A stretch of 64,000 nt of DNA from Ulva prolifera (lineage: Eukaryota; Chlorophyta; Ulvophyceae; Ulvales; Ulvaceae): assembly GCA_023078555.1 (NCBI GenBank), contig CM041197.1, positions 7,213,810 through 7,277,809 of the forward strand. The letters run 5' to 3'. Position numbers and translations under genes: made by a program. This document shows positions 1-64,000 of the stretch, in pieces; within the stretch, counting starts at the first letter, position 1, and each line of letters begins with the position of its first letter. Below the pieces are notes generated by a model. That model saw only the letters and a program-made list of their open reading frames with translations, searched no databases and was not told the DNA's origin.

Positions 1-1459
1 GCTTCCATGTCGCGCAGTCGCTGCTCGGCTGATTCGCGAACCAGCTCGGCTGCCTGCGTCGGTTGGCCGGGTCGAAGGCATGTGTTGGCAGTCACAGTGC
101 TTTTGCACGCCAGCACAGCCAATATATGGATGTCACTTGTGTCAGGTATGGCATGCAGTGCTTCGATGTCGCGCAGTCGCTGCTCGGCTGATTCGCGAAC
201 CAGCCCGGCTGATTCGCGCATCAGCTCGGCTGACGCAGCAGTTGGCCGGGTCGGGGACATCTGCCCACAGTCACAGTGCTTTTGCAGGCCAGCAAAGCGA
301 ATATATGGATGTGGGTTGGGTCAGATGTGGCTAGCAGTGCTTCCATGTCGCGCAGTCGCTGCTCGGCTGATTCGCGAACCAGCTCGGCTGCCGCGGCGGT
401 TGGCCGGGTCGGAGGCATGTGTTGGCAGTCACAGTGCTTTTGCAGGCCAGCACAGCCAATACATGGATGTCACTTGTGTCAGGTATGGCTAGCAGTGCTT
501 CCATGACGCGCAGTCGCTGCTCGGCTGATTCGCGAACCAGCTCGGCTGCCTGCGTCGGTTGGCCGGGTCAGAGGCATGTGTTGGCAGTCAAGGCGCTTTT
601 GCACGCCAGCACAGCCAATATATGGATTTGACTTGTGTCAGGTATGGCTAGCTGTGCTTCCATGTCGCGCAGTCGCAGCTCGGCTGATTCGGAAACCAGC
701 CCGGCTGATTCGCGAACCAGCTTGGCTGCCGCGGCGGTTGGCCGGGTCGGAGGCATGTGTTGGCAGTCACAGCGCTTTTGCACGCCAGCACAGCCAATAT
801 ATGGATGTGACTGTGTCAGGTATGGCTAGCAGTGCTTCCATGTTGCGCAGTCGCAGCTCGGCTGATTCGGAAGCCAGCCCGGCTGATTCGCGCATCAGCT
901 CGGCTGACGCAGCAGTTGGCCGGGTCGGGGGCATCTGCCCACTGTCACAGTACTTTTGCAGGCCAGCACAGCGAATATATGGATGTGGGTTGTGTCAGAT
1001 GTGGCTAGCAGTGCTTCCATGTCGCGCAGTCGCTGCTCGGCTGATTCGCGAACCAGCTCGGCTGCCTGCGTCGGTTGGCCGGGTCAGAGGCATGTGTTGG
1101 CAGTCAAGGCGCTTTTGCACGCCAGCACAGCCAATATATGGATTTGACTTGTGTCAGGTATGGCTAGCTGTGCTTCCATGTCGCGCAGTCGCAGCTCGGC
1201 TGATTCGGAAACCAGCCCGGCTGATTCGCGAACCAGCTTGGCTGCCGCGGCGGTTGGCCGGGTCGGAGGCATGTGTTGGCAGTCACAGCGCTTTTGCACG
1301 CCAGCACAGTCAATACATGGATGTCACTTGTGTCAGGTATGGCTAGCAGTGCTTCCATGTTGCGCAGTCGCTGCTCGGCTGATTCGCGAACCAGCTCGGC
1401 TGGCGCAGCGGTTGGCCGGGTCGGAGGCATGTGTTGGCAGTCACAGTGCTTTTGCAGGC

Positions 1460-3139
1460 CAGCACAGCCAATATATGGATGTGACTGTGTCAGGTATGGC
1501 TAGCAGTGCTTCCATGTTGCGCAGTCGCAGCTCGGCTGATTCGGAAGCCAGCCCGGCTGATTCGCGCATCAGCTCGGCTGACGCAGCAGTTGGCCGGGTC
1601 GGGGGCATCTGCCCACTGTCACAGTACTTTTGCAGGCCAGCACAGCGAATATATGGATGTGGGTTGTGTCAGATGTGGCTAGCAGTGCTTCCATGACGCG
1701 CAGTCGCTGCTCGGCTGATTCGCGAACCAGCTCGGCTGCCGCGGCGGTTGGCCGGGTCGGAGGCATGTGTTGGCAGTCACAGTGCTTTTGCACGCCAGCA
1801 CAGCCAATATATGGATGTCACTTGTGTCAGGTAGGGCTAGCAGTGCTTCCATGTCGCGCAGTCGCTGCTCGGCTGATTTGCGAACCAGCTCAGCTGCCGC
1901 GGCGGTTGGCCAGGTCGGAGGCATGTGTTGGCAGTCACAGTGCTTTTGCACGCCAGCACAGCCAGTAGATGGATGTCACTTGTGTCTAGTATGGCTTGCA
2001 GTGCTTCCATGTCGCGCAGTCGCTGCTCGGCTGATTCGCGAACCAGCTCGGCTGCCTGCGTCGGTTGGCCGGGTCAGAGGCATGTGTTGGCAGTCACAGT
2101 ACTTTTGCACGCCAGCACAGCCAATATATGGATGTGACTGTGTCAGGTATGGCTAGCAGTGCTTCCATGTTGCGCAGTCGCAGCTCGGCTGATTCGGAAG
2201 CCAGCCCGGCTGATTCGCGCATCAGCTCGGCTGACGCAGCAGTTGGCCGGGTCGGGGGCATCTGCCCACTGTCACAGTACTTTTGCAGGCCAGCACAGCG
2301 AATGTATGGATGTGGGTTGTGTCAGATGTGGCTAGCAGTGCTTCCATGACGCGCAGTCGCTGCTCGGCTGATTCGCGAACCAGCTCGGCTGCCGCGGCGG
2401 TTGGCCGGGTCGGAGGCATGTGTTGGCAGTCACAGTGCTTTTGCACGCCAGCACAGCCAATATATGGATGTCACTTGTGTCAGGTAGGGCTAGCAGTGCT
2501 TCCATGTCGCGCAGTCGCTGCTCGGCTGATTTGCGAACCAGCTCAGCTGCCGCGGCGGTTGGCCAGGTCGGAGGCATGTGTTGGCAGTCACAGTGCTTTT
2601 GCACGCCAGCACAGCCAGTAGATGGATGTCACTTGTGTCAGGTATGGCTTGCAGTGCTTCCATGTCGCGCAGTCGCTGCTCGGCTGATTCGCGAACCAGC
2701 TCGGCTGCCTGCGTCGGTTGGCCGGGTCAGAGGCATGTGTTGGCAGTCACAGTACTTTTGCACGCCAGCACAGCCAATATATGGATGTGACTGTGTCAGG
2801 TATGGCTAGCAGTGCTTCCATGTTGCGCAGTCGCAGCTCGGCTGATTCGGAAGCCAGCCCGGCTGATTCGCGCATCAGCTCGGCTGACGCAGCAGTTGGC
2901 CGGGTCGGGGGCATCTGCCCACTGTCACAGTACTTTTGCAGGCCAGCACAGCGAATATATGGATGTGGGTTGTGTCAGATGTGGCTAGCAGTGCTTCCAT
3001 GACGCGCAGTCGCTGCTCGGCTGATTCGCGAACCAGCTCGGCTGCCGCGGCGGTTGGCCGGGTCGGAGGCATGTGTTGGCAGTCACAGTGCTTTTGCACG
3101 CCAGCACAGCCAATATATGGATGTCACTTGTGTCAGGTA
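1460..3139 (+). repeat. 653-bp higher-order repeat, about 2.6 copies
   Basis: Four-monomer units (three S and one L; 4x158+21 = 653) repeat at about 1460-2112, 2113-2765 and 2766-3139, the last being cut by the inserted element. Copies are nearly identical. Visible differences include GAATATATGG versus GAATGTATGG at about 2300, and GTCTAGTATGG versus GTCAGGTATGG at about 1985. A partial earlier copy lies at about 800-1020. Each unit includes a rare form with GTGACTGTGTC, one base shorter than the usual GTGACTTGTGTC. Confidence 0.85.
3138..3139. repeat. Target-site duplication TA, left copy
   Basis: The left satellite flank reads GTGTCAGGTA and the right flank resumes as TAGGGCTAGCAG at 10214. 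Intact monomers elsewhere read GTCAGGTAGGGCTAGCAG with a single TA (for example at 1831-1832 and 11900-11901). Insertion therefore duplicated exactly the TA dinucleotide. Confidence 0.88.
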
Positions 3140-3148
3140 CGTCTGTAC
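3140..3148 (+). repeat. Left terminal inverted repeat of the 7-kb element
   Basis: CGTCTGTAC is the exact reverse complement of 10205-10213. With the flanking TA the match is 11 bp. The next inward bases differ (CTACC here, ACGTC at the other end read inward), so the inverted repeat is short. Confidence 0.82.
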
Positions 3149-3155
3149 CTACCCC

Positions 3156-3385
3156 CGCCCTTATTTCGCCCTTGGAAAGTGACATGTCGCCCTTACTGTC
3201 GCCCTTAGATTTCGCCCTTATTTAGGGTGGCACTTTTTGAAGCCTAATTAAGGGCGGCATGACTCTACACAAGGGCGGCATTAAGGGAGGCCCTTCTTTG
3301 CCATTGTATTAAGGGCGACTTGCCTTTATAGCTCTGTGCTAACGGATGGCTTTGTAATGGCGGATCCGCTCTACCCGCAAGGGCG
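3156..3385. other. Subterminal CGCCCTT / AAGGGCG motif cluster (left end)
   Basis: Five CGCCCTT copies start at 3156, 3167, 3188, 3200 and 3213. They are followed by the opposite orientation AAGGGCG at 3250, 3271, 3311 and 3379, with a one-base variant AAGGGAG at 3283. Spacings of 11, 21, 12 and 13, then 21 and 12, are close to one or two helical turns. Clustered subterminal motifs are commonly transposase-binding sites in DNA transposons; that role here is inference. Two more copies lie near the other end. Confidence 0.7.
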
Positions 3386-3417
3386 GGGAGCATCCGCCGA
3401 AAAAAAAAATGTGTGAT

Positions 3418-3482
3418 CACACCGCCGGCCGATGCCATGTGACTGCACGACACGTACGTCAACGGCATTGACCGGCGGTGTG
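3418..3482. repeat. Imperfect hairpin, about 20-bp arms
   Basis: CACACCGCCGG (from 3418) pairs with CCGGCGGTGTG (3472-3482). Pairing extends inward through GATGCC/GGCAT with small mismatches, around a loop of roughly 27 bases. It is the first of a chain of inverted repeats next to the left subterminal motif cluster. Confidence 0.8.
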
Positions 3483-3512
3483 TCGAATATGCGATATTGT
3501 GCAGCCACATAA

Positions 3513-3538
3513 TGATGACACGGGGCCCCGTGTCATCA
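3513..3538. repeat. 26-bp perfect palindrome
   Basis: The left arm TGATGACACGGGG (13 bases) is followed directly by its exact reverse complement, centred between 3525 and 3526. There is no loop, so it could extrude as a cruciform. It shares its last five bases with the next palindrome. Confidence 0.93.
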
Positions 3539-3553
3539 CCCCGCGGGGTGATG
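3534..3553. repeat. 20-bp perfect palindrome overlapping the previous one
   Basis: CATCACCCCG is followed directly by CGGGGTGATG, centred between 3543 and 3544. It overlaps the 26-bp palindrome by CATCA (3534-3538), so the two arms compete for pairing. Confidence 0.93.
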
Positions 3554-3556
3554 CTC

Positions 3557-3597
3557 AACTGTGACCATTGGTGTCCACCGGACACCAACGCACAGTT
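3557..3597. repeat. Stem-loop with two-part stem
   Basis: The inner stem TTGGTGTCC (3568-3576) pairs with GGACACCAA (3580-3588) across a 3-base loop. The outer stem AACTGTG (3557-3563) pairs with CACAGTT (3591-3597). A small internal loop separates them. This closes the palindrome chain that begins at 3418. Confidence 0.88.
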
Positions 3598-5246
3598 CAC
3601 TGCTGCGAGCCAGTGCACCTAACGCACAGCCTCGTTCCCCGCGGCACGCTGCATCGTCCAGGGGCAACTGGCCTGTTCTGTCCAGCACAAAGCAAAAGAT
3701 ACAGAAACAGCTTGATCAGTGCGCTGCTCATGGGACGACGGCTGCTCATGGACTCGGTTCGGTTTCGATGCAGACGAGTATCCTGCTCCGCTTGTGGTGC
3801 CTGAAAGGTTAGCCTGCATTTAGGCAACAAAGTCAGTGTGCATCTGTCAGATGTTTAACGCCTCGGAAAGGGTCTGCACGTGTGAAATTAGCGTACGTTG
3901 CAGGCGCTGCTAGGAATCAGTACACGGTATAGCACCCATAGACTGCTATTAGGCAGAAATCGTCCACCAATGATTTCACCACGGAAGAACGTCGCCTGGT
4001 CAGGCAAACCGTGTGTGATCGGCGAACATGTCGACATACGGTCAGTGCAACAGGATCAAACGACAGCGGAAACGCATAAAGACGACGGCCCGTACCAGAC
4101 GAGCCGAATAGTACGTTTCGTGCTTTGGCCAGTTTTCGTGAAGTTTCTAGTGTCGATGGAATCGGTGACCTGTGAAGCATTGACATTTCAATACTCGCAA
4201 AACACCTTGACACTTCACCACAGCTAGTCTACACGAAACACTGTATACAATATGAAACTTACTGAGAGCATGCGTGGTGAGTGTGCGTGTCCATTTTCGA
4301 TACAGAAATGCAGCCGACGAGCTACATTGTTGCATGCTGACAACGATAGCGGCATGCTGGGAGATACAAGATCAGCAGAAACATAGCACGTGCCATTCAT
4401 TACGTGGTTACTCCGTCGGCTACGGGGCTATGATTGACGGCGATGATGTTTGACTTCCGACGAAACCATCAGCGTGAAACTTCATCCCACGATTGGCAGC
4501 TACTAAACACATGGATCACAACCGATGCGCAGTTTGATATGAGTTGCTAGTAATCACAACTCAGGATGCTGAGAGACCGTGTGGAACTCGGGCAGTTCTT
4601 TAACATCGAAAGGCCATGTGCGCTTTTGCGCCACAACATTGCACGAATCTGTGTCAATCTGTTACACGTAGGAATCATACCTTTCTCTGTTGTTTTCTGG
4701 CGGAAGATTGGCTGCCTAGGCAGCAGCCAAGCGGTCGTGTTGCTGCTGCTAACAAACGTGTAAGTCCACACGGACAACGAGCCCTACACCTACAGTGAGC
4801 CACATTGTACTTGCTTATCAACGATGTGTAAACAAGTGACATGAGTACCGAAGCCGTATAGACATGGTCGCTGCGCATGAAACTTCGGAAACCGGCCCTC
4901 CAGAACGTACCGCAGGCATAAGAATACGTGCCATCACTGCGCACATGCGATGACCATGATGTCAGTGTTGGTACACGTCTGCGCTGATAAGAGTTTCTTC
5001 TGCGCAGTACAAAGTTGTGTGCACGCTGCAGCGATGAGTAGCTGGGACAGAGCGGAGTATGCATGCGTATGTGGCCACCAGGGCAGCCAACGTGACAACA
5101 GTGAGACACATGACAGACGGGCCTCGCAGCAGGCATTGAACCACATAGGTATCATCCGGCAGCCCCATCAGAGCGACACTGCCCATAAATGCTTAACGAT
5201 CCGGTGTCATGATGTTGCAACGCAGATTCACAGGAACACATTGAGG
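3598..5246. other. Left interior of the 7-kb element, no recognisable gene
   Basis: About 1.65 kb of single-copy, mixed-composition sequence. Open stretches reach about 150 codons on the minus strand (4675-5136) and 136 on the plus strand (4950-5360, which runs into the nested element). They show no recognisable domain, have compositions typical of chance frames and overlap one another. A 14-bp palindrome GCTGCCTAGGCAGC lies at 4711-4724. I see no tRNA, rRNA or repeat here. Confidence 0.6.
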
Positions 5247-5254
5247 CCTAGGAT
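5247..5254 (+). repeat. 8-bp target-site duplication, left copy (CCTAGGAT)
   Basis: CCTAGGAT directly precedes the nested element and recurs in the same orientation directly after it at 7138-7145. The base before each copy differs (G versus T), so the duplication is exactly 8 bp. Confidence 0.9.
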
Positions 5255-5338
5255 AGGGGGGTCTGCACTCGGGCCATGCACACGTCCACCGGGAACGCGA
5301 GCAACTCAGACATCGCCCAGGGCCCTGGGCGGTGTCTA
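5255..5338 (+). repeat. Left 84-bp terminal inverted repeat of the nested element
   Basis: Identical over all 84 bp to the reverse complement of 7054-7137. It contains the 18-bp palindrome CGCCCAGGGCCCTGGGCG at 5314-5331. Confidence 0.93.
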
Positions 5339-5481
5339 TAGACGCACAGTAAGATACTGAATGCACACAGGCGGTCCCTGGGCCTAACGTAGAAAAGTGC
5401 CCAGGGAAAGGCCTGTTTTCGGCCAAAATGCCGTTTTCGCCCATGGACGCGGATTTGGCGCCCAGCGCACGCCCAGTGAGC
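5339..5481 (+). repeat. Left subterminal region with CTGGGCG-type motifs
   Basis: Imperfect inverted homology to 6890-7053. A shared ACTGAATGCACACAGGCGGTC block lies near 5358, and an exact 21-bp match (5461-5481, starting CCCAGCGCACGCCC) pairs with 6890-6910. GCCCAG/CTGGGC motifs recur several times. Confidence 0.75.
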
Positions 5482-6889
5482 ACAGTGGGTCAAGAACACC
5501 CGAAAAACACTATAATATGTCTCATAGATGTTCAGCGACCTGTCAACCGGTGTCGTGCGGGTATGTCCGGCCTGTATGTGATGCAGCCATGGAGAGCGGA
5601 CACCACGCCGGCCTAGACCGGCTTAGCTACCACAGATTTAATTATTGATTGAAATTAAGTAACAGGCGGCATTGCTGTTTGTTTCTGCCGGAACTTGCGT
5701 GCAGTTTGTTCACCTCGTGAGCTTGCAAACAACGCAACATAGCATTCTAATGGGCCACATCAGATACATACACATAGCAGAAACACCAGCCTCACATCGC
5801 TCAAACTTAGTCATACATGTCGTTCGGGCAGTGGCGTTCTTCCGTCACAGACACTGAAAGTACGCTGCCGTACACCGGCTCATCGAAGCCACGGCAAGAA
5901 TGATCCCTGCGCGGTCTACAAATTACAGTCGACATGTTGTGTCATGATGGATATCTCATATCTTCTTCGTTTTGAAGGGCACGGAAGTGCTGCGAATCTG
6001 GCTGTGACGGCCGCGACAGCATTTTCGTTCACGCAAAAACAAAAAACAGCACTGCCGACTACGCAATGAATTATCGCTGTTCAACCTGCACCACTTGACG
6101 TGAGTGATCCGTGGACAATCAGGATGTCTTCAGTGGGCGTGATGTGGCAGATCACAGAGCCAAGCACACAAAGAGGCTGTGTGTGCAAGTCATTCTGGCT
6201 TTGCTACACCTCTGATGCAGTGCAGATTCCCATGACGGTGACGCAGAGCGCATGCTGAGTTCGTCTCGCGTACAAATTTATTGCATTGTTCTTCACAGAA
6301 GAATACAGTCAACTGCATCGGTTCTCTGTCTCTTGCACAATGCTACCAAGCAATCAGCATACAACCTGACTGGCAGTCAGTGTGTCATCGATTGCAATAC
6401 AGTCTAGATGCAACTACATGATATTATAATTTACGACAAACATGTCAGCTTTATCAACCAGGCCAGCTGCATCCACATGGTGTTGATACAATGAGCTTCA
6501 TCAACCGCCGTGCGATCAGCCTCGATCACAGTTGTCAGCATCACCAAAGGTATCCCAACTGTGCCATAATTTAAGCATTCACGCCTATTGGAGCCTGTTG
6601 TTTTATACTCATGCCATGTACTAGACAAGCCAGAATGCAATGGGGACAGAGCCGCTAGAGCATTCAACCACAGAGCGACAAACCAACCCATCCCCAGGAG
6701 TGAACAACACTTGCATTGGTTCTTGATAGCGCTCCAATCGTGCAGAGCAGCTTCCCAACAGCCTACAGGTGACAGTACATGCATGTCATGACCCCACAAG
6801 TCACAACGGCTAAGACGCCTGCCACGGCAATCGATGACATCAAAGTGAACGTCCCAACACTGAAAATATACATAATAAGGGCGTCATAG
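5482..6889. other. Core of the nested element, no recognisable gene
   Basis: About 1.4 kb, more AT-rich than the ends. The longest open stretch is 122 codons on the minus strand (6431-6799). It contains the string VDEAHC, which by chance resembles a RecQ motif, but there is no helicase context. I see no tandem repeat, RNA gene or intact transposase. Confidence 0.6.
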
Positions 6890-7053
6890 GCTCACTGGGC
6901 GTGCGCTGGGCACGCACTGGGCGCTGTAGGCGCTCCCTGGGCGAAACGGGTCATTCTGCCCAGGCATGCACACGTTTTTCGACAAAAGGGCCGCTTTCGC
7001 CCAGTGACTCAAGACGACCGCCTGTGTGCATTCAGTATGTTGTTGTGAGTCTG
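6890..7053 (-). repeat. Right subterminal region with CTGGGCG-type motifs
   Basis: Inverted, imperfect counterpart of 5339-5481. The stretch from 6891 packs CTGGGCG, CTGGGCA, CTGGGCG and CTGGGCG into about 60 bases, and CGCCCAG recurs near 7000. The 21-bp block 6890-6910 is an exact inverted match to 5461-5481. Confidence 0.75.
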
Positions 7054-7137
7054 TAGACACCGCCCAGGGCCCTGGGCGATGTCTGAGTTGCTCGCGTTCC
7101 CGGTGGACGTGTGCATGGCCCGAGTGCAGACCCCCCT
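7054..7137 (-). repeat. Right 84-bp terminal inverted repeat of the nested element
   Basis: Exact reverse complement of 5255-5338, including the 18-bp palindrome. Absence of any difference over 84 bp suggests a recent insertion or strong constraint on the ends. Confidence 0.93.
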
Positions 7138-7145
7138 CCTAGGAT
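7138..7145 (+). repeat. 8-bp target-site duplication, right copy (CCTAGGAT)
   Basis: Direct repeat of 5247-5254 immediately outside the right inverted end. Confidence 0.9.
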
Positions 7146-7169
7146 GTGGCCACAAAGTCTTCGTCACAA

Positions 7170-7706
7170 CTATGCACTGCACATTAGCTTAACATCCATA
7201 TTGGCCCTACCAAAGGCATGACATAGAGCAGTGAGCCGATCTTGCATGCGATCAGGATTGGAGTCAACCAGTGCCTTGTGCATTAAAGATTGAGCTTTGT
7301 AGGCTTGAGGAGGTTTAATCAGTCCCATCATGACCAAGCACTGATGCAAATGGGCAGGGGTGCCCGTATACAGTGTTGAGGGCACAGATCTGAGGAGACT
7401 CCTCGAGGAGACTCCGTACACGCCAGACGCAACAACACTGCGCTGAGCGATTCTCACAGTGCTGCGCGATTCTGTGTTGGCATACCCTCTGCCTTCACAC
7501 GCAGTGCAGAGGGCGTGGCACCGAACGTGCACACGTCGGGGGCAGCAGTGCTGTGGTGACAGTGTCTTTGCTGGCATGCCCTCTGTCTTACCTCGCAGTG
7601 CAGAGGGCGTGACACCGAACATGCTAACATTGGGGGCAGCAGCGCTGCAACGAGGCTGGTTACTAGGTGGAAGCATCTCTGCTGGCCAGAGTGCCAGTGG
7701 CTGCAT
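7170..7706 (-). CDS. Hypothetical open reading frame, possible gene remnant
   Basis: An uninterrupted minus-strand frame of 178 codons. I do not recognise it. The C-terminal third (about residues 105-178: GTPAHLHQCLVMM, KPPQAYKAQSLMHKALV, RMQDRLTALCHAFGR) has a balanced, helix-like composition that looks more protein-like than the rest. The N-terminal two thirds translate a 94-bp direct repeat, so two similar stretches (MFGVTPSALRGKTEGMP and VRCHALCTACEGRGYA, from different phases) appear. The 5' part runs into the first unit of the 172-bp array. It could be the last exon of a decayed element gene, or chance. There is no supporting promoter or homology. Confidence 0.2.
   Translation of the reverse strand: MQPLALWPAEMLPPSNQPRCSAAAPNVSMFGVTPSALRGKTEGMPAKTLSPQHCCPRRVHVRCHALCTACEGRGYANTESRSTVRIAQRSVVASGVYGVSSRSLLRSVPSTLYTGTPAHLHQCLVMMGLIKPPQAYKAQSLMHKALVDSNPDRMQDRLTALCHAFGRANMDVKLMCSA
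7479..7655 (+). repeat. Two-copy 94-bp direct repeat with internal hairpins
   Basis: GGCATACCCTCTGCC (7479) and GGCATGCCCTCTGTC (7573) start two diverged copies 94 bp apart. Both continue through CGCAGTGCAGAGGGCGTG, CACCGAAC and GGGGGCAGCAG. Within each copy CCCTCTG pairs with CAGAGGG around a short loop, giving a potential stem. Function unknown. Confidence 0.75.
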
Positions 7707-9341
7707 GTGATCACATCACTGACATCCACAGGAGGGCTATCTCAGCACACTGTCAGGCACGAGCACTGGCATCACCAGCCCAGCTGTATTCGTGGCCAGT
7801 TAGCGTGACAACCCCTTTGCAAAGACACTGGTGAATAGTTTGATGTATCTCTGCTGGCCAGAATACCAGTGGCTGCATGTGATCACATCACAGACATCCA
7901 CAGGAGGGCTATATAAGCACACCGTCAGGCACGAGCACTGGCATCACCAGCCCAACTGTATTCGTGGCCAGTTAGCGTAACAACCCCTTTGCAAAGACAC
8001 TGGTGAATAGTTTGATGTATCTCTGCTGGCCATAATGCCAGTGGCTGCATGTGATCACATCACTGACATCCACAGGAGGGCTATATAAGCACACCGTCAG
8101 GCACGAGCACTGGCATCACCAGCCCAGCTGTATTCGTGGCCAGTTAGCGTGACAACCCCTTTGCAAAGACACTGGTGAATAGTTTGATGTAGCTCTGCTG
8201 GCCAGAATACCAGTGGCTGCATGTGATCACATCACTGACATCCACAGGAGGGCTATCTCAGCACACCGTCAGGCACGAGCACTGGCATCACCAGCCCAGC
8301 TGTACTCGTGGTCAAAACTCGTGACAACCCCTTTGCAAAGACACTGGTGAATAGTTTGATGTATCTCTGCTGGCCATAATGCCAGTGGCTGCATGTGATC
8401 ACATCACTGACATCCACAGGAGGGCTATCTCAGCACACCGTCAGGCACGAGCACTGGCATCACCAGCCCAGCTGTATTCGTGGCCAGTTAGCGTGACAAC
8501 CCCTTTGCAAAGACACTGGTGAATAGTTTGATGTATCTCTGCTGGCCATAATGCCAGTGGCTGCATGTGATCACATCACTGACATCCACAGGAGGGCTAT
8601 ATAAGCACACCGTCAGGCACGAGCACTGGCATCACCAGCCCAGCTGTATTCGTGGCCAGTTAGCGTAACAACCCCTTTGCAAAGACACTGGTGAATAGTT
8701 TGATGTATCTCTGCTGGCCATAATGCCAGTGGCTGCATGTGATCACATCACTGACATCCACAGGAGGGCTATCTCAGCACACCGTCAGGCACGAGCACTG
8801 GCATCACCAGCCCAGCTGTATTCGTGGCCAGTTAGCGTGACAACCCCTTTGCAAAGACACTGGTGAATAGTTTGATGTATCTCTGCTGGCCAGAATACCA
8901 GTGGCTGCATGTGATCACATCACTGACATCCACAGGAGGGCTATATAAGCACACCGTCAGGCACGAGCACTGGCATCACCAGCCCAGCTGTATTCGTGGC
9001 CAGTTAGCGTGACAACCCCTTTGCAAAGACACTGGTGAATAGTTTGATGTATCTCTGCTGGCCATAATGCCAGTGGCTGCATGTGATCACATCACTGACA
9101 TCCACAGGAGGGCTATCTCAGCACACCGTCAGGCACGAGCACTGGCATCACCAGCCCAGCTGTATTCGTGGCCAGTTAGCGTGACAAACCCTCTGCAAAG
9201 AGGCTGGTAAATCGTGTGAAGCATCTCTGCTGGCCAGAATACCAGCGGCTGCATGTGATCACATCACTGACATCCACAGGAGGGCTATCTCAGCACACCG
9301 ACAAGCACTTGCATCATCTGCACAGCCGTCCTCGTGTCCAG
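7646..9341 (+). repeat. 172-bp tandem array, about ten units
   Basis: TCTCTGCTGGCCA starts units at 7676, 7848, 8020, 8192 (GCTCTG), 8364, 8536, 8708, 8880, 9052 and 9224, exactly 172 bp apart. Units differ at few sites: CAGAATACC versus CATAATGCC, and CTATCTCAGC versus CTATATAAGC. Diverged edges extend to about 7646 on the left and 9341 on the right. Each unit carries the 12-bp palindrome ATGTGATCACAT. The period is close to a nucleosome repeat. The array is unrelated to the flanking satellite and sits inside the 7-kb element. Confidence 0.95.
7910..8949 (+). promoter_or_regulatory. TATATAAG boxes in four of the 172-bp units
   Basis: TATATAAG occurs at 7910-7917, 8082-8089, 8598-8605 and 8942-8949, at the same unit position each time. 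The other units have TATCTCAG there. It resembles a TATA box on the plus strand, but no plus-strand gene follows. Promoter function is speculative; the alternation may be neutral variation. Confidence 0.2.
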
Positions 9342-9783
9342 CCGGTGTTTCCATAACCACATGGCCAGGGGGACTGATCTCCAAAGCGCCCGCAGTGGCA
9401 CTCTCATTTAGTACGAAGAGCACAGGCATCACTTGCCGCAAGCAGTGTCGTAAGAAGTCTGCAACTGTCCGTAGCCGTAGACGCTCGCGCCTGTGGTTCA
9501 TACAGTTTCCAAAGTCTCCATTGCAGATTGGTGAAGCATGATGTGCCCGAGCTTCCAAATGGCTATGTAGCAGCGATGGTGTGCCCTGCTCGTCCCTGAA
9601 CACCGTTGCAGCCGTATATTGCCGATTTTCACATACATATAATTTGCGCTGTAGAATCAGATCGTGGCGCGATCTGTGCGTGTGGGGCCTGTTCATAGAC
9701 CAGATGCTCCAGTAGCCTGCTTCGCGATGGCGCATGATGAGCTCCGCTAGAGACAACACGTCATAAAACTTTGAGCAAATTGG
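9259..9783 (-). pseudogene. Possible degenerate transposase N-terminal fragment (FLYWCH-like)
   Basis: The minus-strand frame is open from 9783 down to a stop at 9259. The first ATG in frame is at 9735, and an in-frame GTG lies at 9759. Counting from that GTG, residues 38-77 read R-K-L-Y-V-C-E-N-R-Q-Y-T-A...H-H-A-S-P. This resembles the W-x-C...C-x-A...H-x-H pattern of FLYWCH-type zinc fingers. A charged helical stretch follows (RRERLRLRTVADFLRHCLR), as often seen after this finger in Mutator-like transposases. The second cysteine would be Y48 and one histidine is lost, so the finger would be broken. The last 15-25 residues are translated from the edge of the 172-bp array, so the 3' end is foreign. 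TGTTGTCTCTAG just before codon 5 could be a splice acceptor. Alternative: a chance frame. Confidence 0.25.
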
Positions 9784-9786
9784 TCA

Positions 9787-10163
9787 ACATGTTCATAGTA
9801 GGTTTAATTCTGTATCACTGACGGATTAGCTTCTAGCGGTGACACGCAGCCGTCCTAAGCTCTGCCCAAGTGTGTCCTCAGGCTGATTGACCTCCAGAAA
9901 GGCCGCGAGTCTCCAGAGCCCAAGTTAAGCCTGAATGTAACCAAATATGTTCCCATGAAAGGATATACACGCTTTGATCGCGCTGTTCGTGAGCATCGTA
10001 ACAGCGCTGGCCGACCGAGTCATCCTCGAAGACAGGCACAGTGCAACTGCGTCCGTAGACCACAACGAACCGGATAAAGCATATCATGCATCAATATCAT
10101 ATTGAACATGGTCATTTCGGTTGAAATCACATCAAAAGGCGACTGTTTCTGCTCCGACCTATC
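9787..10163. other. Right interior of the 7-kb element, no recognisable gene
   Basis: About 380 bp of single-copy sequence. A 69-codon minus-strand frame (9878-10087) ends in LSGGQSA, but this isolated LSGGQ has no ABC-ATPase context. Nothing else is supported. Confidence 0.6.
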
Positions 10164-10185
10164 CGCCCTTGTCAGGCCCGCCCTT
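10164..10185. other. Right-end subterminal CGCCCTT motifs
   Basis: CGCCCTT at 10164-10170 and 10179-10185, 15 bp apart and about 30-50 bp from the right terminus. They echo the larger left-end cluster, so the two ends are asymmetric in motif number and arrangement. Confidence 0.65.
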
Positions 10186-10204
10186 GTAACATGAGCCAGG
10201 ACGT

Positions 10205-10213
10205 GTACAGACG
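10205..10213 (-). repeat. Right terminal inverted repeat of the 7-kb element
   Basis: GTACAGACG, the exact reverse complement of 3140-3148, is followed directly by the TA duplication and then satellite. Confidence 0.82.
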
Positions 10214-10215
10214 TA
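10214..10215. repeat. Target-site duplication TA, right copy
   Basis: TA followed by GGGCTAGCAG, the expected continuation of the interrupted satellite monomer. Confidence 0.88.
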
Positions 10216-12859
10216 GGGCTAGCAGTGCTTCCATGTCGCGCAGTCGCTGCTCGGCTGATTCGGGAACCAGCCCGGCTGATTCGCGCATCAGCTCGGCTGA
10301 CGCAGCACTTGGCCGGGTCGGGGGCACCTGCCCACTGTCACAGTACTTTTGCAGGCCAGCATAGCGAATATATGGATGTGGGTTGGGTCAGATGTGGCTA
10401 GCAGTGCTTCCATGTCGCGCAGTCGCTGTTCGGCTGATTCGCGAACCAGCTCGGCTGGCGCAGCGGTTGGCCGGGTCAGAGGCATGTGTTGGCAGTCACA
10501 GCGCTTTTGCACGCCAGCACAGCCAATATATGGATGTGACTTGTGTCAGGTATGGCTAGCAGTGCTTCCATGTTGCGCAGTCGCTGCTCGGCTGATTCGG
10601 GAACCAGCCCGGCTGATTCGCGCATCAGCTCGGCTGACGCAGCACTTGGCCGGGTCGGGGGCACCTGCCCACAGTCACAGTGCTTTTGCAGGCCAGCACA
10701 GCGAATATATGGATGTGGGTTGTGTCAGATGTGGCTAGCAGTGCTTCCATGTCGCGCAGTCGCTGCTCGGCTGATTCGCGAACCAGCTCGGCTGGCGCAG
10801 CGGTTGGCCGGGTCAGAGGCATGTGTTGGCAGTCACAGCGCTTTTGCACGCCAGCACAGCCAATATATGGATGTGACTTGTGTCAGGTATGGCTAGCAGT
10901 GCTTCCATGTTGCGCAGTCGCAGCTCGGATGAATCGGAAACCAGCCCAGCTGATTCGCGCATCAGCTCGGCTGACGCAGCAGTTGGCCGGGTCGGGGGCA
11001 TCTGCCCACAGTCACAGTGCTTTTGCAGGCCAGCACAGCGAGTATATGGATGTGGGTTTTGTCAGGTATGGCTAGCAGTGCTTCCATGTCGCACAGTCGC
11101 TGCTCGGCTGATTCGGGAACCAGCCCGGCTGATTCGCGCATCAGCTCGGCTGACGCAGCAGTTGGCCGGGGCGGAGACATCTGCCCACAGTCACAGTGCT
11201 TTTCTAGGCCAGCACAGCGAATATATGGATGTGGGTTGGGTCAGATGTGGCTAGCAGTGCTTCCATGTCGCGCAGTCGCTGCTCGGCTGATTCGCGAACC
11301 AGCTCGGCTGCCGCGGCGGTTGGCCGGGTCGGAGGCATGTGTTGGCAGTCACAGTGCTTTTGCAGGCCAGCACAGCCAATACATGGATGTCACTTGTGTC
11401 AGGTATGGCTAGCAGTGCTTCCATGTCGCGCAGTCGCTGCTCGGCTGATTCGCGAACCAGCTCGGCTGCCTGCGTCGGTTGGCCGGGTCAGAGGCATGTG
11501 TTGGCAGTCACAGCGCTTTTGCACGCCAGCACAGCCAATATATGGATGTGACTTGTGTCAGGTATGGCTAGAAGTGCTTCCATGTTGCGCATTCGCTGCT
11601 CGGCTGATTCGGAAGCCAGCCCGGCTGATTCGCGCATCAGCTCGGCTGACGCAGCAGTTGGCCGGGTCGGGGGCATCTGCCCACTGTCACAGTGCTTTTG
11701 CAGGCCAGCACAGCGAATATATGGATGTGGGTTGTGTCAGATGTGGCTAGCAGTGCTTCCATGACGCGCGGTCGCTGCTCGGCTGATTCGCGAACCAGCT
11801 CGGCTGCCGCGGCGGTTGGCCGGGTCGGAGGCATGTGTTGGCAGTCACAGTGCTTTTGCACGCCAGCACAGCCAATATATGGATGTTACTTGTGTCAGGT
11901 AGGGCTAGCAGTGCTTCCATGTCGCGCAGTCGCTGCTCGGCTGATTCGGGAACCAGCCCGGCTGATTCGCGCATCAGCTCGGCTGACGCAGCAGTTGGCC
12001 GGGTCGAGGACATCTGCCCACAGTCACAGTGCTTTTGCAGGCCAGCACAGCGAATATATGGATGTGGGTTGTGTCAGATGTGGCTAGCAGTGCTTCCATG
12101 ACGCGCAGTCGCTGCTTGGCTGATTCGCGAACCAGCTCGGCTGCCGCGGCGGTTGGCCGGGTCGGGGCATGTGTTGGCAGTCACAGTGCTTTTGCACGCC
12201 ACCACAGCCATTATATGGATGTGACTTGTGTCAGGTAGGGCTAGCAGTGCTTCCATGTCGCGCAGTCGCTGCTCGGCTGATTCGGGAACCAGCCCGGCTG
12301 ATTCGCGCATCAGCTCGGCTGACGCAGCAGTTGGCCGGGTCGAGGACATCTGCCCACAGTCACAGTGCTTTTGCAGGCCAGCACAGCGAATATATGGATG
12401 TGGGTTGTGTCAGATGTGGCTAGCAGTGCTTCCATGACGCGCAGTCGCTGCTTGGCTGATTCGCGAACCAGCTCGGCTGCCGCGGCGGTTGGCCGGGTCG
12501 GAGGCATGTGTTGGCAGTCACAGTGCTTTTGCACGCCAGCACAGCCAATACATGGATGTCACTTGTGTCAGGTATGGCTTGCAGTGCTTCCATGTCGCGC
12601 AGTCGCTGCTCGGCTGATTCGCGAACCAGCTCGGCTGGCGCAGCGGTTGGCCGGGTCAGAGGCATGTATTGGCAGTCACAGCGCTTTTGCACGCCAGCAC
12701 AGCCATTATATGGATTTGACTTGTGTCAGGTAGGGCTAGCAGTGCTTCCATGTAGCGCAGTCGCTGCTCGGCTGATTCGGGAACCAGCCCGGCTGATTCG
12801 CGCATCAGCTCGGCTGACGCAGCACTTGGCCGGGTCGGGGGCACCTGCCCACAGTCACA

Positions 12860-15557
12860 GTGCTTTTGCAGGCCAGCACAGCGAATATATGGATGTGGGT
12901 TGTGTCAGATGTGGCTAGCAGTGCTTCCATGTCGCGCAGTCGCTGCTCGGCTGATTCGCGAACCAGCTCGGCTGGCGCAGCGGTTGGCCGGGTCAGAGGC
13001 ATGTGTTGGCAGTCACAGCGCTTTTGCACGCCAGCACAGCCAATATATGGATGTGACTTGTGTCAGGTATGGCTAGCAGTGCTTCCATGTTGCGCAGTCG
13101 CAGCTCGGATGAATCGGAAACCAGCCCAGCTGATTCGCGCATCAGCTCGGCTGACGCAGCAGTTGGCCGGGTCGGGGGCATCTGCCCACAGTCACAGTGC
13201 TTTTGCAGGCCAGCACAGCGAGTATATGGATGTGGGTTGTGTCAGATATGGCTAGCAGTGCTTCCATGTCGCACAGTCGCTGCTCGGCTGATTCGGGAAC
13301 CAGCCCGGCTGATTCGCGCATCAGCTCGGCTGACGCAGCAGTTGGCCGGGGCGGGGACATCTGCCCACAGTCACAGTGCTTTTGCAGGCCAGCACAGCGA
13401 ATATATGGATCTGGGTTGGGTCAGATGTGGCTAGCAGTGCTTCCATGTCGCGCAGTCGCTGCTCGGCTGATTCGCGAACCAGCTCGGCTGCCGCGGCGGT
13501 TGGCCGGGTCGGAGGCATGTGTTGGCAGTCACAGTGCTTTTGCAGGCCAGCACAGCCAATACATGGATGTCACTTGTGTCAGGTATGGCTAGCAGTGCTT
13601 CCATGTCGCGCAGTCGCTGCTCGGCTGATTCGGGAACCAGCCCGGCTGATTCGCGCATCAGCTCGGCTGACGCAGCAGTTGGCCGGGTCGAGGACATCTG
13701 CCCACTGTCACAGTGCTTTTTCAGGCCAGCACAGCGAATATATGGATGTGGGTTGTGTCAGATGTGGCTAGCAGTGCTTCCATGACGCGCAGTCGCTGCT
13801 CGGCTGATTCGCGAACCAGCTCGGCTGCCGCGGCGGTTGGCCGGGTCGGAGGCATGTGTTGGCAGTCACAGTGCTTTTGCACGCCAGCACAGCCAATATA
13901 TGGATGTTACTTGTGTCAGGTAGGGCTAGCAGTGCTTCCATGTCGCGCAGTCCCTGCTCGGCTGATTCGGGAACCAGCCCGGCTGATTCGCGCATCAGCT
14001 CGGCTGACGCAGCAGTTGGCCGGGTCGAGGACATCTGCCCACAGTCACAGTGCTTTTCTAGGCCAGCACAGCGAATATATGGATGTGGGTTGTGTCAGAT
14101 GTGGCTAGCAGTGCTTCCATGACGCGCAGTCGCTGCTTGGCTGATTCGCGAACCAGCTCGGCTGCCGCGGCGGTTGGCCGGGTCGGAGGCATGTGTTGGC
14201 AGTCACAGCGCTTTTGCACGCCAGCACAGCCATTATATGGATGTGACTTGTGTCAGGTAGGGCTAGCAGTGCTTCCATGTCGCGCAGTCGCTGCTCGGCT
14301 GATTCGCGAACCAGCTCGGCTGCCTGCGTCGGTTGGCCGGGTCGGAGGCATGTGTTGGCAGTCACAGTGCTTTTGCACGCCAGCACAGCCAATATATGGA
14401 TGTTACTTGTGTCAGGTAGGGCTAGCAGTGCTTCCATGTAGCGCAGTCGCTGCTCGGCTGATTCGGGAACCAGCCCGGCTGATTCGCGCATCAGCTCGGC
14501 TGACGCAGCACTTGGCCGGGTCGGGGGCACCTGCCCACAGTCACAGTGCTTTTGCAGGCCAGCACAGCGAATATATGGATGTGGGTTGTGTCAGATGTGG
14601 CTAGCAGTGCTTCCATGTCGCGCAGTCGCTGCTCGGCTGATTCGCGAACCAGCTCGGCTGGCGCAGCGGTTGGCCGGGTCAGAGGCATGTGTTGGCAGTC
14701 ACAGCGCTTTTGCACGCCAGCACAGCCATTATATGGATTTGACTTGTGTCAGGTAGGGCTAGCAGTGCTTCCATGTAGCGCAGTCGCTGCTCGGCTGATT
14801 CGGGAACCAGCCCGGCTGATTCGCGCATCAGCTCGGCTGACGCAGCACTTGGCCGGGTCGGGGGCACCTGCCCACAGTCACAGTGCTTTTGCAGGCCAGC
14901 ACAGCGAATATATGGATGTGGGTTGTGTCAGATGTGGCTAGCAGTGCTTCCATGTCGCGCAGTCGCTGCTCGGCTGATTCGCGAACCAGCTCGGCTGGCG
15001 CAGCGGTTGGCCGGGTCAGAGGCATGTGTTGGCAGTCACAGCGCTTTTGCACGCCAGCACAGCCAATATATGGATGTGACTTGCGTCAGGTATGGCTAGC
15101 AGTGCTTCCATGTTGCGCAGTCGCAGCTCGGATGAATCGGAAACCAGCCCAGCTGATTCGCGCATCAGCTCGGCTGACGCAGCACTTGGCCGGGTCGGGG
15201 GCACCTGCCCACAGTCACAGTGCTTTTGCAGGCCAGCACAGCGAATATATGGATGTGGGTTGTGTCAGATGTGGCTAGCAGTGCTTCCATGTCGCGCAGT
15301 CGCTGCTCGGCTGATTCGCGAACCAGCTCGGCTGGCGCAGCGGTTGGCCGGGTCAGAGGCATGTGTTGGCAGTCACAGCGCTTTTGCACGCCAGCACAGC
15401 CAATATATGGATGTGACTTGTGTCAGGTATGGCTAGCAGTGCTTCCATGTTGCGCAGTCGCAGCTCGGATGAATCGGAAACCAGCCCAGCTGATTCGCGC
15501 ATCAGCTCGGCTGACGCAGCAGTTGGCCGGGTCGGGGGCATCTGCCCACAGTCACAG
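12860..15557 (+). repeat. 337-bp S+L dimer region
   Basis: In this stretch S and L monomers often alternate, giving a 337-bp period (158+179). The clearest run is about 14546-15557, with three consecutive 337-bp steps (14546, 14883, 15220, 15557); another step starts at 12860. A similar run occurs at about 21722-22733. Confidence 0.8.
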
Positions 15558-15710
15558 TGCTTCTGCAGGCCAGCACAGCGAGTATATGGATGTGGGTTGT
15601 GTCAGATATGGCTAGCAGTGCTTCCATGTCGCACAGTCGCTGCTCGGCTGATTCGGGAACCAGCCCGGCTGATTCGCGCATCAGCTCGGCTGACGCAGCA
15701 GTTGGCCGGG
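13697..15710 (+). repeat. 2-kb block, copy 1 of 3
   Basis: Near-identical to 17048-19061 (offset 3351). Marker variants shared by all copies include GCTTTTTCAGGCC at the left edge, GGATGTTACTTG, and CAGTCCCTGCTC. The right edge is where GTTGGCCGGGGCGGGG here contrasts with GTTGGCCGGGTCGAGG in copy 2. Confidence 0.8.
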
Positions 15711-17047
15711 GCGGGGACATCTGCCCACAGTCACAGTGCTTTTGCAGGCCAGCACAGCGAATATATGGATGTGGGTTGGGTCAGATGTGGCTAGCAGTGC
15801 TTCCATGTCGCGCAGTCGCTGCTCGGCTGATTCGCGAACCAGCTCGGCTGCCGCGGCGGTTTGCCGGGTCGGAGGCATGTGTTGGCAGTCACAGTGCTTT
15901 TGCAGGCCAGCACAGCCAATACATGGATGTCACTTGTGTCAGGTATGGCTAGCAGTGCTTCCATGTCGCGCAGTCGCTGCTCGGCTGATTCGGGAACCAG
16001 CCCGGCTGATTCGCGCATCAGCTCGGCTGACGCAGCAGTTGGCCGGGTCGAGGACATCTGCCCACAGTCACAGTGCTTTTGCAGGCCAGCACAGCGAATA
16101 TATGGATGTGGGTTGTGTCAGATGTGGCTAGCAGTGCTTCCATGACGCGCAGTCGCTGCTTGGCTGATTCGCGAACCAGCTCGGCTGCCGCGGCGGTTGG
16201 CCGGGTCGGAGGCATGTGTTGGAAGTCAAGGCGCTTTTGTACGCCAGCACAGCCAATATATGGATGTCACTTGTGTCAGGTATGGCTAGCAGTGCTTCCA
16301 TGTCGCGCAGTCGCTGCTCGGCTGATTTGCGAACCAGCTCGGCTTCCGCGGCGGTTGGCCAGGTCGGAGGCATGTGTTGGCAGTCACAGTGCTTTTGCAC
16401 GCCAGCACAGCCAATACATGGATGTCACTTGTGTCAGGTATGGCTTGCAGTGCTTCCATGTCGCGCAGTCGCTGCTCGGCTGATTCGCGAACCAGCTCGG
16501 CTGGCGCAGCGGTTGGCCGGGTCAGAGGCATGTATTGGCAGTCACAGCGCTTTTGCACGCCAGCACAGCCATTATATGGATTTGACTTGTGTCAGGTAGG
16601 GCTAGCAGTGCTTCCATGTAGCGCAGTCGCTGCTCGGCTGATTCGGGAACCAGCCCGGCTGATTCGCGCATCAGCTCGGCTGACGCAGCACTTGGCCGGG
16701 TCGGGGGCACCTGCCCACAGTCACAGTGCTTTTGCACGCCAGCACAGCCATTATATGGATGTGACTTGTGTCAGGTAGGGCTAGCAGTGCTTCCATGTCG
16801 CGCAGTCGCTGCTCGGCTGATTCGCGAACCAGCTCGGCTGCCTGCGTCGGTTGGCCGGGTCAGAGGCATGTGTTGGCAGTCACAGCGCTTTTGCACGCCA
16901 GCACAGCCAATATATGGATGTGACTTGTGTCAGGTATGGCTAGAAGTGCTTCCATGTTGCGCATTCGCAGCTCGGCTGATTCGGAAGCCAGCCCGGCTGA
17001 TTCGCGCATCAGCTCGGCTGACGCAGCAGTTGGCCGGGTCGGGGGCA

Positions 17048-19061
17048 TCTGCCCACTGTCACAGTGCTTTTTCAGGCCAGCACAGCGAATATATGGATGT
17101 GGGTTGTGTCAGATGTGGCTAGCAGTGCTTCCATGACGCGCAGTCGCTGCTCGGCTGATTCGCGAACCAGCTCGGCTGCCGCGGCGGTTGGCCGGGTCGG
17201 AGGCATGTGTTGGCAGTCACAGTGCTTTTGCACGCCAGCACAGCCAATATATGGATGTTACTTGTGTCAGGTAGGGCTAGCAGTGCTTCCATGTCGCGCA
17301 GTCCCTGCTCGGCTGATTCGGGAACCAGCCCGGCTGATTCGCGCATCAGCTCGGCTGACGCAGCAGTTGGCCGGGTCGAGGACATCTGCCCACAGTCACA
17401 GTGCTTTTCTAGGCCAGCACAGCGAATATATGGATGTGGGTTGTGTCAGATGTGGCCAGCAGTGCTTCCATGACGCGCAGTCGCTGCTTGGCTGATTCGC
17501 GAACCAGCTCGGCTGCCGCGGCGGTTGGCCGGGTCGGAGGCATGTGTTGGCAGTCACAGCGCTTTTGCACGCCAGCACAGCCATTATATGGATGTGACTT
17601 GTGTCAGGTAGGGCTAGCAGTGCTTCCATGTCGCGCAGTCGCTGCTCGGCTGATTCGCGAACCAGCTCGGCTGCCTGCGTCGGTTGGCCGGGTCGGAGGC
17701 ATGTGTTGGCAGTCACAGTGCTTTTGCACGCCAGCACAGCCAATATATGGATGTTACTTGTGTCAGGTAGGGCTAGCAGTGCTTCCATGTAGCGCAGTCG
17801 CTGCTCGGCTGATTCGGGAACCAGCCCGGCTGATTCGCGCATCAGCTCGGCTGACGCAGCACTTGGCCGGGTCGGGGGCACCTGCCCACAGTCACAGTGC
17901 TTTTGCAGGCCAGCACAGCGAATATATGGATGTGGGTTGTGTCAGATGTGGCTAGCAGTGCTTCCATGTCGCGCAGTCGCTGCTCGGCTGATTCGCGAAC
18001 CAGCTCGGCTGGCGCAGCGGTTGGCCGGGTCAGAGGCATGTGTTGGCAGTCACAGCGCTTTTGCACGCCAGCACAGCCAATATATGGATGTGACTTGTGT
18101 CAGGTAGGGCTAGCAGTGCTTCCATGTAGCGCAGTCGCTGCTCGGCTGATTCGGGAACCAGCCCGGCTGATTCGCGCATCAGCTCGGCTGACGCAGCACT
18201 TGGCCGGGTCGGGGGCACCTGCCCACAGTCACAGTGCTTTTGCAGGCCAGCACAGCGAATATATGGATGTGGGTTGTGTCAGATGTGGCTAGCAGTGCTT
18301 CCATGTCGCGCAGTCGCTGCTCGGCTGATTCGCGAACCAGCTCGGCTGGCGCAGCGGTTGGCCGGGTCAGAGGCATGTGTTGGCAGTCACAGCGCTTTTG
18401 CACGCCAGCACAGCCAATATATGGATGTGACTTGTGTCAGGTATGGCTAGCAGTGCTTCCATGTTGCGCAGTCGCAGCTCGGATGAATCGGAAACCAGCC
18501 CAGCTGATTCGCGCATCAGCTCGGCTGACGCAGCACTTGGCCGGGTCGGGGGCACCTGCCCACAGTCACAGTGCTTTTGCAGGCCAGCACAGCGAATATA
18601 TGGATGTGGGTTGTGTCAGATGTGGCTAGCAGTGCTTCCATGTCGCGCAGTCGCTGCTCGGCTGATTCGCGAACCAGCTCGGCTGGCGCAGCGGTTGGCC
18701 GGGTCAGAGGCATGTGTTGGCAGTCACAGCGCTTTTGCACGCCAGCACAGCCAATATATGGATGTGACTTGTGTCAGGTATGGCTAGCAGTGCTTCCATG
18801 TTGCGCAGTCGCAGCTCGGATGAATCGGAAACCAGCCCAGCTGATTCGCGCATCAGCTCGGCTGACGCAGCAGTTGGCCGGGTCGGGGGCATCTGCCCAC
18901 AGTCACAGTGCTTCTGCAGGCCAGCACAGCGAGTATATGGATGTGGGTTGTGTCAGATATGGCTAGCAGTGCTTCCATGTCGCACAGTCGCTGCTCGGCT
19001 GATTCGGGAACCAGCCCGGCTGATTCGCGCATCAGCTCGGCTGACGCAGCAGTTGGCCGGG
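17048..19061 (+). repeat. 2-kb block, copy 2 of 3
   Basis: Shares copy 1 markers. It differs by GTGGCCAGCAG at about 17453 and by CCAATATATGGATG instead of CCATTATATGGATT near 18085. Homology to copy 3 extends further left, to about 16748. Confidence 0.8.
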
Positions 19062-20872
19062 TCGAGGACATCTGCCCACAGTCACAGTGCTTTTGCAGGC
19101 CAGCACAGCGAATATATGGATGTGGGTTGTGTCAGATGTGGCTAGCAGTGCTTCCATGACGCGCAGTCGCTGCTTGGCTGATTCGCGAACCAGCTCGGCT
19201 GCCGCGGCGGTTGGCCGGGTCGGAGGCATGTGTTGGAAGTCAAGGCGCTTTTGTACGCCAGCACAGCCAATATATGGATGTCACTTGTGTCAGGTATGGC
19301 TAGCAGTGCTTCCATGTCGCGCAGTCGCTGCTCGGCTGATTTGCGAACCAGCTCGGCTTCCGCGGCGGTTGGCCAGGTCGGAGGCATGTGTTGGCAGTCA
19401 CAGTGCTTTTGCACGCCAGCACAGCCAATACATGGATGTCACTTGTGTCAGGTATGGCTTGCAGTGCTTCCATGTCGCGCAGTCGCTGCTCGGCTGATTC
19501 GCGAACCAGCTCGGCTGGCGCAGCGGTTGGCCGGGTCAGAGGCATGTATTGGCAGTCACAGCGCTTTTGCACGCCAGCACAGCCATTATATGGATTTGAC
19601 TTGTGTCAGGTAGGGCTAGCAGTGCTTCCATGTAGCGCAGTCGCTGCTCGGCTGATTCGGGAACCAGCCCGGCTGATTCGCGCATCAGCTCGGCTGACGC
19701 AGCAGTTGGCCGGGTCGGGGGCATCTGCCCACAGTCATAGTGCTTCTGCACGCCAGCACAGCCAATATATGGATGTGACTTGTGTCAGGTATGGCTAGCA
19801 GTGCTTCCATGTTGCGCAGTCGCTGCTCGGCTGATTCGGGAACCAGCTCGGCTGCCGCGGCGGTTTGCCGGGTCGGAGGCATGTGTTGGCAGTCACAGTG
19901 CTTTTGCAGGCCAGCACAGCCAATACATGGATGTCACTTGTGTCAGGTATGGCTAGCAGTGCTTCCATGTCGCGCAGTCGCTGCTCGGCTGATTCGGGAA
20001 CCAGCCCGGCTGATTCGCGCATCAGCTCGGCTGACGCAGCAGTTGGCCGGGTCGAGGACATCTGCCCACAGTCACAGTGCTTTTGCAGGCCAGCACAGCG
20101 AATATATGGATATGGGTTGTGTCAGATGTGGCTAGCAGTGCTTCCATGACGCGCAGTCGCTGCTTGGCTGATTCGCGAACCAGCTCGGCTGCCGCGGCGG
20201 TTGGCCGGGTCGGAGGCATGTGTTGGAAGTCAAGGCGCTTTTGTACGCCAGCACAGCCAATATATGGATGTCACTTGTGTCAGGTATGGCTAGCAGTGCT
20301 TCCATGTCGCGCAGTCGCTGCTCGGCTGATTTGCGAACCAGCTCGGCTTCCGCGGCGGTTGGCCAGGTCGGAGGCATGTGTTGGCAGTCACAGTGCTTTT
20401 GCACGCCAGCACAGCCAATACATGGATGTCACTTGTGTCAGGTATGGCTTGCAGTGCTTCCATGTCGCGCAGTCGCTGCTCGGCTGATTCGCGAACCAGC
20501 TCGGCTGGCGCAGCGGTTGGCCGGGTCAGAGGCATGTATTGGCAGTCACAGCGCTTTTGCACGCCAGCACAGCCATTATATGGATGTGACTTGTGTCAGG
20601 TAGGGCTAGCAGTGCTTCCATGTCGCGCAGTCGCTGCTCGGCTGATTCGCGAACCAGCTCGGCTGCCTGCGTCGGTTGGCCGGGTCAGAGGCATGTGTTG
20701 GCAGTCACAGCGCTTTTGCACGCCAGCACAGCCAATATATGGATGTGACTTGTGTCAGGTATGGCTAGAAGTGCTTCCATGCTGCGCATTCGCAGCTCGG
20801 CTGATTCGGAAGCCAGCCCGGCTGATTCGCGCATCAGCTCGGCTGACGCAGCAGTTGGCCGGGTCGGGGGCA

Positions 20873-22886
20873 TCTGCCCACTGTCACAGTGCTTTTTCAG
20901 GCCAGCACAGCGAATATATGGATGTGGGTTGTGTCAGATGTGGCTAGCAGTGCTTCCATGACGCGCAGTCGCTGCTCGGCTGATTCGCGAACCAGCTCGG
21001 CTGCCGCGGCGGTTGGCCGGGTCGGAGGCATGTGTTGGCAGTCACAGTGCTTTTGCACGCCAGCACAGCCAATATATGGATGTTACTTGTGTCAGGTAGG
21101 GCTAGCAGTGCTTCCATGTCGCGCAGTCCCTGCTCGGCTGATTCGGGAACCAGCCCGGCTGATTCGCGCATCAGCTCGGCTGACGCAGCAGTTGGCCGGG
21201 TCGAGGACATCTGCCCACAGTCACAGTGCTTTTCTAGGCCAGCACAGCGAATATATGGATGTGGGTTGTGTCAGATGTGGCTAGCAGTGCTTCCATGACG
21301 CGCAGTCGCTGCTTGGCTGATTCGCGAACCAGCTCGGCTGCCGCGGCGGTTGGCCGGGTCGGAGGCATGTGTTGGCAGTCACAGCGCTTTTGCACGCCAG
21401 CACAGCCATTATATGGATGTGACTTGTGTCAGGTAGGGCTAGCAGTGCTTCCATGTCGCGCAGTCGCTGCTCGGCTGATTCGCGAACCAGCTCGGCTGCC
21501 TGCGTCGGTTGGCCGGGTCGGAGGCAGGTGTTGGCAGTCACAGTGCTTTTGCACGCCAGCACAGCCAATATATGGATGTTACTTGTGTCAGGTAGGGCTA
21601 GCAGTGCTTCCATGTAGCGCAGTCGCTGCTCGGCTGATTCGGGAACCAGCCCGGCTGATTCGCGCATCAGCTCGGCTGACGCAGCACTTGGCCGGGTCGG
21701 GGGCACCTGCCCACAGTCACAGTGCTTTTGCAGGCCAGCACAGCGAATATATGGATGTGGGTTGTGTCAGATGTGGCTAGCAGTGCTTCCATGTCGCGCA
21801 GTCGCTGCTCGGCTGATTCGCGAACCAGCTCGGCTGGCGCAGCGGTTGGCCGGGTCAGAGGCATGTGTTGGCAGTCACAGCGCTTTTGCACGCCAGCACA
21901 GCCATTATATGGATTTGACTTGTGTCAGGTAGGGCTAGCAGTGCTTCCATGTAGCGCAGTCGCTGCTCGGCTGATTCGGGAACCAGCCCGGCTGATTCGC
22001 GCATCAGCTCGGCTGACGCAGCACTTGGCCGGGTCGGGGGCACCTGCCCACAGTCACAGTGCTTTTGCAGGCCAGCACAGCGAATATATGGATGTGGGTT
22101 GTGTCAGATGTGGCTAGCAGTGCTTCCATGTCGCGCAGTCGCTGCTCGGCTGATTCGCGAACCAGCTCGGCTGGCGCAGCGGTTGGCCGGGTCAGAGGCA
22201 TGTGTTGGCAGTCACAGCGCTTTTGCACGCCAGCACAGCCAATATATGGATGTGACTTGTGTCAGGTATGGCTAGCAGTGCTTCCATGTTGCGCAGTCGC
22301 AGCTCGGATGAATCGGAAACCAGCCCAGCTGATTCGCGCATCAGCTCGGCTGACGCAGCACTTGGCCGGGTCGGGGGCACCTGCCCACAGTCACAGTGCT
22401 TTTGCAGGCCAGCACAGCGAATATATGGATGTGGGTTGTGTCAGATGTGGCTAGCAGTGCTTCCATGTCGCGCAGTCGCTGCTCGGCTGATTCGCGAACC
22501 AGCTCGGCTGGCGCAGCGGTTGGCCGGGTCAGAGGCATGTGTTGGCAGTCACAGCGCTTTTGCACGCCAGCACAGCCAATATATGGATGTGACTTGTGTC
22601 AGGTATGGCTAGCAGTGCTTCCATGTTGCGCAGTCGCAGCTCGGATGAATCGGAAACCAGCCCAGCTGATTCGCGCATCAGCTCGGCTGACGCAGCAGTT
22701 GGCCGGGTCGGGGGCATCTGCCCACATTCACAGTGCTTCTGCAGGCCAGCACAGCGAGTATATGGATGTGGGTTGTGTCAGATATGGCTAGCAGTGCTTC
22801 CATGTTGCACAGTCGCTGCTCGGCTGATTCGGGAACCAGCCCGGCTGATTCGCGCATCAGCTCGGCTGACGCAGCAGTTGGCCGGG
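20873..22886 (+). repeat. 2-kb block, copy 3 of 3
   Basis: Offset 3825 from copy 2. At the site near 21910 it matches copy 1 (CCATTATATGGATT) rather than copy 2, and it shares the GGGGCGGGG right-edge state with copy 1. Copies 1-3 therefore form a mosaic rather than a simple series. Confidence 0.78.
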
Positions 22887-23764
22887 GCGGGGACATCTGC
22901 CCACAGTCACAGTGCTTTTGCAGGCCAGCACAGCGAATATATGGATGTGGGTTGGGTCAGATGTGGCTAGCAGTGCTTCCATGTCGCGCAGTCGCTGCTC
23001 GGCTGATTCGCGAACCAGCTCGGCTGCCGCGGCGGTTGGCCGGGTCGGAGGCATGTGTTGGCAGTCACAGTGCTTTTGCAGGCCAGCACAGCCAATACAT
23101 GGATGTCACTTGTGTCAGGTATGGCTAGCAGTGCTTCCATGTCGCGCAGTCGCTGCTCGGCTGATTCGGGAACCAGCCCGGCTGATTCGCGCATCAGCTC
23201 GGCTGACGCAGCAGTTGGCCGGGTCGAGGACATCTGCCCACAGTCACAGTGCTTTTGCAGGCCAGCACAGCGAATATATGGATGTGGGTTGTGTCAGATG
23301 TGGCTAGCAGTGCTTCCATGACGCGCAGTCGCTGCTTGGCTGATTCGCGAACCAGCTCGGCTGCCGCGGCGGTTGGCCGGGTCGGAGGCATGTGTTAAAA
23401 GTCAAGGCGCTTTTGTACGCCAGCACAGCCAATATATGGATGTCACTTGTGTCAGGTATGGCTAGCAGTGCTTCCATGTCGCGCAGTCGCTGCTCGGCTG
23501 ATTTGCGAACCAGCTCGGCTGCCGCGGCGGTTGGCCAGGTCGGAGGCATGTGTTGGCAGTCACAGTGCTTTTGCACGCCAGCACAGCCAATACATGGATG
23601 TCACTTGTGTCAGGTATGGCTTGCAGTGCTTCCATGTCGCGCAGTCGCTGCTCGGCTGATTCGCGAACCAGCTCGGCTGGCGCAGCGGTTGGCCGGGTCA
23701 GAGGCATGTATTGGCAGTCACAGCGCTTTTGCACGCCAGCACAGCCATTATATGGATTTGACTT

Positions 23765-24946
23765 GTGTCAGGTAGGGCTAGCAGTGCTTCCATGTAGCGC
23801 AGTCGCTGCTCGGCTGATTCGGGAACCAGCCCGGCTGATTCGCGCATCAGCTCGGCTGACGCAGCACTTGGCCGGGTCGGGGGCACCTGCCCACAGTCAC
23901 AGTGCTTTTGCAGGCCAGCACAGCGAATATATGGATGTGGGTTGTGTCAGTTGTGGCTAGCAGTGCTTCCATGTCGCGCAGTCGCTGCTCGGCTGATTCG
24001 CGAACCAGCTCGGCTGGCGCAGCGGTTGGCCGGGTCAGAGGCATGTGTTGGCAGTCACAGCGCTTTTGCACGCCAGCACAGCCAATATATGGATGTGACT
24101 TGTGTCAGGTATGGCTAGCAGTGCTTCCATGTTGCGCAGTCGCAGCTCGGCTGATTCGGAAGCAAGCCCGGCTGATTCGCGCATCAGCTCGGCTGACGCA
24201 GCAGTTGGCCGGGTCGGGGGCATCTGCCCACTGTCACAGTGCTTTTGCAGGCCAGCACAGCGAATATATGGATGTGGGTTGTGTCAGATGTGGCTAGCAG
24301 TGCTTCCATGTCGCGCAGTCGCTGCTCGGCTGATTCGCGAACCAGCTCGGCTGCCGCAGCGGTTGGCCGGGTCAGAGGCATGTGATGGCAGTCACAGCGC
24401 TTTTGCACGCCAGCACAGCCAATATACGGATTTTACTTGTGTCAGGTAGGGCTAGCAGTGCTTCCATGTAGCGCAGTCGCTGCTCGGCTGATTCGGGAAC
24501 CAGCCCGGCTGATTCGCGCATCAGCTCGGCTGACGCAGCACTTGGCCGGGTCGGGGGCACCTGCCCACAGTCACAGTGCTTTTGCAGGCCAGCACAGCGA
24601 ATATATGGATGTGGGTTGTGTCAGTTGTGGCTAGCAGTGCTTCCATGTCGCGCAGTCGCTGCTCGGCTGATTCGCGAACCAGCTCGGCTGGCGCAGCGGT
24701 TGGCCGGGTCAGAGGCATGTGTTGGCAGTCACAGCGCTTTTGCACGCCAGCACAGCCAATATATGGATGTGACTTGTGTCAGGTATGGCTAGCAGTGCTT
24801 CCATGTTGCGCAGTCGCAGCTCGGCTGATTCGGAAGCAAGCCCGGCTGATTCGCGCATCAGCTCGGCTGACGCAGCAGTTGGCCGGGTCGGGGGCATCTG
24901 CCCACTGTCACAGTGCTTTTGCAGGCCAGCACAGCGAATATATGGA
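23765..24946 (+). repeat. 674-bp tandem duplication
   Basis: 23765-24272 repeats at 24439-24946 (offset 674 = 4x158 + 2x21). The rare GTGTCAGTTGTGG variant and the AAGCAAGCCCGG variant are in both copies. Confidence 0.8.
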
Positions 24947-27029
24947 TGTGACTTGTGTCAGGTATGGCTAGCAGTGCTTCCATGTCGCGCAGTCGCTGCT
25001 CGGCTGATTCGGGAACCAGCCCGGCTGATTCGCGCATCAGCTCGGCTGACGCAGCAGTTGGCCGCGTCGGGGACATCTGCCCACAGTCACAGTGCTTTTG
25101 CAGGCCAGCACAGCGAATATATGGATGTGGGTTGTGTCAGATGTGGCTAGCAGTGCTTCCGTGTCGCGCAGTCGCTCCTCAGCTGATTCGTGAACCAGCT
25201 CGGCTGGCGCAGCGGTTGGCCGGGTCGGAGGCATGTGTTGGCAGTCACAGCGCATTTGCACGCCAGCACAGCGAAAATATATGGAGGTGGGTTGTGTTAG
25301 ATTTGGCTAGCAGTGCTTCCATGTCGCGCAGTCGCTGCTCGGCTGATTCGCGAACCAGCTCGGCTGCCGCGGCAGTTGGCCGGGTCGGAGGCATGTGTTG
25401 GCAGTCAAGGCGCTTTTGCACGCCAGCACAGCCAATATACGGATGTCACTTGTGTCAGGTATGGCTAGCAGTGCTTCCATGTCGCGCAGTCGCTGCTCAG
25501 CTGATTTGCGAACCAGCTCGGCTGCCGCGGCGGTTGGCCAGGTCGGAGGCATGTGTTGGCAGTCACAGTGCTTTTGCACGCCAGCACAGCCAGTACATGG
25601 ATGTCACTTGTGTCAGGTATGGCTAGCAGTGCTTCCATGTCGCGCAGTCGCTGCTCGGCTGATTCGGGAACCAGCCCGGCTGATTCGCGCATCAGCTCGG
25701 CTGACGCAGCAGTTGGCCGGGTCGGGGGCATCTGCCCACTGTCACAGTGCTTTTGCAGGCCAGCACAGCGAATATATGGATGTGGGTTGTGTCAGCTGTG
25801 GCTAGCAGTGCTTCCATGACGCGCAGTCGCTGCTCGGCTGATTCGCGAACCAGCTCGGCTGCCGCGGCGGTTGGCCGGGTCGGAGGCATGTGTTGGCAGT
25901 CACAGTGCTTTTGCACGCCAGCACAGCCAATATATGGTTGTTACTTGTGTCAGGTAGGGCTAGCAGTGCTTCCATGTCGCGCAGTCGCTGCTCGGCTGAT
26001 TCGGGAACCAGCCCGGCTGATTCGCGCATCAGCTCGGCTGACGCAGCAGTTGGCCGGGTCGAGGACATCTGCCCACAGTCACAGTGCTTTTGCAGGCCAG
26101 CACAGCGAATATATGGATGTGGGTTGTGTCAGATGTGGCTAGCAGTGCTTCCATGACGCGCAGTCGCTGCTTGGCTGATTCGCGAACCAGCTCGGCTGCC
26201 GCGGCGGTTGGCCGGGTCGGAGGCATGTGTTGGAAGTCAAGGCGCTTTTGTACGCCAGCACAGCCAATATATGGATGTCACTTGTGTCAGGTATGGCTAG
26301 CAGTGCTTCCATGTCGCGCAGTCGCTGCTCGGCTGATTTGCGAACCAGCTCGGCTGCCGCGGCGGTTGGCCAGGTCGGAGGCATGTGTTGGCAGTCACAG
26401 TGCTTTTGCACGCCAGCACAGCCAATACATGGATGTCACTTGTGTCAGGTATGGCTTGCAGTGCTTCCATGTCGCGCAGTCGCTGCTCGGCTGATTCGCG
26501 AACCAGCTCGGCTGGCGCAGCGGTTGGCCGGGTCAGAGGCATGTATTGGCAGTCACAGCGCTTTTGCACGCCAGCACAGCCATCATATGGGTTTGACTTG
26601 TGTCAGGTAGGGCTAGCAGTGCTTCCATGTAGCGCAGTCGCTGCTCGGCTGATTCGGGAACCAGCCCGGCTGATTCGCGCATCAGCTCGGCTGACGCAGC
26701 ACTTGGCCGGGTCGGGGGCACCTGCCCACAGTCACAGTGCTTTTGCAGGCCAGCACAGCGAATATATGGATGTGGGTTGTGTCAGATGTGGCTAGCAGTG
26801 CTTCCATGACGCGCAGTCGCTGCTCGGCTGATTCGCGAACCAGCTCGGCTGCCGCGGCGGTTGGCCGGGTCGGAGGCATGTGTTGGCGGTCAAGGCGCTT
26901 TTGCACGCCAGCACAGCCAATATACGGATGTCACTTGTGTCAGGTATGGCTAGCAGTGCTTCCATGTCGCGCAGTCGCTGCTCGGCTGATTCGCGAACCA
27001 GCTCGGCTGCCGCGGCGGATGGCCGGGTC

Positions 27030-27977
27030 GGAGGCATGTGTTGGCAGTCAAGGCGCTTTTGCACGCCAGCACAGCCAATATACGGATGTCACTTGTGTCA
27101 GGTATGGCTAGCAGTGCTTCCATGTCGCGCAGTCGCTGCTCGGCTGATTTGCGAACCAGCTCGGCTGCCGCGGCAGTTGGCCAGGTCGGAGGCATGTGTT
27201 GGCAGTCACAGTGCTTTTGCAGGCCAGCACAGCGAATATATGGATGTGGGTTGTGTCAGATGTGGCTAGCAGTGCTTCCATGACGCGCAGTCGCTGCTCG
27301 GCTGATTCGCGAACCAGCTCGGCTGCCGCGGCGGTTGGCCGGGTCGGAGGCATGTGTTGGCAGTCAAGGCGCTTTTGCACGCCAGCACAGCCAATATACG
27401 GATGTCACTTGTGTCAGGTATGGCTAGCAGTGCTTCCATGTCGCGCAGTCGCTGCTCGGCTGATTTGCGAACCAGCTCGGCTGCCGCGGCAGTTGGCCAG
27501 GTCGGAGGCATGTGTTGGCAGTCACAGTGCTTTTGCAGGCCAGCACAGCGAATATATGGATGTGGGTTGTGTCAGATGTGGCTAGCAGTGCTTCCATGAC
27601 GCGCAGTCGCTGCTCGGCTGATTCGCGAACCAGCTCGGCTGCCGCGGCGGTTGGCCGGGTCGGAGGCATGTGTTGGCAGTCAAGGCGCTTTTGCACGCCA
27701 GCACAGCCAATATACGGATGTCACTTGTGTCAGGTATGGCTAGCAGTGCTTCCATGTCGCGCAGTCGCTGCTCGGCTGATTTGCGAACCAGCTCGGCTGC
27801 CGCGGCAGTTGGCCAGGTCGGAGGCATGTGTTGGCAGTCACAGTGCTTTTGCAGGCCATCACAGCGAATATATGGATGTGGGTTGTGTCAGATGTGGCTA
27901 GCAGTGCTTCCATGACGCGCAGTCGCTGCTCGGCTGATTCGCGAACCAGCTCGGCTGCCGCGGCGGTTGGCCGGGTC
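27030..27977 (+). repeat. 316-bp dimer repeated three times
   Basis: Two S monomers with distinct markers (CCAATATACGG; CTGATTTGCGAACC with GTTGGCCAGG) repeat at about 27030, 27346 and 27662. The third copy carries a private change GCAGGCCATCAC near 27855. Confidence 0.85.
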
Positions 27978-28019
27978 GGAGGCATGTGTTGGCAGTCAAG
28001 GCGCTTTTGCACGCCAGCA

Positions 28020-28994
28020 CAGCCAATATATGGATGTCACTTGTGTCAGGTATGGCTAGCAGTGCTTCCATGTCGCGTATTCGCTGCTCGGCTGATTCGC
28101 GAACAAGCTCGGCTGCCTGCGTCGGTTGGCCGGGTCAGAGGCATGTGTTGGCAGTCACAGCGCTTTTGCACGCCAGCACAGCCAATATATGGATGTGACC
28201 TGTGTCAGGTATGGCTTGCAGTGCTTCCATGTTGCGCAGTCGCAGCTCGGCTGATTCGGAAGCCAGCCCGGCTGATTCGCGCATCAGCTCGGCTGACGCA
28301 GCAGTTGGCCGGGTCGGGGGCATCTGCCCACTGTCACAGTGCTTTTGCAGGCCAGCACAGCGAATATATGGATGTGGGTTGTGTCAGATGTGGCTAGCAG
28401 TGCTTCCATGACGCGCAGTCGCTGTTCGGCTGATTCGCGAACCACCTCGGCTGCCGCGGCGGTTGGCCGGGTCGGAGGCATGTGTTGGCAGTCAAGGCGC
28501 TTTTGCACGCCAGCACAGCCAATATACGGATGTCACTTGTGTCAGGTATGGCTAGCAGTGCTTCCATGTCGCGCAGTCGCTGCTCGGCTGAATTGCGAAC
28601 CAGCTCGGCTGCCGCGGCGGTTGGCCAGGTCGGAGGCATGTGTTGGCAGTCACAGTGCTTTTGCACGCCAGCACAGCCAGTACATGGATGTCACTTGTGT
28701 CAGGTATGGCTAGCAGTGCTTCCATGTTGCGCAGTCGCGGCTCGGCTGATTCGGAAGCCAGCCCGGCTGATTCGCGCATCAGCTCGGCTGACGCAGCAGT
28801 TGGCCGAGTTGGGGGCATCTGCCCACTGTCACAGTGCTTTTGCAGGCCAGCACAGCGAATATATGGATGTGGGTTGTGTCAGCTGTGGCTAGCAGTGCTT
28901 CCATGACGCGCAGTCGCTGCTCGGCTGGTTCGCGAACCAGCTCGGCTGCCGCGGCGGTTGGCCGGGTCGGAGGCATGTGTTGGCAGTCAAGGCG
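28020..28994 (+). repeat. 1-kb direct duplicate, copy 1 (partner 34446-35420)
   Basis: Offset 6426. Shared rare variants include CGCGTATTCGCTGC, GAACAAGCTCGG, GAACCACCTCGG and CTGAATTGCGAACC. The two copies bracket the 29-34.4 kb domain, where the variant CAGTCGCTCCTCGG is common. Confidence 0.82.
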
Positions 28995-29046
28995 CTTTTG
29001 CACGCCAGCACAGCCAATATACGGATGTCACTTGTGTCAGGTATGG

Positions 29047-30050
29047 CTAGCAGTGCTTCCATGTCGCGCAGTCGCTCCTCAGCTGATTCGCGAACCAGCT
29101 CGGCTGGCGCAGCGGTTGGCCGGGTCGGAGGAATGTGTTGGCAGTCACAGCGCTTTTGCACGCCAGTACAGCGAATATATGGATGCGGGTTGTGTCAGAT
29201 GTGGCTAGCAGTGCTTCCATGTCGCGCAGTCGCTCCTCGGCTGATTTGCGAACCAGCTCGGCTGGCGCAGCGGTTGGCCGGGTCGGAGGCATGTGTTGGC
29301 AGTCACATCGCATTTGCACGCCAGCACAGCGAATATATGGGAGTGGGTTATGTCAGATGTGGCTAGCAGTGCTTCCATGTCGCGCAGTCGCTCCTCGGCT
29401 GATTCGCGAACCAGCTCGGCTGGCGCAGCGGTTGGCCGGGTCGGAGGCATGTGTTGGCAGTCACAGCGCATTTGCACGCCAGCACAGCGAATGTATGGAT
29501 GTGGGTTGTGTTAGATGTGGCTAGCAGTGCTTCCATGTCGCGCAGTCGCTCCTCGGCTGATTCGCGAACCAGCTCGGCTGGCGCAGCGGTTGGCCGGGTC
29601 GGAGGCATGTGTTGGCAGTCACAGCGCTTTTGCACGCCAGCACAGCGAATATATGGATGTGGGTTGTGTCAGATGTGGCTAGCAGAACTTCCATGTCGCG
29701 CAGTCGCTCCTCGGCTGATTCGCGAACCAGCTCGGCTGCCGCAGCGGTTGGCCGGGTCGGAGGCATGTGTTGGCAGTCACAGCGCCTTTGTACGCCAGCA
29801 CAGCCAATATATGGATGTGACTTGTGTCAGGTATGGCTAGCAGTGCTTCCATGTCGCGCAGTCGCTCCTCGGCTGATTTGCGAACCAGCCCGGCTGATTC
29901 GCGCATCAGCTCGGCTGACGCAGCACTTGGCCGGGTCGGGGGCACCTGCCCACAGTCACAGTGCTTTTGCAGGCCAGCGCAGCGAATATATGGATGTTGG
30001 TTGTGTCAGATGTGGCTAGCAGTGCTTCCATGTCGCGCAGTCGCTGCTCG
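29047..30050 (+). repeat. Recurrent cassette, first occurrence
   Basis: An ordered run of S and L variants: CGCCAGTACAGCG, GATGCGGGTTG, ATATGGGAGTGGGTTATG, CGAATGTATGG, AGCAGAACTTCC, CGCCTTTGTACG. It recurs in whole or part near 43.0, 44.9, 46.2, 47.5, 48.5, 51.4, 53.6 and 56.5 kb. This copy has CAGATGTGGCTAGCAGAAC where the others have CAGACGTGG, so it may retain the older state. Confidence 0.78.
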
Positions 30051-31163
30051 GCTGATTCGCGAACCAGCTCGGCTGGCGCAGCGGTTGGCCGGGTCGGAGG
30101 CATGTGTTGGCAGTCACAGCGCTTTTGCACGCCATCACAGCGAATATATGGATGTGGGTTGTGTCAGATGTGGCTAGCAGTGCTTCCATGTCGCGCAGTC
30201 GCTGCTCGGCTGATTCGCGAACCAGCTCGGCTGGCGCAGCGGTTGGCCGGGTCGGAGGCATGTGTTGGCAGTCACAGCGCCTTTGCTCGCCAGCACAGCC
30301 AATATATGGATGAGACTTGTGTCAGGTATGGCTAGCAGTGCTTCCATGTCGCGCAGTCGCTCCTCGGCTGATTTGCGAACCAGCCCGGCTGATTCGCGCA
30401 TCAGCTCGGCTGACGCAGCACTTGGCCGGGTTGGGGGCACCTGCCCACAGTCACAGTGCTTTTGCAGGCCAGCGCAGCGAATATATGGATGTTGGTTGTG
30501 TCAGATGTGGCTAGCAGTGCTTCCATGTCGCGCAGTCGCTGCTCGGCTGATTCGCGAACCAGCTCGGCTGGCGCAGCGGTTGGCCGAGTCGGAGGCATGT
30601 GTTGGCAGTCACAGCGCATTTGCACGCCAGCACAGCGAATGTATGGATGTGGGTTGTGTTAGATGTGGCTAGCAGTGCTTCCATGTCGCGCAGTCGCTCC
30701 TCGGCTGATTCGCGAACCAGCTCGGCTGGCGCAGCGGTTGGCCGGGTCGGAGGCATGTGTTGGCAGTCACAGCGCTTTTGCACGCCAGCACAGCGAATAT
30801 ATGGATGTGGGTTGTGTCAGATGTGGCTAGCAGTGCTTCCATGTCGCGCAGTCGCTTCTCGGCTGATTCGCGAACCAGCTCGGCTGGCGCAGCGGTTGAC
30901 CGGGTCGGAGGCATGTGTTGGCAGTCACAGCGCCTTTGCACGCCAGCACAGCCAATATATGGATGTGACTTGTGTCAGGTATGGCTAGCAGTGCTTCCAT
31001 GTCGCGCAGTCGCTCCTCGGCTGATTTGCGAACCAGCCTGGCTGATTCGCGCATCAGCTCGGCTGACGCAGCACTTGGCCGGGTTGGGGGCACCTGCCCA
31101 CAGTCACAGTGCTTTTGCAGGCCAGCGCAGCGAATATATGGATGTTGGTTGTGTCAGATGTGG

Positions 31164-34100
31164 CTAGCAGTGCTTCCATGTCGCGCAGTCGCTGCTCGGC
31201 TGATTCGCGAACCAGCTCGGCTGGCGCAGCGGTTGGCCGGGTCGGAGGCATGTGTTGGCAGTCACAGCGCATTTGCACGCCAGCGCAGCGAATATTTGGA
31301 TGTTGGTTGTGTCAGATGTGGCTAGCAGTGCTTCCATGTCGCGCAGTCGCTCCTCGGCTGATTCGCGAACCAGCTCGGCTGGCGCAGCGGTTGGCCGGGT
31401 CGGAGGCATGTGTTGGCAGTCACAGCGCCTTTGCACGCCAGCACAGCCAATATATGGATGTGACTTGTGTCAGGTATGGCTAGCAGTGCTTCCATGTCGC
31501 GCAGTCGCTCCTCGGCTGATTCGCGAACCAGCTCGGCTGGCGCAGCGGTTGGCCGGGTCGGAGGCATGTGTTGGCAGTCACAGCGCTTTTGCACGCCATC
31601 ACAGCGAATATATGGATGTGGGTTGTGTCAGATGTGGCTAGCAGTGCTTCCATGTCGCGCAGTCGCTGCTCGGCTGATTCGCGAACCAGCTCGGCTGGCG
31701 CAGCGGTTGGCCGGGTCGGAGGCATGTGTTGGCAGTCACAACGCTTTTGCACGCCAGCACAGCGAATATATGGATGTGGGTTGTGTCAGGTGTGGCTAGC
31801 AGTGCTTCCATGTCGCGCAGTCGCTCCTCGGCTGATTCGCGAACCAGCTCGGCTGGCGCAGCGGTTGGCCGGGTCGGAGGCATGTGTTGGCAGTCACAGC
31901 GCCTTTGCACGCCAGCACAGCGAATATATGGATGCGGGTTGTGTCAGATGTGGCTAGCAGTGCTTCCATGCCGCGCAGTCGCTCCTCGGCTGATTCGCGA
32001 ACCAGCTCGGCTGGCGCAGCGGTTGGCCGGGTCGGAGGCATGTGTTGGCAGTCACATCGCATTTGCACGCCAGCACAGCGAATATATGGATGTGGGTTGT
32101 GTCAGATGTGGCTAGCAGTGCTTCCATGTCGCGCAGTCGCTCCTCGGCTGATTCGCGAACCAGCTCGGCTGGCGCAGCTGTTGGCCGGGTCGGAGGCATG
32201 TGTTGGCAGTCACATCGCATTTGCACGCCAGCACAGCGAATATATGGATGTGGGTTGTGTCAGATGTGGCTAGCAGTGCTTCCATGTCGCGCAGTCGCTC
32301 CTCGGCTGATTCGCGAACCAGCTCGGCTGGCGCAGCGGTTGGCCGGGTCGGAGGCATGTGTTGGCAGTCACATCACTTTTGCACGCCAGCACAGCGAAGA
32401 TATGGATGTGGGTTGTGTCAGATGTGGCTAGCAGTGCTTCCATGTCGCGCAGTCGCTCCTCGGCTGATTCGCGAACCAGCTCGGCTGGCGCAGCGGTTGG
32501 CCGGGTCGGAGGCATGTGTTGGCAGTCACATCACATTTGTACGCCATCACAGCGAATATATGGATGTGGGTTGCGTCAGATGTGGCTAACAGTGCTTCCA
32601 TGTCGCGCAGTCGCTCCTCGGCTGATTCGCGAACCAGCTCGGCTGGCGCAGCGGTTGGCCGGGTCGGAGGCATGTGTTTGCAGTCACAGCGCTTTTGCAC
32701 GCCAGCACAGCGAATATATGGATGTGGGTTGTGTCAGATGTGGCTAGCAGTGCTTCCATGTCGCGCAGTCGCTCCTCGGCTGATTCGCGAACCAGCTCGG
32801 CTGGCGCAGCGGTTAGCCGGGTCGGAGGCATGTGTTGGCAGTCACAGCGCCTTTGCACGCCAGCACAGCCAATATATGGATGTGACTTGTGTCAGGTATG
32901 GCTAGCAGTGCTTCCATGTCGCGCAGTCGCTCCTCGGCTGATTCGCGAACCAGCTCGGCTGGCGCAGCGGTTGGCCGGGTCGGAGGCATGTGTTGGCAGT
33001 CACAGCGCTTTTGCACGCCATCACAGCGAATATATGGATGTGGGTTGTGTCAGATGTGGCTAGCAGTGCTTCCATGTCGCGCAGTCGCTGCTCGGCTGAT
33101 TCGCGAACCAGCTCGGCTGGCGCAGCGGTTGGCCGGGTCGGAGGCATGTGTTGGCAGTCACAACGCTTTTGCACGCCAGCACAGCGAATATATGGATGTG
33201 GGTTGTGTCAGGTGTGGCTAGCAGTGCTTCCATGTCGCGCAGTCGCTCCTCGGCTGATTCGCGAACCAGCTCGGCTGGCGCAGCGGTTGGCCGGGTCGGA
33301 GGCATGTGTTGGCAGTCACAGCGCCTTTGCACGCCAGCACAGCGAATATATGGATGCGGGTTGTGTCAGATGTGGCTAGCAGTGCTTCCATGCCGCGCAG
33401 TCGCTCCTCGGCTGATTCGCGAACCAGCTCGGCTGGCGCAGCGGTTGGCCGGGTCGGAGGCATGTGTTGGCAGTCACATCGCATTTGCACGCCAGCACAG
33501 CGAATATATGGATGTGGGTTGTGTCAGATGTGGCTAGCAGTGCTTCCATGTCGCGCAGTCGCTCCTCGGCTGATTCGCGAACCAGCTCGGCTGGCGCAGC
33601 TGTTGGCCGGGTCGGAGGCATGTGTTGGCAGTCACATCGCATTTGCACGCCAGCACAGCGAATATATGGATGTGGGTTGTGTCAGATGTGGCTAGCAGTG
33701 CTTCCATGTCGCGCAGTCGCTCCTCGGCTGATTCGCGAACCAGCTCGGCTGGCGCAGCGGTTGGCCGGGTCGGAGGCATGTGTTGGCAGTCACATCACAT
33801 TTGCACGCCAGCACAGCGAAGATATGGATGTGGGTTGTGTCAGATGTGGCTAGCAGTGCTTCCATGTCGCGCAGTCGCTCCTCGGCTGATTCGCGAACCA
33901 GCTCGGCTGGCGCAGCGGTTGGCCGGGTCGGAGGCATGTGTTGGCAGTCACATCACATTTGTACGCCATCACAGCGAATATATGGATGTGGGTTGCGTCA
34001 GATGTGGCTAACAGTGCTTCCATGTCGCGCAGTCGCTCCTCGGCTGATTCGCGAACCAGCTCGGCTGGCGCAGCGGTTGGCCGGGTCGGAGGCATGTGTT

Positions 34101-34440
34101 TGCAGTCACAGCGCTTTTGCACGCCAGCACAGCGAATATATGGATGTGGGTTGTGTCAGATGTGGCTAGCAGTGCTTCCATGTCGCGCAGTCGCTCCTCG
34201 GCTGATTCGCGAACCAGCTCGGCTGGCGCAGCGGTTGGCCGGGTCGGAGGCATGTGTTGGCAGTCACATCACATTTGCACGCCAGCACAGCGAATATATG
34301 GATGTGGGTTGTGTCAGATGTGGCTAGCAGTGCTTCCATGTCGCGCAGTCGCTCCTCGGCTGATTCGCGAACCAGCTCGGCTGGCGCAGCGGTTGGCCGG
34401 GTCGGAGGCATGTGTTGGCAGTCACAGCGCCTCTGCACGC
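31164..34440 (+). repeat. S-only domain with 1,422-bp tandem duplication
   Basis: Some twenty consecutive 158-bp monomers without any L monomer. About 31450-32815 repeats at 32872-34237 (offset 1422 = 9x158), with very few differences (for example CATCACTTTTGC at about 32369 versus CATCACATTTGC at about 33791). Confidence 0.85.
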
Positions 34441-34445
34441 CAGCA

Positions 34446-35420
34446 CAGCTAATATATGGATGTCACTTGTGTCAGGTATGGCTAGCAGTGCTTCCATGTC
34501 GCGTATTCGCTGCTCGGCTGATTCGCGAACAAGCTCGGCTGCCTGCGTCGGTTGGCCGGGTCAGAGGCATGTGTTGGCAGTCACAGCGCTTTTGCACGCC
34601 AGCACAGCCAATATATGGATGTGACTTGTGTCAGGTATGGCTTGCAGTGCTTCCATGTTGCGCAGTCGCGGCTCGGCTGATTCGGAAGCCAGCCCGGCTG
34701 ATTCGCGCATCAGCTCGGCTGACGCAGCAGTTGGCCGGGTCGGGGGCATCTGCCCACTGTCACAGTGCTTTTGCAGGCCAGCACAGCGAATATATGGATG
34801 TGGGTTGTGTCAGATGTGGCTAGCAGTGCTTCCATGACGCGCAGTCGCTGTTCGGCTGATTCGCGAACCACCTCGGCTGCCGCGGCGGTTGGCCGGGTCG
34901 GAGGCATGTGTTGGCAGTCAAGGCGCTTTTGCACGCCAGCACAGCCAATATACGGATGTCACTTGTGTCAGGTATGGCTAGCAGTGCTTCCATGTCGCGC
35001 AGTCGCTGCTCGGCTGAATTGCGAACCAGCTCGGCTGCCGCGGCGGTTGGCCAGGTCGGAGGCATGTGTTGGCAGTCACAGTGCTTTTGCACGCCAGCAC
35101 AGCCAGTACATGGATGTCACTTGTGTCAGGTATGGCTAGCAGTGCTTCCATGTTGCGCAGTCGCGGCTCGGCTGATTCGGAAGCCAGCCCTGCTGATTCG
35201 CGCATCAGCTCGGCTGACGCAGCAGTTGGCCGGGTTGGGGGCATCTGCCCACTGTCACAGTGCTTTTGCAGGCCAGCACAGCGAATATATGGATGTGGGT
35301 TGTGTCAGCTGTGGCTAGCAGTGCTTCCATGACGCGCAGTCGCTGCTCGGCTGATTCGCGAACCAGCTCGGCTGCCGCGGCGGTTGGCCGGGTCGGAGGC
35401 ATGTGTTGGCAGTCAAGGCG
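34446..35420 (+). repeat. 1-kb direct duplicate, copy 2
   Basis: Partner of 28020-28994. It ends exactly at the 70-bp deletion junction at about 35420. Private changes include CAGCTAATATATGG at about 34448 and CCAGCCCTGCTG at about 35188. Confidence 0.82.
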
Positions 35421-35430
35421 CTTGCAGTCG
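35415..35430 (+). other. Deletion junction: monomer missing 70 bp
   Basis: The sequence passes from GTCAAGGCGCTT directly to GCAGTCGCGGCTCGG. Compared with the neighbouring intact copy, 70 bases (from TTGCACGCC through CCATGTTGC) are absent. It is the clearest out-of-register event in the array. Confidence 0.9.
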
Positions 35431-35581
35431 CGGCTCGGCTGATTCGGAAGCCAGCCCGGCTGATTCGCGCATCAGCTCGGCTGACGCAGCAGTTGGCCGG
35501 GTTGGGGGCATCTGCCCACTGTCACAGTGCTTTTGCAGGCCAGCACAGCGAATATATGGATGTGGGTTGTGTCAGCTGTGG

Positions 35582-38517
35582 CTAGCAGTGCTTCCATGAC
35601 GCGCAGTCGCTGCTCGGCTGATTCGCGAACCAGCTCGGCTGCCGCGGCGGTTGGCCGGGTCGGAGGCATGTGTTGGCAGTCAAGGCGCTTTTGCACGCCA
35701 GCACAGCCAATATACGGATGTCACTTGTGTCAGGTATGGCTAGCAGTGCTTCCATGTCGCGCAGTCGCTGCTCGGCTGATTCGCGAACCAGCTCGGCTGC
35801 CGCGGCGGTTGGCCGGGTCGGAGGCATGTGTTGGCAGTCAAGGCGCTTTTGCACGCCAGCACAGCCAATATACGGATGTCACTTGTGTCAGGTATGGCTA
35901 GCAGTGCTTCCATGTCGCGCAGTCGCTGCTCGGCTGATTCGCGAACCAGCCCGGCTGATTCGCGCATCAGCTCGGCTGACGCAGCAGTTGGCCGAGTTGG
36001 GGACATCTGCCCACATTCACAGTGCTTTTGCAGGCCAGCACAGCGAATATATGGATGTGGGTTGTGTCAGATGTGGCTAGCAGTGCTTCCATGTCGCGCA
36101 GTCGCTCCTCGGCTGATTCGCGAATCAGCTCGGCTGGCGCAGCGGTTGGCCGGGTCGGAGGCATGTGTTGGCAGTCACAGTGCTTTTGCACGCCATCACA
36201 GCGAATATATGGATGTGGGTTGTGTCAGATGTGGCTAGCAGTGCTTCCGTGTCGCGCAGTCGCTCCTCAGCTGATTCGTGAACCAGCTCGGCTGGCGCAG
36301 CGGTTGGCCGGGTCGGAGGCATGTGTTGGCAGTCACAGCGCATTTGCACGCCAGCACAGCGAAAATATATGGAGGTGGGTTGTGTTAGATTTGGCTAGCA
36401 GTGCTTCCATGTCGCGCAGTCGCTCCTCGGCTGATTCGCGAACCAGCTCGGCTGGCGCAGCGGTTGGCCGGGTCGGAGGCATGTGTTGGCAGTCACATCA
36501 CATTTGCACGCCATCACAGCGAATATATGGATGTGGGTTGTGTCAGATTTGGCTAGCAGTGCTTCCGTGTCGCGCAGTCGCTCCTCAGCTGATTCGTGAA
36601 CCAGCTCGGCTGGCGCAGCGGTTGGCCGGGTCGGAGGCATGTGTTGGCAGTCACAGCGCATTTGCACGCCAGCACAACGAAAATATATGGAGGTGGGTTG
36701 TGTTAGATTTGGCTAGCAGTGCTTCCATGTCGCGCAGTCGCTCCTCGGCTGATTCGCGAACCAGCTCGGCTGCCGCTGCGGTTGGCCGGGTCGGAGGCAT
36801 GTGTTGGCAGTCACAGCGCATTTGCACGCCATCACAGCGAATATATGGATGTGGGTTGTGTCAGATGTGGCTAGCAGTGCTTCCATGTCGCACAGTCGCT
36901 CCTCGCCTGATTCGCGAACCAGCCCGGCTGATTCGCGCATCAGCTCGGCTGACGCAGCACTTGGCCGGGTCGGGGGCACCTGCCCACAGTCACAGTGCTT
37001 TTGCAGGCCAGCGCAGCGAATATTTGGATGTGGGTTGTGTCAGCTGTGGCTAGCAGTGCTTCCATGACGCGCAGTCGCTGCTCGGCTGATTCGCGAACCA
37101 GCTCGGCTGCCGCGGCGGTTGGCCGGGTCGGAGGCATGTGTTGGCAGTCAAGGCGCTTTTGCACGCCAGCACAGCCAATATACGGATGTCACTTGTGTCA
37201 GGTATGGCTAGCAGTGCTTCCATGTCGCGCAGTCGCTGCTCGGCTGATTCGCGAACCAGCTCGGCTGCCGCGGCGGTTGGCCGGGTCGGAGGCATGTGTT
37301 GGCAGTCAAGGCGCTTTTGCACGCCAGCACAGCCAATATACGGATGTCACTTGTGTCAGGTATGGCTAGCAGTGCTTCCATGTCGCGCAGTCGCTGCTCG
37401 GCTGATTCGCGAACCAGCCCGGCTGATTCGCGCATCAGCTCGGCTGACGCAGCAGTTGGCCGAGTTGGGGACATCTGCCCACATTCACAGTGCTTTTGCA
37501 GGCCAGCACAGCGAATATATGGATGTGGGTTGTGTCAGATGTGGCTAGCAGTGCTTCCATGTCGCGCAGTCGCTCCTCGGCTGATTCGCGAATCAGCTCG
37601 GCTGGCGCAGCGGTTGGCCGGGTCGGAGGCATGTGTTGGCAGTCACAGTGCTTTTGCACGCCATCACAGCGAATATATGGATGTGGGTTGTGTCAGATGT
37701 GGCTAGCAGTGCTTCCGTGTCGCGCAGTCGCTCCTCAGCTGATTCGTGAACCAGCTCGGCTGGCGCAGCGGTTGGCCGGGTCGGAGGCATGTGTTGGCAG
37801 TCACAGCGCATTTGCACGCCAGCACAGCGAAAATATATGGAGGTGGGTTGTGTTAGATTTGGCTAGCAGTGCTTCCATGTCGCGCAGTCGCTCCTCGGCT
37901 GATTCGCGAACCAGCTCGGCTGGCGCAGCGGTTGGCCGGGTCGGAGGCATGTGTTGGCAGTCACATCACATTTGCACGCCATCACAGCGAATATATGGAT
38001 GTGGGTTGTGTCAGATTTGGCTAGCAGTGCTTCCGTGTCGCGCAGTCGCTCCTCAGCTGATTCGTGAACCAGCTCGGCTGGCGCAGCGGTTGGCCGGGTC
38101 GGAGGCATGTGTTGGCAGTCACAGCGCATTTGCACGCCAGCACAACGAAAATATATGGAGGTGGGTTGTGTTAGATTTGGCTAGCAGTGCTTCCATGTCG
38201 CGCAGTCGCTCCTCGGCTGATTCGCGAACCAGCTCGGCTGCCGCTGCGGTTGGCCGGGTCGGAGGCATGTGTTGGCAGTCACAGCGCATTTGCACGCCAT
38301 CACAGCGAATATATGGATGTGGGTTGTGTCAGATGTGGCTAGCAGTGCTTCCATGTCGCGCAGTCGCTCCTCGCCTGATTCGCGAACCAGCCCGGCTGAT
38401 TCGCGCATCAGCTCGGCTGACGCAGCACTTGGCCGGGTCGGGGGCACCTGCCCACAGTCACAGTGCTTTTGCAGGCCAGCGCAGCGAATATTTGGATGTT
38501 GGTTGTGTCAGATGTGG
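35582..38517 (+). repeat. 1,468-bp tandem duplication
   Basis: 35582-37049 is repeated at 37050-38517. The offset 1468 equals 9x158 + 2x21 + 2x2; the last term comes from two 160-bp monomers with CGAAAATATATGG. One visible difference is TGTCGCACAG (about 36890) versus TGTCGCGCAG (about 38358). Confidence 0.88.
36358..38160 (+). repeat. 160-bp monomer variant (2-bp insertion), four copies
   Basis: CGAAAATATATGGAGG replaces CGAATATATGGATG near 36360, 36678, 37828 and 38146. It is always followed by GTGTTAGATTTGG. A single earlier copy lies near 25274. The 2-bp gain shifts frame and creates two long spurious open frames of 343 codons (36022-37053 and 37490-38521). Confidence 0.88.
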
Positions 38518-41316
38518 CTAGCAGTGCTTCCATGTCGCGCAGTAGCTGCTCGGCTGATTCGCGAACCAGCTCGGCTGGCGCAGCGGTTGGCCGGGTCGGA
38601 GGCATTTGTTGGCAGACACATCACATTTGCACGCCAGCACAGCGAATATATGGATGTGGGTTGTGTCAGATGTGGCTAGCAGTGCTTCCATGTCGCGCAG
38701 TCGCTCCTCGGCTGATTCGCGAACCAGCTCGGCTGGCGCAGCGGTTGGCCGGGTCGGAGGCATGTGTTGGCAGTCACATCACATTTGCACGCCAGCACTG
38801 CGAATATATGGATGTGGGTTGTGTCAGATGTGGCTAGCAGTGCTTCCATGTCGCGCAGTCGCTCCTCGGCTGATTCGCGAACCAGCTCGGCTGGCGCAGC
38901 GGTTGGCCGGGTCGGAGGCATGTGTTGGCAGTCACATCACATTTGCACGCCATCACAGCGAATATATGGATGTGGGTTGTGTCAGATGTGGCTAGCAGTG
39001 CTTCCATGTCGCGCAGTCGCTCCTCGCCTGATTCGCGAACCAGCTCGGCTGGCGCAGCGGTTGGCCGGGTCGGAGGCATGTGTTTGCAGTCACAGCGCTT
39101 TTGCACGCCAGCACAGCGAATATATGGATGTGGGTTGTGTCATATGTGGCTAGCAGTGCTTCCATGTCGCGCAGTCGCTCCTCGGCTGATTCGCGAACCA
39201 GCTCGGCTGGCGCAGCGGTTGGCCGGGTCGGAGGCATGTGTTGGCAGTCACATCACATTTGCACGCCAGCACAGCGAATGTATGGATGTGGGTTGTGTCA
39301 GATGTGGCTAGCAGTGCTTCCATGTCGCGCATTCGCTCCTCGGCTGATTCGCGAACCAGCTCGGCTGGCGCAGCGGTTGGCCGGGTCGGAGGCATGTGTT
39401 GGCAGTCACATCACATTTGCACGCCAGCACAGCGAATATATGGATGTGGGTTGTGTCAGATGTGGCTAGCAGTGCTTCCATGTCGCGCAGTCGCTCCTCG
39501 GCTGATTCGCGAACCAGCTCGGCTGGCGCAGCGGTTGGCCGGGTCGGAGGCATGTGTTGGCAGTCACATCACATTTGTACGCCATCACAGCGAATATATG
39601 GATGTGGGTTGTGTCAGATGTGGCTAACAGTGCTTCCATGTCGCGCAGTCGCTCCTCGGCTGATTCGCGAACCAGCTCGGCTGGCGCAGCGGTTGGCCGG
39701 GTCGGAGGCATGTGTTGGCAGTCACAGCGCATTTGCAAGCCAGCACAGCGAATATATGGATGTGGGTTGTGTCAGATGTGGCTAGCAGTGCTTCCATGTC
39801 GCGCAGTCGCTCCTCGGCTGATTCGCGAACCAGCTCGGCTGCCGCTGCGGTTGGCCGGGTCGGAGGCATGTGTTGGCAGTCACAGCGCATTTGCACGCCA
39901 TCACAGCGAATATATGGATGTGGGTTGTGTCAGATGTGGCTAGCAGTGCTTCCATGTCGCGCAGTCGCTCCTCGCCTGATTCGCGAACCAGCCCGGCTGA
40001 TTCGCGCATCAGCTCGGCTGACGCAGCACTTGGCCGGGTCGGGGGCACCTGCCCACAGTCACAGTGCTTTTGCAGGCCAGCGCAGCGAATATTTGGATGT
40101 TGGTTGTGTCAGATGTGGCTAGCAGTGCTTCCATGTCGCGCAGTAGCTGCTCGGCTGATTCGCGAACCAGCTCGGCTGGCGCAGCGGTTGGCCGGGTCGG
40201 AGGCATTTGTTGGCAGACACATCACATTTGCACGCCAGCACAGCGAATATATGGATGTGGGTTGTGTCAGATGTGGCTAGCAGTGCTTCCATGTCGCGCA
40301 GTCGCTCCTCGGCTGATTCGCGAACCAGCTCGGCTGGCGCAGCGGTTGGCCGGGTCGGAGGCATGTGTTGGCAGTCACATCACATTTGCACGCCAGCACT
40401 GCGAATATATGGATGTGGGTTGTGTCAGATGTGGCTAGCAGTGCTTCCATGTCGCGCAGTCGCTCCTCGGCTGATTCGCGAACCAGCTCGGCTGGCGCAG
40501 CGGTTGGCCGGGTCGGAGGCATGTGTTGGCAGTCACATCACATTTGCACGCCATCACAGCGAATATATGGATGTGGGTTGTGTCAGATGTGGCTAGCAGT
40601 GCTTCCATGTCGCGCAGTCGCTCCTCGCCTGATTCGCGAACCAGCTCGGCTGGCGCAGCGGTTGGCCGGGTCGGAGGCATGTGTTTGCAGTCACAGCGCT
40701 TTTGCACGCCAGCACAGCGAATATATGGATGTGGGTTGTGTCATATGTGGCTAGCAGTGCTTCCATGTCGCGCAGTCGCTCCTCGGCTGATTCGCGAACC
40801 AGCTCGGCTGGCGCAGCGGTTGGCCGGGTCGGAGGCATGTGTTGGCAGTCACATCACATTTGCACGCCAGCACAGCGAATGTATGGATGTGGGTTGTGTC
40901 AGATGTGGCTAGCAGTGCTTCCATGTCGCGCATTCGCTCCTCGGCTGATTCGCGAACCAGCTCGGCTGGCGCAGCGGTTGGCCGGGTCGGAGGCATGTGT
41001 TGGCAGTCACATCACATTTGCACGCCAGCACAGCGAATATATGGATGTGGGTTGTGTCAGATGTGGCTAGCAGTGCTTCCATGTCGCGCAGTCGCTCCTC
41101 GGCTGATTCGCGAACCAGCTCGGCTGGCGCAGCGGTTGGCCGGGTCGGAGGCATGTGTTGGCAGTCACATCACATTTGTACGCCATCACAGCGAATATAT
41201 GGATGTGGGTTGTGTCAGATGTGGCTAACAGTGCTTCCATGTCGCGCAGTCGCTCCTCGGCTGATTCGCGAACCAGCTCGGCTGGCGCAGCGGTTGGCCG
41301 GGTCGGAGGCATGTGT
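38181..41316 (+). repeat. 1,601-bp tandem duplication
   Basis: 38181-39715 repeats at 39782-41316 (offset 1601 = 10x158 + 21). Shared rare states include GCATTTGTTGGCAGACAC, GCGCAGTAGCTGC, CCAGCACTGCG and GTGTCATATGTGG. Confidence 0.87.
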
Positions 41317-41729
41317 TTGCAGTCACAGCGCTTTTGCACGCCAGCACAGCGAATATATGGATGTGGGTTGTGTCAGATGTGGCTAGCAGTGCTTCCATGT
41401 CGCGCAGTCGCTCCTCGGCTGATTCGCGAACCAGCTCGGCTGGCGCAGTGGTTGGCCGGGTCGGAGGCATGTGTTGGCAGTCACATCACATTTGCAAGCC
41501 AGCACAGCGAATATATGGATGTGGGTTGTGTCAGATGTGGCTAGCAGTGCTTCCATGTCGCGCAGTCGCTCCTCGGCTGATTCGCGAACCAGCTCGGCTG
41601 TCGCAGCGGTTGGCCGGGTCGGAGGCATGTGTTGGCAGTCACAGTGCTTTTGCAGGCCAGCGCAGCGAATATTTGGATGTTGGTTGTGTCAGATGTGGCT
41701 AGCAGTGCTTCCATGTCGCGCAGTAGCTG

Positions 41730-42699
41730 CTCGGCTGATTCGCGAACCAGCTCGGCTGGCGCAGCGGTTGGCCGGGTCGGAAGAATGTGTTGGCAGTCAC
41801 AGCGCTTTTGCACGCCAGCACAGCGAATATATGGATGTGGGTTGTGTCAGATGTGGCTAGCAGTGCTTCCATGTCGCGCAGTCGCTCCTCGGCTGATTCG
41901 CGAACCAGCTCGGCTGGCGCAGCGGTTGGCCGGGTCGGAAGAATGTGTTGGCAGTCACAGCGCTTTTGCACGCCAGCACAGCGAATATATGGATGTGGGT
42001 TGTGTCAGATGTGGCTAGCAGTGCTTCCATGTCGCGCAGTCGCTCCTCAGCTGATTCGCGAACCAGCTCGGCTGGTGCAGCGGTTGGCCGGGTCGGAGGC
42101 AGGTGTTGGCAGTCACAGCGCCTTTGCACGCCAGCACACCCAATATATGGATGTGACTTGTGTCAGGAATGGCTAGCAGTGCTTCCATGTCGCGCAGTCG
42201 CTCCTCGGCTGATTCGCGAACCAGCTCGGCTGGCGCAGCGGTTGGCCGGGTCGGAAGAATGTGTTGGCAGTCACAGCGCTTTTGCACGCCAGCACAGCGA
42301 ATATATGGATGTGGGTTGTGTCAGATGTGGCTAGCAGTGCTTCCATGTCGCGCAGTCGCTCCTCGGCTGATTCGCGAACCAGCTCGGCTGGCGCAGCGGT
42401 TGGCCGGGTCGGAAGAATGTGTTGGCAGTCACAGCGCTTTTGCACGCCAGCACAGCGAATATATGGATGTGGGTTGTGTCAGATGTGGCTAGCAGTGCTT
42501 CCATGTCGCGCAGTCGCTCCTCAGCTGATTCGCGAACCAGCTCGGCTGGTGCAGCGGTTGGCCGGGTCGGAGGCAGGTGTTGGCAGTCACAGCGCCTTTG
42601 CACGCCAGCACACCCAATATATGGATGTGACTTGTGTCAGGAATGGCTAGCAGTGCTTCCATGTCGCGCAGTCGCTCCTCGGCTGATTCGCGAACCAGC
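41730..42699 (+). repeat. 474-bp (three-monomer) tandem duplication
   Basis: 41730-42225 repeats at 42204-42699, sharing GGTCGGAAGAATG, GGAGGCAGGTGTTGG, CCAGCACACCC and GTGTCAGGAATGG. Confidence 0.83.
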
Positions 42700-45600
42700 C
42701 CGGCTGATTCGCGCATCAGCTCGGCTGACGCAGCACTTGGCCGGGTCGGGGGCACCTGCCCACAGTCACAGTGCTTTTGCAGGCCAGCGCAGCGAACATA
42801 TGGATGTTGGTTGTGTCAGATGTGGCTAGCAGTGCTTCCATGTCGCGCAGTCGCTCCTCGGCTGATTCGTGAACCAGCTCGGCTGGTGCAGCGGTTGGCC
42901 GGGTCGGAGGCATGTGTTGGCAGTCACAGCGCATTTTCACGCCAGCACAGCGAATGTATAGATGTGGGTTGTGTTAGATGTGGCTAGCAGTGCTTCCATG
43001 TCGCGCAGTCGCTCCTCAGCTGATTCGCGAACCAGCTCGGCTGGCGCAGCGGTTGGCCGGGTCGGAGGAATGTGTTGGCAGTCACAGCGCTTTTGCACGC
43101 CAGTACAGCGAATATATGGATGCGGGTTGTGTCAGATGTGGCTAGCAGTGCTTCCATGTCGCGCAGTCGCTCCTCGGCTGATTCGCGAACCAGCTCGGCT
43201 GGCGCAGCGGTTGGCCGGGTCGGAGGCATGTGTTGGCAGTCACGTCGCATTTGCACGCCAGCACAGCGAATATATGGGAGTGGGTTATGTCAGATGTGGC
43301 TAGCAGTGCTTCCATGTCGCGCAGTCGCTCCTCGGCTGATTCGCGAACCAGCTCGGCTGGCGCAGCGGTTGGCCGGGTCGGAGGCATGTGTTGGCAGTCA
43401 CAGCGCATTTGCACGCCAGCACAGCGAATGTATGGATGTGGGTTGTGTTAGATGTGGCTAGCAGTGCTTCCATGTCGCGCAGTCGCTCCTCGGCTGATTC
43501 GCGAACCAGCTCGGCTGGCGCAGCGGTTGGCCGGGTCGGAGGCATGTGTTGGCAGTCTCAGCGCTTTTGCACGCCAGCACAGCGAATATATGGATGTGGG
43601 TTGTGTCAGACGTGGCTAGCAGAACTTCCATGTCGCGCAGTCGCTCCTCGGCTGATTCGCGAACCAGCTCGGCTGCCGCAGCGGTTGGCCGGGTCGGAGG
43701 CATGTGTTGGCAGTCACAGCGCCTTTGTACGCCAGCACAGCCAATATATGGATGTGACTTGTGTCAGGTATGGCTAGCAGTGCTTCCATGTCGCGCAGTC
43801 GCTCCTCGGCTGATTTGCGAACCAGCCCGGCTGATTCGCGCATCAGCTCGGCTGACGCAGCACTTGGCCGGGTCGGGGGCACCTGCCCACAGTCACAGTG
43901 CTTTTGCAGGCCAGCGCAGCGAATATATGGATGTTGGTTGTGTCAGATGTGGCTAGCAGTGCTTCCATGTCGCGCAGTCGCTGCTCGGCTGATTCGCGAA
44001 CCAGCTCGGCTGGCGCAGCGGTTGGCCGGGTCGGAGGAATGTGTTGGCAGTCACAACGCTTTTGCACGCCATCACAGCGAATATATGGATGTGGGTTGTG
44101 TCAGGTGTGGCTAGCAGTGCTTCCATGTCGCGCAGTCGCTCCTCGGCTGATTCGCGAACCAGCTCGGCTGGCGCAGCGGTTGGCCGGGTCGGAGGCATGT
44201 GTTGGCAGTCACAGCGCCTTTGCACGCCAGAACAGCCAATATATGGATGAGACTTGTGTCAGGTATGGCTAGCAGTGCTTCCATGTCGCGCAGTCGCTCC
44301 TCGGCTGATTCGCGAACCAGCTCGGCTGGCGCAGCGGTTGGCCGGGTCGGAAGAATGTGTTGGCAGTCACAGCGCTTTTGCACGCCAGCACAGCGAATAT
44401 ATGGATGTGGGTTGTGTCAGATGTGGCTAGCAGTGCTTCCATGTCGCGCAGTCGCTCCTCAGCTGATTCGCGAACCAGCTCGGCTGGTGCAGCGGTTGGC
44501 CGGGTCGGAGGCATGTGTTGGCAGTCACAGCGCCTTTGCACGCCAGCACACCCAATATATGGATGTGACTTGTGTCAGGAATGGCTAGCAGTGCTTCCAT
44601 GTCGCGCAGTCGCTCCTCGGCTGATTCGCGAACCAGCCCGGCTGATTCGCGCATCAGCTCGGCTGACGCAGCACTTGGCCGGGTCGGGGGCACCTGCCCA
44701 CAGTCACAGTGCTTTTGCAGGCCAGCGCAGCGAATATATGGATGTTGGTTGTGTCAGATGTGGCTAGCAGTGCTTCCATGTCGCGCAGTCGCTCCTCGGC
44801 TGATTCGTGAACCAGCTCGGCTGGTGCAGCGGTTGGCCGGGTCGGAGGCATGTGTTGGCAGTCACAGCGTATTTGCACGCCAGCACAGCGAATGTATAGA
44901 TGTGGGTTGTGTTAGATGTGGCTAGCAGTGCTTCCATGTCGCGCAGTCGCTCCTCAGCTGATTCGCGAACCAGCTCGGCTGGCGCAGCGGTTGGCCGGGT
45001 CGGAGGAATGTGTTGGCAGTCACAGCGCTTTTGCACGCCAGTACAGCGAATATATGGATGCGGGTTGTGTCAGATGTGGCTAGCAGTGCTTCCATGTCGC
45101 GCAGTCGCTCCTCGGCTGATTCGCGAACCAGCTCGGCTGGCGCAGCGGTTGGCCGGGTCGGAGGCATGTGTTGGCAGTCACATCGCATTTGCACGCCAGC
45201 ACAGCGAATATATGGGAGTGGGTTATGTCAGATGTGGCTAGCAGTGCTTCCATGTCGCGCAGTCGCTCCTCGGCTGATTCGCGAACCAGCTCGGCTGGCG
45301 CAGCGGTTGGCCGGGTCGGAGGCATGTGTTGGCAGTCACAGCGCATTTGCACGCCAGCACAGCGAATGTATGGATGTGGGTTGTGTTAGATGTGGCTAGC
45401 AGTGCTTCCATGTCGCGCAGTCGCTCCTCGGCTGATTCGCGAACCAGCTCGGCTGGCGCAGCGGTTGGCCGGGTCGGAGGCATGTGTTGGCAGTCACAGC
45501 GCTTTTGCACGCCAGCACAGCGAATATATGGATGTGGGTTGTGTCAGACGTGGCTAGCAGAACTTCCATGTCGCGCAGTCGCTCCTCGGCTGATTCGCGA

Positions 45601-47549
45601 ACCAGCTCGGCTGCCGCAGCGGTTGGCCGGGTCGGAGGCATGTGTTGGCAGTCACAGCGCCTTTGTACGCCAGCACAGCCAATATATGGATGTGACTTGT
45701 GTCAGGTATGGCTAGCAGTGCTTCCATGTCGCGCAGTCGCTCCTCGGCTGATTTGCGAACCAGCCCGGCTGATTCGCGCATCAGCTCGGCTGACGCAGCA
45801 CTTGGCCGGGTCGGGGGCACCTGCCCACAGTCACAGTGCTTTTGCAGGCCAGCGCAGCGAATATATGGATGTTGGTTGTGTCAGATGTGGCTAGCAGTGC
45901 TTCCATGTCGCGCAGTCGCTGCTCGGCTGATTCGCGAACCAGCTCGGCTGGCGCAGCGGTTGGCCGGGTCGGAGGCATGTGTTGGCAGTCACATCGCATT
46001 TGCACGCCAGCACAGCGAATATATGGGAGTGGGTTATGTCAGATGTGGCTAGCAGTGCTTCCATGTCGCGCAGTCGCTGCTCGGCTGATTCGCGAACCAG
46101 CTCGGCTGGCGCAGCGGTTGGCCGGGTCGGAGGCATGTGTTGGCAGTCACAGCGCATTTGCACGCCAGCACAGCGAATGTATAGATGTGGGTTGTGTTAG
46201 ATGTGGCTAGCAGTGCTTCCATGTCGCGCAGTCGCTCCTCAGCTGATTCGCGAACCAGCTCGGCTGGCGCAGCGGTTGGCCGGGTCGGAGGAATGTGTTG
46301 GCAGTCACAGCGCTTTTGCACGCCAGTACAGCGAATATATGGATGCGGGTTGTGTCAGATGTGGCTAGCAGTGCTTCCATGTCGCGCAGTCGCTCCTCGG
46401 CTGATTCGCGAACCAGCTCGGCTGGCGCAGCGGTTGGCCGGGTCGGAGGCATGTGTTGGCAGTCACATCGCATTTGCACGCCAGCACAGCGAATATATGG
46501 GAGTGGGTTATGTCAGATGTGGCTAGCAGTGCTTCCATGTCGCGCAGTCGCTCCTCGGCTGATTCGCGAACCAGCTCGGCTGGCGCAGCGGTTGGCCGGG
46601 TCGGAGGCATGTGTTGGCAGTCACAGCGCATTTGCACGCCAGCACAGCGAATGTATGGATGTGGGTTGTGTTAGATGTGGCTAGCAGTGCTTCCATGTCG
46701 CGCAGTCGCTCCTCGGCTGATTCGCGAACCAGCTCGGCTGGCGCAGCGGTTGGCCGGGTCGGAGGCATGTGTTGGCAGTCACAGCGCTTTTGCACGCCAG
46801 CACAGCGAATATATGGATGTGGGTTGTGTCAGACGTGGCTAGCAGAACTTCCATGTCGCGCAGTCGCTCCTCGGCTGATTCGCGAACCAGCTCGGCTGCC
46901 GCAGCGGTTGGCCGGGTCGGAGGCATGTGTTGGCAGTCACAGCGCCTTTGTACGCCAGCACAGCCAATATATGGATGTGACTTGTGTCAGGTATGGCTAG
47001 CAGTGCTTCCATGTCGCGCAGTCGCTCCTCGGCTGATTTGCGAACCAGCCCGGCTGATTCGCGCATCAGCTCGGCTGACGCAGCACTTGGCCGGGTCGGG
47101 GGCACCTGCCCACAGTCACAGTGCTTTTGCAGGCCAGCGCAGCGAATATATGGATGTTGGTTGTGTCAGATGTGGCTAGCAGTGCTTCCATGTCGCGCAG
47201 TCGCTGCTCGGCTGATTCGCGAACCAGCTCGGCTGGCGCAGCGGTTGGCCGGGTCGGAGGCATGTGTTGGCAGTCACATCGCATTTGCACGCCAGCACAG
47301 CGAATATATGGGAGTGGGTTATGTCAGATGTGGCTAGCAGTGCTTCCATGTCGCGCAGTCGCTCCTCGGCTGATTCGCGAACCAGCTCGGCTGGCGCAGC
47401 GGTTGGCCGGGTCGGAGGCATGTGTTGGCAGTCACAGCGCATTTGCACGCCAGCACAGCGAATGTATGGATGTGGGTTGTGTTAGATGTGGCTAGCAGTG
47501 CTTCCATGTCGCGCAGTCGCTCCTCGGCTGATTCGCGAACCAGCTCGGC

Positions 47550-47556
47550 TGCGCAG
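47550..47556 (+). other. Single-base deletion in a monomer
   Basis: CTCGGCTGCGCAGCGG here replaces the usual CTCGGCTGGCGCAGCGG, giving a 157-bp unit and a local phase change. Confidence 0.8.
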
Positions 47557-48029
47557 CGGTTGGCCGGGTCGGAGGCATGTGTTGGCAGTCACATCGCATT
47601 TGCACGCCAGCACAGCGAATATATGGGAGTGGGTTATGTCAGATGTGGCTAGCAGTGCTTCCATGTCGCGCAGTCGCTCCTCGGCTGATTCGCGAACCAG
47701 CTCGGCTGGCGCAGCGGTTGGCCGGGTCGGAGGCATGTGTTGGCAGTCACAGCGCATTTGCACGCCAGCACAGCGAATGTATGGATGTGGGTTGTGTTAG
47801 ATGTGGCTAGCAGTGCTTCCATGTCGCGCAGTCGCTCCTCGGCTGATTCGCGAACCAGCTCGGCTGGCGCAGCGGTTGGCCGGGTCGGAGGCATGTGTTG
47901 GCAGTCTCAGCGCTTTTGCACGCCAGCACAGCGAATATATGGATGTGGGTTGTGTCAGACGTGGCTAGCAGAACTTCCATGTCGCGCAGTCGCTCCTCGG
48001 CTGATTCGCGAACCAGCTCGGCTGCCGCA

Positions 48030-51000
48030 GCGGTTGGCCGGGTCGGAGGCATGTGTTGGCAGTCACAGCGCCTTTGCACGCCAGCACACCCAATATATGG
48101 ATGTGACTTGTGTCAGGAATGGCTAGCAGTGCTTCCATGTCGCGCAGTCGCTCCTCGGCTGATTCGCGAACCAGCCCGGCTGATTCGCGCATCAGCTCGG
48201 CTGACGCAGCACTTGGCCGGGTCGGGGGCACCTGCCCACAGTCACAGTGCTTTTGCAGGCCAGCGCAGCGAATATATGGATGTTGGTTGTGTCAGATGTG
48301 GCTAGCAGTGCTTCCATGTCGCGCAGTCGCTCCTCGGCTGATTCGTGAACCAGCTCGGCTGGTGCAGCGGTTGGCCGGGTCGGAGGCATGTGTTGGCAGT
48401 CACAGCGCATTTGCACGCCAGCACAGCGAATGTATAGATGTGGGTTGTGTTAGATGTGGCTAGCAGTGCTTCCATGTCGCGCAGTCGCTCCTCAGCTGAT
48501 TCGCGAACCAGCTCGGCTGGCGCAGCGGTTGGCCGGGTCGGAGGAATGTGTTGGCAGTCACAGCGCTTTTGCACGCCAGTACAGCGAATATATGGATGCG
48601 GGTTGTGTCAGATGTGGCTAGCAGTGCTTCCATGTCGCGCAGTCGCTCCTCGGCTGATTCGCGAACCAGCTCGGCTGGCGCAGCGGTTGGCCGGGTCGGA
48701 GGCATGTGTTGGCAGTCACATCGCATTTGCACGCCAGCACAGCGAATATATGGGAGTGGGTTATGTCAGATGTGGCTAGCAGTGCTTCCATGTCGCGCAG
48801 TCGCTCCTCGGCTGATTCGCGAACCAGCTCGGCTGGCGCAGCGGTTGGCCGGGTCGGAGGCATGTGTTGGCAGTCACAGCGCATTTGCACGCCAGCACAG
48901 CGAATGTATGGATGTGGGTTGTGTTAGATGTGGCTAGCAGTGCTTCCATGTCGCGCAGTCGCTCCTCGGCTGATTCGCGAACCAGCTCGGCTGGCGCAGC
49001 GGTTGGCCGGGTCGGAGGCATGTGTTGGCAGTCACAGCGCTTTTGCACGCCAGCACAGCGAATATATGGATGTGGGTTGTGTCAGACGTGGCTAGCAGAA
49101 CTTCCATGTCGCGCAGTCGCTCCTCGGCTGATTCGCGAACCAGCTCGGCTGCCGCAGCGGTTGGCCGGGTCGGAGGCATGTGTTGGCAGTCACAGCGCCT
49201 TTGTACGCCAGCACAGCCAATATATGGATGTGACTTGTGTCAGGTATGGCTAGCAGTGCTTCCATGTCGCGCAGTCGCTCCTCGGCTGATTTGCGAACCA
49301 GCCCGGCTGATTCGCGCATCAGCTCGGCTGACGCAGCACTTGGCCGGGTCGGGGGCACCTGCCCACAGTCACAGTGCTTTTGCAGGCCAGCGCAGCGAAT
49401 ATATGGATGTTGGTTGTGTCAGATGTGGCTAGCAGTGCTTCCATGTCGCGCAGTCGCTGCTCGGCTGATTCGCGAACCAGCTCGGCTGGCGCAGCGGTTG
49501 GCCGGGTCGGAGGAATGTGTTGGCAGTCACAACGCTTTTGCACGCCATCACAGCGAATATATGGATGTGGGTTGTGTCAGGTGTGGCTAGCAGTGCTTCC
49601 ATGTCGCGCAGTCGCTCCTCGGCTGATTCGCGAACCAGCTCGGCTGGCGCAGCGGTTGGCCGGGTCGGAGGCATGTGTTGGCAGTCACAGCGCCTTTGCA
49701 CGCCAGCACAGCCAATATATGGATGAGACTTGTGTCAGATGTGGCTAGCAGTGCTTCCATGTCGCGCAGTCGCTTCTCGGCTGATTCGCGAACCAGCTCG
49801 GCTGGCGCAGCGGTTGGCCGGGTCGGAGGCATGTGTTGGCAGTCACAGCGCATTTGCACGCCAGCACAGCGAATGTATGGATGTGGGTTGTGTTAGATGT
49901 GGCTAGCAGTGCTTCCATGTCGCGCAGTCGCTCCTCGGCTGATTCGCGAACCAGCCCGGCTGATTCGCGCATCAGCTCGGCTGACGCAGCACTTGGCCGG
50001 GTTGGGGGCACCTGCCCACAGTCACAGTGCTTTTGCAGGCCAGCGCAGCGAATATATGGATGTTGGTTGTGTCAGATGTGGCTAGCAGTGCTTCCATGTC
50101 GCGCAGTCGCTGCTCGGCTGATTCGCGAACCAGCTCGGCTGGCGCAGAGGTTGGCCGGGTCGGAGGCATGTGTTGGCAGTCACAGCGCATTTGCACGCCA
50201 GCACAGCGAATGTATGGATGTGGGTTGTGTTAGATGTGGCTAGCAGTGCTTCCATGTCGCGCAGTCGCTCCTCGGCTGATTCGCGAACCAGCTCGGCTGG
50301 CGCAGCGGTTGGCCGGGTCGGAGGCATGTGTTGGCAGTCATAGCGCTTTTGCACGCCAGCACAGCGAATATATGGATGTGGGTTGTGTCAGATGTGGCTA
50401 GCAGTGCTTCCATGTCGCGCAGTCGCTTCTCGGCTGATTCGCGAACCAGCTCGGCTGGCGCAGCGGTTGGCCGGGTCGGAGGCATGTGTTGGCAGTCACA
50501 GCGCCTTTGCACGCCAGCACAGCCAATATATGGATGTGACTTGTGTCAGGTATGGCTAGCAGTGCTTCCATGTCGCGCAGTCGCTCCTCGGCTGATTTGC
50601 GAACCAGCCCGGCTGATTCGCGCATCAGCTCGGCTGACGCAGCACTTGGCCGGGTTGGGGGCACCTGCCCACAGTCACAGTGCTTTTGCAGGCCAGCGCA
50701 GCGAATATATGGATTATGGTTGTTTCAGATGTGGCTAGCAGTGCTTCCATGTCGCGCAGTCGCTGCTCGGCTGATTCGCGAACCAGCTCGGCTGGCGCAG
50801 CGGTTGGCCGGGTCGGAGGCATGTGTTGGCAGTCACAGCGCATTTGCACGCCAGCACAGCGAATGTATGGATGTGGGTTGTGTTAGATGTGGCTAGCAGT
50901 GCTTCCATGTCGCGCAGTCGCTGCTCGGCTGATTCGCGAACCAGCTCGGCTGGCGCAGCGGTTGGCCGGGTCGGAGGCATGTGTTGGCAGTCACAGCGCT

Positions 51001-51783
51001 TTTGCACGCCATCACAGCGAATATATGGATGTGGGTTGTGTCAGATGTGGCTAGCAGTGCTTCCATGTCGCGCAGTCGCTGCTCGGCTGATTCGCGAACC
51101 AGCTCGGCTGGCGCAGCGGTTGGCCGGGTCGGAGGCATGTGTTGGCAGTCACAACGCTTTTGCACGCCAGCACAGCGAATATATGGATGTGGGTTGTGTC
51201 AGGTGTGGCTAGCAGTGCTTCCATGTCGCGCAGTCGCTCCTCGGCTGATTCGCGAACCAGCTCGGCTGGCGCAGCGGTTGGCCGGGTCGGAGGCATGTGT
51301 TGGCAGTCACAGCGCCTTTGCACGCCAGCACAGCGAATGTATAGATGTGGGTTGTGTTAGATGTGGCTAGCAGTGCTTCCATGTCGCGCAGTCGCTCCTC
51401 AGCTGATTCGCGAACCAGCTCGGCTGGCGCAGCGGTTGGCCGGGTCGGAGGAATGTGTTGGCAGTCACAGCGCTTTTGCACGCCAGTACAGCGAATATAT
51501 GGATGCGGGTTGTGTCAGATGTGGCTAGCAGTGCTTCCATGTCGCGCAGTCGCTCCTCGGCTGATTCGCGAACCAGCTCGGCTGGCGCAGCGGTTGGCCG
51601 GGTCGGAGGCATGTGTTGGCAGTCACATCGCATTTGCACGCCAGCACAGCGAATATATGGGAGTGGGTTATGTCAGATGTGGCTAGCAGTGCTTCCATGT
51701 CGCGCAGTCGCTCCTCGGCTGATTCGCGAACCAGCTCGGCTGGCGCAGCGGTTGGCCGGGTCGGAGGCATGTGTTGGCAGTCA
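48030..51783 (+). repeat. 3.75-kb segmental duplication, copy 1
   Basis: Repeats at 53212-56965 (offset 5182 = 32x158 + 6x21). Shared private markers include TGGATTATGGTTGTTTCAG (about 50712 and 55894) and GGCGCAGAGGTTGG. A visible difference is GGATGAGACTTG (49725) versus GGATGAAACTTG (54907). Confidence 0.87.
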
Positions 51784-53211
51784 TAGCGCTTTTGCACGCC
51801 AGCACAGCGAATATATGGATGTGGGTTGTGTCAGATGTGGCTAGCAGTGCTTCCATGTCGCGCAGTCGCTTCTCGGCTGATTCGCGAACCAGCTCGGCTG
51901 GCGCAGCGGTTGGCCGGGTCGGAGGCATGTGTTGGCAGTCACAGCGCCTTTGCACGCCAGCACAGCCAATATATGGATGTGACTTGTGTCAGGTATGGCT
52001 AGCAGTGCTTCCATGTCGCGCAGTCGCTTCTCGGCTGATTCGCGAACCAGCTCGGCTGGCGCAGCGGTTGGCCGGGTCGGAGGCATGTGTTGGCAGTCAC
52101 AGCGCCTTTGCACGCCAGCACAGCCAATATATGGATGAGACTTGTGTCAGATGTGGCTAGCAGTGCTTCCATGTCGCGCAGTCGCTTCTCGGCTGATTCG
52201 CGAACCAGCTCGGCTGGCGCAGCGGTTGGCCGGGTCGGAGGCATGTGTTGGCAGTCACAGCGCATTTGCACGCCAGCACAGCGAATGTATGGATGTGGGT
52301 TGTGTTAGATGTGGCTAGCAGTGCTTCCATGTCGCGCAGTCGCTCCTCGGCTGATTCGCGAACCAGCCCGGCTGATTCGCGCATCAGCTCGGCTGACGCA
52401 GCACTTGGCCGGGTTGGGGGCACCTGCCCACAGTCACAGTGCTTTTGCAGGCCAGCGCAGCGAATATATGGATGTTGGTTGTGTCAGATGTGGCTAGCAG
52501 TGCTTCCATGTCGCGCAGTCGCTGCTCGGCTGATTCGCGAACCAGCTCGGCTGGCGCAGAGGTTGGCCGGGTCGGAGGCATGTGTTGGCAGTCACAGCGC
52601 ATTTGCACGCCAGCACAGCGAATGTATGGATGTGGGTTGTGTTAGATGTGGCTAGCAGTGCTTCCATGTCGCGCAGTCGCTCCTCGGCTGATTCGCGAAC
52701 CAGCTCGGCTGGCGCAGCGGTTGGCCGGGTCGGAGGCATGTGTTGGCAGTCATAGCGCTTTTGCACGCCAGCACAGCGAATATATGGATGTGGGTTGTGT
52801 CAGATGTGGCTAGCAGTGCTTCCATGTCGCGCAGTCGCTTCTCGGCTGATTCGCGAACCAGCTCGGCTGGCGCAGCGGTTGGCCGGGTCGGAGGCATGTG
52901 TTGGCAGTCACAGCGCCTTTGCACGCCAGCACAGCCAATATATGGATGTGACTTGTGTCAGGTATGGCTAGCAGTGCTTCCATGTCGCGCAGTCGCTCCT
53001 CGGCTGATTTGCGAACCAGCCCGGCTGATTCGCGCATCAGCTCGGCTGACGCAGCACTTGGCCGGGTCGGGGGCACCTGCCCACAGTCACAGTGCTTTTG
53101 CAGGCCAGCGCAGCGAATATATGGATGTTGGTTGTGTCAGATGTGGCTAGCAGTGCTTCCATGTCGCGCAGTCGCTCCTCAGCTGATTCGCGAACCAGCT
53201 CGGCTGGTGCA

Positions 53212-56200
53212 GCGGTTGGCCGGGTCGGAGGCATGTGTTGGCAGTCACAGCGCCTTTGCACGCCAGCACACCCAATATATGGATGTGACTTGTGTCAGGA
53301 ATGGCTAGCAGTGCTTCCATGTCGCGCAGTCGCTCCTCGGCTGATTCGCGAACCAGCCCGGCTGATTCGCGCATCAGCTCGGCTGACGCAGCACTTGGCC
53401 GGGTCGGGGGCACCTGCCCACAGTCACAGTGCTTTTGCAGGCCAGCGCAGCGAATATATGGATGTTGGTTGTGTCAGATGTGGCTAGCAGTGCTTCCATG
53501 TCGCGCAGTCGCTCCTCGGCTGATTCGTGAACCAGCTCGGCTGGTGCAGCGGTTGGCCGGGTCGGAGGCATGTGTTGGCAGTCACAGCGCATTTGCACGC
53601 CAGCACAGCGAATGTATAGATGTGGGTTGTGTTAGATGTGGCTAGCAGTGCTTCCATGTCGCGCAGTCGCTCCTCAGCTGATTCGCGAACCAGCTCGGCT
53701 GGCGCAGCGGTTGGCCGGGTCGGAGGAATGTGTTGGCAGTCACAGCGCTTTTGCACGCCAGTACAGCGAATATATGGATGCGGGTTGTGTCAGATGTGGC
53801 TAGCAGTGCTTCCATGTCGCGCAGTCGCTCCTCGGCTGATTCGCGAACCAGCTCGGCTGGCGCAGCGGTTGGCCGGGTCGGAGGCATGTGTTGGCAGTCA
53901 CATCGCATTTGCACGCCAGCACAGCGAATATATGGGAGTGGGTTATGTCAGATGTGGCTAGCAGTGCTTCCATGTCGCGCAGTCGCTCCTCGGCTGATTC
54001 GCGAACCAGCTCGGCTGGCGCAGCGGTTGGCCGGGTCGGAGGCATGTGTTGGCAGTCACAGCGCATTTGCACGCCAGCACAGCGAATGTATGGATGTGGG
54101 TTGTGTTAGATGTGGCTAGCAGTGCTTCCATGTCGCGCAGTCGCTCCTCGGCTGATTCGCGAACCAGCTCGGCTGGCGCAGCGGTTGGCCGGGTCGGAGG
54201 CATGTGTTGGCAGTCACAGCGCTTTTGCACGCCAGCACAGCGAATATATGGATGTGGGTTGTGTCAGACGTGGCTAGCAGAACTTCCATGTCGCGCAGTC
54301 GCTCCTCGGCTGATTCGCGAACCAGCTCGGCTGCCGCAGCGGTTGGCCGGGTCGGAGGCATGTGTTGGCAGTCACAGCGCCTTTGTACGCCAGCACAGCC
54401 AATATATGGATGTGACTTGTGTCAGGTATGGCTAGCAGTGCTTCCATGTCGCGCAGTCGCTCCTCGGCTGATTTGCGAACCAGCCCGGCTGATTCGCGCA
54501 TCAGCTCGGCTGACGCAGCACTTGGCCGGGTCGGGGGCACCTGCCCACAGTCACAGTGCTTTTGCAGGCCAGCGCAGCGAATATATGGATGTTGGTTGTG
54601 TCAGATGTGGCTAGCAGTGCTTCCATGTCGCGCAGTCGCTGCTCGGCTGATTCGCGAACCAGCTCGGCTGGCGCAGCGGTTGGCCGGGTCGGAGGAATGT
54701 GTTGGCAGTCACAACGCTTTTGCACGCCATCACAGCGAATATATGGATGTGGGTTGTGTCAGGTGTGGCTAGCAGTGCTTCCATGTCGCGCAGTCGCTCC
54801 TCGGCTGATTCGCGAACCAGCTCGGCTGGCGCAGCGGTTGGCCGGGTCGGAGGCATGTGTTGGCAGTCACAGCGCCTTTGCACGCCAGCACAGCCAATAT
54901 ATGGATGAAACTTGTGTCAGATGTGGCTAGCAGTGCTTCCATGTCGCGCAGTCGCTTCTCGGCTGATTCGCGAACCAGCTCGGCTGGCGCAGCGGTTGGC
55001 CGGGTCGGAGGCATGTGTTGGCAGTCACAGCGCATTTGCACGCCAGCACAGCGAATGTATGGATGTGGGTTGTGTTAGATGTGGCTAGCAGTGCTTCCAT
55101 GTCGCGCAGTCGCTCCTCGGCTGATTCGCGAACCAGCCCGGCTGATTCGCGCATCAGCTCGGCTGACGCAGCACTTGGCCGGGTTGGGGGCACCTGCCCA
55201 CAGTCACAGTGCTTTTGCAGGCCAGCGCAGCGAATATATGGATGTTGGTTGTGTCAGATGTGGCTAGCAGTGCTTCCATGTCGCGCAGTCGCTGCTCGGC
55301 TGATTCGCGAACCAGCTCGGCTGGCGCAGAGGTTGGCCGGGTCGGAGGCATGTGTTGGCAGTCACAGCGCATTTGCACGCCAGCACAGCGAATGTATGGA
55401 TGTGGGTTGTGTTAGATGTGGCTAGCAGTGCTTCCATGTCGCGCAGTCGCTCCTCGGCTGATTCGCGAACCAGCTCGGCTGGCGCAGCGGTTGGCCGGGT
55501 CGGAGGCATGTGTTGGCAGTCATAGCGCTTTTGCACGCCAGCACAGCGAATATATGGATGTGGGTTGTGTCAGATGTGGCTAGCAGTGCTTCCATGTCGC
55601 GCAGTCGCTTCTCGGCTGATTCGCGAACCAGCTCGGCTGGCGCAGCGGTTGGCCGGGTCGGAGGCATGTGTTGGCAGTCACAGCGCCTTTGCACGCCAGC
55701 ACAGCCAATATATGGATGTGACTTGTGTCAGGTATGGCTAGCAGTGCTTCCATGTCGCGCAGTCGCTCCTCGGCTGATTTGCGAACCAGCCCGGCTGATT
55801 CGCGCATCAGCTCGGCTGACGCAGCACTTGGCCGGGTTGGGGGCACCTGCCCACAGTCACAGTGCTTTTGCAGGCCAGCGCAGCGAATATATGGATTATG
55901 GTTGTTTCAGATGTGGCTAGCAGTGCTTCCATGTCGCGCAGTCGCTGCTCGGCTGATTCGCGAACCAGCTCGGCTGGCGCAGCGGTTGGCCGGGTCGGAG
56001 GCATGTGTTGGCAGTCACAGCGCATTTGCACGCCAGCACAGCGAATGTATGGATGTGGGTTGTGTTAGATGTGGCTAGCAGTGCTTCCATGTCGCGCAGT
56101 CGCTGCTCGGCTGATTCGCGAACCAGCTCGGCTGGCGCAGCGGTTGGCCGGGTCGGAGGCATGTGTTGGCAGTCACAGCGCTTTTGCACGCCATCACAGC

Positions 56201-56965
56201 GAATATATGGATGTGGGTTGTGTCAGATGTGGCTAGCAGTGCTTCCATGTCGCGCAGTCGCTGCTCGGCTGATTCGCGAACCAGCTCGGCTGGCGCAGCG
56301 GTTGGCCGGGTCGGAGGCATGTGTTGGCAGTCACAACGCTTTTGCACGCCAGCACAGCGAATATATGGATGTGGGTTGTGTCAGGTGTGGCTAGCAGTGC
56401 TTCCATGTCGCGCAGTCGCTCCTCGGCTGATTCGCGAACCAGCTCGGCTGGCGCAGCGGTTGGCCGGGTCGGAGGCATGTGTTGGCAGTCACAGCGCCTT
56501 TGCACGCCAGCACAGCGAATGTATAGATGTGGGTTGTGTTAGATGTGGCTAGCAGTGCTTCCATGTCGCGCAGTCGCTCCTCAGCTGATTCGCGAACCAG
56601 CTCGGCTGGCGCAGCGGTTGGCCGGGTCGGAGGAATGTGTTGGCAGTCACAGCGCTTTTGCACGCCAGTACAGCGAATATATGGATGCGGGTTGTGTCAG
56701 ATGTGGCTAGCAGTGCTTCCATGTCGCGCAGTCGCTCCTCGGCTGATTCGCGAACCAGCTCGGCTGGCGCAGCGGTTGGCCGGGTCGGAGGCATGTGTTG
56801 GCAGTCACATCGCATTTGCACGCCAGCACAGCGAATATATGGGAGTGGGTTATGTCAGATGTGGCTAGCAGTGCTTCCATGTCGCGCAGTCGCTCCTCGG
56901 CTGATTCGCGAACCAGCTCGGCTGGCGCAGCGGTTGGCCGGGTCGGAGGCATGTGTTGGCAGTCA
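53212..56965 (+). repeat. 3.75-kb segmental duplication, copy 2
   Basis: Second copy of 48030-51783. A third, partial copy of its central part lies at about 52150-53000, so the region has undergone more than one exchange. Confidence 0.87.
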
Positions 56966-57419
56966 CAGCGCATTTGCACGCCAGCACAGCGAATGTATGG
57001 ATGTGGGTTGTGTTAGATGTGGCTAGCAGTGCTTCCATGTCGCGCAGTCGCTCCTCGGCTGATTCGCGAACCAGCTCGGCTGGCGCAGCGGTTGGCCGGG
57101 TCGGAGGCATGTGTTGGCAGTCACAGCGCTTTTGCACGCCAGCACAGCGAATATATGGATGTGGGTTGTGTCAGACGTGGCTAGCAGAACTTCCATGTCG
57201 CGCAGTCGCTCCTCGGCTGATTCGCGAACCAGCTCGGCTGCCGCAGCGGTTGGCCGGGTCGGAGGCATGTGTTGGCAGTCACAGCGCCTTTGTACGCCAG
57301 CACAGCCAATATATGGATGTGACTTGTGTCAGGTATGGCTAGCAGTGCTTCCATGTCGCGCAGTCGCTCCTCGGCTGATTTGCGAACCAGCCCGGCTGAT
57401 TCGCGCATCAGCTCGGCTG

Positions 57420-60103
57420 ACGCAGCACTTGGCCGGGTCGGGGGCACCTGCCCACAGTCACAGTGCTTTTGCAGGCCAGCGCAGCGAATATATGGATGTT
57501 GGTTGTGTCAGATGTGGCTAGCAGTGCTTCCATGTCGCGCAGTCGCTGCTCGGCTGATTCGCGAACCAGCTCGGCTGGCGCAGCGGTTGGCCGGGTCGGA
57601 GGAATGTGTTGGCAGTCACAACGCTTTTGCACGCCATCACAGCGAATATATGGATGTGGGTTGTGTCAGGTGTGGCTAGCAGTGCTTCCATGTCGCGCAG
57701 TCGCTCCTCGGCTGATTCGCGAACCAGCTCGGCTGGCGCAGCGGTTGGCCGGGTCGGAGGCATGTGTTGGCAGTCACAGCGCCTTTGCACGCCAGCACAG
57801 CCAATATATGGATGAGACTTGTGTCAGGTATGGCTAGCAGTGCTTCCATGTCGCGCAGTCGCTCCTCGGCTGATTTGCGAACCAGCCCGGCTGATTCGCG
57901 CATCAGCTCGGCTGACGCAGCACTTGGCCGGGTTGGGGGCACCTGCCCACAGTCACAGTGCTTTTGCAGGCCAGCGCAGCGAATATATGGATGTTGGTTG
58001 TGTCAGATGTGGCTAGCAGTGCTTCCATGTCGCGCAGTCGCTGCTCGGCTGATTCGCGAACCAGCTCGGCTGGCGCAGCGGTTGGCCGGGTCGGAGGCAT
58101 GTGTTGGCAGTCACAGCGCATTTGCACGCCAGCACAGAGAATGTATGGATGTGGGTTGTGTTAGATGTGGCTAGCAGTGCTTCCATGTCGCGCAGTCGCT
58201 CCTCGGCTGATTCGCGAACCAGCTCGGCTGGCGCAGCGGTTGGCCGGGTCGGAGGCATGTGTTGGCAGTCATAGCGCTTTTGCACGCCAGCACAGCGAAT
58301 ATATGGATGTGGGTTGTGTCAGATGTGGCTAGCAGTGCTTCCATGTCGCGCAGTCGCTTCTCGGCTGATTCGCGAACCAGCTCGGCTGGCGCAGCGGTTG
58401 GCCGGGTCGGAGGCATGTGTTGGCAGTCACAGCGCCTTTGCACGCCAGCACAGCCAATATATGGATGTGACTTGTGTCAGGTATGGCTAGCAGTGCTTCC
58501 ATGTCGCGCAGTCGCTCCTCGGCTGATTTGCGAACCAGCCCGGCTGATTCGCGCATCAGCTCGGCTGACGCAGCACTTGGCCGGGTTGGGGGCACCTGCC
58601 CACAGTCACAGTGCTTTTGCAGGCCAGCGCAGCGAATATATGGATGTTGGTTGTGTCAGATGTGGCTAGCAGTGCTTCCATGTCGCGCAGTCGCTGCTCG
58701 GCTGATTCGCGAACCAGCTCGGCTGGCGCAGCGGTTGGCCGGGTCGGAGGCATGTGTTGGCAGTCACAGCGCATTTGCACGCCAGCACAGCGAATGTATG
58801 GATGTGGGTTGTGTTAGATGTGGCTAGCAGTGCTTCCATGTCGCGCAGTCGCTGCTCGGCTGATTCGCGAACCAGCTCGGCTGGCGCAGCGGTTGGCCGG
58901 GTCGGAGGCATGTGTTGGCAGTCACAGCGCTTTTGCACGCCATCACAGCGAATATATGGATGTGGGTTGTGTCAGATGTGGCTAGCAGTGCTTCCATGTC
59001 GCGCAGTCGCTGCTCGGCTGATTCGCGAACCAGCTCGGCTGGCGCAGCGGTTGGCCGGGTCGGAGGCATGTGTTGGCAGTCACAACGCTTTTGCACGCCA
59101 GCACAGCGAATATATGGATGTGGGTTGTGTCAGGTGTGGCTAGCAGTGCTTCCATGTCGCGCAGTCGCTCCTCGGCTGATTCGCGAACCAGCTCGGCTGG
59201 CGCAGCGGTTGGCCGGGTCGGAGGCATGTGTTGGCAGTCACAGCGCCTTTGCACGCCAGCACAGCCAATATATGGATGTGACTTGTGTCAGGTATGGCTA
59301 GCAGTGCTTCCATGTCGCGCAGTCGCTCCTCGGCTGATTCGCGAACCAGCTCGGCTGGCGCAGCGGTTGGCCGGGTCGGAGGCATGTGTTGGCAGTCACA
59401 ACGCTTTTGCACGCCAGCACAGCGAATATATGGATGTGGGTTGTGTCAGGTGTGGCTAGCAGTGCTTCCATGTCGCGCAGTCGCTTCTCGGCTGATTCGC
59501 GAACCAGCTCGGCTGGCGCAGCGGTTGGCCGGGTCGGAGGCATGTGTTGGCAGTCACAGCGCCTTTGCACGCCAGCACAGCCAATATATGGATGTGACTT
59601 GTGTCAGGTATGGCTAGCAGTGCTTCCATGTCGCGCAGTCGCTCCTCGGCTGATTTGCGAACCAGCCCGGCTGATTCGCGCATCAGCTCGGCTGACGCAG
59701 CACTTGGCCGGGTTGGGGGCACCTGCCCACAGTCACAGTGCTTTTGCAGGCCAGCGCAGCGAATATATGGATGTTGGTTGTGTCAGATGTGGCTAGCAGT
59801 GCTTCCATGTCGCGCAGTCGCTGCTCGGCTGATTCGCGAACCAGCTCGGCTGGCGCAGCGGTTGGCCGGGTCGGAGGCATGTGTTGGCAGTCACAGCGCA
59901 TTTGCACGCCAGCACAGCGAATGTATGGATGTGGGTTGTGTTAGATGTGGCTAGCAGTGCTTCCATGTCGCGCAGTCGCTGCTCGGCTGATTCGCGAACC
60001 AGCTCGGCTGGCGCAGCGGTTGGCCGGGTCGGAGGCATGTGTTGGCAGTCACAGCGCTTTTGCACGCCATCACAGCGAATATATGGATGTGGGTTGTGTC
60101 AGA
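57420..60103 (+). repeat. 2.7-kb segmental duplication, copy 1
   Basis: Repeats from 61317 to the window end (offset 3897 = 24x158 + 5x21), and may continue beyond it. A private marker CCAGCACAGAGAATG occurs near 58136 and 62033. Confidence 0.87.
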
Positions 60104-60893
60104 TGTGGCTAGCAGTGCTTCCATGTCGCGCAGTCGCTGCTCGGCTGATTCGCGAACCAGCTCGGCTGGCGCAGCGGTTGGCCGGGTCGGAGGCATGTGT
60201 TGGCAGTCACAACGCTTTTGCACGCCAGCACAGCGAATATATGGATGTGGGTTGTGTCAGGTGTGGCTAGCAGTGCTTCCATGTCGCGCAGTCGCTCCTC
60301 GGCTGATTCGCGAACCAGCTCGGCTGGCGCAGCGGTTGGCCGGGTCGGAGGCATGTGTTGGCAGTCACAGCGCCTTTGCACGCCAGCACAGCCAATATAT
60401 GGATGTGACTTGTGTCAGGTATGGCTAGCAGTGCTTCCATGTCGCGCAGTCGCTCCTCGGCTGATTCGCGAACCAGCTCGGCTGGCGCAGCGGTTGGCCG
60501 GGTCGGAGGCATGTGTTGGCAGTCACAACGCTTTTGCACGCCAGCACAGCGAATATATGGATGTGGGTTGTGTCAGGTGTGGCTAGCAGTGCTTCCATGT
60601 CGCGCAGTCGCTTCTCGGCTGATTCGCGAACCAGCTCGGCTGGCGCAGCGGTTGGCCGGGTCGGAGGCATGTGTTGGCAGTCACAGCGCCTTTGCACGCC
60701 AGCACAGCCAATATATGGATGTGACTTGTGTCAGGTATGGCTAGCAGTGCTTCCATGTCGCGCAGTCGCTCCTCGGCTGATTTGCGAACCAGCCCGGCTG
60801 ATTCGCGCATCAGCTCGGCTGACGCAGCACTTGGCCGGGTTGGGGGCACCTGCCCACAGTCACAGTGCTTTTGCAGGCCAGCGCAGCGAATAG
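58340..60893 (+). repeat. 1,127-bp tandem duplication, about 2.3 copies
   Basis: 58340-59766 repeats at 59467-60893 (offset 1127 = 7x158 + 21), overlapping the 3,897-bp duplication. Confidence 0.85.
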
Positions 60894-61257
60894 ATGGATG
60901 TGGGTTGTGTCAGGTGTGGCTAGCAGTGCTTCCATGTCGCGCAGTCGCTTCTCGGCTGATTCGCGAACCAGCTCGGCTGGCGCAGCGGTTGGCCGGGTCG
61001 GAGGCATGTGTTGGCAGTCACAGCGCCTTTGCACGCCAGCACAGCCAATATATGGATGTGACTTGTGTCAGGTATGGCTAGCAGTGCTTCCATGTCGCGC
61101 AGTCGCTCCTCGGCTGATTTGCGAACCAGCCCGGCTGATTCGCGCATCAGCTCGGCTGACGCAGCACTTGGCCGGGTTGGGGGCACCTGCCCACAGTCAC
61201 AGTGCTTTTGCAGGCCAGCGCAGCGAATATATGGATGTTGGTTGTGTCAGATGTGGC

Positions 61258-61415
61258 TAGCAGTGCTTCCATGTCGCGCAGTCGCTGCTCGGCTGATTCG
61301 CGAACCAGCTCGGCTGGCGCAGCACTTGGCCGGGTCGGGGGCACCTGCCCACAGTCACAGTGCTTTTGCAGGCCAGCGCAGCGAATATATGGATGTTGGT
61401 TGTGTCAGATGTGGC
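61258..61415 (+). repeat. Chimeric S/L monomer
   Basis: A 158-bp unit whose first half is S-type (CCAGCTCGGCTGGCGCAGC) and whose second half carries L-linked bases (ACTTGGCC, GGGGGCACCTGCCCAC, TTTTGCAGG). It marks an exchange or conversion breakpoint inside a monomer, at the left edge of the copy that begins at 61317. Confidence 0.82.
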
Positions 61416-64000
61416 TAGCAGTGCTTCCATGTCGCGCAGTCGCTGCTCGGCTGATTCGCGAACCAGCTCGGCTGGCGCAGCGGTTGGCCGGGTCGGAGGA
61501 ATGTGTTGGCAGTCACAACGCTTTTGCACGCCATCACAGCGAATATATGGATGTGGGTTGTGTCAGGTGTGGCTAGCAGTGCTTCCATGTCGCGCAGTCG
61601 CTCCTCGGCTGATTCGCGAACCAGCTCGGCTGGCGCAGCGGTTGGCCGGGTCGGAGGCATGTGTTGGCAGTCACAGCGCCTTTGCACGCCAGCACAGCCA
61701 ATATATGGATGAGACTTGTGTCAGGTATGGCTAGCAGTGCTTCCATGTCGCGCAGTCGCTCCTCGGCTGATTTGCGAACCAGCCCGGCTGATTCGCGCAT
61801 CAGCTCGGCTGACGCAGCACTTGGCCGGGTTGGGGGCACCTGCCCACAGTCACAGTGCTTTTGCAGGCCAGCGCAGCGAATATATGGATGTTGGTTGTGT
61901 CAGATGTGGCTAGCAGTGCTTCCATGTCGCGCAGTCGCTGCTCGGCTGATTCGCGAACCAGCTCGGCTGGCGCAGCGGTTGGCCGGGTCGGAGGCATGTG
62001 TTGGCAGTCACAGCGCATTTGCACGCCAGCACAGAGAATGTATGGATGTGGGTTGTGTTAGATGTGGCTAGCAGTGCTTCCATGTCGCGCAGTCGCTCCT
62101 CGGCTGATTCGCGAACCAGCTCGGCTGGCGCAGCGGTTGGCCGGGTCGGAGGCATGTGTTGGCAGTCATAGCGCTTTTGCACGCCAGCACAGCGAATATA
62201 TGGATGTGGGTTGTGTCAGATGTGGCTAGCAGTGCTTCCATGTCGCGCAGTCGCTTCTCGGCTGATTCGCGAACCAGCTCGGCTGGCGCAGCGGTTGGCC
62301 GGGTCGGAGGCATGTGTTGGCAGTCACAGCGCCTTTGCACGCCAGCACAGCCAATATATGGATGTGACTTGTGTCAGGTATGGCTAGCAGTGCTTCCATG
62401 TCGCGCAGTCGCTCCTCGGCTGATTTGCGAACCAGCCCGGCTGATTCGCGCATCAGCTCGGCTGACGCAGCACTTGGCCGGGTTGGGGGCACCTGCCCAC
62501 AGTCACAGTGCTTTTGCAGGCCAGCGCAGCGAATATATGGATGTTGGTTGTGTCAGATGTGGCTAGCAGTGCTTCCATGTCGCGCAGTCGCTGCTCGGCT
62601 GATTCGCGAACCAGCTCGGCTGGCGCAGCGGTTGGCCGGGTCGGAGGCATGTGTTGGCAGTCACAGCGCATTTGCACGCCAGCACAGCGAATGTATGGAT
62701 GTGGGTTGTGTTAGATGTGGCTAGCAGTGCTTCCATGTCGCGCAGTCGCTGCTCGGCTGATTCGCGAACCAGCTCGGCTGGCGCAGCGGTTGGCCGGGTC
62801 GGAGGCATGTGTTGGCAGTCACAGCGCTTTTGCACGCCATCACAGCGAATATATGGATGTGGGTTGTGTCAGATGTGGCTAGCAGTGCTTCCATGTCGCG
62901 CAGTCGCTGCTCGGCTGATTCGCGAACCAGCTCGGCTGGCGCAGCGGTTGGCCGGGTCGGAGGCATGTGTTGGCAGTCACAACGCTTTTGCACGCCAGCA
63001 CAGCGAATATATGGATGTGGGTTGTGTCAGGTGTGGCTAGCAGTGCTTCCATGTCGCGCAGTCGCTCCTCGGCTGATTCGCGAACCAGCTCGGCTGGCGC
63101 AGCGGTTGGCCGGGTCGGAGGCATGTGTTGGCAGTCACAGCGCCTTTGCACGCCAGCACAGCCAATATATGGATGTGACTTGTGTCAGGTATGGCTAGCA
63201 GTGCTTCCATGTCGCGCAGTCGCTCCTCGGCTGATTCGCGAACCAGCTCGGCTGGCGCAGCGGTTGGCCGGGTCGGAGGCATGTGTTGGCAGTCACAACG
63301 CTTTTGCACGCCAGCACAGCGAATATATGGATGTGGGTTGTGTCAGGTGTGGCTAGCAGTGCTTCCATGTCGCGCAGTCGCTTCTCGGCTGATTCGCGAA
63401 CCAGCTCGGCTGGCGCAGCGGTTGGCCGGGTCGGAGGCATGTGTTGGCAGTCACAGCGCCTTTGCACGCCAGCACAGCCAATATATGGATGTGACTTGTG
63501 TCAGGTATGGCTAGCAGTGCTTCCATGTCGCGCAGTCGCTCCTCGGCTGATTTGCGAACCAGCCCGGCTGATTCGCGCATCAGCTCGGCTGACGCAGCAC
63601 TTGGCCGGGTTGGGGGCACCTGCCCACAGTCACAGTGCTTTTGCAGGCCAGCGCAGCGAATATATGGATGTTGGTTGTGTCAGATGTGGCTAGCAGTGCT
63701 TCCATGTCGCGCAGTCGCTGCTCGGCTGATTCGCGAACCAGCTCGGCTGGCGCAGCGGTTGGCCGGGTCGGAGGCATGTGTTGGCAGTCACAGCGCATTT
63801 GCACGCCAGCACAGCGAATGTATGGATGTGGGTTGTGTTAGATGTGGCTAGCAGTGCTTCCATGTCGCGCAGTCGCTGCTCGGCTGATTCGCGAACCAGC
63901 TCGGCTGGCGCAGCGGTTGGCCGGGTCGGAGGCATGTGTTGGCAGTCACAGCGCTTTTGCACGCCATCACAGCGAATATATGGATGTGGGTTGTGTCAGA
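61317..64000 (+). repeat. 2.7-kb segmental duplication, copy 2 (cut by window end)
   Basis: Second copy of 57420-60103, still matching at the last base of the window. Confidence 0.87.
63544..63585 (+). repeat. Example of the 21-bp internal duplication defining L monomers
   Basis: Two adjacent 21-bp copies start at 63544 and 63565, each beginning CGGCTGAT. They differ mainly at GCGAACCAGCC versus GCGCATCAGCT. S monomers have one copy. The second copy always carries GCGCATCAGC, so all L monomers descend from one duplication event. Confidence 0.92.

Follow-up and report, generated by a model that had tools for sequence, protein, structure and literature searches.

A long tandem repeat (satellite) of Ulva prolifera is interrupted by an insertion of 7,074 bp, which raises the question of what kind of transposon it is and which enzyme could have moved it. 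The insertion lies at positions 3140-10213 of the window, by which we mean the whole stretch of 64 kb analysed (genome position G000:C2:7213810-7277809). The first-pass annotation had proposed these boundaries together with inverted CGTCTGTAC ends and a TA on each side, and it took the TA as a pointer to the IS630-Tc1-mariner style of integration, possibly by an undescribed family. The boundaries, the length, the ends and the TA have all been borne out; the link to IS630-Tc1-mariner has not. In our best reading the insertion belongs, as a non-autonomous member, to a new EnSpm/Plavaka-like family which is invisible to Pfam. The genome searched comprises 88.9 Mb in 44 contigs. It has a family of chlorophyll a/b-binding proteins (38 matches); one of these, when compared with solved structures, matched chlorophyll a/b-binding proteins of the LHCII type, which ranked after two long LHCI fusions from a single entry. 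Proteins of this kind are those of green algae and land plants, in line with an alga that has a green-lineage plastid.

The insertion and its empty site

The left terminal inverted repeat, CGTCTGTAC, occupies the 9 bp at 3140-3148 on the plus strand, and the right one, which reads CGTCTGTAC on the minus strand, is found at 10205-10213. The 2-bp target-site duplication, to which no strand is assigned, consists of the TA at 3138-3139 on the left and the TA at 10214-10215 on the right. It had been suggested that unbroken monomers of the satellite act as paralogous empty sites, and this proved to be the case in the satellite to the right of the element, which is the part that was searched. When the flanks are rejoined with a single TA they give a site of 120 bases, and the best match to it in this satellite, at 11842-11961 on the plus strand with its TA at 11900-11901, is identical in 119 of 120 positions in an ungapped comparison. 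Joining the flanks with both TAs gives a best match of 97/122 in the same satellite.

Anatomy of the window copy

The insertion is read on the plus strand and measures 5,183 bp when a nested element is left out together with the extra 8 bp of its duplication. The left subterminal region (3140-3439, plus strand) contains GCCCTT or its complement ten times in 300 bp. The last 300 bp (9914-10213, plus strand), a right end common to other copies, has it twice, at 10165 and 10180, and the other 6.5 kb three times, which is an interior density of 0.14 per 300 bp. A 94-bp tandem repeat of 1.9 copies (7471-7647, plus strand) is followed by a 172-bp tandem array of 9.5 copies (7675-9308, plus strand); the latter is present in both the short and the long types of the family described below, with a copy number that differs between copies.

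The stretch at 3440-5254 (plus strand) belongs to the interior and is specific to the short subfamily. In the rest of the genome it was found at places of the same transposon family and, in addition, at C3:4765249-4766755, where 92% identity over part of the query is seen and where neither end search gave a terminus. Capture of a host gene was considered as the origin of this interior and is not supported; only this one of the 20 matching rows is at such an end-less place.

The nested element is an unrelated transposon of 1,883 bp at 5255-7137 with inverted ends of 122 nt (96%). It is bounded by the two copies of an 8-bp target-site duplication, CCTAGGAT, at 5247-5254 and 7138-7145; neither the element nor its duplication is assigned a strand. 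The alignment reaches 5254 in each of the 11 other window-type copies; in 9 it continues from 7138 with a single occurrence of the 8 bp, while L051 and L061+L062 have no piece at 7138 in an alignment table filtered of short pieces. At least 23 other copies of the nested transposon spanning base 1-1883 were seen among the best 40 of 178 candidates in the genome.

Stop-to-stop frames of 200 aa or more are absent from the window copy, the longest being 181 aa, and no stretch of the transposase gene of the long copy was found in it; neither were RNA genes or tRNA found in the window. With both ends kept and no recognisable coding part, the window copy is non-autonomous.

Copies in the genome and their duplications

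A search of the genome with the element ends had been recommended, and using 300 bp from each side it revealed a multi-copy family of about 25 copies. There were 25 scored candidates for the left 300 bp and 29 for the right. A genome-wide pattern search with the left terminus gave 23 exact matches and 26 at up to two mismatches, with 1 match for the reversed control pattern; two of the 26, at C1:606504 and C6:2610199, are absent from the candidates found with the left 300 bp. For the right terminus there were 23 exact matches and 29 at up to three mismatches, with 0 for the control.

Twenty-one copies, the window copy included, were picked for matching both ends and read end to end. All of them have identical 9-bp ends, CGT..ACG, which in part is an effect of this selection. 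Outside the full reading are a pair spanning 29 kb close to 9.3 Mb on C1 and lone ends on C5, C9, C3, C7 and C1; the long copy at C1:3.97-3.98 Mb (L064) was read in part only. The termini at C1:3984084 and C1:9285923, which also lie outside the 21 copies, carry one or two changes. Twelve of the 21 belong to the short (window) subfamily, eight represent the long type, its deletion derivatives included, and a single one is short and diverged. The copies span 1.8 to 16.4 kb, since they differ in internal deletions, in the length of their tandem arrays and in what has been inserted into them; the 7-kb size, which had been compared with that of the common IS630-Tc1-mariner members, is therefore not a trait of the family.

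A 2-bp duplication is found in 20 of the 21 copies and a 3-bp duplication in none; at a chance of 1/16 for each copy, 20 or more would be expected with a probability of 1.6e-23. The duplicated pairs are TA and AT (4 each), GT (3), AG and TC (2 each), and TT, AC, GC, GA and AA (1 each). Since the duplications are of ten different sequences, TA is just one of the possible outcomes, and its presence at the window copy is due to chance. Other boundaries, or flanks without a TA duplication, had been named as observations that would speak against the proposed element: the termini are alike in the copies read and the 2-bp length holds, but TA as the duplicated pair does not. The pair is preceded by C in 13 of 20 cases and followed by G in 11 of 20, which is a weak symmetric target preference, C-NN-G.

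The copy without a 2-bp duplication, L048, is the only one with a 4-bp agreement and adjoins the apparent right end of another copy. Another copy, L051, is inserted inside the right end of a further copy in the opposite orientation and has duplicated GA.

The long copy and its putative transposase gene

A full-length copy with a transposase had been named as the thing to look for, and there is indeed a long copy that carries a putative transposase gene. It is the longest copy, 16,403 bp at G000:C2:6756451-6772853 (L057 + L058), and it is 98% identical to the window copy in the first 123 bp and 97% in the last 1.5 kb. Seven copies are internal deletions of it, with main blocks 96-100% identical: five measure 8.8-9.3 kb, and the remaining two 10.5 and 4.7 kb. 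Deletion derivatives are the product expected from gap repair after excision. The left part of the five copies of about 9 kb is 99.5-99.6% identical to the long copy, and this high identity suggests that the family has been active recently.

The putative gene is on the minus strand of the element, where the first seven predicted exons, from element position 11697 to 8285, encode 870 aa with no stop. The six introns of the model are all GT-AG and are 101 to 199 bp long. It should be noted that the splice model is our own, that one acceptor was chosen anew to keep the frame open after the first choice gave stops, and that the last exon was ended at an arbitrary point. Two frames further downstream, of 207 and 314 aa, also match a relative of the gene, L063 (30% over 124 aa and 32% over 302 aa, respectively); for this reason the full protein must be longer than 870 aa, and we estimate that it could be about 1,400 aa. 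The second long copy (L064, on C1), as far as it was read, is damaged by stops.

The long type also has genes on the plus strand, and these have matches, at 75-99%, only at places of the same family. One such match, at C1:12162177, is close to a right end standing alone at C1:12168116. In one plus-strand gene the order HW, DSL, PQQ, CG, seen by eye, is presumably that of a C48 (Ulp1) protease, which we regard as a lead only: Pfam gave no C48 match for this frame, and a comparison of it with solved structures gave no match. For the other frames of the long copies Pfam gave only sub-threshold matches, the best at E 0.037.

Conserved motifs and diverged relatives

The relative L063 is a gene at C2:2280276-2284904, which was spliced with the long-copy model in view. 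The two proteins are 35% identical over 507 columns. L063 has the same six intron phases as the long-copy gene plus one extra intron, and exon lengths of 113, 235 and 146 bp are identical in the two genes. Both proteins have kept, in this order, GLFxDK (as GLF(Y/F)DK) with a D, D(S/T)xEA with a second D, a C(2)C in the form GC(I/L)xC, WGxDxLHHxxLG, an H(4)H in the form KxHxxxVHA, and ExxHxxxKxAxRxTN with an E. In the two spliced proteins the C(2)C reads CILC/CLIC and the H(4)H reads HMVVVH/HIILVH, and both are situated between DSVEA/DTPEA and YEKHH/FESAH. Judged from the motif order, the D of the first two motifs and the E of the last may be the catalytic residues.

Further relatives are scattered over the genome. 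The one at C4:8013806 is 50% identical in the first exon and 42-54% in two more, with no stops. L063 and the relatives at C1:10558924 and C2:2133299 are 38-39% identical in the first exon; stops interrupt some exons of the one at C1:10558924. One diverged group, present at ten places (C1:6593429 and others), matches at 28-48% in several exons and is stop-free in the pieces listed. The relative at C9:3388869 matches in one exon, and so does the one at C1:12026263, which has a stop. None of 96 pattern matches in viral contigs was confirmed as a relative.

The only Pfam family to match the L063 protein up to E 10 is Plavaka, with E 0.0015 and 18.3 bits, which is below the cut-off of 26.3; the best stretch of this match is residues 325-364. 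For the 870-aa protein of the long copy itself Pfam gave no match up to E 10. The Plavaka model run over the genome exon by exon gave 0 matches, and it matched one of 14 control genomes, below the cut-off. Transposase_21, also from Pfam, gave one weak match in the genome, at C1:7017852 (E 0.0325, below the cut-off), away from the places of the family. Weak structural matches of the C(2)C region to a RanBP-type/C3HC4 zinc finger (E 0.019 to 0.14) and a match to RhoGAP (E 0.3 to 1.2) were judged to be chance.

Relation to known transposons

PMC12730594 gives D, D, C(2)C, H(4)H, E as the motif order of the EnSpm/Plavaka/Transib (CMCT) clade. Judged by this motif order, the gene of the long copy probably codes for a CMCT-type transposase, and the transposon would work like the elements of that clade and probably is one of them. 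According to the same source CA..TG ends are usual, not universal, in the clade, while CGT..ACG is found here in 21 of 21 copies. The kind of transposon is a known one, because 'EnSpm-Plavaka' families have already been reported in the green alga Auxenochlorella (PMC12633428).

The transposon is neither EnSpm proper nor PlavakaA. It resembles EnSpm/CACTA in the order of its transposase motifs (by the definition in PMC12730594), but EnSpm/CACTA has a 3-bp duplication and CAC..GTG ends, and its Transposase_21 domain has no match at the places of the present family. Fungal PlavakaA has a 2-bp duplication like the present family and PlavakaB one of 2 or 3 bp (PMC12730594), and Plavaka is the family weakly matched by L063. 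The Plavaka termini given there are TGT..ACA (PlavakaA) or CATCA..TGATG, in contrast to CGTCTGTAC, and the Pfam model of Plavaka is blind to the long copy's own protein. ESTA, an EnSpm-like group of fungi, shares the 2-bp duplication and the CMCT motifs, but according to PMC12730594 it duplicates TA, while the family studied here duplicated ten different pairs in 20 copies. Among the literature matches listed, judged by titles and starts of abstracts, there was no described family with CGT..ACG or CGTCTGTAC ends. The suggestion that the family is undescribed is probably right.

Subterminal short repeats and long elements accompanied by many short derivatives are typical of CACTA transposons, and in this respect the present family is like them. 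KDZ, Harbinger, piggyBac and hAT were rejected on duplication length: apart from the 2-bp duplications and the 4 bp of L048, none of the 21 copies has a duplication of 3 or 5-9 bp, including the 8 bp of KDZ/Zisupton.

Weighing the explanations

We consider it quite probable that the window insertion is a DNA transposon of the cut-and-paste type, non-autonomous and served by an EnSpm/Plavaka/Transib (CMCT)-type transposase of its long relatives. This explanation draws on the ends, the duplication, the empty site, the multi-copy family, the open spliced gene, the motif order and the diverged relatives. The points against it are the missing Pfam match of the long-copy protein, the sub-threshold level of the Plavaka match of L063, the absence of Plavaka matches and the single weak Transposase_21 match in the genome, the CGT..ACG ends, the copy L048 without duplication, and the splice models, with one acceptor chosen anew, a last exon ended arbitrarily and L063 spliced in view of the first gene. 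The IS630-Tc1-mariner explanation, an element or derivative inserting at TA, can draw on the TA flanking the window copy and on the four TA pairs among the 20, and it is scarcely credible: the pair is not TA in 16 of 20, and pairs such as GC, GT, AG, TC and GA already refute it. The transposases of IS630-Tc1-mariner elements are short DDE/D enzymes without C(2)C..H(4)H, while the long copy has a spliced frame of 870 aa, itself part of a longer gene, with both of these motifs.

It is improbable, though not to the same degree, that we are dealing with a new superfamily, i.e. a DDE lineage outside CMCT in which C(2)C and H(4)H have arisen independently. The lack of a Pfam match for the long-copy protein, termini unlike those of EnSpm or Plavaka, and the weak, sub-threshold level of the L063 match all speak for it; it is at variance with the full motif order being kept in L063 and with the best stretch of the Plavaka match covering the first D. 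We find it very unlikely that the gene of the 16.4-kb copy is a passenger in an element whose ends are those of some other, unseen autonomous family. That gene is present in only one of the 21 copies read, and the second long copy is damaged, but relatives of the gene form several diverged groups in the genome, one of them at ten places. Frames of at least 200 aa in the other 20 copies belong to other genes of the long type or to the more downstream stretch of this minus-strand gene, apart from those of two window-type copies, 11-12 kb long, which were judged by eye to be Copia-like.

If the window copy is served by a CMCT-type transposase from long relatives in the same genome, this protein would recognise the 9-bp inverted ends in trans, and we infer that the gene of the long copy encodes the enzyme in question. 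It may also bind the GCCCTT-rich subterminal repeats, which would make these putative transposase binding sites. The element would be excised and then inserted at a cut of nearly free sequence, presumably with a 2-bp stagger, giving the 2-bp duplication. The window copy would later have taken up the unrelated 1,883-bp transposon, and it carries an expanded 172-bp array.

Meaning for the family and the alga

A wider proposal is made tentatively, with somewhat less than even confidence: the family and its diverged relatives may form a separate, unnamed CMCT-type lineage of green-lineage algae. Its hallmarks would be ends reading CGT..ACG, a duplication of 2 bp within a weak C-NN-G context and a Pfam-invisible transposase whose C-terminal domain, about 300 aa long, is conserved; the present family would in addition have a C48-like (Ulp1-like) protease gene. 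If this is true, some unclassified green-algal repeats would gain a name and the CA..TG end rule of the clade would not be needed. For the genome itself the insertion is ordinary transposon biology, with no host function indicated. What it adds is a family, and possibly a whole lineage, to a clade of transposons known best from fungi, plants and animals, and with it an algal transposase which the Pfam library misses.

Insertions within the family and the surrounding satellite

Nested in the window copy of the element (window 5255-7137) is a separate, unrelated transposon, 1,883 bp long and likewise non-autonomous, which has inverted ends of 122 nt, beginning AGGGGGGTCTGC, and is flanked by an 8-bp duplication, CCTAGGAT. 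At least 23 further end-to-end copies of this nested transposon are present in the genome (among 40 scored of 178 candidates), and the listed copies form two identity classes, 11 at 95-98% and 12 at 81-85%.

Two short-subfamily copies elsewhere in the genome, L059+L060 (G000:C3:44683-56803) and L061+L062 (C2:8642913-8654411), contain frames which by eye look like putative Copia-type retrotransposon polyproteins; one of these frames is 1,931 aa long. Another family copy, L051 (G000:C1:734070-738254), sits in opposite orientation within the right end of a copy of the same family, and the pair duplicated at this insertion is GA.

The longest family copy, L057+L058, has plus-strand frames at element positions 13422-14352 with the motif HW..FVFDSL..VPQQ..NTCG, which we take to resemble a C48 (Ulp1) cysteine protease as a candidate only; a Pfam search of these frames gave the C48 assignment no support.

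Practically the whole window outside the element (1-3137 and 10216-64000) is satellite, built of units of ~158 and ~179 bp that differ by a 21-bp subrepeat, with higher-order periods of 316, 337, 474 and 495 bp.
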